This document shows, one piece after another, positions 1 through 53,389 of a DNA stretch of 53,389 nucleotides (the first letter of the stretch is position 1; every line of letters starts with the position of its first letter). The translations under genes were made by a program, and so were the position numbers. The notes under the pieces were generated by a model, which did not search any database, was not told the origin of the DNA, and worked only from the letters and a program-made list of their open reading frames with translations. The stretch is from Coprothermobacterota bacterium (lineage in GTDB: Bacteria; Caldisericota; JANLFM01), in NCBI GenBank assembly GCA_026389455.1, contig JAPLHV010000067.1, forward strand, positions 1 through 53,389. The letters run 5' to 3'.

Positions 1-14
1 AAACCACTTAATCA

Positions 15-39
15 CTTGATAGCCCCCGGCAGGGTGTTA
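15..39 (+). repeat. Family A at trpS 3' end, preceded by a B arm (1-20)
   Basis: cttgatagcccccggcagggtgtta. Confidence 0.9.
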
Positions 40-1041
40 CCAGAAAAGATGGTCGCCCAGTTGCATCTTCTCCCGCACCTCGGCCATTGTTAGAGCGGCA
101 GTCCTCCGTGCTTTGCCGCATCCATAGCTCAGCAGTTCAGCCAAACGCTGCGGTTGGGTCAACAGCTCTTGACGCCGGGTTCGGATAGGATCCAGGAAAG
201 CATTCAGAAAAGCCCCCAGGTTGCGCTTGTCTTCCACGCAACCCAGCCGGCCGGCACGACAGGCAGCGGCGATCTCCTCCGCCCCCTCAGGGTTGAAGGC
301 GCGGTGAAAAGCATGCACCGTGCAGATCTCGGGGTGGCCGGGGTCACTCTTGCGGATCTTGGTCGGATCGGTGACCATCGAGCGGACTCGTTCCGTCACT
401 TCTTCGCTGGAGTGCATGAGAGCGATGTCGTTGCCCAGGCTCTTGCTCATCTTCTTTTGGCCGTCCAGGCCGGGGAGCCGGGAGACTTGGGAAAGCAGGG
501 CTTCCGGCTCAGGGAAAGTGGGGCCATAGAGGTAGTTGAAACGGCGGGCGATCTCCCGCGTCAACTCCAGGTGGGAAAGCTGATCGTCCCCGACCGGGAC
601 CAGATCGGCCTTGTAGACCAGGATGTCAGCGGCTTGCAGGACCGGATAACCGAGAAGGCCGAGTGAGGCCAGGCTTTCTTCCAAGTGAAGGTCGTCCAAC
701 TTGTCCTTGAGAGTGGGGATGCGTTGAGCCCGGGCGATGGTGACCAGCATCCCAAAGAGCAGGTAGAGCTCAGAATGTTCCGGAACCATGGACTGCACGA
801 AGAGAGTACACTTCTGCGGATCCAGGCCCACTGCCAAGTAGTCGACGAAGATGCTGCGGCTGGCCGCGCGCACCTCCTTCGGCTTCTCGTAAAGGGTGGT
901 GTAGGCATGATAGTCAGCGATTATAAAGTAGCAGTCGTATTCCTCCTGCAACTTCAGCCTGTTGATAATCGATCCGACGTAATGACCAAGGTGCAGGCTG
1001 CCCGAGGCGCGGTCGCCGGTGAGAATGCGTTTCTTGCTCAT
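37..1041 (-). CDS. trpS: Tryptophanyl-tRNA synthetase; start chosen at MSKKRILTGDRASG
   Basis: Class I aaRS motifs: TGDRASGSLHLGHYVGS (HIGH-like) and KMSKS in translation. Confidence 0.95.
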   Translation of the reverse strand: MSKKRILTGDRASGSLHLGHYVGSIINRLKLQEEYDCYFIIADYHAYTTLYEKPKEVRAASRSIFVDYLAVGLDPQKCTLFVQSMVPEHSELYLLFGMLVTIARAQRIPTLKDKLDDLHLEESLASLGLLGYPVLQAADILVYKADLVPVGDDQLSHLELTREIARRFNYLYGPTFPEPEALLSQVSRLPGLDGQKKMSKSLGNDIALMHSSEEVTERVRSMVTDPTKIRKSDPGHPEICTVHAFHRAFNPEGAEEIAAACRAGRLGCVEDKRNLGAFLNAFLDPIRTRRQELLTQPQRLAELLSYGCGKARRTAALTMAEVREKMQLGDHLFW

Positions 1042-1208
1042 GAGCCTTCCTTTATGGAGACAAACATGACCTCCGGTCAATCCGGAAATCTATCCCCCTT
1101 AAGTGTAGAAACGGCCCTCACCCTTGTCAAACCAGTCCTAAGCCGGGATAATGCGGCGAGGAAGGGAAGACCATAGATAGGAGAACGACAATGTTGAAAA
1201 CTCGTGGC

Positions 1209-1254
1209 AGCATAACAGCCCGTGGCAGCAGAACAGCCCCCGGCAGGGTGTTCC
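1209..1254 (+). repeat. Family A, two to three units between trpS and lipid kinase
   Basis: agcataacagcccgtggcagcagaacagcccccggcagggtgttcc. Confidence 0.9.
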
Positions 1255-1288
1255 GGCCGATTGGCTTTCACGCCACCGGCCACCGCAG

Positions 1289-2194
1289 ATGAAGACCTTT
1301 ATCATCGTCAACCCCACCGCCGGACGAGGCAAGGGACTGAAGCTGGTCCCCTCCATCGAAGCCCGACTCAAGAGCCTGGGATTAGACTATACCCTGCATA
1401 TCTCGGAATCGCCTTCAGCGCCGGCCGAGTTAACCCGCCAAGCCGTCGCCGATGGCTTTCAATTGGTCGTCGCCGGCGGTGGGGACGGCACCTGCCAGGC
1501 TGTCGCCACTGCCATGCTGGAGAAGGACAAAACAATGGCTGCCGGAGGGGGCGGGTGTACTCCAGTGTTTGGCATCTTGCCGATGGGTCGCGGCAACGAC
1601 TTGGCTCATGGTTTGGGAATCCCCGCCGACCCCCTGGATGCCTGCCAGGTGCTCCTTTCGGGGCGTCCAGCCGACTTGGACGTAGGTGTGGCCTCAAACG
1701 GTAAAATGTTCTTGAACGTGGCAGGGGCGGGATTCGATGCGGAGGTCAACCGCTATGCCAACCGCATCCGCTGGTTCAAGGGAAACCTTGTTTACCTGGT
1801 GGCCATCTTTGTCAAGCTGGCCACCTTCCGCTCCGCCCAGTTTACCCTTCGCCATGATGGGGGAACTTGGCAAGGGAAAGCCATGATGGTGGCGGTGGGG
1901 AACTCCCGCTACTATGGCGGCGGCCTCTTCGTTGCCCCCCAAGCGCTTCCCGACGATGGCCGCTTCGACGTTGTGATTATCGGTGATCTGAGCCGAATGG
2001 AGTTCATCCGGGCTTTCCCCACCGTCTACAAAGGAACCCATATTCATCACCCCAAAGTTCAAACCTTCCGCACCAGTCGCATCACCATCGATTGTGACGC
2101 GCCATACTGCTCTTATGCAGACGGGGACTTCCTCAGCGAACTGCCGGTTAGCCTGGACTTGCTTCCCCGGGCCATCAAGGTACTCGTTAAGTAG
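1289..2194 (+). CDS. Diacylglycerol kinase / YegS-like lipid kinase family protein
   Basis: N-term IIVNPTAGRGKG and GGDGT motif, GILPMGRGNDLA. Confidence 0.9.
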   Translation: MKTFIIVNPTAGRGKGLKLVPSIEARLKSLGLDYTLHISESPSAPAELTRQAVADGFQLVVAGGGDGTCQAVATAMLEKDKTMAAGGGGCTPVFGILPMGRGNDLAHGLGIPADPLDACQVLLSGRPADLDVGVASNGKMFLNVAGAGFDAEVNRYANRIRWFKGNLVYLVAIFVKLATFRSAQFTLRHDGGTWQGKAMMVAVGNSRYYGGGLFVAPQALPDDGRFDVVIIGDLSRMEFIRAFPTVYKGTHIHHPKVQTFRTSRITIDCDAPYCSYADGDFLSELPVSLDLLPRAIKVLVK

Positions 2195-2358
2195 TTAAGT
2201 GGGTAAGTAGTTAAGTAGCTAAGTAGTTAAGTGGCTAAGTAGTTGCTAAACTACTAAACCACTTGATCACTTGATCGCTAAACCACTTGATCACTTGATT
2301 ACTAAACCACTTGATCACTAAACCACTTGACTACTTGATCACTAAACCACTTAATCAC
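2187..2358. repeat. Family B 8-bp-period inverted array
   Basis: aagtagtt/aagtggct units then ctaaacca/cttgatca units. Confidence 0.92.
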
Positions 2359-2403
2359 GATAATTGGCATAAGGCATGAGGAATGCCGTGAAAGGGACTT
2401 TGC

Positions 2404-3300
2404 ATGAAAACGCTGGTCATCGTCAACCCGACGGCTAACCAAGGCCGTGTGCTGCAAGTTCTTCCGCAAGTGGAGGGGAAGCTGAAAGAATTAGGCATTG
2501 ATGTCACCATGCGTATCTCACCCTCGCCGGATGCCCCTCCGAAGATGGCTAGAGAGGGGATCGCCGAAGGATTCCAGCGCATCGTGGCGGCAGGCGGGGA
2601 CGGAACCAGCCATGCGCTGGGCGGCGCTATGACCGGGACCGGGGTCACCCTCGGCTTCCTTCCCCTGGGGCGCGGCAACGACTTCGCCACCGCGCTGGGG
2701 ATCCCCCGTGACCCACTGGCAGCTTGCGAAGCGCTTCGTTCAGGCCAATCGGTGGAGATCGATATAGGGCGCAGTGGAACCGGCCGGTTCTTTGTCAATA
2801 TGGCCGGCGCCGGCTTCGACTCCGAGGTCAATCGCTACGGCAACCAAGTCCGCTGGATCAAGGGCGGGATCGTTTATTACTATGCGGCCATCGTCCAGAT
2901 CTTCCGCTTCAAGGCAGCGAACTTCGCCTTGCGTCACGACAATGGCGACTGGAAGGGGAAAGCGTTGATGATCGGCATCGGCAACTCCCCGCAATATGGC
3001 GGAGGGATGCACCTGACCCCTCATGCCAAAGTGAACGACGGATTCTTCGACATCGTCGTGGTCGGCGACCTGGGCAAAGGTGATTTCCTGCGCACCTTGC
3101 CGAAGGTCTTCAGTGGCAACCACCTCTCCAACCCAAAAGTCTTTGAATTCAGAACTCGCCGCATCGAAATCTCCTGCGATGCGCCTTATTGTTCCTACGC
3201 CGACGGCGATTTCTTCTCCGATTTGCCGATGACCCTGGAGATCGTCCCGCTCGCCCTGCGCGTCTGGGCGCCGCTGAAGAAACCGTCCTGCTTGCTTTGA
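2404..3300 (+). CDS. Diacylglycerol kinase / lipid kinase family protein, tandem paralog of preceding gene
   Basis: VIVNPTANQGR, AAGGDGTSHALG, FLPLGRGNDFATALGIPRDP; co-linear similarity with 1289..2194. Confidence 0.9.
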   Translation: MKTLVIVNPTANQGRVLQVLPQVEGKLKELGIDVTMRISPSPDAPPKMAREGIAEGFQRIVAAGGDGTSHALGGAMTGTGVTLGFLPLGRGNDFATALGIPRDPLAACEALRSGQSVEIDIGRSGTGRFFVNMAGAGFDSEVNRYGNQVRWIKGGIVYYYAAIVQIFRFKAANFALRHDNGDWKGKALMIGIGNSPQYGGGMHLTPHAKVNDGFFDIVVVGDLGKGDFLRTLPKVFSGNHLSNPKVFEFRTRRIEISCDAPYCSYADGDFFSDLPMTLEIVPLALRVWAPLKKPSCLL

Positions 3301-3301
3301 T

Positions 3302-3345
3302 AGAACACCCTGCCGGGGGCTGTCGAGTTGCCGGGGGCTGTCTGG
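3302..3345 (-). repeat. Family A, two units downstream of lipid kinase 2
   Basis: agaacaccctgccgggggctgtcgagttgccgggggctgtctgg. Confidence 0.93.
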
Positions 3346-3357
3346 CTGACACAAACT

Positions 3358-3437
3358 GTCTAGTGATCAAGTAGTTAAGTGGCCAAGTAGTTTAGTAAGC
3401 ACTTAGCCACTTAACTACTTAACTACTTAGCCACTTT
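3358..3437. repeat. Family B array
   Basis: gatcaagtagttaagtggccaagtagtttagtaagcacttagccacttaactacttaactacttagccactt. Confidence 0.92.
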
Positions 3438-3469
3438 TAATGGCTGTCACCTCACACTAAGGAGGATAC

Positions 3470-4459
3470 ATGGAAGGGCAAGGAAGGATCTTTACCGAGG
3501 TCGATCCCGATCTTCTACGCGGGTGCTTCCGTTCTAAATCCAAGAAGCTGACCAACAAAGTGACCTCCGTCAAGGAGGCCGTGCAGATCCACCTCCATGA
3601 CGGCGACTATCTGGCGGTGGGGGGGTTTGGCGGGGTGCGCATTCCCACCGCTTTATTGCACGAGATCGTCCGCCAGGGAAGAAAGGGTCTCGGCTTCGCT
3701 GGCCACCCCGCGACCCACGACTGTGAGATCCTGGCGGCCGGCAAGTGTTTTGACCGATGCGATGCGGCATACATCATTGGCTTGGAGGCGCGGGGCATTC
3801 CTAAGATGACGCGAAAGTATTTCGAGAGCGGGGCAGTGGAATGCACGGAATGGACCAATGCGGCGCTCTCCTGGCGATTGCGGGCGGCTGCCATGGGGGT
3901 CTCTTTCATTCCAGCCCGCAGCATGCTGGGGACCGATACCGAGCTGCACAGCGCCGCCAAAGAGATCATCTGCCCCTTCACCGGAAAGAAGTACCTGGCC
4001 TTGCCCGCTCTCTTCCCGGATGTGGCCATCATCCATGTCCACGAGGCGGACATCAACGGGAACTGCCACATCCGCGGAATTCTAGTCTCTGACCAGGATC
4101 TGGCTCGCGCCTCAAAGAGGGTGATCATCAGCGCCGAACGGTTGGTCCCTATCGACTTCTTTCGCGATGACCAAGAGAAAACCACCATCCCCTACTATCT
4201 GGTGGACGCCGTGGTGGAGGTTCCTTTTGGAAGCTACCCAGGCAACATGCCCTACGAATACTACTCCGACGAAGAGCATTTGCAGGAATGGTTGACTGCC
4301 GAGGAGAGCCCCGAGACCTATCAGGCCTTCCTTGACAAGTATCTCTTCGGGATCCGGGACTTTGACGCTTATTTGGAGCTATGCGGCGGAACTCATAGGA
4401 TGAGCCAGTTGCGAGACTTGGAGTATCTGCGCAAGCCGGAAGGAGAGGGGGCAGACTAG
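3470..4459 (+). CDS. CoA-transferase subunit A (glutaconate CoA-transferase-like)
   Basis: Family I CoA-transferase-like translation (DGDYLAVGGFGGVRIPTALLHEIVRQG); followed 1 nt later by subunit B. Confidence 0.8.
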   Translation: MEGQGRIFTEVDPDLLRGCFRSKSKKLTNKVTSVKEAVQIHLHDGDYLAVGGFGGVRIPTALLHEIVRQGRKGLGFAGHPATHDCEILAAGKCFDRCDAAYIIGLEARGIPKMTRKYFESGAVECTEWTNAALSWRLRAAAMGVSFIPARSMLGTDTELHSAAKEIICPFTGKKYLALPALFPDVAIIHVHEADINGNCHIRGILVSDQDLARASKRVIISAERLVPIDFFRDDQEKTTIPYYLVDAVVEVPFGSYPGNMPYEYYSDEEHLQEWLTAEESPETYQAFLDKYLFGIRDFDAYLELCGGTHRMSQLRDLEYLRKPEGEGAD

Positions 4460-4460
4460 G

Positions 4461-5270
4461 ATGGCCTACGACGATCCGCTAAAAGCCCGGAAAGCGAAGT
4501 ACAACGGCATGGAATTGCTGGTCTGCGTAGCCTCCCGCTATTTGGAGGACGGCGCCTCGGTCTCGGTGGGCACGGGGGTTCCAGTGGCCGCAGCGATGTT
4601 GGCCCAGAAGCTGTATGCGCCGAACCTGTTGGTGATCTTCGAAGCGGGGGGGATCGCTCCTTTGCTCCCCACTATGCCCATCTCGGTAGGGGATTCACGC
4701 ACCACCCACAGAGCCATCCAAGCCACTTCGATGACCGAAGTGATGGATACCCTGTCTCGTGGTTTGGTGGATTATTGCTTCCTCGGGGGGGCTCAGATCG
4801 ACCTCTACGGCAACTTGAACTCCACCCAGGTCGGCACAGACTACCGCAAGCCCAAAGTGCGCTTCCCCGGTTCCGGCGGCGCCAACGACTTCGGCTCGCT
4901 GGCTTGGCGGACGATGGTGGTCACCCCGCAAAGCGCCCGCCGTTTCGTCCCAAAGGTTGATTTCCTCACCACCCCAGGCTACCTCGACGGCCCCGGCTCG
5001 CGCGAGAGGGCCGGCCTGCCCCCCGGCGCCGGACCCTACAAAGTGATCACCAATTTGGCCGTCTTGGGATACCATCCGGAGAGCAAGCGGATGATGGTGG
5101 AGTCCATCCACCCCGGGGTGACCCTCGAGGAAGTGCGGGTCAACACGGGCTTCGAGCTTTTGGTGAAAGACCCGTTGGGAACCACCGATCCGCCCAGCGA
5201 GGACGAACTGCGGGTGTTGCGAGAAGAGGTGGATCCATTGAAACTGGTGATCGGGCGAGAGGCAAAGTAG
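4461..5270 (+). CDS. CoA-transferase subunit B
   Basis: Family I CoA-transferase beta features (SVGTGVPVAAAMLAQKLYAPNLLVIFEAGGIAP). Confidence 0.8.
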   Translation: MAYDDPLKARKAKYNGMELLVCVASRYLEDGASVSVGTGVPVAAAMLAQKLYAPNLLVIFEAGGIAPLLPTMPISVGDSRTTHRAIQATSMTEVMDTLSRGLVDYCFLGGAQIDLYGNLNSTQVGTDYRKPKVRFPGSGGANDFGSLAWRTMVVTPQSARRFVPKVDFLTTPGYLDGPGSRERAGLPPGAGPYKVITNLAVLGYHPESKRMMVESIHPGVTLEEVRVNTGFELLVKDPLGTTDPPSEDELRVLREEVDPLKLVIGREAK

Positions 5271-5300
5271 AAAAAGAGAAGGCAGGAGGAGAGAGAAGGG

Positions 5301-6023
5301 ATGACTGATGCAAATGAGGTAGACAGCCCCCGGCAACTTGATAGCCCCCGGCAGGGTGTCTCGATCAAGTTCTGGGGACATGCTTTTGTCTCCCTTGCGC
5401 AGGGAGGGCAAACCCTGGCGATCGACCCATACTACCCAGCCGGAGAGATCCCCACCTCCCTGGAACCCACACTGGTGTTGGTTACCCACGGCCACGGAGA
5501 CCATCTAGGAGAAGCCGTTCCCCTGGCCAAGCGAGCGGGTTGCGAGATTCTGGCCATCACCGATCTGGCCCGCTACCTGCATGGGGAGGGGGCTGCGGTG
5601 CGGACGGCCCATTTCGGAGGAAAAGTGGCCTTTCCCTTCGGCTGGGTGAAAGTCGTCCCCGCCATTCACAGCTCCACCGGCCCCCAAGGGCAGTACCTGG
5701 GAGAGCCGGCCGGCTTCCTGATCCAGCTCTTCGGACGCCTCTTCTACCACGCTGGGGATACCGCCCTCTTCGGCGATATGGCCCTGCTGAAAAGCGAAGG
5801 TCCGCTTTTTTGCGCCTTCCTGCCGATCGGGGGTCTTTACACGATGGACCCCCAAGACGCTTTGGAGGCGGTTCGCCTGCTGTCGCCGGCTTGGGTGGTT
5901 CCGATCCACTACAACACCTTCCCCCAGATCGCCCAAGACAGCCTGGCCTTCTCCCGTCGTGTCGAAGCGGAGACGGCAAGTCGCGCCTTGGCATTGGCTC
6001 CCGGCGAGGAGCGGATGCTCTAA
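5301..6023 (+). CDS. Metal-dependent hydrolase, UPF0173-like MBL fold, with repeat-derived N-terminal segment
   Basis: THGHGDHLGEA motif, HAGDTALFGDM; N-term [13 protein letters not shown] encoded by repeat A. Confidence 0.85.
   Translation: MTDANEVDSPRQLDSPRQGVSIKFWGHAFVSLAQGGQTLAIDPYYPAGEIPTSLEPTLVLVTHGHGDHLGEAVPLAKRAGCEILAITDLARYLHGEGAAVRTAHFGGKVAFPFGWVKVVPAIHSSTGPQGQYLGEPAGFLIQLFGRLFYHAGDTALFGDMALLKSEGPLFCAFLPIGGLYTMDPQDALEAVRLLSPAWVVPIHYNTFPQIAQDSLAFSRRVEAETASRALALAPGEERML
5320..5360 (+). repeat. Family A, two units in MBL hydrolase 5' end
   Basis: tagacagcccccggcaacttgatagcccccggcagggtgtc. Confidence 0.93.
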
Positions 6024-6096
6024 GCAGTGATCAAGTGGTTTAGTGGTTTAGTGGTTTAGTAAGTACTTACCCACTTAACTACTTACCCACTTAAGG
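6024..6096. repeat. Family B array
   Basis: tgatcaagtggtttagtggtttagtggtttagtaagtacttacccacttaactacttacccactta. Confidence 0.92.
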
Positions 6097-6120
6097 TGAC
6101 AGCCCCCAGCAGGGTGTCTA
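6097..6120 (+). repeat. Family A at PMT-like gene stop
   Basis: gtgacagcccccagcagggtgtcta. Confidence 0.88.
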
Positions 6121-7368
6121 GCGGAAGATGCCCAGGAAGCTTCCCGCCCAGATCCCTTTCAGGAAACCCTCAGGGTAGACGGGTAAACCGGTAAGCAAGG
6201 GGTAGAAAGCCAGGAAAGCCAAGACCGCTAGAACCAGGACAACCCAACTGATCACACGAGCTGCAGGCCGTCGCCACCCTTTTTGAACCAAGATGGCCAA
6301 GGCCAGTGCATAGAAGGGTATCCCCGGCAACATATAAAAGATGAAACCTCCCTTGCTGGAAATAATCCAAGGTAAGTAGTTGACCAGAAAAGCGAAGAGG
6401 ACAAAGCCAGGCAGGAAGGCGCCCCGCCGGCGAGCCCACCAAGGCAGGCTGGCCAGCAAAGTCAGCAGGGCAATCCCCCCGCCGTACCAGACAATCGGGT
6501 TGCCAATGGCCAGGATCCCTTCCGTCAGTCCCGCCGGGTTAGTCAAGTAAGCGTACCAGACTCCCTTGGTCATCAAGGGCCAACTCCACCAGGGAGAAGC
6601 GTAGGGATGGTCAATGACCGCGCGGGTGTGCCAAGCCCAAGCGTCGGTGTGCAACTTGACTAAATCAGCCAAGTCATTCCCGAAGCTGAAATAATAGCTG
6701 TAACAAAGAAGGTAGAGGCCGCCCACCACAACGAGGAAGGCAAGGAAGACCAACAGTCCATTGGCCAGGAAGCTGAGCCCAGCTCGCCGGCTCAAGCGGA
6801 AGGGAGGGAAGACCAGAAAGAAAACTCCCAACGCTACGACCAGGTAAGCGGCTGACCATTTGGAAGCCAAGGCAAAACCCAAGGCAATCAGGGTGAAAAG
6901 AAAATCTAAACGCCAGCGAGTGCGGTAGAAACGCGCCGCGAAGAATAGAGCCAAGAGCGAGAAGAAGGCCACGTAGAGATCCAGCATAGCCATTCGGCCC
7001 TGGATGAAAACCATGAAATCGGTTGCATAAAAAACACCGGCGAAGAGCGCAGCGCCCCAACCCAAACCTAGAGCTCGGGCCAGGAGAAAGACCAGGATCA
7101 CCGCCAGGCAGCCCAACAAGTAAGAAAAGAAGCGCCACCCCAGCGCATTGTCGCCAAAGATAGTGATCCCCAAGGCGATGCACATTTTCCCCAGGGGGGG
7201 ATGCTCCCAGTTAGTATCCGGCTGCCCGGCCACGTAGGCACGTGCCGCCTTGACATAATGCACCTCGTCGAAGACGGTCCCGGCCGGCTGATTGAGGAAA
7301 AGCCCCCGCGAGAGGAAGGTGAAGAGGATCAGCAGGATCAGCAGAATAACCTGCTTGCGGAGCGTCAT
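6118..7368 (-). CDS. Dolichyl-phosphate-mannose-protein mannosyltransferase-like membrane glycosyltransferase
   Basis: Multi-TM; FDEVHYVKAARAYVAG...NWEHPPLGK motif typical of PMT/GT39. Confidence 0.85.
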   Translation of the reverse strand: MTLRKQVILLILLILFTFLSRGLFLNQPAGTVFDEVHYVKAARAYVAGQPDTNWEHPPLGKMCIALGITIFGDNALGWRFFSYLLGCLAVILVFLLARALGLGWGAALFAGVFYATDFMVFIQGRMAMLDLYVAFFSLLALFFAARFYRTRWRLDFLFTLIALGFALASKWSAAYLVVALGVFFLVFPPFRLSRRAGLSFLANGLLVFLAFLVVVGGLYLLCYSYYFSFGNDLADLVKLHTDAWAWHTRAVIDHPYASPWWSWPLMTKGVWYAYLTNPAGLTEGILAIGNPIVWYGGGIALLTLLASLPWWARRRGAFLPGFVLFAFLVNYLPWIISSKGGFIFYMLPGIPFYALALAILVQKGWRRPAARVISWVVLVLAVLAFLAFYPLLTGLPVYPEGFLKGIWAGSFLGIFR

Positions 7369-7402
7369 CGAAGCAGGCGATCGTCGTGCGGCAAAGCGTT
7401 CG

Positions 7403-8644
7403 TTAGAGGCCGTACTGGGCGATCAGTTGTTCGCGGTTCTTTCCCAGGATTTCGTACTTGGCGCCTACTTTGGAGAAAGCCTCGACCGCTCGGTCGATGT
7501 GCTCTTTCTCGTGAGCTGCGCTCAATTGCACCCGGATGCGAGCCTGACCTTTGGCCACCACCGGGAAGTAAAAGCCGATGACGTAGATCCCCTCATCATA
7601 GAGATCCCGAGCCATATTCTGGGCAAGCTTGGCGTTGTAGAGCATGATCGGCACGATCGGGTGAACCCCCGGGCGGATCTCGAAACCAACCTCGGTCATC
7701 TGCCGGCGGAAATACTGGGTATTCCATTCCAGCTTGTCGCGCAATGCCGTGCTTTCACTAAGCAGGTCGAGAACGCAGAGAGCGGCGGAGACCACCACCG
7801 GCGGCAGTGTATTGGAGAAAAGGTAGGGACGGGACCGTTGGCGAAGGATCTCCACGATCTCCTTGCGACCCGATGTGAAGCCACCGGAGGCGCCGCCCAA
7901 GGCTTTGCCAAGAGTGGAGGTGATGATATCCACCCTCCCGGATACACCGCAGTGCTCGGGAGTGCCTCGACCAGTTTTTCCAATGAAACCGGTGGCATGG
8001 GAGTCGTCCACCATCACCAAGGCATGGTAACGGTCGGCCAGCTCACAGATCTCAGCAAGTTTGACGATGTCTCCATCCATCGAGAAGGCGCCATCGGTGA
8101 CAATCATGCGAAATCGGGCCGACTGGGCTTCCTCTAGTTTGGCTGCTAAATCGGTCATCTCACCGTGAGCATAGATGGAACGTTGGGCCTTGCAGAGGCG
8201 GATGCCGTCGATAATCGAGGCGTGATTGAGCTGGTCCGTGATGACGGCATCCTCTTCCTTCAAAAGAACCTCAAAGAGCCCGCCGTTGGCGTCGAAACAA
8301 GAAGAGTAAAGGATGGTGTCTTCGGTCCCCAGAAAACGGCTGATCTTGGCCTCAAGCTCTTTATGGATGTCTTGGGTGCCGCAGATGAAACGCACTGAGG
8401 ACATGCCGTAGCCGCGTTTTTCGAGGCCAACTCGTGCAGCCTCCAGCAGCCTGGGGTGACTGGAGAGCCCCAGGTAGTTGTTGGCGCAGAAGTTTAAAAC
8501 CTCTCGCACAGGAGCGCCGGCAGGGTAAGAGACCTCAATGGGGGCTCCCTGGGGAGAGCTGATCAGGCGTTCCTCTTTATACAAGCCTTGTTCACGGATC
8601 GATCGGAGTTCTTGCTGGAGATATGATTGCAGCTTGCCGTACAT
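7403..8644 (-). CDS. kbl: Glycine C-acetyltransferase (2-amino-3-ketobutyrate CoA ligase)
   Basis: Alpha-oxoamine synthase translation ([38 protein letters not shown]); adjacent to tdh. Confidence 0.9.
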
Positions 8645-8665
8645 CGTGGATTACCTCCTCGTAAT

Positions 8666-9766
8666 CTAGAGGCCCCGACGGGCCTTGGCAGCGGCTAACT
8701 CGGCCGCATGCGGGAAAAGCACGACCTTGGCTGAAGTGCGCGGCCGGGTGGTCATTACCTCGAAACCCGCAGCGAACTCCTCCAAGGGAAGTAAGTGGGT
8801 GATCACCGGGCTGATATCCAAGCGCCCCGAGCTGAGAAAGTTGCGCACCCGATACCAGGTGTCAAACATGCGCCGTCCGCTGATCCCTTCAATCTGAGCC
8901 CCTTTGAAAACGATCCCATTGTTGTAATCGATGCGCACCGGGGATTCTGAGGTAACGCCAAAGGCAGAGAAACGGCCGCCCTTCCGCAGCATTCCAAACC
9001 CCTCGTCCAAAGCTTGCTGGGAGCCGGCCATCTCCAACACAAGATCCGCCCCAGAGCCACCGGTATGCTCTTTGACGAAAGCGACCCTGTCGGTGGCCGC
9101 ATCATTGGCGTAGAGCAGGTGATCCGCGCCCATCTTGCGCCCGATCTCCATGTTGAAGGGGTATTTGCCCACCAAGAAGATCTTCACGACGCCACAGACG
9201 CGAGCCACGCCTACCGCCAGAAGCGCGATCGGTCCGTCGCCAAGGATTGCCATGGTCTTCCCGGCTACGTCCCCCGACTCCCCCAGCACCGTGTAAGTGG
9301 CGTTGCCAAGCGGCTCTTGTACGCAGGCGATTTCCGCTGGAATGGCGGGGTCGTTGAGCCAGCAGACGCTCTCCGGCACGGCGAAGTATTCGGCGAAGGC
9401 GCCGTCGCAATCCACGCCCAGGATCTTCATATGGTCGCCGATGTGCAACTGGCCAAGGAGGGCGTTCAAGTCCCCGGGATTGTAGATGTGAGTCTCAGCG
9501 GAGATATAGTCGCCCACTTTGATACGGCGGACGGCAGATCCCACTTCGACTACCTCCCCAGCCACCTCGTGCCCCATGATCTGCGGCAGTCTCTTCTCCC
9601 CGATTCGCCCTTGCGCCCAGGGATCCCACTTATAGATATGTACATCTGTGCCGCAGATAGATGTAGCCAGAACGCGGATTAAAACCTGATCGGAGGCGAC
9701 AGTGGGATCCTTCACTTGCAGGAATTCTGCGCCTGGCATGGGTCTTGTCTTAACGACTGCTTTCAT
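8666..9766 (-). CDS. tdh: L-threonine 3-dehydrogenase
   Basis: Zn-dependent MDR family (CGTDVHIYKWDPWAQGRI, GHEVAGEVVEVG); next to kbl. Confidence 0.9.
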   Translation of the reverse strand: MKAVVKTRPMPGAEFLQVKDPTVASDQVLIRVLATSICGTDVHIYKWDPWAQGRIGEKRLPQIMGHEVAGEVVEVGSAVRRIKVGDYISAETHIYNPGDLNALLGQLHIGDHMKILGVDCDGAFAEYFAVPESVCWLNDPAIPAEIACVQEPLGNATYTVLGESGDVAGKTMAILGDGPIALLAVGVARVCGVVKIFLVGKYPFNMEIGRKMGADHLLYANDAATDRVAFVKEHTGGSGADLVLEMAGSQQALDEGFGMLRKGGRFSAFGVTSESPVRIDYNNGIVFKGAQIEGISGRRMFDTWYRVRNFLSSGRLDISPVITHLLPLEEFAAGFEVMTTRPRTSAKVVLFPHAAELAAAKARRGL

Positions 9767-9845
9767 AGCTCCTCCTCGAACCAGTATCCCCCCATTTTAG
9801 CGCAAACCGGCGAGAGAGAAAGGTGGCATCACCCTACCGGGGGTT

Positions 9846-9942
9846 ATTTAGTGATCAAGTGGTTTAGTTATCAAGTAGTTTAGTAGTTTAGTAAGCGCTT
9901 ACTCACTTACCCACTTAACTACTTGACTACTTAGCCACTTAC
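9846..9942. repeat. Family B array
   Basis: tgatcaagtggtttag...gtaagcgcttactcacttacccacttaactacttgactacttagccactta. Confidence 0.9.
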
Positions 9943-12299
9943 AAAAGCCAGGAGGGTGTCTCAGTGATGGGTGGTTTAGTCGGTGTCGGTAGCGGCGTGG
10001 GTGAAGGGGAAGGTCTTGGCGTGGGTGTCGTGGGAGTGGGGGTGGGAGTGGGTTTGGGCGTCGGGAAGAAGGAAGGCGAAGAGGTGGGAATGGGAGGCAT
10101 CGTGGGAGTAGGAGACGGCGACGGCGACGGCGTAGGCGTAGGCGACGGAGATGGCGGTGGGAGAAGCCAGGAGGGGGTCTGGGTGGGAATCCAAGAGGGG
10201 GTCGCAGTGATGTTCACTGTAGGAGTGGAGGGAGTCACGGTAACCATATTCTCGGTCCCCACCAGATACACTTCCCCATCTTTGCGGATCACCCCGGGCG
10301 GCATCGGCCAGTCCTCACTGGGTTGAATGGTGGCGATTTTGACCATAAAATCATGCCAGATGGTGGCTGGAATCCAGGCGCCGATATTCTTCATCTTGAA
10401 GGGCACATAGTCGTAGTCGTTCCCGTTGCGGGCAACCGCCACAATGTTGGGCGTATACCCGCAAAACCAGGCATCCTTGAACTCATCGGTGGTGCCTGTC
10501 TTGGCTGCCGCGATCAGGCCGTCCACGACGGCATAGCCGGTATTCTGGTAGACCCCTTTGAAAAGATCGGTCATGACATAGGAAGTGGCCGGGCTGAGAA
10601 CCTGGGTCAGAAGCGGCGGGTTGTCTTCCAGTACGGTCCCCTCGCGATCGGTGATTTTGCGGATCGGGTTGGCTTGAACAGAGCTGCCCATGTTAGCCAG
10701 GACCGCATAAGCTTGCGCCATCTCCAGAGGAGTTACTTCCACCCCGCCGATGGCGATGGAAGGATACGGCGGAAGCTCCGCGGTGATCCCCATCTTATGG
10801 GCATATGCAATCACATTGTCCAGGCCAACCTGAAGGGCAACTTTGATGGCGATCACGTTGGAGGATTTTTTAACAGCCTCCCGTACCGTCATCTCTCCAG
10901 CATAGCTGGCAGATCCTCCCTCCGCTACTCCGGTATATTCATTCGGCTTCCAGCCGTTGAGGTCGATCTCCTCCGAGACCAGGCGAGTCGCTGGGTTGAT
11001 AATCTTTTTATCGATTGCAGCGGTGTAATCGAAAATCTTGAAAGCGGAGCCCGGCTGACGCGCCCGCAACACCCGATTCACTTCCGTCTCATTCCAATCT
11101 CGACCGCCGGTCATGGCCAGCACGTCTCCCGTCTTTGGATCGAGGGCTACCAGCGCTCCTTGGGGTTGGGAGACGCCTTCGTCATCTTTGATGGTGGGAT
11201 CCAGCTCTCCCTGGTCTTCCGTCCAATAACGGTACGCTTCCGTAATGGCTTCGTTGGCCCAGCGCTGCATCTGCAGATCGAGGCTGGTCTGGATGGTGAG
11301 GCCTCCCTTGAGGAGGACCTCGGAAGGATACTTTTCTTCAAGAATTCCCCTCACCCACGTGACAAAATAGGGAGCATCCGACTCCAGGCGAATGGCTGAT
11401 TCTGAGAAGATCAATTCCGTCGCGACAGCTTGATCGTATTCCCCTTCATTGATCATGCGATAGGTCTTCATCCGGTTCAAAACTAGCTCCTGGCGTTCCT
11501 TGGCGGCATCTCGATTGTCCGGCGAACCGAGGACGGAAGGGACATTGATGACGCCGGCCAGCCAAGCCGCTTCAGCAAGATTGAGCTCCGAGGCGTGTTT
11601 ACCGAAGTAGGTCAAGGCGGCGGCTTCCGCTCCGTAGGCATTCTGCCCATAGTAGACGGCATTCAGGTAGAGCTCCAGGATCTGTTCCTTGCTATAGGCC
11701 TGCTCGATGCGAAAAGCCAACATGATCTCTTTGAACTTGCGGATCAGGTTGACTTCTTTGGTCAAATAAGCTTCTCTGGCCAACTGCTGTGTGAGCGTCG
11801 AGCCTCCTCCCTGTACTTGCCCTGTCGTGGCATAATCCCAGACGGCGCGGGCGAGCCCATTCACATCAATGCCGTAGTGTTCGTAAAAGCGATGATCCTC
11901 CACGGCGATGATTGCTTGCTGCAATAGCGGGGATATCTCTGCCAATGGCTTGTAGACGCGCTTTTCGGCGGGTGAATAAGTGGCGATAAGGGCGCCGTTG
12001 CGGTCAATAATTTGTGATGACTCGGAGAAGCTGAAGGAGAGATTTTTCGCCTCAGGGACCGGGATCGAATAGAGAACCACAGCGAAGGTCGCTAACCCGA
12101 TCAGAATCAAAGCCAGTATGGCCAGGGCAATGTAAGCGAGAACGCGCCCCACCGTCACTCGCCGGCGTTTTTGCGGAGGTGGCACTCGCTTGCGGGATTG
12201 GCCGGACCGAAGTGATCTCTCTTTGCTCAGGCTGGTGCGTCTCTTCTTCGGGGGCTGTGTTGTCTGCTCCCAACTGGAGACTTTTTGCTTAAAGGCCAT
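9939..12299 (-). CDS. Class A penicillin-binding protein (transglycosylase/transpeptidase) with P/T/S-rich C-terminal tail
   Basis: [57 protein letters not shown]. Confidence 0.93.
9964..10200 (-). repeat. Low-complexity hexamer-like repeat encoding PTPTPSPSP tail of the PBP
   Basis: Runs of ggcgtg/ggagtg/ggcgac on + strand encode P/T/S-rich C-terminus. Confidence 0.85.
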
Positions 12300-12317
12300 T
12301 TTTGCTCCTTACCTCCA

Positions 12318-12424
12318 CAATCAAGTAGTCAAGTGGTTTAGTGATCAAGTGGTTTAGTGATCAAGTGGTTTAGTGATTTAGTAATTACTTACCCACCTAA
12401 CTACTTAACCACTTAATTACTGAA
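12318..12424. repeat. Family B array
   Basis: tcaagtgg tttagtga units then ccacttaa/ctacttaa units. Confidence 0.92.
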
Positions 12425-12439
12425 TTATACAGGCGCCAT

Positions 12440-15145
12440 TCATGGGAAGGCGGCTTCGGTCTGATACAGTTGATTAATCCCGTTCCAGTCGGCTGCGAAA
12501 AGGGAAAGATCCGTAGGCGGATTGAAGTCTAAGAACCGGCAATCGGAAATAAACTTCCCCACCTGCGGGACGCCCTGGGTCAAGTCCAGATGAAAACCCT
12601 GAAATCCGTTGGCTTTCCCTTGGAACCAGGTAAGCCCATCCTCGACCCAGAAAAGCGATGCACTCTCCTGGCCGATCGACTGGCTGGCGTAGAATTGCAA
12701 CTCGGGGTAGCGGAAAATCTGCAACTCGCTCCTCCCTTCCGCGCCCACTTGCAATGTCAGGAAGCGACCATCCGGAGACCAAACCGCCAGGCTGAGATCC
12801 CGCCCAGAGATCAGGGTGCGTTGGGCGCCCTCCAAATTGACCAGGCGAGCTTCATCGAGATTGCCCAGATGGACCAGGATCAGGATCTCGCTTCCATCCG
12901 GAGACCAACGATGGGCATAGATTTGCCCAGCTTCCTCCTGGACGAGCAGACGCGCATCACCGCCGTCAGCGTTCATCAGCCACAACTCCGGGTGTGCCGG
13001 ATCCAGCGCTTGGCGGTAGGCAACCCAGCCGCCCTGGGGAGATGGCAGCGGATTGCCGGCAGCGCCGCTGATGGTCAGTTGAGTCGCCTCACCGCCCCCC
13101 TCACCGGCGACCCAGATGTTGCTGTTGGCCCCTCCCCGGTCGAAGTAGAGCAGTTGGCTGTCCTCTGACCAGGCCGGGTGAGCGCCGGGGCCGAGGTCGC
13201 GAGACACGCTGCCGCTAGTTAACATGCTTCCGCGGGCTATCACTTCCAGGTCCATCCACTGCAAGCGACTGTTGCCGAGGAACTCTTCACTGTACGCCAA
13301 CCACTTCCCATTCGGGGAGAAGGATGCCTCCCTCTTCTCCCCCTCCGTCTCGGAGAGAGGCTGGTACTCTGATTTGACAGGAAGCAAGCGGGCTGTCAGC
13401 TCACGCGTCTCCCCCTCTGCCAAGGAGAATCGCAATCGCCAGTCCTGGTACGTCTCTTTCTTTAAGGTGAGGGAGACTGTACCCCCCTCGGAGAGGGTAA
13501 GGGTCGTGGGGGTGCGGCAGAGGTACTCATCATCCAAATACACTTCAGCAGCTTGGGGTTGTGAGGAGAGGGCCAGCTTACCGGCGGATAACAAGGGGGA
13601 GACGGCGAGCTCTTGCCCGGAGAAATCAGCTTGCCAAAGCCGGCGGAAACCGGTCGCATCGGAGCTATAGAGGAGGATCGCGCCGCCTTGGCTAAGAGCC
13701 AGTGAATTCAGGTTGCCGCCGTCGCGATAGATCTCGCGGGGCTCCCCCTCTCTTGGGTTCCAACGCCAAAGAGCGTTTTCCCCTTCCCCTTGAAGGAAGA
13801 GGAGCGGACCATCCGGAGTCCACAACAACTCGGTCGCCAACTGGGGGCAGAGAAGGGTTTCTTTCTCGCTAGTGAGGTCGTAGAGGAAAAGACCATCCCG
13901 GGATGCTGCCGCCAACTCTTGGCCGGAAGGAGACCAGGCCAAGGCGAAGCATTCCCTGCCCACTTGACTGAGAGCTCGATTGACGCTTGTCTGGAGCGAA
14001 AGCAAATAAATCCTCCCATCGGTTGCTGCCAGGTAGGCCAGCCAGTTGCCATCCGGGGAAAGGGCGAACCGTTCTACTGGGAAGCTGGAGAGATCATGCT
14101 GCCGCAAATTCTCAACCCGCAGGCTATCATGCTCCAGACTAGACAGTTGCTGATCGCTCATCGCTTCATGCAGGGTCAAGCGGGAATCACTTCCCCCCAA
14201 TGTGAGCAGTTGGTCACGGTTCAACCAAGCTATTTGGGCGAGGGCCTGCTCGGGGGAGGCGGTGCGGGTTACATTGCGGTCGCGGTCCCAGATCGCCAAT
14301 GAATCGCCGTTCGCTCCAGAGATCACGTAGGCCAGGCGCTTCCCATCCGGAGACCAAGCTGGGCGAACGATGGCCAACCCTTCCCGCACTTTCTCCACTT
14401 GCCCGCGCGTGACATTATCGCCTGCGGCAGCATTATAGCCCGCGGCAGCTCGATAGCCCCCGGCAGGGTGATACAGCCACAGCTCACCCGTCCCAGCGCG
14501 GAAATCTTCCTTGGAACCGAGAAAGGCGATGGTCTCGCTGTTCGGGGAAACAGAAAGGAGCGCGAATTGCTGCAAACCAGTCCTCTGTGCATTCGCCTCT
14601 CCGCTCTTGGAAACAAGCTTCACTTCCAATCGCAATGGGGCGCTGGAGAGAGCCATCACCATTTCCTCCCAAACCCGGAATCCTTCCTTGTGCAAAGCCA
14701 CACGGTGACTGCCTGGAGCCAGGCTTAGTCGCAACGGGGTGATCCCCACAACCTCGCCATCCAAGTAGACTGTCGCGCCTGGGATGTTGCTGAGTATTTC
14801 AGCTTTGCTCGGCGAGACGCTGCCGGTAGCGACCCCAAAGGAAAGGACGAAGAGCATCACCAGGGCCACTGCCGCTCGCCAGGCAACCGGCCAGGAACCA
14901 ACCCTGCCGGGCTGACGGCCTCTTCTCCTCTCGCGCAAGCGAGCCTCAAAGGCTTGCCAGTAGGCGGGGCTGTGAGCAGGAGTGTGGCAAGAAACCAACC
15001 AATCGCGCATCTCCTCCTGCTCGGCGAGATTTCGACGGCAATCCGCACATTCAGCCAGATGTTCTTCCACTCGAGCTCGTGCGGAAGAGCAAAGCTCCTG
15101 ATCTAAATAGGCGGCGAGGAAGCGCTCTTGCCGGCAGCGGCTCAT
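12440..15145 (-). CDS. Anti-sigma factor-like protein: zinc-finger N-term, TM, PEGA domains, TolB/WD40-like beta-propeller
   Basis: HLAECADCRRNLAEQEE; TM LVMLFVLSFGVATG; PEGA-like IPGATVYLDGEVVGITPLRLSLAPGSH and AAEVYLDDEYLCRTPTTL; repeated WSPDGKRLAY motifs; overlaps sigma gene by 4 nt. Confidence 0.85.
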   Translation of the reverse strand: MSRCRQERFLAAYLDQELCSSARARVEEHLAECADCRRNLAEQEEMRDWLVSCHTPAHSPAYWQAFEARLRERRRGRQPGRVGSWPVAWRAAVALVMLFVLSFGVATGSVSPSKAEILSNIPGATVYLDGEVVGITPLRLSLAPGSHRVALHKEGFRVWEEMVMALSSAPLRLEVKLVSKSGEANAQRTGLQQFALLSVSPNSETIAFLGSKEDFRAGTGELWLYHPAGGYRAAAGYNAAAGDNVTRGQVEKVREGLAIVRPAWSPDGKRLAYVISGANGDSLAIWDRDRNVTRTASPEQALAQIAWLNRDQLLTLGGSDSRLTLHEAMSDQQLSSLEHDSLRVENLRQHDLSSFPVERFALSPDGNWLAYLAATDGRIYLLSLQTSVNRALSQVGRECFALAWSPSGQELAAASRDGLFLYDLTSEKETLLCPQLATELLWTPDGPLLFLQGEGENALWRWNPREGEPREIYRDGGNLNSLALSQGGAILLYSSDATGFRRLWQADFSGQELAVSPLLSAGKLALSSQPQAAEVYLDDEYLCRTPTTLTLSEGGTVSLTLKKETYQDWRLRFSLAEGETRELTARLLPVKSEYQPLSETEGEKREASFSPNGKWLAYSEEFLGNSRLQWMDLEVIARGSMLTSGSVSRDLGPGAHPAWSEDSQLLYFDRGGANSNIWVAGEGGGEATQLTISGAAGNPLPSPQGGWVAYRQALDPAHPELWLMNADGGDARLLVQEEAGQIYAHRWSPDGSEILILVHLGNLDEARLVNLEGAQRTLISGRDLSLAVWSPDGRFLTLQVGAEGRSELQIFRYPELQFYASQSIGQESASLFWVEDGLTWFQGKANGFQGFHLDLTQGVPQVGKFISDCRFLDFNPPTDLSLFAADWNGINQLYQTEAAFP
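14410..14474 (+). repeat. Family A, three units inside the anti-sigma/TolB gene
   Basis: attatagcccgcggcagctcgatagcccccggcagggtgatac. Confidence 0.92.
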
Positions 15146-15930
15146 CGCTTCACCTTTGGCCTCAACTCAGGGTATTGGCTCTCCAGGATCCTGCGCATCT
15201 TACGGCGGGCGGAATTCATCCGAGACATTACCGTGCCCAAAGGGAAACGCAGAATTCGGGCCATCTCTTGATAAGAAAACCCATCCATGTCATGCATGAT
15301 CAGACACACTCGCAGTGGTTCGGCCAACTGGTCGAGGGCCTCGCGCAGGACCATCTCCCGCTCAGATCGATCAGGGTCGAAGCCATCCGAGATGGGGAGG
15401 TCGTCAATGGGCACTTCCACAGGCTTGCGCTTGCGCCGATCATCGATGCAAAGGTTGACCACGATGCGGTAAAGCCAGGTGAAAACCTGCGCTTCTCCCC
15501 GGAAACGGTCAAAGCCCAGGTAGGCTTTGAGGAAAGCTTCCTGGGCAATTTCTTCGGCTCGGTCGTGGTTACCGGTATAGTGATAAGCCAAGGCAAAGAG
15601 CCGCTTCTCGTAGCGGCGCACAAACTCCTCAAACCGCTCCTGGGCGGAGTGTCCCACCGAGGCCGGCTCGGGCGCCTCGGCCTCTGACAATTCCTGCGGC
15701 AAGTAGGCTGCTCCCGGTACGTCAAGAAATATCTCCCCAATTCTGGCATGGCCCCACGATGGGGTCAAACCGAACTCGCCACCAAGGTGGCAAACCTGCG
15801 CCGCTCTTTGCCGGCTCCCAAACCCAACTGCAACGCTTCGAGACAACGAACGGAGCAAACAGAAACGACGACGCTGCGGGTGCGGTAGGTGAGAACTGCT
15901 TCCTCCAGGGGAAGTTCCTTTCCGCAACAC
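15142..15930 (-). CDS. ECF RNA polymerase sigma factor; true start uncertain, probably downstream of 15765
   Basis: RFEEFVRRYEKRLFALAYHYTGNHDRAEEIAQEAFLKAY and region 4 YQEMARILRFPLGTVMSRMNSARRKMR. Confidence 0.88.
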   Translation of the reverse strand: MLRKGTSPGGSSSHLPHPQRRRFCLLRSLSRSVAVGFGSRQRAAQVCHLGGEFGLTPSWGHARIGEIFLDVPGAAYLPQELSEAEAPEPASVGHSAQERFEEFVRRYEKRLFALAYHYTGNHDRAEEIAQEAFLKAYLGFDRFRGEAQVFTWLYRIVVNLCIDDRRKRKPVEVPIDDLPISDGFDPDRSEREMVLREALDQLAEPLRVCLIMHDMDGFSYQEMARILRFPLGTVMSRMNSARRKMRRILESQYPELRPKVKR

Positions 15931-15962
15931 AGGCAGCTCTTGGTGACCAGGTATCGACGCAT
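15765..15962 (-). CDS. Small cysteine-rich (CxxC...CSVRC) putative zinc-binding protein upstream of sigma gene
   Basis: CLCCGKELPLEEAVLTYRTRSVVVSVCSVRC; overlaps only the doubtful N-term extension of the sigma ORF. Confidence 0.5.
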   Translation of the reverse strand: MRRYLVTKSCLCCGKELPLEEAVLTYRTRSVVVSVCSVRCLEALQLGLGAGKERRRFATLVASSV

Positions 15963-16026
15963 TGGTTCTCCTTGTAAGTAGGCTACTGAGTTAGACGCAA
16001 GGAGAACAGCGATTATTCAGAGTCTG

Positions 16027-16093
16027 CAAGTAGATAAGCAGTTAAATTAGTGATCAAGTAATTCAGTAGTTTAGTAAGTACTTACCCTAACTA
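16027..16093. repeat. Family B array
   Basis: aagtagataagcagttaaattagtgatcaagtaattcagtagtttagtaagtacttaccctaac. Confidence 0.85.
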
Positions 16094-16142
16094 GACAGCC
16101 CCCGGCAGGGCGTTCTGTGACATGCTGCCGCAGGCTGTTCTG
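16091..16142 (+). repeat. Family A plus A-prime variant (tgacatgctgccgcaggctgttctg)
   Basis: ctagacagcccccggcagggcgttctgtgacatgctgccgcaggctgttctg. Confidence 0.92.
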
Positions 16143-16156
16143 TACCCACTTAGGCT

Positions 16157-16289
16157 GACAGCTCACGGCAGCTAGACAGCTCACGGCAGCAAGACAGCTC
16201 ACGGCAGCTAGACAGCTCACGGCAGCAAGACAGCTCACGGCAGCTAGACAGCCCCCGGCAGCTAGACAGCCCCCGGCAGGGCGTTCTGT
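16157..16289 (+). repeat. Family A tandem array, 7 x 18-bp units plus terminal gcgttctg
   Basis: gacagctcacggcagcta / gacagctcacggcagcaa alternation, then gacagcccccggcag. Confidence 0.95.
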
Positions 16290-16680
16290 GTCGAAGTGGG
16301 GCAGATAGCCGCGAGAGTGCCGCCTTCGGGCTGGTTGCTCTCCAGAGCGGTTGGCCTCCGTCTTGTTACTGCAGATGCCGCACTGGGGTGCGGCGGTCCC
16401 AGGAAAGCCGACAATCCCAGGAATAGTCTCAGGGACGGTCTCAGTCTTGGGTGCAGTCTCATTCCCAGGAGCAGTCTCAGGGACAGTCTCAGTCTCAGAT
16501 TTGCCGCACTGAGGCGCCGCGGTTCCAGGGATAGTCATCCCCTTTTGTTCTTGAGGTCTCATCGACCCTGATATGGTTTACACCGGAATGGTCCTCGTAG
16601 GGGCGGGTTTCAAACCCGCCCACGCACGGGCTCTCTCTCTTAGTGATGCATCATTCTTCAGAACACCCTGCCGGGGGCTA
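16270..16680. repeat. Family C segment, copy 1
   Basis: Shares tcgaagtggggcagatagccgcgagagtgccg, ctggttgctctccagagcggt, gatgccgcactgggg, cggtcccaggaaagccga and gtaggggcgggtttcaaacccgcccacg with 53090..53389. Confidence 0.9.
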
Positions 16681-16682
16681 TC
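16659..16682 (-). repeat. Family A, inverted, joining C to B
   Basis: cagaacaccctgccgggggctatc. Confidence 0.93.
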
Positions 16683-16846
16683 AAGTGGTTAAGTGGTTTA
16701 GTGGTTTAGTGGTTTAGTGGTTTAGTGGTTTAGTGATTAAGTGGTTTAGTGATTTAGTGATTAAGTGGTCTAGTAGTTTAGTAACTACTTAATTACTTAA
16801 TTACTTACCTACTTAATTACTTACCTACTTAATTACTTAATTACTC
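16679..16846. repeat. Family B array
   Basis: gtggttta period 8, then aattactt/acctactt period 8. Confidence 0.93.
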
Positions 16847-16850
16847 GTGT

Positions 16851-19325
16851 TTACGCCCGGAACGATCGTAAACGAAGCGAGTTGGTCACTACGAAGACCG
16901 AGCTGAAGGCCATCGCCAGAGCGGCGATGATTGGGTTGAGGAGGATTCCGAAGAATGGGTAGAGGATGCCGGCGGCAATGGGGATTCCCAAGACGTTGTA
17001 AAGGAATGCCCAAAATAGGTTCCAGCGGATCGTCGCCATCGTCTGCCGGGCCAAGGCCAGCGCTTTCCCCACCCCACGCAGGTCACCCGAGACCAAGGCT
17101 ACGTCGGCCGACTCCAATGCCACATCAGTGCCTGTGCCCAGTGCGATGCCAAGGTCTGCTTGAGCCAGGGCGGGAGCGTCGTTGATGCCGTCACCGATCA
17201 TCAACACCCGCTTGCCTTGAGATTGCAGAGCCTTGATTTGATCAGTCTTGCCCGATGGCAACACTTGCGCCAGGACGCGATCGATTCCCAATTGTCTCGC
17301 CACAGCGTGTGCTGAAGCCTCTGTGTCGCCGGTGATCATCCACACCTCCAGGCCACCATTCTTTATCGTGGAGATCACCTCCTGCGCTTCCGGTTTCAAT
17401 GTATCACGGATCAACAAGGCGCCGCGGTATACACCGGCTACAGCTAGATAAAGAGCCGTAAACCCCTGTCCCTCGAAGGAACGCTCCAATTCCACAACTC
17501 CGGCTTCCTCCAGGTAGCGTGCGCTTCCCAAGAGTACCTCCTGCCCGCCCACGGAGGCTTGAACACCCAGCCCCGGCAATGCTTGGAACCCATCAGCCGC
17601 CGTTGGGGTGATCCCATTCTCGACTGCATAGGACCGCACCGCCTGGGCTAATGGATGCTCTGAGTCGCTCTCTACGCTGGCAGCGATGCTTAACAACTCC
17701 TCCTCGCTTCCTTGACTTGGGACGATTCTCTCCACCCTGGGTTTGCCGGCAGTGAGGGTGCCGGTCTTGTCGAAGATCACCGTATCCACCCGGCCGGCTT
17801 CCTCCAAGGCCTGTCCTGAACGGATCAGGATCCCCATCTGGGCCCCCCGGCCGGTCCCCACCATGATGGCGGTCGGGGTAGCCAATCCCAAGGCGCAGGG
17901 ACAAGCAATAACCAGCACCGCCACTGCGTTGTTCAGCGCCAACAAGTAGCTAGGCGCCGGTCCCAAGGCCCACCAAATCAGGAAGGTCAGGGCGGCAATC
18001 CCCAAGACAATGGGGACAAAGATCGCGGCGATGCGATCAGCCAACTTCTGGACAGGGGCTTTGCTGCCCTGCGCATCCTCCACCAGGCGGACCACTTGAG
18101 CCAGGAATGTATCTTTCCCAACTCGCTCAGCTCGGAAGCGTAACGACCCGGAACCATTGATGGTAGCTCCGGTAACGAGATCACCCAGCCTCTTGGGAAC
18201 GGGGAAAGCCTCTCCAGTTACCATCGATTCGTCGACTTCAGAGCTCCCCTCTTCGATCCGTCCGTCCACTGGGATGCGCTCTCCCGGACGAACCAGAAGG
18301 AGGTCGCCGACTTGCACTGCCTCTGCCGGCGCCACGCTCTCCACCCCGTCGCGGATAACCGTGGCGGTGGGAGGCTGAAGATTCATCAGGTGACGAATAG
18401 CTTGCGAGGTGCGGCCTTTTGCCTTGGCTTCCAGATATTTACCGAAGAGGATCAGGGTAATTATGACTGCCGAAGTGTCGAAATAGGTAGCGCTGGGGAG
18501 GCCGGATTGTTCCAGCGTCGAAGGGAAGAAAGTGACGAAAACAGAGTAGAGGTAAGCCGCTGAAGTGCCCAATGCTACCAGGGTGTTCATGTCGGTGGCG
18601 CCGTGACGTAAAGCTCCCCAGGCGCCGCGGTAGAATCGCCACCCAGCCCAGAATTGAACCGGCGTTGCCAAAACCAGGAGGAGATAGGGATTGGCCAACC
18701 AGGTCGGGAAGCCAGGGACCATCCCCAGCATCGAGCCGGCCAGGATTACCAGGGAAAGGGCTGCGCTGACCCACAGGCGCAAGGCCAGATCGCGCTGTTC
18801 TCGGCGACGGGCTTCCACCTCGCGGTCGCGGTTTTCACCTACCAGAGTAGCCGTGTATCCGGCTTCCTCGACTGCCCGGATCACCTCCTTTGGCTGGAGC
18901 AACCCAACCATATAATCTACATAGGCTCTCTCAGTTGCTAAGTTGACTTGAACGGAAAGAACGCTGGGGAGAGAGCGAATCGCCTCTTCGACATGGGCTG
19001 CACAAGTGGCGCAAGTCATTCCCCCGATCAAGAAAGTAGTGCGATCCTGCAGCACATCGAAGCCGGATTCGCGGATGGAACGCGCCACATCAGCGATACG
19101 CCCATCTTCCACAAGCAGGGAGGCGCTCTCGTTGGCCAGATTCACGACCACTTCGAGAACGCCCTCCGTCTGCATCAAGGCCTCCTCGAGGTGAGTCACG
19201 CAGGAGGCGCAGGTCATCCCGATAATCGGGATCTTAACAGAACGCCCTGCCGGGGGCTGTCTAGCCGCCGGGGGCTGTCTAGCCGCCGGGGGCTGTCTAG
19301 CCGCCGGGGGCTGTCTAGAACTCAT
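16851..19325 (-). CDS. copA: Copper-translocating P1B-type ATPase with repeat-encoded N-terminus; ATGA overlap with upstream YHS gene
   Basis: Two HMA domains (GMTCASC, GMTCATC), [28 protein letters not shown]-term [28 protein letters not shown] encoded by repeat A. Confidence 0.94.
19238..19318 (-). repeat. Family A, four 18-bp units inside copA 5' end
   Basis: ctgtctagccgccggggg period 18. Confidence 0.95.
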
Positions 19326-19474
19326 TTTCCCTCTTTCAGGCACTTCTCAGGATCCTTGTCGAAGGCCACCTTGCAGCCCTTGGCGCAAAAGTAATAAAAC
19401 TTCTCCCTGTACTCGGAGCGAAAGAGCGCTGTTTTCTCATCTACCGTCATCTTGCAGACCGGGTCGATCGCCAT
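19322..19474 (-). CDS. YHS-domain protein
   Basis: [46 protein letters not shown]. Confidence 0.85.
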
Positions 19475-19493
19475 GGCGATCACCTCCTTCCTG

Positions 19494-19545
19494 GTAGGGG
19501 CGGGTTTCAAACCCACCCATAGGGGCAATGCATGCCTCGCCCCTG
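19494..19545. repeat. Two palindromic repeats: ggggcgggtttcaaaccc(a)ccc and aggggcaatgcatgcctcgcccct
   Basis: Inverted symmetry; first resembles palindromes at 16600..16621 and 53311..53332. Confidence 0.75.
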
Positions 19546-19594
19546 CGCGGGCTACTGTGTAACCATCAGAAGGGCTCGTTGATTCCCTATTTCT

Positions 19595-20827
19595 CTATGA
19601 AGTTAGGTAAGTCCGTTGCGCCTCAGTCAGAGAATCGATGCGAACCCCCAGCGCGGCAAGCTTTAATTGGGCCACCTTCTCATCGAGCGCTTCGGGGAAA
19701 GGCAAGACATGAGGCGGCAGCGTCTGGTAATGGGCAGCCAGGTATTCCACCGCCAAAGCCTGGTCAGCGAAACTGAGGTCCATCACCCCAGCCGGATGTC
19801 CCTCACCGCAAGCCAGGTTGACCAGGCGCCCCTCCCCCAAAAGGAACACGCAGCGGCCGTCGGGGTAGGTGAATTCCTCGATATGTTCGGTTACCTGCCT
19901 CGAGGTGATGCTGATGCGGCGCAACGCTTCCAGGTCGATCTCCACGTTGAAGTGCCCGGCATTGGCCAGGATCGCTCCATCCTTCAACAGGCGAAGGGAA
20001 GTTTCAGCGATGATAGAGATATCCCCGGTGGCGGTGATGAAGAGATCGCCCAATGGGGCAGCCTCCTCGATGGGCATCACCCGGAAGCCGTCCATGAGCG
20101 CTTCCAAGGCCTTGACCGGGTTAATCTCAGTAACGATCACGTTGGCCCCTAGACCGCGCACCCGGTTAGCGATCCCTCGACCCACCCAACCATAGCCGCA
20201 GACCACCGCCACGCTCCCGGCGATCAGAAGATTGGTCGCCCGCAAGACGCCGTCCAAGGCGCTCTGGCCGGTTCCATAGCGGTTGTCGAAGAGGTGTTTG
20301 GTATGGGCGAAATTGACGGCGATCAATGGGTAGCGCAGCAGTCCTTCCTGGTCCAGGTTGCGCAGTCGGGTAACCCCGGTAGTGGTCTCCTCGGTGCCGG
20401 CACAGACGGTCCGGCCGGTCCCCTTGTGGTAGGTCAAGGTTAGGTCAGCGCCATCATCGACCAGGAGATCGGGTTGAGCTTCCAAAACCAGGCGGATATT
20501 CTCAAGGTAGTCCTGCTCGCCCTCCCCCCGCCAAGCGAAGACGTGAATCCCCATCCCTACCAGATAAGCGGCGATGTCATCCTGGGTAGAAAGGGGGTTG
20601 GAGCCGCAGAGGAATACCTCAGCCCCCCCCGCCTTCAAGGTTAAAGCGAGGTTAGCCGTCTTGGCTGAGACATGCAGACAGGCGCCTACGCGCCGCCCGG
20701 CTAGCGGGTGTTCCATTGCGAAACGTAAGCCGATCGAACGCAAGACGGGCATCTGCCGGCCTGCCCACTCGGTCCGCGCTTTTCCCCGGGGCGCCAGGGA
20801 AAGATCTTTGATTCGGTTCTCCATCAT
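19595..20827 (-). CDS. ahcY: Adenosylhomocysteinase
   Basis: Translation with NLLIAGSVAVVCGYGWVGRGIANRVRGLGANVIVTEINPVKALEALMDGFRV. Confidence 0.93.
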   Translation of the reverse strand: MMENRIKDLSLAPRGKARTEWAGRQMPVLRSIGLRFAMEHPLAGRRVGACLHVSAKTANLALTLKAGGAEVFLCGSNPLSTQDDIAAYLVGMGIHVFAWRGEGEQDYLENIRLVLEAQPDLLVDDGADLTLTYHKGTGRTVCAGTEETTTGVTRLRNLDQEGLLRYPLIAVNFAHTKHLFDNRYGTGQSALDGVLRATNLLIAGSVAVVCGYGWVGRGIANRVRGLGANVIVTEINPVKALEALMDGFRVMPIEEAAPLGDLFITATGDISIIAETSLRLLKDGAILANAGHFNVEIDLEALRRISITSRQVTEHIEEFTYPDGRCVFLLGEGRLVNLACGEGHPAGVMDLSFADQALAVEYLAAHYQTLPPHVLPFPEALDEKVAQLKLAALGVRIDSLTEAQRTYLTS

Positions 20828-20916
20828 TGGTCTTCCTCCCAAAGGGTATCCTCCGCCAGGCGAAGGGTTGGTCTCTCTATTGTAGAACCTTTCCCATCAC
20901 GCGTTACAATCAGTCT

Positions 20917-21801
20917 ATGAAGGTCGATCTCCACACTCACAGTACGGCCTCCGACGGTTGCCTGAACCCGGCGGAGTTGGTGCGCCATGCTTGCCGGGAA
21001 GGGCTCGCTTTGCTCTCGCTCACCGATCATGACACCGCTGTCGGCCTTGCTGAAGCCGAGCAGGCCAGCCGTTCCACTCCACTCCGTTTCGTCCCCGGGA
21101 TCGAGTTTTCCACCGAAGTGGAACAAGCCGAGGTGCATATTCTTGGCTATTGGCTGGACTTTGATTCCCGATTGCTCAAGGATTTCCTCGAGCGCCTCGG
21201 TCAGTCCCGGCGGGAGCGCATCCGGCGAATGGTAGGTGAGCTGCAAAAGCTGGGAATGCACCTCCAGGCTGACGAAATTTTAGAAAGCAAACTGTCCGGG
21301 GTTTTCGGCCGTCCTCATGTCGCCTTGGCCTTGGTGCAACATGGCTATGCTTCCAACGTGGAGGATGCCTTCGCTCGTTACCTGAAGATCGGAAAACCCG
21401 CCTATGTACCGCACCGTAAGCTCTCTCCTTGGCAAGTGGTGAGCCTGGCGGTCAAGGTGGGTGGGCTTGCCGTGATGGCTCACCCAGGACTCTCCGCTCG
21501 TGACGACTTGATCCCCTCGCTTGTTCGAGAGGGTCTAGGAGGGCTGGAGGTCTACTACCCCGAACACAACCCAAGCCAAGTCCACCGCTATCTTGACTTG
21601 GCCCGGGAGGCAGACATCCTCATCACCGGCGGTTCAGATTTCCACGGACCAGCAGTCCACCACCATCCAACCGGTGGCAACTTGAGAGAGCGCGGCAGCT
21701 TACCAGCCCCCGGCAGGGCGTCCCATTCCCCGCTGGGAAGCGCCAACTTGCCAGCCGAAGACGTTGAACGCTTCCTGGCTTGGGGCAGAGCTCACAAGTA
21801 G
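20917..21801 (+). CDS. PHP-domain phosphoesterase
   Basis: MKVDLHTHSTASDG, LTDHDT, AHPGLSARDDLIP, GGSDFHG; repeat A within C-terminal part. Confidence 0.88.
   Translation: MKVDLHTHSTASDGCLNPAELVRHACREGLALLSLTDHDTAVGLAEAEQASRSTPLRFVPGIEFSTEVEQAEVHILGYWLDFDSRLLKDFLERLGQSRRERIRRMVGELQKLGMHLQADEILESKLSGVFGRPHVALALVQHGYASNVEDAFARYLKIGKPAYVPHRKLSPWQVVSLAVKVGGLAVMAHPGLSARDDLIPSLVREGLGGLEVYYPEHNPSQVHRYLDLAREADILITGGSDFHGPAVHHHPTGGNLRERGSLPAPGRASHSPLGSANLPAEDVERFLAWGRAHK
21689..21724 (+). repeat. Family A, two units inside PHP gene
   Basis: gcgcggcagcttaccagcccccggcagggcgtccc. Confidence 0.88.
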
Positions 21802-21824
21802 GGGTACGGCATGCCGTACCCTAC
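21798..21824. repeat. Palindrome gtaggggtacggcatgccgtaccctac between convergent genes
   Basis: Perfect inner palindrome gggtacggcatgccgtaccc. Confidence 0.85.
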
Positions 21825-24292
21825 AATGGAAGAGTCTGCTGGTTGTCCTCTTCGCGCTCGATGACGGGCTCGGGAACCACCCGCGCGACAGCTACAACGC
21901 GGTCTTCCTCGCCGGCACGGATCAATCGCACGCCCGAGGCGTTGCGCCCTAGGGTAGGGATCGACTTGGTCTCCATACGGATCAGCTTGCCGTTTTGGGT
22001 GATAGCGATGATGTCGTCTCCCTCGGCCACCATCTTGCCGCCGACCACCAGCCCGGTCTTTGCCCGCACCCGGAAGGCGATCACTCCCAATCCTCCCCGC
22101 TTGTGAACCGGGATCGATTCGGGACGCATCTTCTTGCCCAGACCTAGCTCGGCGATTAGAAGCAACTTTCGGCCCGGCATGACGGGTTCCATTCCCACCA
22201 CGACATCGCCTTCACGCAAGCGGATTCCCCGCACCCCTCCGGCCGAGCGCCCCATCGGACGCAAATCGGAAGCGCGGAAACGAGCCGCGTAGCCCATCTG
22301 GGTAAAGACCACGAGAGCGTTCTCGGCACTAGTTCGCCGCACCTTGCAAAGCGCGTCTCCTTCCTTCAGCAGGAGAGCGCGGATTCCTCTTCGCCCAGCG
22401 TTGCGGAACTCGACCAGTAAAGTGCTTTTAGTGGTCCCCTTGTTGGTGACCATCACCAGGTAATCCTCGGCGCAATCGTTCGGGATGGGCAAAGCCGTGC
22501 TGATGGCCTCTCCTTCCTCCAGAGCAAAGAACGCCCGCACCGGAGCGCCGCGGTCGGTCCGGCCGCCCTCCGGCACCTCGTACGCCTTTACACCATAGAC
22601 CTTGCCGGCAGTGGTGAAGAAGAGAACACGCTGGTGAGTGCCACAGACGAAAATATCTTCGACCAGATCCTCTTTCCTCAGGCCAACCCCGAAGACACCC
22701 ACCCCGCCTCGCCGTTGGCTGCGGTAGGTAGTCATCGAGCTGCGCTTAAAGTAACCGTCGGCTGTGATGGAGATGGCCACTTTCTCATCAGCGATCAGCT
22801 CTTCTGCCCCTAGATTCCAAGCTTCCATCTCGATGCGCGTGCGGCGCGGGTTGCCATATTTAGCCTTGATTTGCAACAACTCTTCCTTTATGACCGCCAA
22901 GCGCTTCTCCCGATCGCTCAACAAACCCATCAGATACTCGATGGTGCGCGTCACTTCAGCTAGTTCGACTTCGATCTTGGAACGCTCCAGGCCGGTTAGA
23001 CGCGCCAGGCGCATCTCCAGGATGGCCTGCGCCTGCAGTTCAGAGAGAGTGAACCGTTCAATCAAACCGCCTTTGGCCTCCTCCACCGTGCGCGAGGAAC
23101 GGATCAGGGCAACGATCTCATCGATGTGGTCGAGGGCGATCACCAATCCCAGCAAGATGTGCTGGCGGGCTTGCGCTTTGTTCAGCTCGAAACGGCTGCG
23201 CCTCTCTACAACTGTCTCGCGGTGACGCAAGAACTCGTCCAGGATGGAAGCCAAGTCAAGTACCCGGGGCAGATTATCTACGAGGGCCAGCATGATCACG
23301 CCGAAGGAGATCTGTAGTTGCGTATGCTTGTAGAGTTGGTTGATCAGGGTGGAGGGGCGAGCATCGCGCTTCAGCTCAAGCACCACGCGCATCCCTGAGC
23401 GGTCCGACTCGTCACGGATGTCCGAGATCCCGGAGATTTTCTTCTCGCGAACCAACTCAGCGATCTTCTCCACCAGGGTAGATTTGTTCACTTGGAAGGG
23501 CAGTTCAGTGATCAGAAGCTGCTCGCGCCCCCCTTTGAGGCTCTCCAACTGGACCACGCCACGCAAGATGACGATCCCCCGACCGGTGGCATAGGCCTGG
23601 TAGATGCCATCCCGGCCCATGATCACCCCGCCGGTGGGAAAGTCGGGGCCGGGGATGCGCTCGATCAGTTCATCGATGGAACAATCGGGGTGGTCGATGC
23701 GATGGACCAACCCATCCACTACTTCCCCTAGGTTCTGGGGGGGAATGTTGGTGGCCATTCCCACGGCGATCCCGGAAGAGCCATTGATCAACAGATTGGG
23801 GATCTTGGTGGGAAGGACGGAAGGTTCCTCCAGTGTGCCGTCGAAATTCGGCAAGAAATCCACCGTATCCTTGTCCAAGTCCGCCAGCATCTCCATCGAC
23901 AGGCGCGAGAGGCGCACCTCTGTGTAGCGCATGGCCGCAGCTTCGTCCCCATCCACTGAGCCGAAGTTGCCATGTCCGTCGACCAGGGGGTAACGGCTGG
24001 AAAAATCCTGAGCAAGGCGGACTAGCGTATCATAGATGGCTAACTCGCCATGAGGATGATACTTGCCCAACACATCGCCGACGATTCGGGCTGATTTTTT
24101 GTAAGGACGGTCGGGAAAATTACTAAGATCCATCATCCCATAGAGAACGCGGCGATGCACCGGCTTCAGCCCGTCGCGCACGTCCGGCAGCGCCCGGCCG
24201 ACAATCACCGACATGGCATAGTCGATGTAGGAGCGCTTCATCTCCTCTTCGACTTTGACCTGCAGCACGCGTTCGCCCAAGTATTTGCTCAA
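21821..24292 (-). CDS. gyrA: DNA gyrase subunit A
   Basis: [32 protein letters not shown] and GyrA C-terminal propeller blades. Confidence 0.96.
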
Positions 24293-24308
24293 CGGAATAC
24301 CACGCTTC

Positions 24309-24386
24309 CTAGTTCAGTAGTTAAGTAATTAAGTAGGTAAGTAATTAAGTAATTAAGTAGTTACTAAACCACTTAACCACTTGATA
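24309..24386. repeat. Family B array
   Basis: agttaagtaattaagtaggtaagtaattaag...actaaaccacttaaccacttgat. Confidence 0.9.
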
Positions 24387-24406
24387 GCCCCCGGCAGGGA
24401 GTACTG
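24380..24406 (+). repeat. Family A adjoining B upstream of gyrA
   Basis: cttgatagcccccggcagggagtactg. Confidence 0.9.
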
Positions 24407-24465
24407 TAGCACAGGCTAATACGACCAGCAAAAGCCCGGCGGTAAACTAGAAAACTTCCCGCGAC

Positions 24466-24681
24466 CTAGATGACTTGCCAGCGAACAGCCTGGAATTGAC
24501 AGACCATATCCGGCGCCGAGGTGGCTGAAGATGCCGTCCAACTGCTGATTGAGTAGTCTTCTTCCTGGACTGCGATTAGAATCCGGCGCTGGATCTCTTC
24601 CAGCATCCTGGCTGGGGGAATCAAGCTTTCCGTCTCTTTCCGCAGTCTCATGCTAATCTGTCTCTCAAAAGTGTCCATCAT
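24466..24681 (-). CDS. Small protein of unknown function downstream of ArsR-like gene
   Basis: 71-aa ORF, start overlaps end of the regulator; preceded by operator-like palindrome. Confidence 0.4.
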   Translation of the reverse strand: MMDTFERQISMRLRKETESLIPPARMLEEIQRRILIAVQEEDYSISSWTASSATSAPDMVCQFQAVRWQVI

Positions 24682-25789
24682 TATCCTCTTGTAGATGATT
24701 ATCTACAGTTGCTCGTTCCGCTGTCAAGTACTTTTCCAAGATTAGACGAAGTTCCTCGGACCTCTCGTTCTTCAAAGCATAGTAGTTGTTCCCCCGCCGC
24801 AGCTCGGTCTGGACGAACCCACCTACGCGCAGTGCAGCCATGTGGTGGAGGACGGTGGGGTGCGTTAAACGCAGGGTTCGGGAAATCTCCAAGGCGTACA
24901 TCTCCCGTTTGCGCAACAAGCGAAGGATCTCCAGACGAGTAGGATCGGCCAAGGCTTTGTAGGAACGGATCAACTCAGCCTTCACCTCATCAGCTTGCTG
25001 CTGGGCAATAGCAGCAGTAGCCGGGAAAATCAGCAAATATTCGCTTTCCGATTCCTGCAAGAAGACAAAGGGGGCTGCATAATAAGCCGGGGCGAAGGTT
25101 AGCCTCTTCCCCGCCGGCGGAGGAAAAAGGAGGCCGCGAGCCATATATGGGATAATCTCGGCTGGCGAAAGCGTCTGAGCCATGACTTCCACTACTTGGG
25201 CGGACTCCTGCAAGAAGGGCAGCAAACGACGGTACTCTTCGTCCAAGAAGAGGCGCCAGTGCTCCTCCAGAAGGTTCGCCAGATCCTCGGCCAGGGAGGG
25301 ATCGTGGAGTAGACGGTCAATGCGGCTCCTTGATTCAGAAGAGAAACGCCCGCGGAAATCCTCCCAGAAAGAGGCTTCCTCCGGCGCCGGCATGGATTGG
25401 CCGTGCAGATCCCGCAGGATCTTCGGCAATTGGCTGGATGAAGGTTCCAAGGCGGCCACCACCGTCACGCAAAAATCATCGCTCTTCAAGCCACGCAACA
25501 GGGTTAAATAATTCTCCAGAGTGCGAGGACAGGGTAGGCGTAAAGCAAAAGTCAAGGCATGAAGACCCAAATGCTCTTCCGTCTCGAAGAAAAAGCGATA
25601 GGCCTTTCGCCCATCGCGCGAGAGACGGCTCTTCCATGAACGGACGAAGTCAGGCTTGGGGTCTGCGTTGGGATTGCCGGCTGCGAAAAGAGACAGGAAG
25701 AGGTCATAGAGAGGAGAGACCTCTACCCGCACAGCAGCACTTTTCGCCCCGTCGTTGGGAGTCGTTCTTTGGATTTTCATGTAGATCAT
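24665..25789 (-). CDS. ArsR-family transcriptional regulator with long N-terminal domain; start 25789 or 25780
   Basis: C-term wHTH: IRSYKALADPTRLEILRLLRKREMYALEISRTLRLTHPTVLHHMAALRVGGFV. Confidence 0.85.
   Translation of the reverse strand: MIYMKIQRTTPNDGAKSAAVRVEVSPLYDLFLSLFAAGNPNADPKPDFVRSWKSRLSRDGRKAYRFFFETEEHLGLHALTFALRLPCPRTLENYLTLLRGLKSDDFCVTVVAALEPSSSQLPKILRDLHGQSMPAPEEASFWEDFRGRFSSESRSRIDRLLHDPSLAEDLANLLEEHWRLFLDEEYRRLLPFLQESAQVVEVMAQTLSPAEIIPYMARGLLFPPPAGKRLTFAPAYYAAPFVFLQESESEYLLIFPATAAIAQQQADEVKAELIRSYKALADPTRLEILRLLRKREMYALEISRTLRLTHPTVLHHMAALRVGGFVQTELRRGNNYYALKNERSEELRLILEKYLTAERATVDNHLQEDNDGHF
24690..24707. promoter_or_regulatory. Operator-like palindrome tgtagat-gatt-atctaca upstream of small ORF 24466..24681
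   Basis: 7-bp perfect inverted arms, same arms and spacing as 25780..25797. Confidence 0.7.
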
Positions 25790-25797
25790 TATCTACA
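25780..25797. promoter_or_regulatory. Operator-like palindrome tgtagat-catt-atctaca overlapping start of the ArsR-like gene
   Basis: Same arms and spacing as 24690..24707. Confidence 0.75.
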
Positions 25798-25891
25798 CTT
25801 TGGGGAAAAAAAGAAACTCTACCAGTGAAATACTGAAAACAGCAGCGGTTTATTAGCGAATGCAAGCCGGGAGCATTTGAGGTACAATTGG

Positions 25892-25918
25892 TTGGCACTC
25901 TCATCTGGAGTGTGCCAA
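25892..25918. promoter_or_regulatory. CIRCE-like HrcA operator TTGGCACTC-N9-GTGTGCCAA
   Basis: 27-bp layout of CIRCE (TTAGCACTC-N9-GAGTGCTAA) directly before hrcA; extended 12-bp arms attggttggcac/gtgccaaccaat. Confidence 0.85.
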
Positions 25919-25921
25919 CCA

Positions 25922-26965
25922 ATGATAGGAACCAGTTATCTAAATGATCGAAGGAAAGCGATCCTGAAGGCGGTCGTCGAGGAGTACATCCTCAACGGTC
26001 AGCCAATCGGGTCGGAGGAGCTGCTCCGAAAATACTCCCTGGGGTGCAGTTCGGCCACGATCCGCGCCGAGCTGGCTGCCCTGGAGGAGATGGACTACCT
26101 CAGCCACCCGCACACATCTGCCGGGCGCGTCCCTACCGAGCAAGGCTACCGTATCTATGTCGATCATTTGCTGACGCTCTCTCCCGTCTCTTTCCAAGAG
26201 GAAGAGAAGATCTCCCAGGTGCTGAACCGCCAAGCCCAGGACTTGCGCAACATCCTTGCCGAGGCTTGTCGTCTGGTTGCCGCCATCTCTACTTATACCT
26301 CCCTTGCCTTGGCTCCCCAAGCCAATCAACAAGTTATGCGCCATATTCATTTCGTGCCGGTGTCCGCCAAGCAAGCGCTGGTAATCCTGGTGACCAGCCT
26401 GAAAGTGATCCAGGATCAATTCCTGGAGGTCTCCGTGGAAGTCAGCGAAGAAGACTTGGAGTACCTTTCTCACTACCTCTCCCGTCGGCTTCTGGGAAAA
26501 ACACCATGGCAATGTCTGCAGGAATTGCCTGTAATCCGCGAGGAGCAGCCCGCTCGCTTGGTTTCCCTCCTCAACCAACTGTCCACTGTCCTCCATAATG
26601 TCTTCCTATACGAGCAAAGCGAGCGCCTGATCGTCGAGGGAGCGGAGAACTTGCTCTTGGCTAGCGATTTTCGCAACAGCTTTACGCAGCGGCGCTTAGC
26701 GGACGCCCTGGATCGTCGTTTCCTCTTGCAGGACGTGCTGGACCGCCACCTCACTAGCCGCAATCTGCAGATCTTCATCGGGCAAGAGAACGAGGTGGTG
26801 GAGATGCACGACCTGACCTTACTGGCGATGCCCTTTGAGGCGTCTCGCTATGCCTACGGCGCCCTTGGCCTCCTTGGTCCGATGCGCATGGATTATGCCA
26901 AAGGGATCCGCCTCTTAGCCTGCGTCACTGGTGTACTGGAGAGAGCCCTGTCTCAGGAAGCTTAG
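25922..26965 (+). CDS. hrcA: Heat-inducible transcription repressor HrcA
   Basis: LNDRRKAILKAVVEEYILNGQPIGSEELLRKYSLGCSSATIRAELAALEEMDYLSHPHTSAGRVPTEQGYRIYVD. Confidence 0.95.
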   Translation: MIGTSYLNDRRKAILKAVVEEYILNGQPIGSEELLRKYSLGCSSATIRAELAALEEMDYLSHPHTSAGRVPTEQGYRIYVDHLLTLSPVSFQEEEKISQVLNRQAQDLRNILAEACRLVAAISTYTSLALAPQANQQVMRHIHFVPVSAKQALVILVTSLKVIQDQFLEVSVEVSEEDLEYLSHYLSRRLLGKTPWQCLQELPVIREEQPARLVSLLNQLSTVLHNVFLYEQSERLIVEGAENLLLASDFRNSFTQRRLADALDRRFLLQDVLDRHLTSRNLQIFIGQENEVVEMHDLTLLAMPFEASRYAYGALGLLGPMRMDYAKGIRLLACVTGVLERALSQEA

Positions 26966-27765
26966 TGGCACGGGTTTTCTGGCTGCCGACGGAATGCCTT
27001 CAACCCGACAGAGACGCGCTGCCGAGGGTTATCGAGCTGCCGCGGGTTATCGAGCCGCCGCGGGTTATTTTCTTCCCTCCCGAGGAACGCCATCATCTTC
27101 TCCATGTCCTGCGCAAGAAAGCAGGAGACAGTGTCGATGTCCTCTGTGGCGGCCAACGCCTACAGGTGGAACTTTTCCTCCGGGGAGAGGCGCTCCTTGG
27201 AAAAATCCTCCAAACCCAGGCTATTCAGCCGCCTCTCTTTTCGTTGAACCTGGCTCAGGGCTTGCCCAAAGGTCGCAAGATGGAACAAGTCGTCACCTTG
27301 GCTGGACAAGTCGGGGTGCATCGCTTGTTGCCCTTTCACTCCCTTCGCTCCATCCCCCGCCTGGACGATGCCGAAAGCAAGCGGAAATGGGAGCGCTGGC
27401 AGCGTTTGGCTGACGAGGAGGCCAAGGTGACCGGTTCCCCACCTTTGCAGGTCGCTCCTCTCTCAACTCTCGAGGAGATCCTGCACCAGGGTGCAAGTGC
27501 CGGTCTTCGCCTGTTCTGCTGGGAAAACGCCGAGCGATCTCTCCTGGATACTCTGGAAATAACACCAACCTTTCCTGAGGCGGGTATCTTGGTGATCGGC
27601 CCGGAGGGAGGTTTCGCCCCCGAGGAAGCCCGGTTGGCCGAGCAGTCCGGCTTCCAGGCAGTACACCTGGGAGAGCGTATCCTTCGTACGGAAGTAGCCG
27701 GTTTAGTGGCTGCTGTTCTTATCCTGGAGCGCGGCGGCGCCTTCCGCCTACCCTTTTCCCCTTGA
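26965..27765 (+). CDS. rsmE: 16S rRNA (uracil-1498-N3)-methyltransferase RsmE with repeat-encoded N-terminal stretch
   Basis: PPEERHHLLHVLRKKAGDSV, VLVIGPEGGFAPEEARLAEQSGFQAVHLGERILRTEVAG; LPRVIELPRVIEPPRVI from repeat A. Confidence 0.92.
   Translation: MARVFWLPTECLQPDRDALPRVIELPRVIEPPRVIFFPPEERHHLLHVLRKKAGDSVDVLCGGQRLQVELFLRGEALLGKILQTQAIQPPLFSLNLAQGLPKGRKMEQVVTLAGQVGVHRLLPFHSLRSIPRLDDAESKRKWERWQRLADEEAKVTGSPPLQVAPLSTLEEILHQGASAGLRLFCWENAERSLLDTLEITPTFPEAGILVIGPEGGFAPEEARLAEQSGFQAVHLGERILRTEVAGLVAAVLILERGGAFRLPFSP
27010..27070 (-). repeat. Family A, three units inside rsmE 5' end
   Basis: ctgccgagggttatcgag / ctgccgcgggttatcgag / ccgccgcgggttat. Confidence 0.9.
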
Positions 27766-29054
27766 GAATCTCGCTGGCCGTTCTCGGCTGCAAGATCTCG
27801 CAATACGACGCTGCCCACTTGGAGGAGCGCCTTCGCCAAGCCGGGGCGGAGATCACTCCTCCCTCACCGGAAAGCCAGGCTTTCCTGCTGTGCGGTTGCG
27901 CCGTCACCGAACGCGCTGCCCGCGAGGCCGGACAGGTTGCCCGCCGCCTCCAGCGCTTGAACCCGAATGCTCCTCTTTATTACTACGGTTGCATCGGCGC
28001 TTACTTTGCAAATCAGCCGGAACACCTTGCCGGGGGCTGTTCTACTGCCGGGAGCTGTTCTACTGCCGGGAGCTGTTCTAGCTTGATAGCCCCCGGCAGG
28101 GTGTCCTATCAAGCCTGCTGCTTCCCGCCTGGTTCTGAGGTTGCATTGCTGGAAGCCCTCGGTCTTTCCTCCCCAGCCCCTGTGAGTTCCGGCAGCAGTT
28201 GGCGCCGCACTCGCGGCTTGGTGAAAGTACAGGACGGTTGCAGTCACTTCTGCGCCTACTGTATCGTGCCGTATTTGCGCGGCCCGGCTAAAAGCCGACC
28301 CATCCTTGAGGTGGAAGGGGAAGTGGCAGATCTGCTCAGTCGAGGTTTCCGCGAGGTGGCGTTATCGGGGGTTCACCTCTCATCATGGGGACATGACCTA
28401 GGCGGCTCCACCCTAATAGATCTTCTCCAATGCCTGGACCGCCTGCCAGGGTTGGATCGTCTGCGATTGAGCTCGCTGGAGCCGATGGACCTGAGCCCCC
28501 AGACAGTGGCAAGCTTCCGCACCATCGAGCATCTCTGTCCGCACCTCCATCTCCCGTTGCAAAGCGGCTCTGATTCTATTCTGCAGCGCATGGGTCGCGG
28601 CTATGACCGGGCTCACTACCTGCGTTTGGTCGAAGCGGCGCGGGCCGCCTGGCCGGAGGTAGCTCTGACCACTGACATCCTGATCGGTTTCCCTGGGGAG
28701 AGCGAGCAGGATTTCCAAGCTACTTTGGAGACCATCGAGGCAGTCAGTTTCGCTCGTTTGCACCTTTTTCGCTACTCTCCCCGGCCGGGCACCCCTGCTG
28801 CTTCGATGACCGGCTCCATTGACGAGAGGGAGAAACGCCGACGCCTAGAACGCTTGCGTTCTCTTGCTGAAGCTCTTCCCGGCCGCTTCCGCCGTCGTTT
28901 TCTGGGTCGCTCCTTCCCAGTATTGGTGGAACGGATCAGGGAAAACCAGGCCGGCGGTTTCACTCCCAACTACATTCACCTCACCTTCCCAGCTTGGCCT
29001 GGTCTGGAAGTGGGCCAACCGGTCGAGGTGAAGGTGAGCGAGGAAGAGCCTTGA
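27762..29054 (+). CDS. mtaB: tRNA t6A37 methylthiotransferase MtaB (MiaB-like radical SAM) with internal repeat insertion
   Basis: VQDGCSHFCAYCIVPYLRG; GVHLSSWG; HLHLPLQSGSDSILQRMGRGYDR; AGGCSTAGSCSTAGSCSSLIAPGRV from repeat A. Confidence 0.92.
   Translation: MRISLAVLGCKISQYDAAHLEERLRQAGAEITPPSPESQAFLLCGCAVTERAAREAGQVARRLQRLNPNAPLYYYGCIGAYFANQPEHLAGGCSTAGSCSTAGSCSSLIAPGRVSYQACCFPPGSEVALLEALGLSSPAPVSSGSSWRRTRGLVKVQDGCSHFCAYCIVPYLRGPAKSRPILEVEGEVADLLSRGFREVALSGVHLSSWGHDLGGSTLIDLLQCLDRLPGLDRLRLSSLEPMDLSPQTVASFRTIEHLCPHLHLPLQSGSDSILQRMGRGYDRAHYLRLVEAARAAWPEVALTTDILIGFPGESEQDFQATLETIEAVSFARLHLFRYSPRPGTPAASMTGSIDEREKRRRLERLRSLAEALPGRFRRRFLGRSFPVLVERIRENQAGGFTPNYIHLTFPAWPGLEVGQPVEVKVSEEEP
28019..28107. 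repeat. Family A inverted pair inside mtaB
   Basis: ggaacaccttgccgggggctgttcta...(x3) followed by cttgatagcccccggcagggtgtcct. Confidence 0.93.
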
Positions 29055-29202
29055 CAAGGTTAACGAGATGAAGACAGATTGCCTCTTCTGCCGTATAATA
29101 CGGGGCAATGTGGCTGCCACTCGGGTGTACGAGGACGATAAGACGTTGGTTATCCAGGATCTTCACCCCCGCGCCTCGGTATGTTGGTTGTTGCTACCCA
29201 AA

Positions 29203-29233
29203 GCATGCCCTCGAGCGAAGCGAAGGATGCATG
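29203..29233. repeat. Palindromic insertion gcatgccctcgagcgaagcgaaggatgcatg inside HIT remnant
   Basis: Adds ACPRAKRRM between LLLPK and HVASLLEV; ends are partially inverted (gcatgccct / aggatgcatg). Confidence 0.6.
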
Positions 29234-29366
29234 TGGCAAGCCTCTTAGAAGTAGAGGACTCAGAATTTCTCAGCGTTTTACTGCTTACAGGGCGCCGGTT
29301 GGCGCAAGAGCGGGGCCTGACCGGACCGAAAGGAAACTGTGTCGGACCTCGCAGGTTTCGCATTAC

Positions 29367-29411
29367 AGGACACCCTACCGGGGGCTGTGATGCTGCCGCA
29401 GGCTGTCTCCA
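29367..29411 (-). repeat. Family A inside HIT remnant (left, inverted)
   Basis: aggacaccctaccgggggctgtgatgctgccgcaggctgtct. Confidence 0.88.
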
Positions 29412-29440
29412 ATTGTGGATCTGGGGCGGGCAGACCATCT

Positions 29441-29466
29441 ATCTAGCCCCCGGCAGGGTGATACTT
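29441..29466 (+). repeat. Family A inside HIT remnant (right)
   Basis: ctagcccccggcagggtgatact. Confidence 0.9.
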
Positions 29467-29542
29467 GAACGTCCATCTCCTAGGGGGACGGATCCTTCCG
29501 TCCCGCCCTGGATAGACTTAGCGACGGAAGGAGGGGTGAGGA

Positions 29543-29722
29543 ATGGCCGAAGTGAAGCGCAGGCCTAACGAGTCTGTAGACGAGTTGGTCAAGCGTTTTA
29601 AGAAGCAGGTCCAAAAAGAGGGGATCATGAAAGAAATCAAACGGCGAGAGTATTTCGTGTCTCCTTCGGTCTTGCGTCGGAAGAAAGCAGCCGCCCGGCG
29701 TAAGAAAGCCTCTACAGAATAG
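29543..29722 (+). CDS. rpsU: 30S ribosomal protein S21 (59 aa; below ORF-track cutoff)
   Basis: MAEVKRRPNESVDELVKRFKKQVQKEGIMKEIKRREYFVSPSVLRRKKAAARRKKASTE read from DNA; preceded by gaggggtgagga. Confidence 0.92.
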   Translation: MAEVKRRPNESVDELVKRFKKQVQKEGIMKEIKRREYFVSPSVLRRKKAAARRKKASTE

Positions 29723-29741
29723 CCCCCAGCAGGGAGTACTT
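29716..29741 (+). repeat. Family A at rpsU stop codon
   Basis: agaatagcccccagcagggagtact. Confidence 0.88.
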
Positions 29742-29746
29742 AAGCG

Positions 29747-31870
29747 ATGAATAAACCCAGGACGGCCTGGGAACTTAGGGGTAGACAAGTCACCCCAGGA
29801 GCGAAGCGCCTCCGCCTCTTTTTGATGGCGGCAGCGCTCTATCTCCTCTTCCTGGCCGTCCTGATCTCTTTCTTGTTCCCCCCCACAGTGGATGTCAGCT
29901 TGGGCAGTGTAGCCGAAGAGGATGTCATCGCCCCGCGAAACGCCATCTATATTGATGGGCAGAAGACGGAGGAACTGCAAACACTGGCGGAACAGTCGGT
30001 GATGCCGGTCTACCAGAAAGATTTCACCCCTGCTCGCCAGAACATGGTCCGCACCCAGATCAACAATTTCTTCAACACCATCGAAGAGGTGGTCATCAAC
30101 GGCGCCCTGACCAACGAGGAGAAGGCCTCCCGCCTATCCTCCGTCCTTCCCCCAGCCTTCACCTCGGAAGTCATCCAAGCGGCCCTGCGAATCGATTCCC
30201 ATCTATGGACCACCCTTCTCTCCTACTCGATGGACATCGCCCAGCAGTTCCTGGCGGCTGGGGTCAAGGAAGAGGATCTTACCCAGCTCTCCTCGAGGAT
30301 CCGCGAGAAAGTCGGCGTACTAGGCTTGCCTGAGGAAGCCAAAGCCGTGATGGTGGCGGCCTGTCAGGCAGCCATTACACCCAACCTGACCCTGGACCGG
30401 GAAGAAACAGAACGGCGTCGCGAGGTAGCGCGGAACTCGGTCGACCCAGTCCGCAGACAAATCGCCAAGGGAGAGATCATCGTCAAGAAAGGGGAGACGG
30501 TGCGGGAGGAACAGCTCCCCATGCTGGAGGCGCTCGGCCTGCAACGGCGCGAGTTCCCTTGGGAGAAACTGGTCGGCACAGTGCTGATCTCTCTCGCCCT
30601 CTTTGCCACCTGGACCGCTTTCAGCTTGTACTTCGGCGCCGACTTCCTCACCGTTCGCCGAATGCTCTTCGTCGCCCTCCTCTTCACCTTGATCGTACTG
30701 GCAGCCCGTTTTCTGCCGCCTCGTTTTATCTACTTGATCCCCATCCCCCTGGCAGCCATCTGCCTCTCCTCTCTCTTCAACCTGCCCTTCGCCGTGGTCT
30801 TCGCCATCTTCTCTTCGCTGGCGGTGGGATTGATCCAAGGCAACGACTTCCTCCTCAGCTTCGCCATGCTATTGGGCGGGGCAGCAGGGGCTTATTCCGT
30901 GCGGCGGGTGGGAAAAACTGGGGATTATCTGGCAGCAGGCTTGACTACCGGGCTGGCCCTGGCTTTCGCCGTGGGCGCCTCCGGGCTTAGCTTGGGAAAA
31001 GGGATGCTGATGCTGGAAGAGATGGGCTGGGCATTCGCCAATGGCCTCCTTTCCGGTGTCTTCGCCATCTTCTTCCTTCTGCTGCCGGCTACCGAGAGCT
31101 TCTTCGACCTGACCTCTCCACTGCATTTGATCGAGTTGGCCAATCCCAACCAACGGCTCTTGCGTCGCCTTTTCCTGGAAGTGCCCGGTACCTACCTGCA
31201 CAGTGTGATGGTGGCCTCGCTTTCTGAGAGCGCTGCCTCGGCGATCGGAGCCAATGTACTGTTGGCGCGTGTCGCCGCCTACTACCACGATGTCGGCAAA
31301 TTGGTCCGGCCTGACTATTTCGCTGAGAACCAAGGGGAGTTCAATGTCCACGAACGAATGACACCGCAGCTCTCTACCACAGTCGTCACAGCTCACACCC
31401 GCGATGGGGCGGATATGGCCCGTGCAGCCGGAGTCCCAGAGCCGGTCGTGGCGATGATCCAGAGCCACCATGGAACCTCACTGGCGAGCTTTTTCTACCG
31501 CCAGGCCCAGCGCAACAGCGAGAAGGAAACGCCCGAGGAATCCTTCCGCTATGACGGTCCCAAACCGCAAAGCAAGGAAGCTTGTATCCTGATGCTGGCC
31601 GATGGGGTAGAGGCCGGGGTACGGTCACTGCGCGAGAAGAGTCCGGAGAAAATCAGCAAAATGGTGGGCGTCATCTTCGCTGACCGGGTCAAAGATGGTC
31701 AATTGGAGCGGAGTGAGCTGAGCTTCCAGGAGCTGGAACGGGTTGAGGAAGTCTTCGTCCGGGTGCTGGTTTCTGCCTACCATCTTCGACCCGAGTACCC
31801 TGAACCGGTCAGCAAGGAAAGGAAAGGGCATGTCGAAGAACACGCTGCAGGACAAGCCCCCGGCAGCTAG
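29747..31870 (+). CDS. pgpH: 7TM HD-domain (PgpH-like) cyclic-di-AMP phosphodiesterase family protein
   Basis: N-term TM, extracellular domain, 7TM, HD motif ARVAAYYHDVGKLVRPDYF; C-term AAGQAPGS* in repeat A. Confidence 0.85.
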   Translation: MNKPRTAWELRGRQVTPGAKRLRLFLMAAALYLLFLAVLISFLFPPTVDVSLGSVAEEDVIAPRNAIYIDGQKTEELQTLAEQSVMPVYQKDFTPARQNMVRTQINNFFNTIEEVVINGALTNEEKASRLSSVLPPAFTSEVIQAALRIDSHLWTTLLSYSMDIAQQFLAAGVKEEDLTQLSSRIREKVGVLGLPEEAKAVMVAACQAAITPNLTLDREETERRREVARNSVDPVRRQIAKGEIIVKKGETVREEQLPMLEALGLQRREFPWEKLVGTVLISLALFATWTAFSLYFGADFLTVRRMLFVALLFTLIVLAARFLPPRFIYLIPIPLAAICLSSLFNLPFAVVFAIFSSLAVGLIQGNDFLLSFAMLLGGAAGAYSVRRVGKTGDYLAAGLTTGLALAFAVGASGLSLGKGMLMLEEMGWAFANGLLSGVFAIFFLLLPATESFFDLTSPLHLIELANPNQRLLRRLFLEVPGTYLHSVMVASLSESAASAIGANVLLARVAAYYHDVGKLVRPDYFAENQGEFNVHERMTPQLSTTVVTAHTRDGADMARAAGVPEPVVAMIQSHHGTSLASFFYRQAQRNSEKETPEESFRYDGPKPQSKEACILMLADGVEAGVRSLREKSPEKISKMVGVIFADRVKDGQLERSELSFQELERVEEVFVRVLVSAYHLRPEYPEPVSKERKGHVEEHAAGQAPGS

Positions 31871-32327
31871 ACAGCCCCCGGCAGGGCGTCCTATCAAACT
31901 TCCGCGGGTAATCTACCTCAACAATCAGCACCCCCGAACTCGCCTGGCGAAAAAACCGCTGATTGACCTAGCCCTAGGCGTATTGGAGGGAGAAGTCCGG
32001 GCCGGCGAACTTTCCATCACCCTGGTAGACGATGAGACCATAGCCCGCTTGAACTCCCTCTACCACCACTGCGAAGGCCCCACGGACGTCCTCTCCTTCC
32101 CCCTCCAAGAAGGAGCGGGCGATCTGTGGGGAGACATCTACATCAGCCTCGATGAAGCTCGCCGTCAAGCCAACGAGTACGGGGGGAACTTAACTCAGGA
32201 AGTGCGTTTGCTGGTGGTGCATGGCATCCTCCACCTCTGTGGTTACGATGATCAGAAAGAACCCGCACGCAGCGCCATGCGCAAGCGCGAGGCTGACTAC
32301 TTGGAATGCAGTTCGTCCTCTTCCTAG
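31830..32327 (+). CDS. ybeY: Endoribonuclease YbeY with repeat-encoded N-terminal extension
   Basis: TDVLSFPL, VVHGILHLCGYDDQ; N-term [14 protein letters not shown] from repeat A. Confidence 0.92.
   Translation: MSKNTLQDKPPAARQPPAGRPIKLPRVIYLNNQHPRTRLAKKPLIDLALGVLEGEVRAGELSITLVDDETIARLNSLYHHCEGPTDVLSFPLQEGAGDLWGDIYISLDEARRQANEYGGNLTQEVRLLVVHGILHLCGYDDQKEPARSAMRKREADYLECSSSSS
31851..31893 (+). repeat. Family A, two units across pgpH stop and ybeY 5' end
   Basis: acaagcccccggcagctagacagcccccggcagggcgtcc. Confidence 0.93.
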
Positions 32328-33505
32328 TGCTTTTAGGTGGTTCGGCTTTCTTCGCAAGCTCGGAGACGGTTGTCTTCTCGCTAGGCAGCCGCCATTTCGC
32401 TGGCGACCCGCGCTTGGCTCGCCTCAGTGAACGCCCAATGCGATTCCTGGCCTTCATCTTGTTGGGCAACAACCTGGTCAATGCAGCCCTCTCTGCCTTG
32501 GCCACCAGCGTCATTCTGTCTCTTTGGGGGGAGAGCGCTCTGGCCCTGGGCGCCGTTCTGCTGACCCTCATCCTGTTGCTCTTCGGCGAAATCCTGCCAA
32601 AGACGGCAGCCGCCTCGGCAAACGTGCGCTTGGCGCCCATCCTGGCTGGACCCCTGGCTTTCCTTTACCGTCTGATCTCCCCCCTCTCCTCTCTCTTCAG
32701 TGTTGCCGCGGATGGTCTCCTCGGTCGTTTTTTCGGCCAAGACAAGGAAGAACGTTCCGCTCTCTCCTCGGCCGAGCTGGCTCAAGCTGCTGCTGAAGGG
32801 ACTGCTCTGGGGCTGCTCAGCCCACGAGAAGAGGAGATCCTGGGCGCCATCCTCACCTTCGGCCAGAAGACGGCCGGAGAGGTGATGACCCCCCGTCCTT
32901 ACATGGTAGCCCTCCCCCTGGAGATTCGCCCGGACGAGGCTGCCGAGGTCTTCCGTCGCCAAGGACTCTCTCGCCTGCCGGTTTTTCACCAAACGCTGGA
33001 CGCCATTGCCGGTGTGCTCTACGCCAAAGACCTGCTGCGGATCTTGGCCTTGGGTGAGGTGAAGAGCGTCGCCCAGTTGCTGCGGCCGATCTTCTCCGTG
33101 CCCGAGGGTATCCGTCTTTTTCGCTTGATGGCTGAACTGCGCTCGCGGCAGACGCATCTCGCTCTGGTGGTGGACGAGTATGGTGGAACAACCGGCTTGA
33201 TCACCCTAGAGGATGTCCTTGAAGAGATCGTCGGCGAGATCTGGGACGAACACGACCCCTTGGTCTTCCACGACCGGCGCCTGCGGGATGGTTCTTGGCT
33301 GGTACGCGCCGATATCGGCCGGGAAGAGATGGCCGAGCTGGGCTTGCAGTTGCCGGATTCTTACGATAACCTGGCCTCCTATCTATTGGAGGTTTCCGGT
33401 CACATCCCCCAAAAAGGAGAGCGTTTCACGTTGGGGGAATGGCATCTATGGGTGGTGAAAGCCACTCCGCAACGTTGCGAACTGGTTCGTGCCCGTCATG
33501 TTTGA
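32306..33505 (+). CDS. CNNM/CorC-HlyC family transmembrane CBS-domain protein (copy 1)
   Basis: DUF21-like TM region, CBS pair, [31 protein letters not shown], CorC_HlyC C-term. Confidence 0.9.
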   Translation: MQFVLFLVLLGGSAFFASSETVVFSLGSRHFAGDPRLARLSERPMRFLAFILLGNNLVNAALSALATSVILSLWGESALALGAVLLTLILLLFGEILPKTAAASANVRLAPILAGPLAFLYRLISPLSSLFSVAADGLLGRFFGQDKEERSALSSAELAQAAAEGTALGLLSPREEEILGAILTFGQKTAGEVMTPRPYMVALPLEIRPDEAAEVFRRQGLSRLPVFHQTLDAIAGVLYAKDLLRILALGEVKSVAQLLRPIFSVPEGIRLFRLMAELRSRQTHLALVVDEYGGTTGLITLEDVLEEIVGEIWDEHDPLVFHDRRLRDGSWLVRADIGREEMAELGLQLPDSYDNLASYLLEVSGHIPQKGERFTLGEWHLWVVKATPQRCELVRARHV

Positions 33506-34718
33506 GTGGCTCCTCTTTCTGCTGTTGCTATTCCTCTCTGCCCTCTTCTCCGCAGCCGAGACATCCTACACCGTACTGGACAAACGACGGCTGCGTGCGT
33601 CCAAGGAAGCGGGGGACCGTCAAGCGGCGATCATTCTATACCTGTGGGAGAAACCGGAGCGCTTCTTCACACCCATGCTGATCGCCAACAGCTTGGCTGC
33701 TACCAGCGCTACTGTTTTACTGACTACCCTCTTGATCCACCGCTTAGGCGCTGCCGGCCCCTGGCTGGCCACCGCTCTGGTCGCTCTCCTTTTATTCTTC
33801 TTTGCTGAGTTGGCGCCGAAAGGAATGGCAGCTCGCTTTCCTCGCCGAGTATCTTCACTCCTTTTTCCAGTCGTACTCTTGGTCTATCTCCTCTTCTGGC
33901 CCTTCAGTTGGATGGTAAACGGGCTAATGGCCGGATTGCGGCGGCTCATTCCATCCCTTCAATACTCCAGCGCTATCCGCAGCCGCCAGGAGATTGAGAC
34001 TTTAGCTGCAGCCTGGGGCGGAGAAGAGGACCAGGCCATGCTTTCACGGACCCTCCGTTTCGCCGCGAAGAGGTTGGGGGAGGTAATGGCGCCTCGTGTC
34101 GCCATGCGCGCCTTCCCGGTAGAAAAACCAGCGCTGGAGATCCTGCGCGAGGCCGGCAGCCTACGCTACTCTCGCTTTCCTCTCTATTTGGGCGATCTGG
34201 ACCGGGTGATCGGTGTGCTGTACTTGAAAGACCTGCTCGGGGTTCCTATGACCTCTCCCATCCCGGCCGGCCAGTTGGCCCGCGAGCCCTTGTTCCTTCC
34301 CGAAAATCTCTCCTTGGCACAAGCCTTGGAAGAGATGCGCCTGCGCCGCACCAGCCTTGCCCTGGTCGTCGATGAGCACGGTGGGACAGCCGGCCTGGTG
34401 ACCATGGAGGATCTGGCAGAAGAGATCGTCGGCGAGATCTGGGACGAACACGACTCTCCCAGTGAGAGAATTCAGGCATGCCCGGATGGAAGCTTGCTGT
34501 TGGCCGGGCAGACGACTTTGACGGAGATATCGGAAAGCCACGGAGTGGTCATCGAGAGTAAAGCCACCACTTTGGGGGGCGCCATCACTGAACGCCTCGG
34601 GCGTTTCCCAGTCCAAGGCGAGGAGATCGATCTCGGCCCCGTGCAAGCCATAATCCTGCTTGCCACCCCTAAGAGCGTGGAGCGCGTTCTGCTGCGTCGA
34701 AAGGAAGTTGATGCGTAG
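33489..34718 (+). CDS. CNNM/CorC-HlyC family transmembrane CBS-domain protein (copy 2)
   Basis: [31 protein letters not shown] and TM N-term. Confidence 0.9.
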   Translation: MPVMFEWLLFLLLLFLSALFSAAETSYTVLDKRRLRASKEAGDRQAAIILYLWEKPERFFTPMLIANSLAATSATVLLTTLLIHRLGAAGPWLATALVALLLFFFAELAPKGMAARFPRRVSSLLFPVVLLVYLLFWPFSWMVNGLMAGLRRLIPSLQYSSAIRSRQEIETLAAAWGGEEDQAMLSRTLRFAAKRLGEVMAPRVAMRAFPVEKPALEILREAGSLRYSRFPLYLGDLDRVIGVLYLKDLLGVPMTSPIPAGQLAREPLFLPENLSLAQALEEMRLRRTSLALVVDEHGGTAGLVTMEDLAEEIVGEIWDEHDSPSERIQACPDGSLLLAGQTTLTEISESHGVVIESKATTLGGAITERLGRFPVQGEEIDLGPVQAIILLATPKSVERVLLRRKEVDA

Positions 34719-34757
34719 GGATTCTCCGTTTGCGAAAAATGACCGGGATCCCCTTAT

Positions 34758-34852
34758 ATAAGTAGTCAAGTAGTTAAGTGGCTAAGTAGTTAAGTGGCTA
34801 AGTAGTTACTAAACTACTAAACCACTGGATCACTAGACCACTGGATCACTAG
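34758..34852. repeat. Family B array
   Basis: aagtagtcaagtagttaagtggctaag...actaaactactaaaccactggatcactag. Confidence 0.9.
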
Positions 34853-34875
34853 ACAGCCCCCGGCAGGGTGTTCTG
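34848..34875 (+). repeat. Family A adjoining B upstream of CNNM copy 3
   Basis: actagacagcccccggcagggtgttctg. Confidence 0.92.
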
Positions 34876-34903
34876 ATATAATCGATGCGAAAGAGGTGAG
34901 CGT

Positions 34904-36172
34904 TTGTTGGATTGGGCCCTCTATGTCGGTCCTCTTTTAATATTGCTATCTCTCGTCAGCCTGGCTAGCTTTTCGGCCGCTGGATCAGCCTTCCTCTCTA
35001 TCTCCAAGAATCGCCTCCGGCGCGAGATGGAAGAGAAGGATAATCCTCGTTTGCGAAGCTTGCTGCTGTGGAGGGAGGATCCCCAGACGATGCTCGCGGT
35101 ACTGGCAGTGGGCGACTACATCTCGATCTTCGCCTATGTTGCCTTGACCCTCTGGTGGATCACTCGGATGAGTCTAGCCCCTGGCTGGGCTTGGCTAACG
35201 ATCGTTCTGGCCTTGATCCTGCTGATTTTGGCAGAAGTCGGGCTTCGCTTAATGGGCGCCAGTCATCCTCTGGCTACACTGTTGCGCTTCTGTAGCTTTT
35301 TAGCAGTTGTCCGTATCCTCTTAGCTCCCCTGGCTAGTCTCTTCCGCATTGCTGCCAAAGGTCTCTTCCGGACTGGTTCGGACCTCGAGGCGGAGGAAGA
35401 GACGGAAGTGAAAGCCCTGGCCGAGATGCGCGAGGAAGTGGAGGATTTGCCGGCCGGCGAGCGGGAGATGATCTCAGCCATCTTCGAGTTTCGCGAGAAA
35501 GAGGTCTCCGAGGTGATGGTCCCCCGCATGGACATCATCGCCCTCGAACAAAGCGCTCCCCTCCAGCAAGCCTTGCGCACAATGGTGGAAAGCGGCCACT
35601 CTCGCCTACCAATCTACCAGGAGCAAGTGGACAATGTCACGGGTGTGCTGTTAGAGAAGGATGCCTTGCGTGCCTCGCTGGAGGACCATCCCGCTCTCTC
35701 TGCCGCGGACCTGGCCCGCCCCCCCTTCTTCGTCCCGGAGAGCAAGCGCATCTCCGAGCTGTTGCCCGAGATGCAGCGAAAGAAGACGCAGATCGCCCTG
35801 GTCGTGGACGAGTACGGTGGCCTGGAGGGATTGGTGACAATGGAAGATCTCTTGGAGGAGATCGTCGGCGAGATCCGCGATGAGCACGACTTAGAGACTG
35901 AGAGGGTTCATACCCTGGCGCCAGGATCCTTCCAGATCTCTGCCGGCCTCTCCCTGCGAGAGTTGGAAGACCTGACTGGGGAAGAGATCCGGTCCGAAGA
36001 CTATGACACGGTCGGAGGGTTTCTCTATGGGCTCTTCCAGCACATCCCAACACCCGACGAGGAAGTGGATTTCCATCGCTTGCATTTCCGGGTGGAGGAA
36101 ACGCGCGGCAACCGCATCCTGAAAATACGGGTTGACCTGCGACCCGAGGAGGAGAAAGGCATTGGCGATTGA
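34904..36172 (+). CDS. CNNM/CorC-HlyC family transmembrane CBS-domain protein (copy 3)
   Basis: [45 protein letters not shown]. Confidence 0.9.
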
Positions 36173-36569
36173 TTGGGAACACCTGCTAGATGAAGCGTGG
36201 CAAGCTCGCGAGCTTGCCTATGTGCCATACTCGCGCTTTCCGGTGGGAGCGGCGCTGCTGGGCAGCTCAGGGAAAGTCTACCGTGGAGCCAATTTGGAGA
36301 ACGCCAGCTACCCCTTGACCATCTGTGCCGAACGGGTGGCTGTCTTCAAGGCGAGGAGCGAGGGGGAGACGCATTTTCTGGCCATCGCAGTCGTAGCGGC
36401 CGCCCAACCCCTGGCTGCCCCCTGTGGCGCCTGCCGCCAGGTGCTCAGCGAATTGGCGCCCGGCATCCCGGTGCTCCTGGCCAACAAACAGGGGGAGCGA
36501 TTGATGACCAGTGTAGAAGAGTTGTTGCCCCTGGCTTTCACTCCGGCCAGCTTGCCCGCGAAGGGCTAG
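36132..36569 (+). CDS. cdd: Cytidine deaminase (start uncertain)
   Basis: YSRFPVGAALLGSSGKVYRGANLENASYPLTICAERVAVFKA; PCGACRQVLSE. Confidence 0.92.
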   Translation: MTCDPRRRKALAIDWEHLLDEAWQARELAYVPYSRFPVGAALLGSSGKVYRGANLENASYPLTICAERVAVFKARSEGETHFLAIAVVAAAQPLAAPCGACRQVLSELAPGIPVLLANKQGERLMTSVEELLPLAFTPASLPAKG

Positions 36570-36580
36570 AAAGGAAACGC

Positions 36581-37339
36581 ATGCGTCGAAAGATCATTGC
36601 CGGCAATTGGAAATGCAACAAAACCCGCGCAGAGGCGATCAGCCTGCTGGAATCCCTCCTGCTCGCCCCACCGCCTCCATCCGGGCGCCAGATGGTTGCT
36701 ATCCCCCCCTTCCCCTACCTGGAAGCGGCCTGTACCCTTACCGCCGGCTCCCATCTGTCGATCGGGGCGCAGAATCTCTGGACATCGGACTGGGGCGCCT
36801 ATACAGGCGAGGTATCGGCGCCGATGCTGGCCTCTCTGGGGGTTCGCTACGTTGTGGTGGGCCACTCCGAGCGCAGGCAGCGCTTTGGCGAGGATGGGCT
36901 CATCTTGAAAGAAAAAGTGGAGCGAGCCTTGGCTTGGGGTTTGACTCCCATCTTTTGTCTGGGCGAGAGACTAGAAGAGCGAGACCGCGGTCAGGCCTTC
37001 GAGGTAGTGGCAGACCAACTGAAGAAAGGCTTGGGCGGCCTCTCCGCGGAGCAGTTACACCACTTGGTGATCGCCTATGAACCTGTTTGGGCGATCGGAA
37101 CCGGCCGTAACGCCACCCCCGAGCAAGCCCAAGAGGTGCATTCCTTGCTGCGCGGTCTCCTCACTGCCGGGTGGGGAGAATCGGTGGCGCAATCTTTGCC
37201 GATCCTCTATGGAGGCAGCGTAAAACCCGATAATGTCGACGCTTTAATGGCTATGCCTGACCTGGACGGGGCGCTGGTGGGAGGAGCCAGCTTGAAAGCG
37301 GACGATTTCCTGCGCATTGCCGGCTACCGGGAAGGATAA
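36581..37339 (+). CDS. tpiA: Triosephosphate isomerase
   Basis: RKIIAGNWKCNKT, VGHSERR, AYEPVWAIGTG, YGGSVKPDN. Confidence 0.96.
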   Translation: MRRKIIAGNWKCNKTRAEAISLLESLLLAPPPPSGRQMVAIPPFPYLEAACTLTAGSHLSIGAQNLWTSDWGAYTGEVSAPMLASLGVRYVVVGHSERRQRFGEDGLILKEKVERALAWGLTPIFCLGERLEERDRGQAFEVVADQLKKGLGGLSAEQLHHLVIAYEPVWAIGTGRNATPEQAQEVHSLLRGLLTAGWGESVAQSLPILYGGSVKPDNVDALMAMPDLDGALVGGASLKADDFLRIAGYREG

Positions 37340-37351
37340 GAAGAGTCGCCA

Positions 37352-38131
37352 ATGCCGTTTGTTAAAGCGATCGGCCTAGTATTGCGCACTCAGCCCTGGC
37401 GGGAGAACGACAAACTGGTCTTCCTCTTTACCCGTGAGCGCGGCCGCTTGCTGGCCGGCGCCCGAGGCGGCCGGCGTCCGCAGAGCCACTGGGGTGGGGC
37501 ATTGGAGCCTCTTACCGAGCTTGATCTGCTCTTTTATCAGAAAGGCGATCACCTTCTGATCACCCAATGGCAAATCCTACGGAGCCATTGCGATCTCCGT
37601 GCGGAGATGTCTCTCTGCGGTCCCGCCCTCTACCTGGTCGAGTTGGTCGGAGCTTTGCTGCATGAAGAGGATCCGCATCCCCAACTCTATGAAGAGTTGA
37701 AGGGCGCCTTGGCCGCACTTTCAAGCAGGCGCTCCCCTACCCTGGTGACCAACGCTTTCATCCTCAAGATGCTCTCTTTGATCGGCTATTGGCCATCACT
37801 GGAGAAGTGTGCCTTGTGCGGCAGGATGGTGGGGGGATCGCTTTTCTATTTCTCTCCGCCGGCCGGAGGGGTTCTCTGTCCAGTTTGCCGACATCTAGGG
37901 GGGATCGCTTTGACGGTGCCGGGTGAAGTGTTGGAACAAGCCCGCCAACTGCTCCAAGCTTCCTGGGAAACGCTCCCGTCTCACGCCCGTGGAAGCGAAG
38001 AGCTATCTGACCTCTTGCGCCTTTTCCTGGCTGCTCAATTGGAAAAAGGGCACTCCGCTGTGCAGACCTTCCGCGCCAAGATGCGCCAAGCCGAGCGATC
38101 CCTTCCTTCATCTCCCTCTTTCTGGACCTGA
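37352..38131 (+). CDS. recO: DNA repair protein RecO
   Basis: GLVLRTQPWRENDKLVFLFTRERGRLLAGARGGRRPQS; Cys pair CALCGRM...CPVCRH. Confidence 0.88.
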   Translation: MPFVKAIGLVLRTQPWRENDKLVFLFTRERGRLLAGARGGRRPQSHWGGALEPLTELDLLFYQKGDHLLITQWQILRSHCDLRAEMSLCGPALYLVELVGALLHEEDPHPQLYEELKGALAALSSRRSPTLVTNAFILKMLSLIGYWPSLEKCALCGRMVGGSLFYFSPPAGGVLCPVCRHLGGIALTVPGEVLEQARQLLQASWETLPSHARGSEELSDLLRLFLAAQLEKGHSAVQTFRAKMRQAERSLPSSPSFWT

Positions 38132-38244
38132 TTCAGTAGGCCACAACTAAGACTGCCAAGAAGAGGGCATCGTTGTCCCAGATCGAGACGACGACCTTGG
38201 GAGTCATCTCGTTCGCGCTAGTGGACTTTTTTGACGGATCCACT

Positions 38245-38712
38245 TCAGCCTTCCTCCAATGAAGGGATCGTCCCCCAGGCCAAGCTCGAGTTGGTGAAGC
38301 GGGGATCCTCAGTAACTTCCACGATCTCGGCATCGGGGAAGGGGAAGGGCGACAACGCTTCCCCAACCTGGGAGAGCTCGATCTCGGCCAGCGCCAACCC
38401 TGACAACGCACCCCGAAAGATGTCCACCTCCCAGCGCCCGACGCGGTAGCGCCGTTTGGCCAAACCGCGGTCAGAGAGAGATAAGAGGACAGCGTATTCC
38501 TCCTCGGTGAGATCTTTCTCCACCTCCACCCGATCCAATGAACCCCGCCCTTTAATAGTGAGGATGAAACGCGCCCCAGCCCTGCGGATCCGCACTCCCT
38601 GGCAGCCGGAGAGGTAATGCTGTTCCAATTCCATCCCGGGGAAAGCGGCCAACGCACCTTCCTTCAAACCGCGCACCAGGAATTTACGTTCGATCTCGTG
38701 CAGGTGCGGCAT
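38245..38712 (-). CDS. CYTH domain protein (adenylate cyclase/thiamine triphosphatase-like)
   Basis: EIERKFLV...QHYLSG...VRIRR...LTIKG...EVEKDLT; start ATG at 38712. Confidence 0.88.
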   Translation of the reverse strand: MPHLHEIERKFLVRGLKEGALAAFPGMELEQHYLSGCQGVRIRRAGARFILTIKGRGSLDRVEVEKDLTEEEYAVLLSLSDRGLAKRRYRVGRWEVDIFRGALSGLALAEIELSQVGEALSPFPFPDAEIVEVTEDPRFTNSSLAWGTIPSLEEG

Positions 38713-38714
38713 TG

Positions 38715-39959
38715 CTAGCGGATCAAACCTAAGACTACGATGAGGCCAGTCATCCCCACCAAGAGGAAAATGGTCGCGTAAGTGATCCAATTCTGGAGCC
38801 GGGTGTTGACATGCTTGCCCATAATCCGTCGGTTGTTGATTAGTCTGAGCATATAGATTAATACCAGCGGAAGCAAGATGCCGTTCAAGATTTGGGTCCA
38901 CAAGGTGATGGTGATCAAGGGAGCGTTGGGCAAGAGGATAATGACGATGCCGATGATCATAATGGCCGTGAAGAGGAGATAAAACTCGGGAGCATCCCGC
39001 CATCGCTTGTTGACCCCGGCCTCGAAACCGAACGCCTCGCAGATGTAGAAGGCTGTCGCGATCGGCAGGATGGTGGCCGAGAAAAGAGAGGCGACGAAAA
39101 GGCCCAAAGCGAAGAGCGCTGAGGCGAAGGCGCCGGCGAAGGGCTTTAGCGCCATGGCCGCGTCCTTGGCTTGTTCGATCGCCACTCCATTGGGGTAGAG
39201 GGTGGCGCCGCAGGCCACGACAATGAAGAAGGCAACCACTACAGTGGCCAAGCTGCCGATGATCACATCCCACTTCTCGTAGCGGTAATCCTTCAGGGTG
39301 AGGCCTTTCTCGATGACCGCGGACTGCATATAAAACTGCATCCAGGGGGCGATGGTAGTCCCCACGGTGCCGACCACGATGGAGATGGTGGGCAGGTCGA
39401 AAGACATGCTGGGAACGATCAGAGCCATCCCAACCGCTCCCCAATCCGGCCGTGCCAGGATGGCTGAAACGACATAGGAGAGAAGGAAAACGCTGAAGAT
39501 GAGGAATATCTTCTCTGAGGATTTGTAGGTTCCCTTCACTACCAACAGCCAAACAACAACGGCCGCCATCGGCACTGAGATGTACTTGCTGACGCCAAAG
39601 ATTTGCATGGATCCGGCGATCCCGGCAAACTCCGTGGCTGTGTTGGCGATGTTGGCCAATAACAGGCCGAGGAGAATAAACAAGGTGACGCGCAAGCCAA
39701 AGTTCTCGCGGATTAGATCGGCCAAACCCTTGCCGGTGACCATCCCCATCCGCGCGTTCATCTCTTGCACGATCACCAGAACGACGAAAGAAGGGATCAG
39801 GATCCAGAGTAGTTGATAACCATATTGGGCGCCCAAGAGGGAATAGGTCGTAATTCCCCCGGCGTCGTTGTCCACCGAGCCAGTGATCAACCCGGGGCCC
39901 AGCACCGCCAGGAAGGGCAGGAGGCCAATCCAGAAACGATTCCAGTGTATCTTGGTCAT
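38715..39959 (-). CDS. NRAMP family divalent metal ion transporter
   Basis: GPGLITGSVDNDAGGITTYSLLGAQYGYQLLW; multi-TM. Confidence 0.88.
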   Translation of the reverse strand: MTKIHWNRFWIGLLPFLAVLGPGLITGSVDNDAGGITTYSLLGAQYGYQLLWILIPSFVVLVIVQEMNARMGMVTGKGLADLIRENFGLRVTLFILLGLLLANIANTATEFAGIAGSMQIFGVSKYISVPMAAVVVWLLVVKGTYKSSEKIFLIFSVFLLSYVVSAILARPDWGAVGMALIVPSMSFDLPTISIVVGTVGTTIAPWMQFYMQSAVIEKGLTLKDYRYEKWDVIIGSLATVVVAFFIVVACGATLYPNGVAIEQAKDAAMALKPFAGAFASALFALGLFVASLFSATILPIATAFYICEAFGFEAGVNKRWRDAPEFYLLFTAIMIIGIVIILLPNAPLITITLWTQILNGILLPLVLIYMLRLINNRRIMGKHVNTRLQNWITYATIFLLVGMTGLIVVLGLIR

Positions 39960-40129
39960 GCGCGCGAACCAGCGAAAGAATCATCCAACCTACTCCCCCC
40001 CTCCTGCCCGAGTTGAGCGGAAGTCAACCGCTAGCCTAATCCGAGAGGGAGTTGGACGCAAGCCGCCGAAGCTTCACCGGGGAAGGATGTCAAGATACAA
40101 TAAAGTCAAAACACCCAAGGAGCCCCCCC

Positions 40130-40429
40130 ATGGAACAGCCCACCAATTCAGTCCTCTCTCGCGATGAGCAGATCTCGCTGATCTCCAGGAAATGCGAGGA
40201 TGCTTTCCTTGAACTCTTCGACATCTGGTTTGATCCGCAGAAGGATGCAGTGAACGTCTACTTCGCCGCCTTCCGCAACGCTTTCACCGTCGCCGTCGCC
40301 CAATTCAACGCCACCACCCGTGAGGATCTCAAGGAGTGGCTGGTGGCCTATCTGCAATGGGGCTTCGAGAATGACCTGAAGGAGGAGGACGAGGACGGTG
40401 AGGAACGGTCGGATCTGGACGAAGCCTGA
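40130..40429 (+). CDS. Small acidic protein of unknown function
   Basis: MEQPTNSVLSRDEQISLISRKCEDAFLELFDIWFDPQKD...; start ATG 40130. Confidence 0.55.
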   Translation: MEQPTNSVLSRDEQISLISRKCEDAFLELFDIWFDPQKDAVNVYFAAFRNAFTVAVAQFNATTREDLKEWLVAYLQWGFENDLKEEDEDGEERSDLDEA

Positions 40430-40501
40430 CCGCGAACCCACAAACAGCAGAAAATCCTGTAAACTAGTGGACAGCACAAGACTTCGTTTGGAGGTGTACG
40501 C

Positions 40502-41857
40502 ATGAAGTGGAAACGAACGGGGAAGTTGTTGGCGGCCATTCCCCTGGCCTTATTGCTCTTGGTGGCAGTGACCACGCCTGCCAGCGCTTTCACCGCCCAG
40601 GGGGGAACCAATATTGCGGTCACCTCTGGGCTGTCGGTGGAAGGGGATTACTACGTCGGTGCGGCGACCTTCACCCTGGAAGGGACCATCCGCGGCGATT
40701 TGGTAGTGACGGGAGGCAGTGTTCGCATCGCCGAGACGGGGATTGTAGAGGGTGACTTACTCGGCATGGCAGGAGCCATCGTCATCGAGGGTACAGTGAA
40801 GGGAGCCGTGCGAGTGGTGGCCGGCGTCATCACACTAGGCGAGAAAGCGCAACTGGACCGGGACTTGGTGGCAGGCGGAGGCAGCCTGGAAAGCAAAACC
40901 GGCAGCCGCATCGCCGGCACAGCGGTGTTCGGTGGCGCGCAAGCTCTTCTAGCTGGAGAGATCAACCAGGATCTCCTCTTCGGCGGAAGCCGTCTGACCC
41001 TGCTTGGCAAAATCGGTCGTGACGCCACGCTTGTCGTTGATGGCCAAAACAGCGGCGAAATGCCTTCTACCTGGTGGCTGACTTGGATTCCGGGAGCGCC
41101 AACCTGGCCCATCGTCAACGCCGGTTTAGTTGTGGACGCGAAGGCCTCCGTCGGTGGAACTCTTGATTACAGCAGCTCGCGCGAGTTCGTCATCCCCTCC
41201 GGCGTTGCGGGCAAGGTAGCGTATCACCCCATCTCCGTTGAACCGGGTACCCCGGTCATCTCCCAACCAGGCCAACCGCAAAGTTTTGCCGACTGGCTGT
41301 GGAACTCCTTCCGGCACTGGATTGTCCTGGTAGTGGCCGGGTTCCTGATGCTCTGGCTTTTCCGCGGTTTCATGCGGCGCGGCGCCAAGGCCCTGGGCAA
41401 GCGTCCATTTCCAGCGCTCGGCTGGGGTGTAGTGTGGGTGTTGGCTATCCCCATCGGAGTTATGCTCTTCTTCGTTCTTGCCGCTGTCCTGGCCATGGGC
41501 TTGGGCTTGATTACCTTCGGCGAACTGGCTGGGACGACTGTCGGCGTCGCTTGCCTAACAGCCGTTGCCGCGGGCGCCTTCCTTTGGCTCTATCTTCGTT
41601 TCGCTGCTTCCGTCCTGGTCGGTTATGCATTGGGGAGAGCGCTGCTTAGTGCGCTGACCAATAACCCTGACCCCAGCCCGGCCGGTTCCATGCTGCTGGG
41701 CACGCTGATCCTGGTCTTGCTTTATGGCATCCCGGTGGTGGGTTGGGTAGTCGAATTACTGGTAGGCCTGGCCGCTTTGGGCTCGCTGTGGATCTCCATC
41801 CAAACTCGTCCCCGCAAACAAGAAGATCTTCCCCCAGCCACGAGCAACCAAGCTTAA
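40502..41857 (+). CDS. Bactofilin-like (polymer-forming) beta-helical domain with C-terminal TM segments
   Basis: Signal peptide, repeated I-x-G-x-(L/V) beta-helix pattern (EGTIRGDLVVTGGSVRIAETGIVEGDLLGMAGAIVIEG), then TM helices. Confidence 0.75.
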   Translation: MKWKRTGKLLAAIPLALLLLVAVTTPASAFTAQGGTNIAVTSGLSVEGDYYVGAATFTLEGTIRGDLVVTGGSVRIAETGIVEGDLLGMAGAIVIEGTVKGAVRVVAGVITLGEKAQLDRDLVAGGGSLESKTGSRIAGTAVFGGAQALLAGEINQDLLFGGSRLTLLGKIGRDATLVVDGQNSGEMPSTWWLTWIPGAPTWPIVNAGLVVDAKASVGGTLDYSSSREFVIPSGVAGKVAYHPISVEPGTPVISQPGQPQSFADWLWNSFRHWIVLVVAGFLMLWLFRGFMRRGAKALGKRPFPALGWGVVWVLAIPIGVMLFFVLAAVLAMGLGLITFGELAGTTVGVACLTAVAAGAFLWLYLRFAASVLVGYALGRALLSALTNNPDPSPAGSMLLGTLILVLLYGIPVVGWVVELLVGLAALGSLWISIQTRPRKQEDLPPATSNQA

Positions 41858-41901
41858 AATAGGAATCAGCAGTCCCGACAAGCGCTTCACTTGTACGATT
41901 C

Positions 41902-41927
41902 GCCAGAGGGGGTTTTTCCCCTCTGGC
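41902..41927 (+). terminator. Hairpin gccagagggg-gttttt-cccctctggc downstream of 40502..41857
   Basis: 10-bp perfect stem; no strong poly-T tail. Confidence 0.6.
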
Positions 41928-42084
41928 TTTCCCTCAACACGCTCGTATTGTCGCCTGCAACCGATGCCCGATCGTTGCTATTTGATCGGTAGCATGCATC
42001 GAAATTATCTTGAGGAAAGACTCGGCGCTCGTTACGCACGTGAACCCTCAAAGAGGGGCAGAGAAGATACTCAAAATGCTAAAT

Positions 42085-42108
42085 AGGAACGCCCTGCCGG
42101 GGGCTGTA
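42085..42108 (-). repeat. Family A upstream of MBL/beta-CASP gene
   Basis: ggaacgccctgccgggggctgt. Confidence 0.9.
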
Positions 42109-42121
42109 AAGACCTGACTTC

Positions 42122-43726
42122 ATGGTTGCCCTGACTTTCTATGACGGCGCCGACTGCGTGGGAGGGAATAAATTCCTCCTGGAAGCAGCCGACACCGCCT
42201 TGTTCCTGGACTTTGGCAAGAACTTCAGCCGGGAGGCGCTCTTCTTTGATGACTTCATGCCGCCCCGGGCAACCGCTGGTCTCTGCGACTACCTCGAGCT
42301 GGACTTGCTGCCTCCGCTAGAGGGGATCTACCGTCCCGAATATGAGATGTCGGGTCGCGCCTGGGAACACTGTCATGAACACCCTGCTCGTCGCCGGCTG
42401 CACCTGGATGGGATCCTGCTGACCCATGCTCACCTCGACCACAGCGGGTACCTTTCTTTTCTCGATACCTCTACCCCGATTTATAGCGGATTGGCCACAG
42501 CGCTGATCGCCAAGGCCATGCAAGATACCGGGCGAAGCGGCGTGTCCGGCGAGATCGCCTACGCCCTGCCGCGAATCGAGACAAACGGCGTCTTGGGAAC
42601 CCAGCGAGGGAGCAAGGATAATCCCTGCCCAGCTCTCTTGCGGCCTCTCATCCTTTTAGAGCCGGAACAGCCCCTGGCCGCGGAGTTCCTGCGGGCGTCC
42701 AGCAGCGCTCGTTCGATCAGCGGCAACCTCGCGCTCCACCTTCCCAGTGGTGAGGCCCAGGCCGGCAACCTTCGCCTTCGCCGCTACCCGGTGGATCACT
42801 CCATCCCGGGGGCGGGCGCCTTCGCCATTGATACACCCAGTGGATGGGTGGTCTACACCGGCGATTTGCGACTGCACGGCAGCGAGAGCGCCGCGACAAG
42901 GGCTTTCTTCCGCCAGGCGGCGGCCCTTCACCCCCGCGCCTTGATCTGCGAAGCGACGCGCATCATCGGGGAGAAGGGAGAGGAGATCGTCGCCACGACC
43001 GAGGAGGAGGTGTTCGACCAAGCCTGCCGGTTGGTGCGCCGGGAGAAGGGATTGGTCATCGCCGACTTCGGCCCGCGCAACGTAGTGCGCTTGCTTTCTT
43101 TCTTGCAAGCGGCGACGGATGCTGGGCGGCAACTGGTGATTACCGACAAGGACGCCTATTTGCTGAAAGCGTTGCGCCTTGGCGACTCGCGTGTACCTGA
43201 CCCGTTAACCGATTCGCGGATTGCTGTCTATCGAGAAGTCCGCGGCAGCTATGCGCAATGGCAGACTGCCCTCTTGGAATCGTTCCAAGCCTCCTGTCCG
43301 GAGCGCTTGGTCACGTCCGCCGACTTGCGACGGTCCCCAGGCAACTATGTCGTTTGCTTCTCCTATTGGGATTTGCAGGAATTGGTCGACATCCAACCGA
43401 AAGACGGCCTCTACATCTACTCCTCCTGCGAGGCTTTCAATGAAGAGATGGCCATCGACCAAGAGCGCCTGCTGCGTTGGATCGATCATTTCGGCCTGCG
43501 CCCGGTGGGCAGCTTAAAAGCTGGAGAAGAATCGCGATACGCCGGGCCGGCCCTGCATGCCAGCGGCCATATCGACACGGCCGGGGTCATTGAGATGGTG
43601 GAGACGATCCGCCCCCGCACTCTCTTGCCGGTTCACGGGGAACACCGTGAATATTACCAGCAGCGATTCGGCGGTTTCTGCCAGGTGATCCTGCCGAAGC
43701 GCGGAGAACGAATCATCCTGGACTGA
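42122..43726 (+). CDS. MBL-fold hydrolase, beta-CASP/RNase J-like
   Basis: LTHAHLDHSGYLSFL; YTGDLRLHG; PVHGEHREYYQQRF. Confidence 0.8.
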   Translation: MVALTFYDGADCVGGNKFLLEAADTALFLDFGKNFSREALFFDDFMPPRATAGLCDYLELDLLPPLEGIYRPEYEMSGRAWEHCHEHPARRRLHLDGILLTHAHLDHSGYLSFLDTSTPIYSGLATALIAKAMQDTGRSGVSGEIAYALPRIETNGVLGTQRGSKDNPCPALLRPLILLEPEQPLAAEFLRASSSARSISGNLALHLPSGEAQAGNLRLRRYPVDHSIPGAGAFAIDTPSGWVVYTGDLRLHGSESAATRAFFRQAAALHPRALICEATRIIGEKGEEIVATTEEEVFDQACRLVRREKGLVIADFGPRNVVRLLSFLQAATDAGRQLVITDKDAYLLKALRLGDSRVPDPLTDSRIAVYREVRGSYAQWQTALLESFQASCPERLVTSADLRRSPGNYVVCFSYWDLQELVDIQPKDGLYIYSSCEAFNEEMAIDQERLLRWIDHFGLRPVGSLKAGEESRYAGPALHASGHIDTAGVIEMVETIRPRTLLPVHGEHREYYQQRFGGFCQVILPKRGERIILD

Positions 43727-43848
43727 GCAACACTCACTCCCTGACGAAACGGAGTGGTAGCTTGGGATCGCCCTATTTCTCCGCAACACGCCAAGCTACC
43801 CCCCTCTTTCCTTCCCACCGGCAAGTCGCAAAATAGGAAAAGAAAATA

Positions 43849-43980
43849 GGTTCCTTTTCATTTCAAGTGGGCATCTACCAGCCTGCGGCAGCCTGTCTAG
43901 ACCAGCTTCCCTGTAATCATAGCAACGAGGGTCTTAAGTAGTCTTGTCGGCCGTTGGACTGCGGCGCCCCAGTGCGGCGA
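43849..43980 (+). repeat. Left copy of direct repeat bracketing the histidine kinase cluster
   Basis: ggttccttttcatttcaagtggg identical 23 bp with 52717..52739, then ccagctt.ccctg.aat...gcgccccagtgcggc. Confidence 0.8.
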
Positions 43981-44096
43981 ATCTGGGATCTGGACCGTCC
44001 CTGGGACTGAGACCGCTCCTGGTACCATCGGCTTTCCCAGGGGGAGAGTAGTCCTCCTCCTTCTGACGGGTTGCCTCGGTATCGCAATGCATCACT

Positions 44097-44146
44097 GAAC
44101 AGCCCCCGGCAGGGTGTTCTGTGACACGCTGTTGCGGGCTATCAAG
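44097..44146 (+). repeat. Family A plus A-prime-like unit
   Basis: gaacagcccccggcagggtgttctgtgacacgctgttgcgggctatcaag. Confidence 0.9.
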
Positions 44147-44264
44147 CCGCAACGCTCTCTCGAAGAAAGCTTCCAGCCCTTCCACGAAGCACACCTCTTT
44201 CTACCTTCAGACTACATTACCCACTCATTATGAGAAAGAGCCAGAAAATAGTAGTATCTCTCGA

Positions 44265-46832
44265 TTATTTCCAGGGCAGGCGGATGGTCACCTTGGTTCC
44301 TTTCCCCTCCTCGCTGGTCAGGAGGAGGGCGCCGCCGTGCTCCTCGACGATGCGGCGGGAGACGTAGAGACCCAGGCCGGTGCCGGGCGCCCCCCGGAGC
44401 TCGGCCGAGCGACCGCGTCGGAAGGGTTGGAAGAGTTGCTCTTGTTCTTGGGCGGAGATGCCGAGTCCATGGTCTTCCACCTCTAGAATGAGAGTCTGGT
44501 CTTCCAGTTTTAGGCGGACCTCGACCTTTCCTCCTTTGGGTGAGAACTTGACAGCGTTGGTCAGCAGGTTCTCCACCACCCGGGCGAGGGCTTCCTCATC
44601 GCAGGCGCCTTGGGGTACGGGTTTCAGTTTCAGGTCTAAGGTCGCCTGGGGAGCGATGGCGTAGTTAGTCAGGTTCTCCGCCACCCGCTTGACTATCTCC
44701 ACCGGATCGCAGAGAGCAAGAAGGAGAGGAAAGCGACTTTCCTCGCTGCGCTGGCTGTCCACCAGATTGTTAATCATCCTATCCAGACGCTGTAGATTAC
44801 GAACCCAAACCTTTCCGTATTCCCCCCACTTTTCTGGGGAGGACTCCATCATTTCTTTCGATTGATTCAACAACATCAACGGTGTCTTCAATTCATGGGA
44901 AACAGCAAAGAGAAGGGTTGTACGGGCTTCTTCCAATTTTTCGCTCTCCCGTTTGCGAGAGGTGATGTCGGTGGCGATGCCCTCGCAACCAACAATTGTG
45001 CCGGCCACGTCTCTGACAGGAACTCCATTCGAACTGTGCCAACGCCAGGATCCGTCGGCGTGCTGCACACGGTACTCGATGCCCGTTTGTCGTTGTCCCG
45101 TCTCGATCACAGACTGCAGAAACACCTGATATCTCTCGAAGTCATCCGGGTGGACGAATTGCTGGAATGATCTCCCCACGACCTGATCTGTCGGGCGCCC
45201 CAGGAGCACGGTCCAACCAGGGGAAACGAAGGTCAATACACCATCTAAGTCTAGCGTATAGATGATGTCGTGGCTGTTCTCGATCAATAGACGGTACTTC
45301 TCTTCGCTCTCCCGCAAGGCTTCTTCGGCCAGTTTACGGTCAGTGATGTCGATGGTGTATCCGCCGAGAATGGTCGGGCGATTCGGTATGGAAATCGGAA
45401 ATTTCATGCTAAAGAAGTGCCGCCCCTCAAAAGTCTCTTCCCGCTCAATAGCGCAGCCTTCTTTCATAACCCTTTCATCATCCGCCCGCATTCCGGCAGC
45501 CAATTCCGGGGGCCAGAGTTCCTCGCTGGTTTTGCCAAGCAATTGAGACAAAGGCTTTCCTAACATCTTTTCAAAATGATGGCTCAATACGACAGCGCGA
45601 GTATCTTCATCTTTGATGAAAACAGGATTGGGGCAATAGCGCATAAATAAAGACAGTTTCTCCTCGCTCTCCCACAGGGCTTCCTCCGCCCGCTTGCGCT
45701 CGGTGATATCACGGATCGACCCTTCCACATATTTGGGGTTCCCCTGCTCGTCCCTGATCAGATGGCTGGAGACCGAAACCGACAGGCGCCTTCCATCCCG
45801 ATGCAACAGGGTGAGTTCGTAGTCGGAAACCTCGCCCTCTCTGCGGAGTCTCTCCAGGAGAGCTTTTCGCTGTTCCGGGTCGGGGTAGAGTTCCAGAACC
45901 TGGCGCCCGATCAGCTCTTCGGGCTTCCAACCGGAGAGAATGAAACAGGAGGGGGAGAGATTGGCGATGAGCCCCTGCATGTCGGTCTGGTAATAGAGGT
46001 CAGTGAAGTTGTTGAATACCGAACGGTACTTCTCCTCGCTCTTCCGCAGCGCCTCTTCCGCCTGTTTGCGCTCAGTGATGTCATTGATGCTGGACAGAAT
46101 GCAGAGTCCCTGGCTCAACTGGATTGTCTGAGCAGAGTACAAGCCCGTTCTCACCTCACCACTCTTCGTCCGGAATTGGGCCTCCCGACCAACAACTTCC
46201 CGACCAGCGCGAAGCTCAGCCACCAGATACTGTCTATCCTCTTCATTGACCCATATCTTCAGTCCGACCGACAAGTCAGTGAGAGCTTCTGCTCGTGTAA
46301 TCCCCGTTATGGAGATGAAAGTATCGTTAACCTCGATATATGTGCCGTCCTCCATGCGGGAAATGACGATGGCGTAGGGCGACGATTTGAACGCCTTGGA
46401 GAACTTTTCCTCGCTCTCCCGCAGTTCCTCCTCCGCCTGTAACTTGGCCTGGTGAGACGCTTTCCGCTCCAGGGCGTTGCGCACGACCAAAGGCAGCCGC
46501 ATCAGGCTGGATTTCAAGAGATAGTCTTGCGCCCCTTCTTTCATCACCCGGGCGGCAATCTCCTCCGATTGGCTCCCCGTGACCAAGATGAAAGGAACCC
46601 CGGGCGATTGCTGGTTGACGATGAGCAAGGCTTCCAGGGCGTTGAACGACGGCAGGGCGTAGTCGGCCAGGATCAGATCGGGCTGGAAGTCCGCCAAAGC
46701 CCGACGGAACTCCAGCTCCGTCTCCACCCGCAGCGAGATGAACCGGATGCCGGCCTGGCGCAGCTCGACCTCCACCAGTTCCGCATCTCGAGGAACGTCC
46801 TCCAACATCAGGATCCGCAGTGTTTCGCCCAT
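44265..46832 (-). CDS. Hybrid sensor: N-terminal receiver, multiple PAS domains, HisKA/HATPase
   Basis: N-term REC (ILMLEDVPRDAELVEVELRQAG), PAS/PAC repeats ([12 protein letters not shown]), H-box AVSHELKTPL. Confidence 0.9.
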   Translation of the reverse strand: MGETLRILMLEDVPRDAELVEVELRQAGIRFISLRVETELEFRRALADFQPDLILADYALPSFNALEALLIVNQQSPGVPFILVTGSQSEEIAARVMKEGAQDYLLKSSLMRLPLVVRNALERKASHQAKLQAEEELRESEEKFSKAFKSSPYAIVISRMEDGTYIEVNDTFISITGITRAEALTDLSVGLKIWVNEEDRQYLVAELRAGREVVGREAQFRTKSGEVRTGLYSAQTIQLSQGLCILSSINDITERKQAEEALRKSEEKYRSVFNNFTDLYYQTDMQGLIANLSPSCFILSGWKPEELIGRQVLELYPDPEQRKALLERLRREGEVSDYELTLLHRDGRRLSVSVSSHLIRDEQGNPKYVEGSIRDITERKRAEEALWESEEKLSLFMRYCPNPVFIKDEDTRAVVLSHHFEKMLGKPLSQLLGKTSEELWPPELAAGMRADDERVMKEGCAIEREETFEGRHFFSMKFPISIPNRPTILGGYTIDITDRKLAEEALRESEEKYRLLIENSHDIIYTLDLDGVLTFVSPGWTVLLGRPTDQVVGRSFQQFVHPDDFERYQVFLQSVIETGQRQTGIEYRVQHADGSWRWHSSNGVPVRDVAGTIVGCEGIATDITSRKRESEKLEEARTTLLFAVSHELKTPLMLLNQSKEMMESSPEKWGEYGKVWVRNLQRLDRMINNLVDSQRSEESRFPLLLALCDPVEIVKRVAENLTNYAIAPQATLDLKLKPVPQGACDEEALARVVENLLTNAVKFSPKGGKVEVRLKLEDQTLILEVEDHGLGISAQEQEQLFQPFRRGRSAELRGAPGTGLGLYVSRRIVEEHGGALLLTSEEGKGTKVTIRLPWK

Positions 46833-46867
46833 CGCTTTCTCCTTCGGTCCGATCCTTGGCAGTGCCG

Positions 46868-47311
46868 CTAGCGAGGCGGTTGGTTCAACAGCAGCCAGTA
46901 CAGACCCAATTCGGAGATGGACTTCACGAAATTGTCAAAGTCCACCGGTTTAGTGATGTAGCTGTTGGCGCCCAGATGATAGCTTTCCACGATGTCCCGT
47001 TCCTCCTGGGAGGAGGTCAGCACCACCACAGGCGCCAGTTTAGTGCGCTCGTCGGACTTGATCGCCCGCAGCACTTCCAAGCCGCTGACCTTGGGCAGCT
47101 TCAAATCCAAGAGCACCACTTTCGGCAGGGCTTCCACGTCCCGCTGCGCGTAAGCGCCTTTGGCAAAGAGAAAATCCAGCGCTTCCGCCCCGTCCTCCAC
47201 CACCTGGATCCGATTGGCCAGCTTGTTCTCTCTTAAGGCTCGCAAGGTCAGCTCCACGTCGTTGGGGTTGTCCTCCACCAGCAGGATCTCTACCGCGTCG
47301 TATTGCTCCAT
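46868..47311 (-). CDS. Single-domain response regulator (Rcp1-like)
   Basis: [64 protein letters not shown]. Confidence 0.93.
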
Positions 47312-47312
47312 T

Positions 47313-49592
47313 TCATTCTCCTTTCGGTAAGGTGAAAGCAAAGGTGGCGCCTTCACCCACTGTTCCGTCCGCCTGGACCTCGCCGCCCAAGCGGTGAATC
47401 ACGCGTTGCACGATGGCCAGCCCTACGCCGGTTCCTTCAAACTCCCGGGTGGAATGCAGACGCTGGAAGACGCCAAACAGCTTGTCGGCGTAATGCATGT
47501 CGAAGCCGACGCCATTGTCCTTGACCGAATAGCGGTTCATGCCGCCTTCGCTCTGGCTGCCGATTTCAATCCGGGCTGGGTCGCGGCCCCGGGTGAACTT
47601 GACGGCGTTGGAGAGCAGGTTGAACCAAACCTGGCGCAGCATCGCCGGATCGCCCAAGGCCGGAGGGAGCGAGTTCATCACCAGCTCCAGGGGCCGACCG
47701 GGATTGGCCGTGCACAATTCTGCAAAAACCGAATGAGCAGGTTTTTCCATGTCCACCTTCGATATTCGCAGTTCTTGCCGCCCCAGGCGAGAAAACATCA
47801 GCAGATCCTCGATCAATTGCCCCATCTGTTGGGCGCTCGATCGAATTACCTGCAGCAAACGCTCCTGCTCGCCATCCAGATGCCCGGCAGTCGCAGTCAA
47901 GAGCAGCCGGGAGAATCCGTCGATGGCCCGCAGGGGAGAGCGCAAATCGTGCGACACGGAATAGGAAAAGGCCTCCAGCTCCTTGACCGCGTCTTCCAGC
48001 TCTGCCGTTCGTTCTTTCACCCGCTGCTCCAGCTCGGCGTTCAGTTTCCGGATGGCTTCCTCCGCCTGCTTGCGCTCGGTGATGTCATAATTTGTGCCGA
48101 TCAGTTTGGTTGGTTGGCCGGCTGCGTCACGATGCACACTGGCGCGGGCGCGGATGTGGCGGATGGCGCCGTTCGGCCAGACAACGCGGAACTCCGTGTC
48201 GAATTCCTTTTCGCCTCGCAACGCCATCTGAACTTCTGCGTCTCCTCGCTCTACATCTTCCGGATGAACTCTCGCCTTCCACGTCTCGTAAGCGCCGCTG
48301 AAATTATCCGGCGCGATCCCGTAGAGACGAAACATCTGGTCATCCCAGATTAGCTCGTTATTGACAACATCTAAATCCCAGATACCCACGCCGCCTGCGG
48401 CAGTGGCTAGCGCCAGGCGTTCGGAGGATTGCCGCAGGGTCTCTTCGGCCAGTTTGCGGTCAGTGATGTCCCGTGCTAAACCTGTAAAGTTGATGAAGTC
48501 TCCACTCTCGTTGCGCACCACGTTTCCCTTGGTCATGTGCCAGCGCCACTCTCCCGATGCATGACGGACACGGTATTCGGTCCCGGCAGTCTGCAAACCT
48601 TCTTCTAAGTAACGACGCAATGCACCCTGGACAGCCGGCAAGTCTTCCGGGTGTATCAGGGAATTGAAATCACGGCCAATAAGTTCGGTTTGGCTATAAC
48701 CCAGCACGGCGCCCATCGAAGGGGACACGTAAATAAACTCTCCCTTCGGGTTGAGAGAAAAGATGACATCACGGCTATTCTCCACTATCAGCCTGTATTT
48801 CTCCTCGCTCTCCCGCAGCGCCTCCTCAGCTCGTTTGCGTTCGGTGATGTCAATGATATGAGACAGAATGCAAGTTCCTTGACTTAGCTTGATTATCTTG
48901 GCGGAGAACAACCCCACAAAAGTTTCACCACTTTTTCGTCGGAAGAAATACTCTTGGTCCATCACAACCCGGCCGGCCCGAAGATCAGCCACAACCTGCT
49001 GCCGATCTTTTTCATTGACCCATAACTTCATTGCTATCGACGAGTTGACAAGAGCTTCTTCTCGAGTGAACCCTGACACTGAAGTAAAGGTATCGTTGAC
49101 CTCGACGAACTTGCCGTCCTCCGCCCTCGTGATGATGATGACGTAGGGCGTAATCTGGAAAACCTTGGAGTACTTCTCTTTGCTCTCCCGCAGCGCTTCC
49201 TCGGCTTGCACGCGGTCGGTGATGTCCCAGGATGTACCGAGGATGCCGATCACCTCGTCGGGTGAATCCCGGAAGATCGACTTGATCGTATGGACGTGGA
49301 ATTCCTGACCGTCCTTGTCATAGCTCTCCTCGATGTTTTCCGACTGGCCGGTTTCCAAGATGCGCATGTCGTCCGCCCGGTACTTTTCCGCCAGCTCTGG
49401 CGGGTAGAGGTCATAGTCACTCCGGCCGAAGATCTCTCTGGGCTTCATGCCGTGATCAGCGGCGTAGTTCTCGTTACAGGCCAGATAGGTTAAGTCGCGG
49501 CCTTTCAGAAAGATCTTGAAGGGTAGGTTCCCGACGAAGAGTTTCTCCCAGCTTTCCACCCAACCAGCCGTCAATTTCTCCGGATGTGGCAT
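47313..49592 (-). CDS. Multi-PAS sensor histidine kinase
   Basis: Four PAS/PAC units, H-box [22 protein letters not shown], HATPase; stop is 1 nt before response regulator ATG. Confidence 0.93.
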
Positions 49593-49599
49593 CTAAGCA

Positions 49600-49617
49600 G
49601 CCTGCGGCAGCATGTCT
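49600..49617. repeat. A-prime variant upstream of multi-PAS kinase
   Basis: gcctgcggcagcatgtct. Confidence 0.7.
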
Positions 49618-50080
49618 AGTCTCCATTCAATCATCGGCTGAAGCTATGGGGGGGACAGATTCCATCGGAGCTATTGGGACAGGTTAATATCTGTCTCCAT
49701 TGCTCCGATTCCCTGCTACGCTTTGAATTGTATCGTCTCGATCGGGCGAAAGATAGCCGCAGATCTCCGTATTTTCGTTAATTACTCCCAGGGCGGCCTT
49801 GTCCCCATCCAAGGCTGGAACACTCTCCGCATTCCGCCCCTGGGTGATTCTCAGGAGAAACTGCCGAATCAGATCTCAATCTGATTGAAACAAGAATCGC
49901 GAGTTTGAGCGAAATGAAAGGTCAAGCGCGCGGTGGCACTGCACCCGCGCGCAAAGGGCTCCCATGATCCTCGGTTCGGTTGCCTGGTTAAATGGTTGAA
50001 CGCGTTGCATCCGCACGCCTTTGCCATGGTTCCTTGCTCCAGGCTGTTGAGCCCTTCTAGGATGCCATCAGCCTCTGACT

Positions 50081-52519
50081 CTAGGAGGCAGGAGCGGGTA
50101 TCAGCGGCAGACGAACCTGAAATGAGGCGCCGCGGCCGATCTCGCTTTGCGCCTGGATAGTTCCGCCATGGGCTTCCACCAGCCAACGGACAATAAAAAG
50201 GCCCAAACCGGAGCCGTGATGCTTTCCGCTGCCCCGATAAAAACGCTCAAAGAGATGCGGCAAATGCTCTGGCGCGATTCCTGGCCCGTTGTCGGTGACC
50301 GATAGAATCGCCCATTCCCCTTCGGTTTCCAGGGAAAGCAGGATGGTTCCGTCTAGAGGGGTAAACTTGATGGCATTTTCGAGCAGGTTCGAGACGATCT
50401 CTTCCAGTCGTCCTCGGTCCGCTTCCACCCATACCGGCTGGTCAGGAAGCTCTACCGTGCAGCGGATCTTCTTCTCTTGGCAAACCGGCCTCTCCAGCAG
50501 GGCAAATTCCGCCAGGAAAGGGCCCAGGACAATTGGTTCTTTACGCAGGGCCAAATCACCGGTATCGATGCGAGCTGCTTCCATCAAGTTACGGGTCAAC
50601 CCGGACAATCGTTCCGTATTGCGTTTCATGATATGCACGTACTCAACCATCCTAGGCCCCAACTCGCCTGACTCGACGGGCGCCAGTTCCAAGGCGGCTT
50701 GAATGGCAGCGATAGGGTTGGACAAATCATGCACTACCGTGCGGATCATGTCCGCTTGCATCTGTTGAGCTTGTTTGCGCTCGCTGAGGTCACGCGCAAT
50801 CCCTGTCAGGAAGATCTCCCCTCCAGATCGCCAGGCAGCCAGCGAGAGCTCCAAGGGGAACTCCCTGCCATCCTTGCGCAGGCCGGTCGATTCCCTGGAA
50901 AGGTTGGTCAGCCTAGCGAACTCTTCATCTCGAACATTGCCAAGCTGCTCTTCAATATGTGCTTTGGAATGCTCGGGAAAGAGCCATAGGAATGATCGCC
51001 CCAAGGCTTCTTGCTCCGTGTAACCGAACAGGAGCTCTGCCGCCTGGTTCCAGAAAGCGATTCGGTTTTCCCCGTCGATCGAGATGATCGCGTCGGACGC
51101 GGAAGAGGCCAACGAACGGAAACGTTCTTCGCTGGAGATCAATGATTCTCGGATCCTGCTGTTCACCAAGGCCACGCTGATCAATTCGGTAAAAGCGGAT
51201 GCGATCCGCGAGTCCTCCTGACTGAATCCGTTTTCCTTGTCCACCAACCCAAGAAGGCCCGCCACTTGTCCATCAATCAGCAAGGGAGCGAAGAGAATAC
51301 TCTCATCGTCGGCATCGCAGTCGGGGGAGAAATCTCGCAAGGGGTTTCGGGTCGCTCGATTTTCCCAGACCACCCGGCCGTTCCTGTAAGCCTCTTCGCG
51401 CATACCGTGAAGCGGGACGAACAGTTCGGGGTCAAACGCAACCTGGAACACGCCTGTAGCTAATACAAGAGCTTCTGTCCGGCTTTCCTGCTCGTTGCGC
51501 AAGGTCAATACGCCGGCGCGAGCCCCCACCAGCTCACGGCATTGATCGACAATGGTTCGGGATACCTCATGGAAGGAATTTAACGAAAGGATGGCGCGGG
51601 TTCCTTTCAGCAATGCCAAGGTCTCCTCTTGGTGCTTGTGCGAATCTCGCAGCGCTTCTTCCAGTGCATCCTCGACCCTTTTCCGCTCGGTGATGTCCCG
51701 ATTGACCACCACAAGACCCTCAGCCTCCCCCTGGCGATCACAAAGAAGGGATACCGAGGAGTGGACAATGATCGTCGCTCCATCTCTCCTGGTTTGCCGA
51801 AGTTCCCCTTGCCAATGACCCTCGCTGAGGATCTCTTCCGTGGCTTGTGGTTGGCTTGTCGTCAGGTATTCCGTGTGTAGGAGGGCAGCGGTGTGCCGGC
51901 CTAGCGCTTCCTGTGCCGTCCACTGGTAAAGGACTTCTGCTCCTTTGCTCCAGCTTAGAATCTGTTGCTCCAAGTCGGTGGAGATGATGGCATCGCGGAT
52001 GTTCCCCAGTAAACCCGCCTGGCGGAGAGCCTCTGCCTCGGCCTGTTTGCGCTCCAGCGCCCGGCGCACTGCCTGTGCCAGAACAGAGGGTGTAACCTGA
52101 TCTTTCACCAGGTAATCCATCGCCCCCTGCCGCAAGGTTGAGACAGCCAAAGCGGTGTCCTGGGAGGAGGAGAGGATAACCACGGGAACGTTCGGAACCT
52201 GCCGAGAAAGCCGGCGAAAGGTAGATTCAGCTTCGCTGTCGGGGAGGGTGAGATCCAATAAGACGAGATCAACCCTGTCTCTTGCCAGCAGCATCAGTCC
52301 ATCAACCAGCGTGTTCACCGCTTCCAAGCGCCACTTTGGTTCGACTTGCTCCAACATGTGTTGGACTGAAAGCACAAAAACAGCGCTATCTTCAATCAGC
52401 AAGATCCGCAAAGCGCCTCGTGTATCCATTGCGTCTCCCTCTCGGCCGTTGCAAAGTGGCTGCTCCAACGGCTCGTCTACAACTTTAGCTTGTCTTCCGC
52501 CTTGTGTGAAGATTTCCAT
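50081..52519 (-). CDS. Hybrid sensor: N-terminal receiver, PAS, GAF, PAS, histidine kinase
   Basis: REC (ILLIEDSAVFVLSVQHMLEQ), PAS, GAF-like region, H-box RTVVHDLSNPIAAIQAALE, HATPase. Confidence 0.9.
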   Translation of the reverse strand: MEIFTQGGRQAKVVDEPLEQPLCNGREGDAMDTRGALRILLIEDSAVFVLSVQHMLEQVEPKWRLEAVNTLVDGLMLLARDRVDLVLLDLTLPDSEAESTFRRLSRQVPNVPVVILSSSQDTALAVSTLRQGAMDYLVKDQVTPSVLAQAVRRALERKQAEAEALRQAGLLGNIRDAIISTDLEQQILSWSKGAEVLYQWTAQEALGRHTAALLHTEYLTTSQPQATEEILSEGHWQGELRQTRRDGATIIVHSSVSLLCDRQGEAEGLVVVNRDITERKRVEDALEEALRDSHKHQEETLALLKGTRAILSLNSFHEVSRTIVDQCRELVGARAGVLTLRNEQESRTEALVLATGVFQVAFDPELFVPLHGMREEAYRNGRVVWENRATRNPLRDFSPDCDADDESILFAPLLIDGQVAGLLGLVDKENGFSQEDSRIASAFTELISVALVNSRIRESLISSEERFRSLASSASDAIISIDGENRIAFWNQAAELLFGYTEQEALGRSFLWLFPEHSKAHIEEQLGNVRDEEFARLTNLSRESTGLRKDGREFPLELSLAAWRSGGEIFLTGIARDLSERKQAQQMQADMIRTVVHDLSNPIAAIQAALELAPVESGELGPRMVEYVHIMKRNTERLSGLTRNLMEAARIDTGDLALRKEPIVLGPFLAEFALLERPVCQEKKIRCTVELPDQPVWVEADRGRLEEIVSNLLENAIKFTPLDGTILLSLETEGEWAILSVTDNGPGIAPEHLPHLFERFYRGSGKHHGSGLGLFIVRWLVEAHGGTIQAQSEIGRGASFQVRLPLIPAPAS

Positions 52520-52716
52520 TTGTCTTTCCTCTCTTCTCGATTATGCCACATCTTGGTGAGACGATGAACTCGGTGATCCTAATCGCCTCTTATTTCACCC
52601 AAGCCGGTTTCCGTTATTCCTAAGATGTAACTCAACGCTTCCTCCGAATGAGCCAGCCCAAGGAGAATCCCCGTTTCTTTCCTCGGGAAGAAGGCTCGCA
52701 AGAAGTGTAGATTCTC

Positions 52717-52877
52717 GGTTCCTTTTCATTTCAAGTGGGTAAAGAAGACATGCTGCCGCAGGCTGTTCTGAAACATGCTGCCGCAGGCTGTTTAGTCCAG
52801 CTATCCTGCAATGATGGCGATGATGGTCCTAAAGAGCGTTGTCGACCCTGGGATGGGACCGTGGCGCCCCAGTGCGG
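52717..52877 (+). repeat. Right copy of direct repeat bracketing the histidine kinase cluster
   Basis: As for 43849..43980, with two A-prime units inserted. Confidence 0.8.
52747..52796. repeat. A-prime variant, two units
   Basis: acatgctgccgcaggctgttctgaaacatgctgccgcaggctgtt. Confidence 0.88.
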
Positions 52878-52963
52878 CTCATCGTCTCATTGATCCACCG
52901 CGCCATATCGTTCTTCCACGACCATGCGATCCTGCCCACAGGGAACCCCTCTCAAGTGGTTCG

Positions 52964-53101
52964 ACTAGACAACCCCTGGCAGCTCGATAGCCCCCGGCAG
53001 CTCGATAGCCCCCGGCAGGGTGTTCTGTGACATGCTGCTGCAGGCTGTTCCGAGCTGAATAGCCCCGGCAGCTAGACAGCCCCCGGCAGGGTGTTCTGTA
53101 T
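52964..53101 (+). repeat. Family A cluster at left edge of C copy 2
   Basis: agacaacccctggcagctcgatagcccccggcagctcgatagcccccggcagggtgttctg...ctagacagcccccggcagggtgttctg. Confidence 0.92.
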
Positions 53102-53389
53102 CGAAGTGGGGCAGATAGCCGCGAGAGTGCCGACCCCTGGGCTGGTTGCTCTCCAGAGCGGTCGGCTTCTGTCACTTCACTGCTGATGCCGCACTGGGGC
53201 GCCACGGTCCCAGGAAAGCCGATGGTCCCAGGAACGGTCCAGATACCAGATTTGCCGCACTGGGGCGCGGCGGTCCCAGGGGTATGGTTTACGCCGGAGT
53301 GGTCCTCGTAGGGGCGGGTTTCAAACCCGCCCACGTACGGGCTGTCTCGGCATAGTGATGCCTCATTCTCCAGAACACCCTGCCGGGGG
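53090..53389. repeat. Family C segment, copy 2 (truncated by window end)
   Basis: As for copy 1; again bounded by A(+) on left and A(-) on right. Confidence 0.9.
53370..53389 (-). repeat. Family A, inverted, cut by window end
   Basis: cagaacaccctgccggggg. Confidence 0.9.

Follow-up and report, generated by a model that had tools for sequence, protein, structure and literature searches.

A short dispersed repeat growing in 18-bp steps is the likely source of an in-frame segment in a probable mtaB gene of a Coprothermobacterota bacterium

The segment inserted in a probable mtaB gene of a Coprothermobacterota bacterium is most likely a copy of a dispersed repeat, lineage-specific, non-autonomous and selfish-looking, that grows in tandem steps of 18 bp. 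The gene, which would encode a tRNA-modifying enzyme, lies in a stretch of 53,389 nucleotides, called the window here, from a fragmented metagenome assembly of 2.63 Mb in 263 contigs (G000). This genome was compared with its sole congeneric genome, a sister species that is also a fragmented metagenome assembly (G001; 280 contigs), and with genomes from two other genera of the same family (G002, G003 and G004). Statistics cover 390 kb of sequence from G000 and 0.97 Mb from G001, and the table of ortholog lengths is based on 0.80 Mb of G001. The sampled G000 contigs were picked for carrying matches, so the G000 densities per kb exceed the genome average. The coordinates of the features are listed in Table 1.

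Table 1. Features of the probable mtaB gene and of other repeat loci in the window
Feature	Position	Strand	Description
Methylthiotransferase gene, MiaB/RimO family, probably mtaB	27762..29054	+	430 aa, TTG start; TIGR00089, TIGR01579
In-frame insert	28019..28107	+	About 30 codons missing in the G002 and G004 orthologues
Left array, three 18-bp units	28020..28080	-	Linker TAGAAC; cores AGCTCCCGGCAG twice, then AGCCCCCGGCAA, end GGTGTTC
Centre GTTCTAGCTTGAT between the two arms	28075..28087	.	Equals the G001 centre as reverse complement
Right unit AGCCCCCGGCAGGGTGTCC	28088..28106	+	Identical in G001
Second array, in frame in the adjacent rsmE gene	27013..27068	-	Peptide RVIELPRVIEPPRVI; 54 bp missing in G001
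Four-unit array, in frame, N-terminus of a P-type ATPase	19240..19312	-	72 bp missing in G001
Three-unit in-frame array in a 901-aa minus-strand ORF	14419..14472	+	54 bp missing in G001
Unit in a gene	21705..21723	+	G001 has a different dialect at the site
Inverted unit pair in a decayed HIT-family gene	29368..29463	.	From sequence, ORFs and G001 comparison

In profile searches, the 430-aa ORF scores above the curated cut-off of TIGR00089, the model of the MiaB/RimO family. The best specific model is MtaB (TIGR01579; 3e-96, 323 bits), but this score is under that model's own cut-off of 357, so the mtaB name used in a preliminary description of this DNA is likely yet uncertain, while the family assignment stands. 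The insert reads GGAACACCTTGCCGGGGGCTGTTCT-ACTGCCGGGAGCTGTTCT-ACTGCCGGGAGCTGTTCT-AGCTTGAT-AGCCCCCGGCAGGGTGTCCT. Its layout agrees with that description: three 18-bp units in one orientation are followed, after a 13-bp centre, by one unit in the opposite orientation. Tandem Repeats Finder reports a period of 18 with 2.9 copies and 97% matches at 28028-28080. The units of the left array are not identical, since the outer core differs from both inner cores. The frame is open throughout the insert and the radical-SAM core is intact, its CxxxCxxC cysteines (C160, C164 and C167) being invariant in the ortholog alignment; the preserved frame and the radical-SAM motifs had been noted in that description.

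The sister species has an insert at the same site that is 18 bp shorter, equal to one unit fewer, and is written in a different unit dialect. A homologous insert in unrelated lineages, which the preliminary description named as a refuting observation, was looked for and not found: only the congeneric G001 shares it, and the orthologues of G002, G003 and G004 lack it. Compared with G002 and G004, G000 has about 30 extra residues and G001 has 24 (90 and 72 bp, five and four 18-bp steps), with approximate placement in the alignment. Outgroups established the polarity of filled and empty sites for mtaB only. The right unit is the same in the two congeners and the left arm is divergent. The linker of the left array occurs three times as TAGAAC in G000 and twice as CTTGAT in G001, and each matches its local flank. 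The two 13-bp centres align only as reverse complements (score of 9 versus 1). An inversion between the arms is plausible but not proven, because random centres assembled from other linkers score 9 in 2.4% of draws.

The preliminary description had proposed a strong hairpin and an unusual Cys/Ser/Gly segment. The hairpin beats chance in G000, both as RNA (-56.6 kcal/mol, z of -5.3 compared with shuffled sequence) and as DNA (-27.8 kcal/mol, z of -6.4), but the G001 insert folds more weakly as DNA (-17.6 kcal/mol). In an AlphaFold2 model of MtaB with a mean pLDDT of 81, residues 89-116 are the sole long stretch with a pLDDT below 50. This stretch separates the N-terminal domain from the radical-SAM core, the location that had been given for the segment. 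Its Cys/Ser/Gly character is not shared by the G001 insert (AAAGYQAATGYQARQAPGRVSYQ), which encodes a different peptide with no cysteine. A new metal site formed by the insert cysteines was rejected since G001 does without them. The model predicts that the insert is a disordered, floppy linker between the two domains. The simplest reading is that MtaB tolerates the insert as a flexible interdomain linker rather than using it, and we infer that it is neutral in this protein.

If the segment were instead a regulatory hairpin or a functional protein segment, selected for its RNA structure or its peptide, the strong RNA fold predicted in G000 would be expected, as would its persistence at one shared site in both species, whose MtaB proteins are 88% identical. 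We regard such selection as very improbable. The sister insert combines a weaker fold and a different peptide with one unit fewer, the protein segment is predicted to be disordered, and the same repeat DNA is found in six frames across unrelated genes.

The repeat unit consists of AGCCCCCGGCAG and a 6-bp linker, ending in GGTGTYC, and no other repeat is as common in the sampled G000 genome. Its membership in a dispersed family, suggested earlier, is borne out by 243 exact copies of the end AGCCCCCGGCAGGGYGTNC in G000. The same end occurs 28 times in G001 and twice in G003, with no copies in G002, G004 and 56 further genomes, and a reversed control pattern gave no matches. There are 335 adjacent unit pairs in G000 compared with 11 in G001 and none in a further 52 genomes from the phylum. 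In the window, the end motif with up to two mismatches occurs 22 times, whereas shuffles predict 0.00. The counts of AGCCTGCGGCAGCATGTYY are 97 in G000, 26 in G001 and 46 in G003, with none in G002 and G004. Judging from these counts, AGCCTGCGGCAGCATGTYY looks like an older dialect, and the dialect called A here seems to be derived and recently expanded in G000.

Arrays contain one to eight units and follow a simple grammar, in which AGCCCCCGGCAG plus a 6-bp linker is repeated and the array terminates in AGCCCCCGGCAG plus GG[T/C/A]GTYC. The ends are constant, while internal linkers (for example CTCGAT, CTAGAC, CTTGAT and CATGAC) are alike within arrays and unlike between them; neighbouring linkers are identical in 100 of 119 pairs within arrays versus 13% expected. 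Inner units of one array also have variant cores in common (GGCAA or GGCAT, for example), and the unit at the end mostly has the canonical sequence. The linker matches the 6 bp preceding the array with at most one mismatch in 22 of 87 cases (shuffles: mean 9.9, maximum 18). This points to local duplication of the core together with the adjoining 6 bp, for part of the arrays only. A rule that the linker always equals the target flank is only partly true on these numbers. Since CTCGAT, CTAGAC and CTTGAT are found as linkers in many arrays, not every linker can be derived from its own target.

Within the 390 kb of G000, 44 of 121 loci fall in called genes, which cover 322 kb, and 69 fall in the 68 kb of non-coding DNA, as delimited by a simple hexamer-based gene caller. 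In this sample of match-bearing contigs, the density is about 0.14 loci per kb in coding and 1.0 per kb in non-coding DNA. Host genes confirmed with Pfam encode DnaE, in which the copy sits inside the HHH_6 domain, Maf, RpiB, LonB (AAA), a prolidase-like M24 peptidase and a P-type ATPase. The genic copies occupy all six frames and thus encode six kinds of hexapeptide repeat, exemplified by SPRQLD, APGSMT, PPAARQ, PAGGYQ, LPGAVM and CRGLSS. This use of six frames is the behavior of a DNA-level element and is unlike selection for one peptide.

Ten gene sites, hand-picked for unique flanks, differ in length between G000 and G001 by 54, 72, 18, 54, 18, 0, 18, 21, 36 and 147 bp, and all ten values are multiples of three. 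Six non-coding sites differ by 110, 62, 75, 91, 72 and 72 bp; three of these values are divisible by three. No obvious target-site duplication was seen at the junctions of the sites compared with G001. Errors of assembly or binning, or expansion of a GC-rich repeat during sequencing, are hardly credible as the source of these arrays. Tandem arrays can be mis-sized in fragmented metagenome assemblies like these two, but the second species has the mtaB insert at the same position and in frame, the gene-site differences preserve codons throughout, and the 243 ends in G000 were counted as exact matches.

Other sites in the two species are found in several states. Copies at 14419, 19241 and 27013 in the window, and others, correspond to empty sites in G001, and some shared sites, such as that at 34855, are identical in both species. 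At two loci (C33:5038 and C8:24790), a unit is located at the same place in both species, written in dialect A in G000 but in dialect B in G001, with flanks that align at about 90%. Two units are inserted in the HIT-family gene next to mtaB (29068-29568). One of them, at 29445, is a 19-bp insertion at the position of ATCTACCAC in G001, where the catalytic His motif begins, so the gene seems to be broken. The G001 copy of this gene carries sequence resembling an 8-mer repeat.

The dispersed-repeat reading suggests the following course of events, in which seeding, growth and homogenisation would be separate steps. A basic piece of about 19 bp (AGCCCCCGGCAG plus GGTGTYC) would enter new sites, at times twice in opposite orientation. 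It would then grow locally by tandem duplication of the 18-bp step, in which a 12-bp core is joined to a 6-bp linker specific to the site. There is good support for growth in 18-bp steps, and we infer local duplication as the growth step. Selection would remove frame-shifting insertions from genes and, because the step is 18 bp, the surviving genic copies would add whole codons. The mtaB hairpin would be a by-product of two units placed head to head; it would not be specially evolved, because the repeat has also spread to many other genomic sites and enzymes. The constant array ends suggest that dispersal may depend on a recombinase acting in trans. No mobilising enzyme was identified when RAYT linkage and reverse transcriptase were examined.

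Several origins were rejected. A MITE or IS with terminal inverted repeats was set aside because most loci have a single end type and a single orientation. RT-based systems (diversity-generating retroelements, retrons and group II introns) were dismissed with 0 RVT_1 matches in G000-G004, whose genomes are 86-98% complete. Rfam gave only a tRNA in the four stretches scanned, and IMG/VR gave no exact match that would indicate a viral origin.

REP/REPIN elements are associated with RAYT transposases (PMC3116915, PMC3733652). An element of this type would consist of inverted palindromic units that are moved as single strands by a RAYT (Y1) transposase encoded elsewhere. The repeat resembles such elements in being short and of high copy number, and the mtaB copy, like a few other loci, is an inverted doublet able to form a hairpin. 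There are also eight Y1/RAYT matches in each of G000 and G001, and a Y1 enzyme acting in trans would account for the missing target duplication. We nonetheless consider this origin unlikely. The family motif was not found in the flanks of ten RAYT loci, for which the genomes are incomplete and the flanks short, and a RAYT gene of G000 (in L155) is flanked by inverted repeats of AAGGGGACAGATTT instead. G002 and G004 carry RAYT genes yet have no copies of the repeat. The inverted pair stressed in the preliminary description, like the Cys/Ser/Gly character, is not supported as what defines the element: only 5 of 121 loci have both orientations and the other 116 have one, so the inverted doublet, unlike in REP/REPIN, is not the replicating unit. 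A single unit barely folds, no better than shuffles. Many copies are intragenic, and neither the GTAG nor the CGTC palindrome tag was recognised in the array consensus. The RAYT-like Y1 gene in L155 and its AAGGGGACAGATTT repeats are observed as a separate REP-like family in G000.

The original Nostoc work on small dispersed repeats is that of Elhai and colleagues. These repeats are about 20 bp long, tandem and possibly mobile (PMC2884548). The family described here is like them in unit size, dispersal, arrays of variable copy number, suspected mobility and lack of coding capacity; its unit is 18-19 bp with 243 exact ends in 2.63 Mb, and mobility is seen as filled versus empty orthologous sites. 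It is unlike them in that a third of the loci sampled here occur in frame within genes, core enzymes among them, and in its strict 18-bp step, its constant array end and its species-specific dialects at the same sites. Rickettsia palindromic elements (RPEs) are 100-150 bp long and inserted in frame (PMC3767692), and those of Rickettsia and Wolbachia enter genes at tolerant positions (PMC3767692, PMC3733652). By description, our repeat is like both in being dispersed in frame within pre-existing genes. It differs from the longer RPE palindromes in its short unit, which folding indicates is non-palindromic, and in its arrays of mostly one orientation. PARCELs have one conserved 25-residue motif in one frame (PMC2996958); they too are tandem DNA repeats that code for a repeated peptide, whereas the present family yields six unrelated hexapeptides from six frames. 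By analogy, therefore, the family resembles small dispersed repeats in how it spreads and RPEs in how it invades genes.

Dispersed DNA repeats that invade genes in frame are known chiefly from Rickettsia and Wolbachia. The present family does so with an 18-19 bp unit, in a lineage outside the Proteobacteria, with core enzymes such as DnaE as hosts and with the use of six frames. Since two congeneric genomes capture filled, empty, one-unit-different and dialect-switched sites, they are usable as a natural experiment on how proteins gain new loops and how very short repeats spread with no visible transposase. The dialect-switched orthologous sites, with dialect A (AGCCCCCGGCAGGGNGTTC) in one species and dialect B (AGCCTGCGGCAGCATGTTC) of equal length in the other, together with the apparently inverted mtaB centre, also allow a more tentative, rather doubtful idea: the family might be a hitherto undescribed class of very short mobile repeat that enters coding sequence in steps of 18 bp, keeping codons whole, and rewrites resident copies in place. 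If so, the lineage would have dedicated machinery for genome-wide conversion or insertion.

Other repeats were observed alongside the 18-bp family. Inverted arrays of an 8-bp repeat (TTAGTGAT/CAAGTGGT type) occupy intergenic DNA, frequently with an 18-bp unit attached, at 2180-2360, 3362-3436, 6026-6094, 9848-9942, 12320-12425, 16680-16848, 24306-24385 and 34757-34854; their frequency is about 105 per Mb in the sampled G000 sequence and 10 per Mb in G001. The palindromic repeat GTAGGGGCGGGTTTGAAACCCGCCC (L044:4789-8550) reaches about 67 per Mb in the sampled G000 sequence against 15 per Mb in G001, at times nested with 18-bp units. A longer interspersed repeat of several hundred bp (L045:12700-13250 and L066:5360-6110), with copies about 70-90% identical, is present in both species and has 18-bp arrays nested inside; the L066 copy had no Rfam match. 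Finally, at 45291-51700, a coding repeat of 31-67 nt recurs seven to nine times within large minus-strand ORFs, spaced about 360-384 bp apart, and probably reflects repeated sensor (PAS-like) domains.

Follow-up and report, generated by a model that had tools for sequence, protein, structure and literature searches.

Why does a HinT-type histidine triad (HIT) gene carry a short dispersed repeat, which we will call repeat A, in the middle of its catalytic motif? Did the repeat destroy the gene, and how did it get there? The gene lies on contig C210 of a metagenome-assembled genome (G000; 2.63 Mb in 263 contigs), and we analyzed the contig's whole stretch of 53,389 nucleotides (the window). For comparison, we used a sister species from the same genus (G001, also a metagenome assembly) and three genomes from the same family (G002, G003, and G004). 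Positions 7179–42280 of the window are collinear with G001:C148, at 90.8% identity; the G000/G001 alignment covers 209 kb, at 90.5% identity. The features that we discuss are listed in Table 1.

The HIT gene has several lesions

The HIT open reading frame at 29068 is flanked by an mtaB-like gene and rpsU, and a YqfF-type HD gene then follows. G002, G003, and G004 have intact HIT orthologs at the same syntenic position, and by synteny, the window's open reading frame descends from an intact HIT gene. Only its N-terminal half matches Pfam (DcpS_C, residues 5–81), and with the HIT model it scores 16.8 bits, which is below the cut-off of 21.5. As to membership in the HinT branch of the HIT superfamily (PF01230/PF11969), no one open frame contains an HxHxHxx motif with the catalytic histidine.

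The initial annotation had placed repeat A right after GGQTIYL, with the continuation of the HIT protein in a different frame, and this is what we see. GCCCCCGGCAGGGTGATAC lies at 29446–29464 (forward strand), immediately 3' of ...GGQTIYL, and is followed in another frame by TTGAACGTCCATCTCCTAGGGGGACGG..., which encodes LNVHLLGGRILPSRPG and then a stop codon. HIT similarity does continue downstream of the repeat: the remainder of the motif reads LNVHLLGG. Where the window carries A, G001 has an empty site with an intact motif (QTIYHLHVHLLGG). Aligning the filled site (ccatctatc[TAGCCCCCGGCAGGGTGAT]acttg) to the empty site (ccatctacc^acttg) gives an insert of TAGCCCCCGGCAGGGTGAT between ATCTAYC and ACTTG, with no target-site duplication. 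The first histidine of the triad is lost at the insertion, the second is replaced by asparagine, and the rest of the motif is out of frame. (The second histidine of the triad is the nucleophile in HinT.)

Could the break be a sequencing or assembly error? The sequence does come from a metagenome assembly. But an error is unlikely to set a 19-bp repeat so precisely, the insert belongs, letter for letter, to a family that has hundreds of copies, and it is accompanied by other lesions and by the missense change at the second histidine. We consider an error to be extremely improbable.

A second, inverted copy of A had been described about 30 bp upstream. There is inverted A sequence there, but it is really a two-unit array, and it ends about 35 bp upstream of the solo copy. 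In all, the gene has at least four lesions besides the solo copy. The initial annotation lacked the 24-bp in-frame insert (8 extra residues after LLLPK, relative to the intact orthologs), a 1-bp deletion, and the change of the second triad histidine to asparagine.

We also asked if A broke an otherwise working gene, as had been claimed. A does split the motif. Furthermore, the inverted array (+40) and the deletion (-1) combine to restore the frame, which stays open through GGQTIY until the A unit at 29444, so that this unit is the last frame break. But the frame would be restored one time in three by chance, the conserved VINxxPGG is itself replaced by the inverted array, and the 8 added residues and the asparagine also count against a gene that was otherwise working. 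The G001 ortholog is broken too, at a different place: between VIQDL and EVEDS, it has instead a block containing an 8/16-bp repeat and a GCCCGTGGCAG unit. Given the several other lesions and the independent break in G001, we think it quite unlikely that A was the inactivating event. Each species retains the part of the gene that was lost in the other; the gene was thus intact in their common ancestor and was lost independently in each.

The initial annotation also had the element landing on the catalytic motif. One copy does lie within HxHxH, but a single case is not evidence that A targets the motif. By chance, a 15-bp motif in a gene of about 340 bp would be struck by a few percent of insertions.

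We did not find a second copy of the HinT-type gene in G000. Contig C190 of G000 encodes an intact HIT protein of another type, which is common to G001 and probably also to the same-family genomes. A third, non-orthologous HIT gene, on C226 of G000 (locus L009, C226:1279-4560), has an intact HAHIH motif and adjoins an HNH endonuclease gene. We saw no counterpart of this HIT gene in G001–G004, and the two genes are possibly a mobile or defence pair.

Table 1. Features of the HIT locus and A-type insertions in the window
Feature	Position	Strand	Remarks
Three-unit A array	14414..14466	+	21-mer end identical to that of the HIT copy
A array at N-terminus of copper-ATPase-like gene	19239..19314	-	Encodes (RQPPAA)n
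Three-unit A-type array in rsmE-like gene	27010..27063	-	54 bp, in frame, absent from G001; Methyltrans_RNA domain intact
A-type array in mtaB-like gene	28019..28080	-	In frame, between UPF0004 (3-80) and radical SAM (155-324) domains
HIT (HinT-type) pseudogene	29068..29568	+	Open frame of 166 codons; the last ~42 are no longer in the original frame and overlap the start of rpsU
Other small hairpin repeat (..CCCTCGAGCGAAGCGAAGGAT..), 24-bp net in-frame insertion	about 29204..29230	+	GCATG at both edges
Two-unit inverted A array	29364..29409	-	46 bp versus 6 bp in G001; replaces conserved VINxxPGG (VINCEPGG) region
1-bp deletion	29424..29426	+	GGGG versus GGGGG in G001
Repeat A solo unit, 19-bp insertion within QTIY^HLHVH motif	29444..29462	+	Absent from G001; clean filled/empty alignment
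Detached HIT 3' end (LNVHLLGGRILPSRPG and stop)	29465..29516	+	Second triad histidine read as asparagine
Solo A-type unit, 21 bp	29720..29740	+	Exactly on rpsU stop codon; G001 has acagaa^taagcg
A array between yqfF and ybeY	31836..31910	+	75 bp, in frame

Repeat A is abundant in one species

Repeat A is a dispersed repeat of about 18–22 bp (YAGCCCCCGGCAGGGTGTTC, with variants GCCTGCGGCAG... and GCCCGCGGCAG...). The window contains 14 copies at up to 3 mismatches, versus 0.03 expected, and G000 contains 73 copies at up to 2 mismatches, versus 0 for the reversed control. The exact 14-mer AGCCCCCGGCAGGG occurs 419 times in G000, 40 times in G001, 5 times in G003, and not at all in G002 or G004. 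The reversed controls for the 14-mer were also 0, but the core of A is nearly symmetric, which makes reversed sequence a poor control for counting, and we substituted a Markov control. With that control, 147 solo matches and 0 arrays are obtained, versus 532 arrays with 1021 units (at up to 1 mismatch) in 921 kb of G000; 346 of the arrays are solo units. (The array statistics are based on these 921 kb and on 609 kb of G001.) From the 14-mer counts across the five genomes, the A family probably predates the genus and has recently expanded in the window's species.

When A units are adjacent and on the same strand, their spacing is usually 18 bp (417 cases) or 21 bp (29 cases). Inverted pairs lie 27 bp apart (about 50 bp overall) in both species. 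An inverted pair is predicted to fold stably (z = -4.3), while solo units are not (z = -0.9, -0.3, and 0.3). The 21-mer TAGCCCCCGGCAGGGTGATAC of the HIT copy also terminates the array at 14454.

We searched for A more broadly. The window has no match in Rfam, the viral contigs that we searched have no match to A, and an exact literature search for the A core gave unrelated matches only. In other genomes, there were scattered single matches besides the records from the sister species, among the matches listed.

Longer mosaic repeats (GTCGAAGTGGGGCAGATAGCCGCGAGAGTGCC... and CCGCACCCCAGTGCGGC) that contain A units are found at 16020–16600 and 52879–53334 of the window and recur in the genome. The mosaic repeat at 16020 is absent from G001.

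Insertions in genes usually keep the frame

In the G000/G001 alignment, we classified 32 clean A events of at least 9 bp, of which 1–2 may not be A, as the matching rule was loose (for example, the 21-bp insert in G001, C33:7682). Solo inserts are mostly 18 bp (CAGCCCCCGGCAGGGTGT) or 21 bp (CAGCCCCCGGCAGGGAGTTCT, the GAGTTCT type). With coding status judged from ORF length alone, the length of the insertion is a multiple of 3 for 21 of the 23 events in ORFs that span 150 codons or more, versus 4 of 9 elsewhere (Fisher P = 0.010; binomial against 1/3, P = 1e-8), although the unit lengths of 18 and 21 are already multiples of 3, which weakens the argument. The bias is best read as purifying selection. 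At 19 bp, the HIT copy belongs to the out-of-frame minority, which is expected where a gene is free to decay.

The A-bearing rsmE-like, mtaB-like, copper ATPase, and ybeY genes keep their domains. In the copper-ATPase-like gene, 72 bp of the array are missing from G001, in two adjoining gaps. At the end of rpsU, the insert provides a new TAG stop codon and S21 is unaltered.

The empty site in G001, the intact HIT genes in G002–G004, and the 32 resolved insertions strongly support the earlier claim that the element inserts into genes. We think it quite likely that this claim and the history that we propose for the HIT gene (an intact gene in the ancestor shared with the sister species, lost independently in each) are both correct. 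This confidence does not extend to a mobilizing enzyme.

Other small repeats vary between the sister species

Intergenic 8/16-bp tandem arrays (AAGTGGTTTAGTGATC and TAAGTAGTTAAGTGGC) are found in the window at 2186–2358, 12329–12421, 16684–16845, 24310–24363, and 34759–34854. These arrays vary in length between G000 and G001, and the G001 HIT gene, too, is interrupted by such a block. GACCTCCGGTC represents a second family of small palindromes, with units of 17–18 bp that also occur in tandem and are present or absent between G000 and G001 (G000 C88:23620, C238:40114, and C73:10072; G001 at C238:59397). A 24-bp family (the GGGCCTGCCCTCGAACGAAGCGAAG type) is inserted in frame in genes of both species, at 29204–29230 of the window and, in G001, at C33:14203, C16:464, and C77:5679 (G000 coordinates). 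Finally, at 37342 of the window, G001 alone has an insert that is a near-perfect palindrome of 51 bp (TAATTGGGGACAGCCACTGATTTAATTAAATTAGTGGCTGTCCCCAATTAT). It is possibly a remnant of the end of an IS200-type element.

How repeat A might move

None of 31 clean A sites has a target-site duplication, and there is no shared target motif in the flanks. The ambiguity in placing the ends of the insert against the flanks averages 0.58 bp, versus 0.67 bp by chance, so there is neither target duplication nor microhomology.

The main alternative to a mobile element is that A is not transposed at all. Instead, error-prone repair or replication might copy short pieces of arrays into breaks (templated insertion or gene conversion), followed by slippage. 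This would fit with the lack of a target duplication, a target motif, or a linked transposase, with the partial units and the many variants of the arrays, and with the multiplication of other short repeats in G000 (GACCTCCGGTC, the 24-bp CGAAGCGAAGG type, and the 8/16-bp arrays). However, the solo inserts repeatedly share the same limits (the 18-bp CAGCCCCCGGCAGGGTGT and the 21-bp GAGTTCT type), which favors a defined unit, and the junctions lack microhomology. We take templated repair seriously, while doubting that it is the explanation.

We rejected several other ideas. An 11-bp element with a 7-bp target duplication might lie behind the 18-bp period, but the flanks are not duplicated at either solo or array sites. 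The TATC/GATA around the HIT copy prompted us to consider snap-back template switching, but we found no complementarity of the flanks over 103 solo units. As for damage to the bases adjoining the inserts, divergence is flat with distance.

We propose that A is actively mobile and has recently multiplied in the window's species. It would enter many sites, with no visible preference among them and no duplication of the target. It would arrive as solo units, inverted pairs, or 18-bp tandem arrays, and the arrays would then grow or shrink in place. Insertions in working genes would persist mostly when the frame is kept. The HIT gene would have become dispensable and then gathered several small insertions, one of them in the histidine triad. 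An enzyme acting in trans might mobilize it without leaving a duplication; one of the single-strand/HUH type would fit. While the insertions themselves, their absence from relatives, the in-frame bias, and the gradient in copy number are seen directly in the genome comparisons, the mobility of A is our interpretation of them.

G000 has 8 Y1 transposase genes, versus 1–2 in G002–G004, and this excess is suggestive of Y1 involvement. Against our proposal, we did not find a mobilizing enzyme, the 8 Y1 loci are without A (0 units in the 22 kb around them, where 11.7 were expected), and the comparison is between two metagenome assemblies.

A more specific proposal is that A is a defined unit of 18–21 bp that is moved by an enzyme without target duplication, that it has increased about ten-fold since the split from the sister species (which is about 90% identical), and that it naturally supplies proteins across the proteome with in-frame peptide insertions. 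This proposal is tentative, and we rate it as rather unlikely. To our knowledge, every characterized pair of transposon ends is far longer than 18–21 bp.

Comparison to known kinds of small repeats

The nearest in size to A are the small dispersed repeats (SDR) of Nostoc and other cyanobacteria, which Elhai et al. reportedly described in 2008 as high-copy units of about 20–27 bp between conserved flanks. A is similar in being a dispersed unit of about 20 bp, at high copy and between conserved flanks. Unlike the SDR, A shows no preference for a target such as HIP1; its units line up in 18-bp tandem arrays and are found largely within coding sequence, and its sequence and phylum are also unrelated. 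Solo inserts of A (18, 19, or 21 bp) are present or absent between conserved flanks of close relatives, which fits an SDR-like class. In contrast, a MITE of a DDE transposon would have terminal inverted repeats and a target-site duplication, and none of the 31 clean sites has such a duplication.

The GC clusters of yeast mitochondria are very short GC-rich elements that are also found inside a coding gene, var1. By description, A is similar in being very short and also within coding genes, but the GC clusters are in an organelle and have another sequence.

The Rickettsia palindromic elements (RPE) are palindromes of about 150 bp that are kept in frame within genes of unrelated function (PMC10969869). 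A is likewise kept in frame inside genes, but RPE are several times longer than its 18–22 bp, and A forms head-to-tail arrays.

Finally, A might be a REP/REPIN family that is moved by a RAYT-type Y1 transposase. REPs are short repeats that form inverted doublets and tandem clusters, with occasional intragenic copies, and they supply TAG stop codons to neighboring ORFs (PMC3733652, PMC3116915). Most of what A shows is also seen in REPs: solo units, inverted pairs, tandem arrays, intragenic copies, no target duplication, and a TAG at the unit junction that gives neighbors such as rpsU a stop codon. The number of Y1 genes in G000 also fits. On the other hand, just 17 of 255 terminal A units have a GTAG tag at one end and 13 of 255 have a CGTC tag, a stable stem of 5 bp or more is lacking in the single unit (it is only as an inverted pair that A folds well), no Y1 (RAYT) gene is flanked by A, and A is not confined to intergenic DNA. 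It seems improbable that A belongs to the REP/REPIN families. We file A as a putative new family among the very small mobile repeats in general, distinct from REP, and by description we set it beside the Nostoc SDR.

Significance

The HIT locus is a case in which the same gene was lost independently in two sister species, through different small insertions. More broadly, comparing G000 with G001 yields dozens of sites at which a member of one of the smallest apparently mobile repeat families is present in one genome and absent from the other. These paired sites have clear unit limits, no target duplication, and a pattern that points to selection for the reading frame. How tiny repeats move is an old question, and the A system makes it testable.
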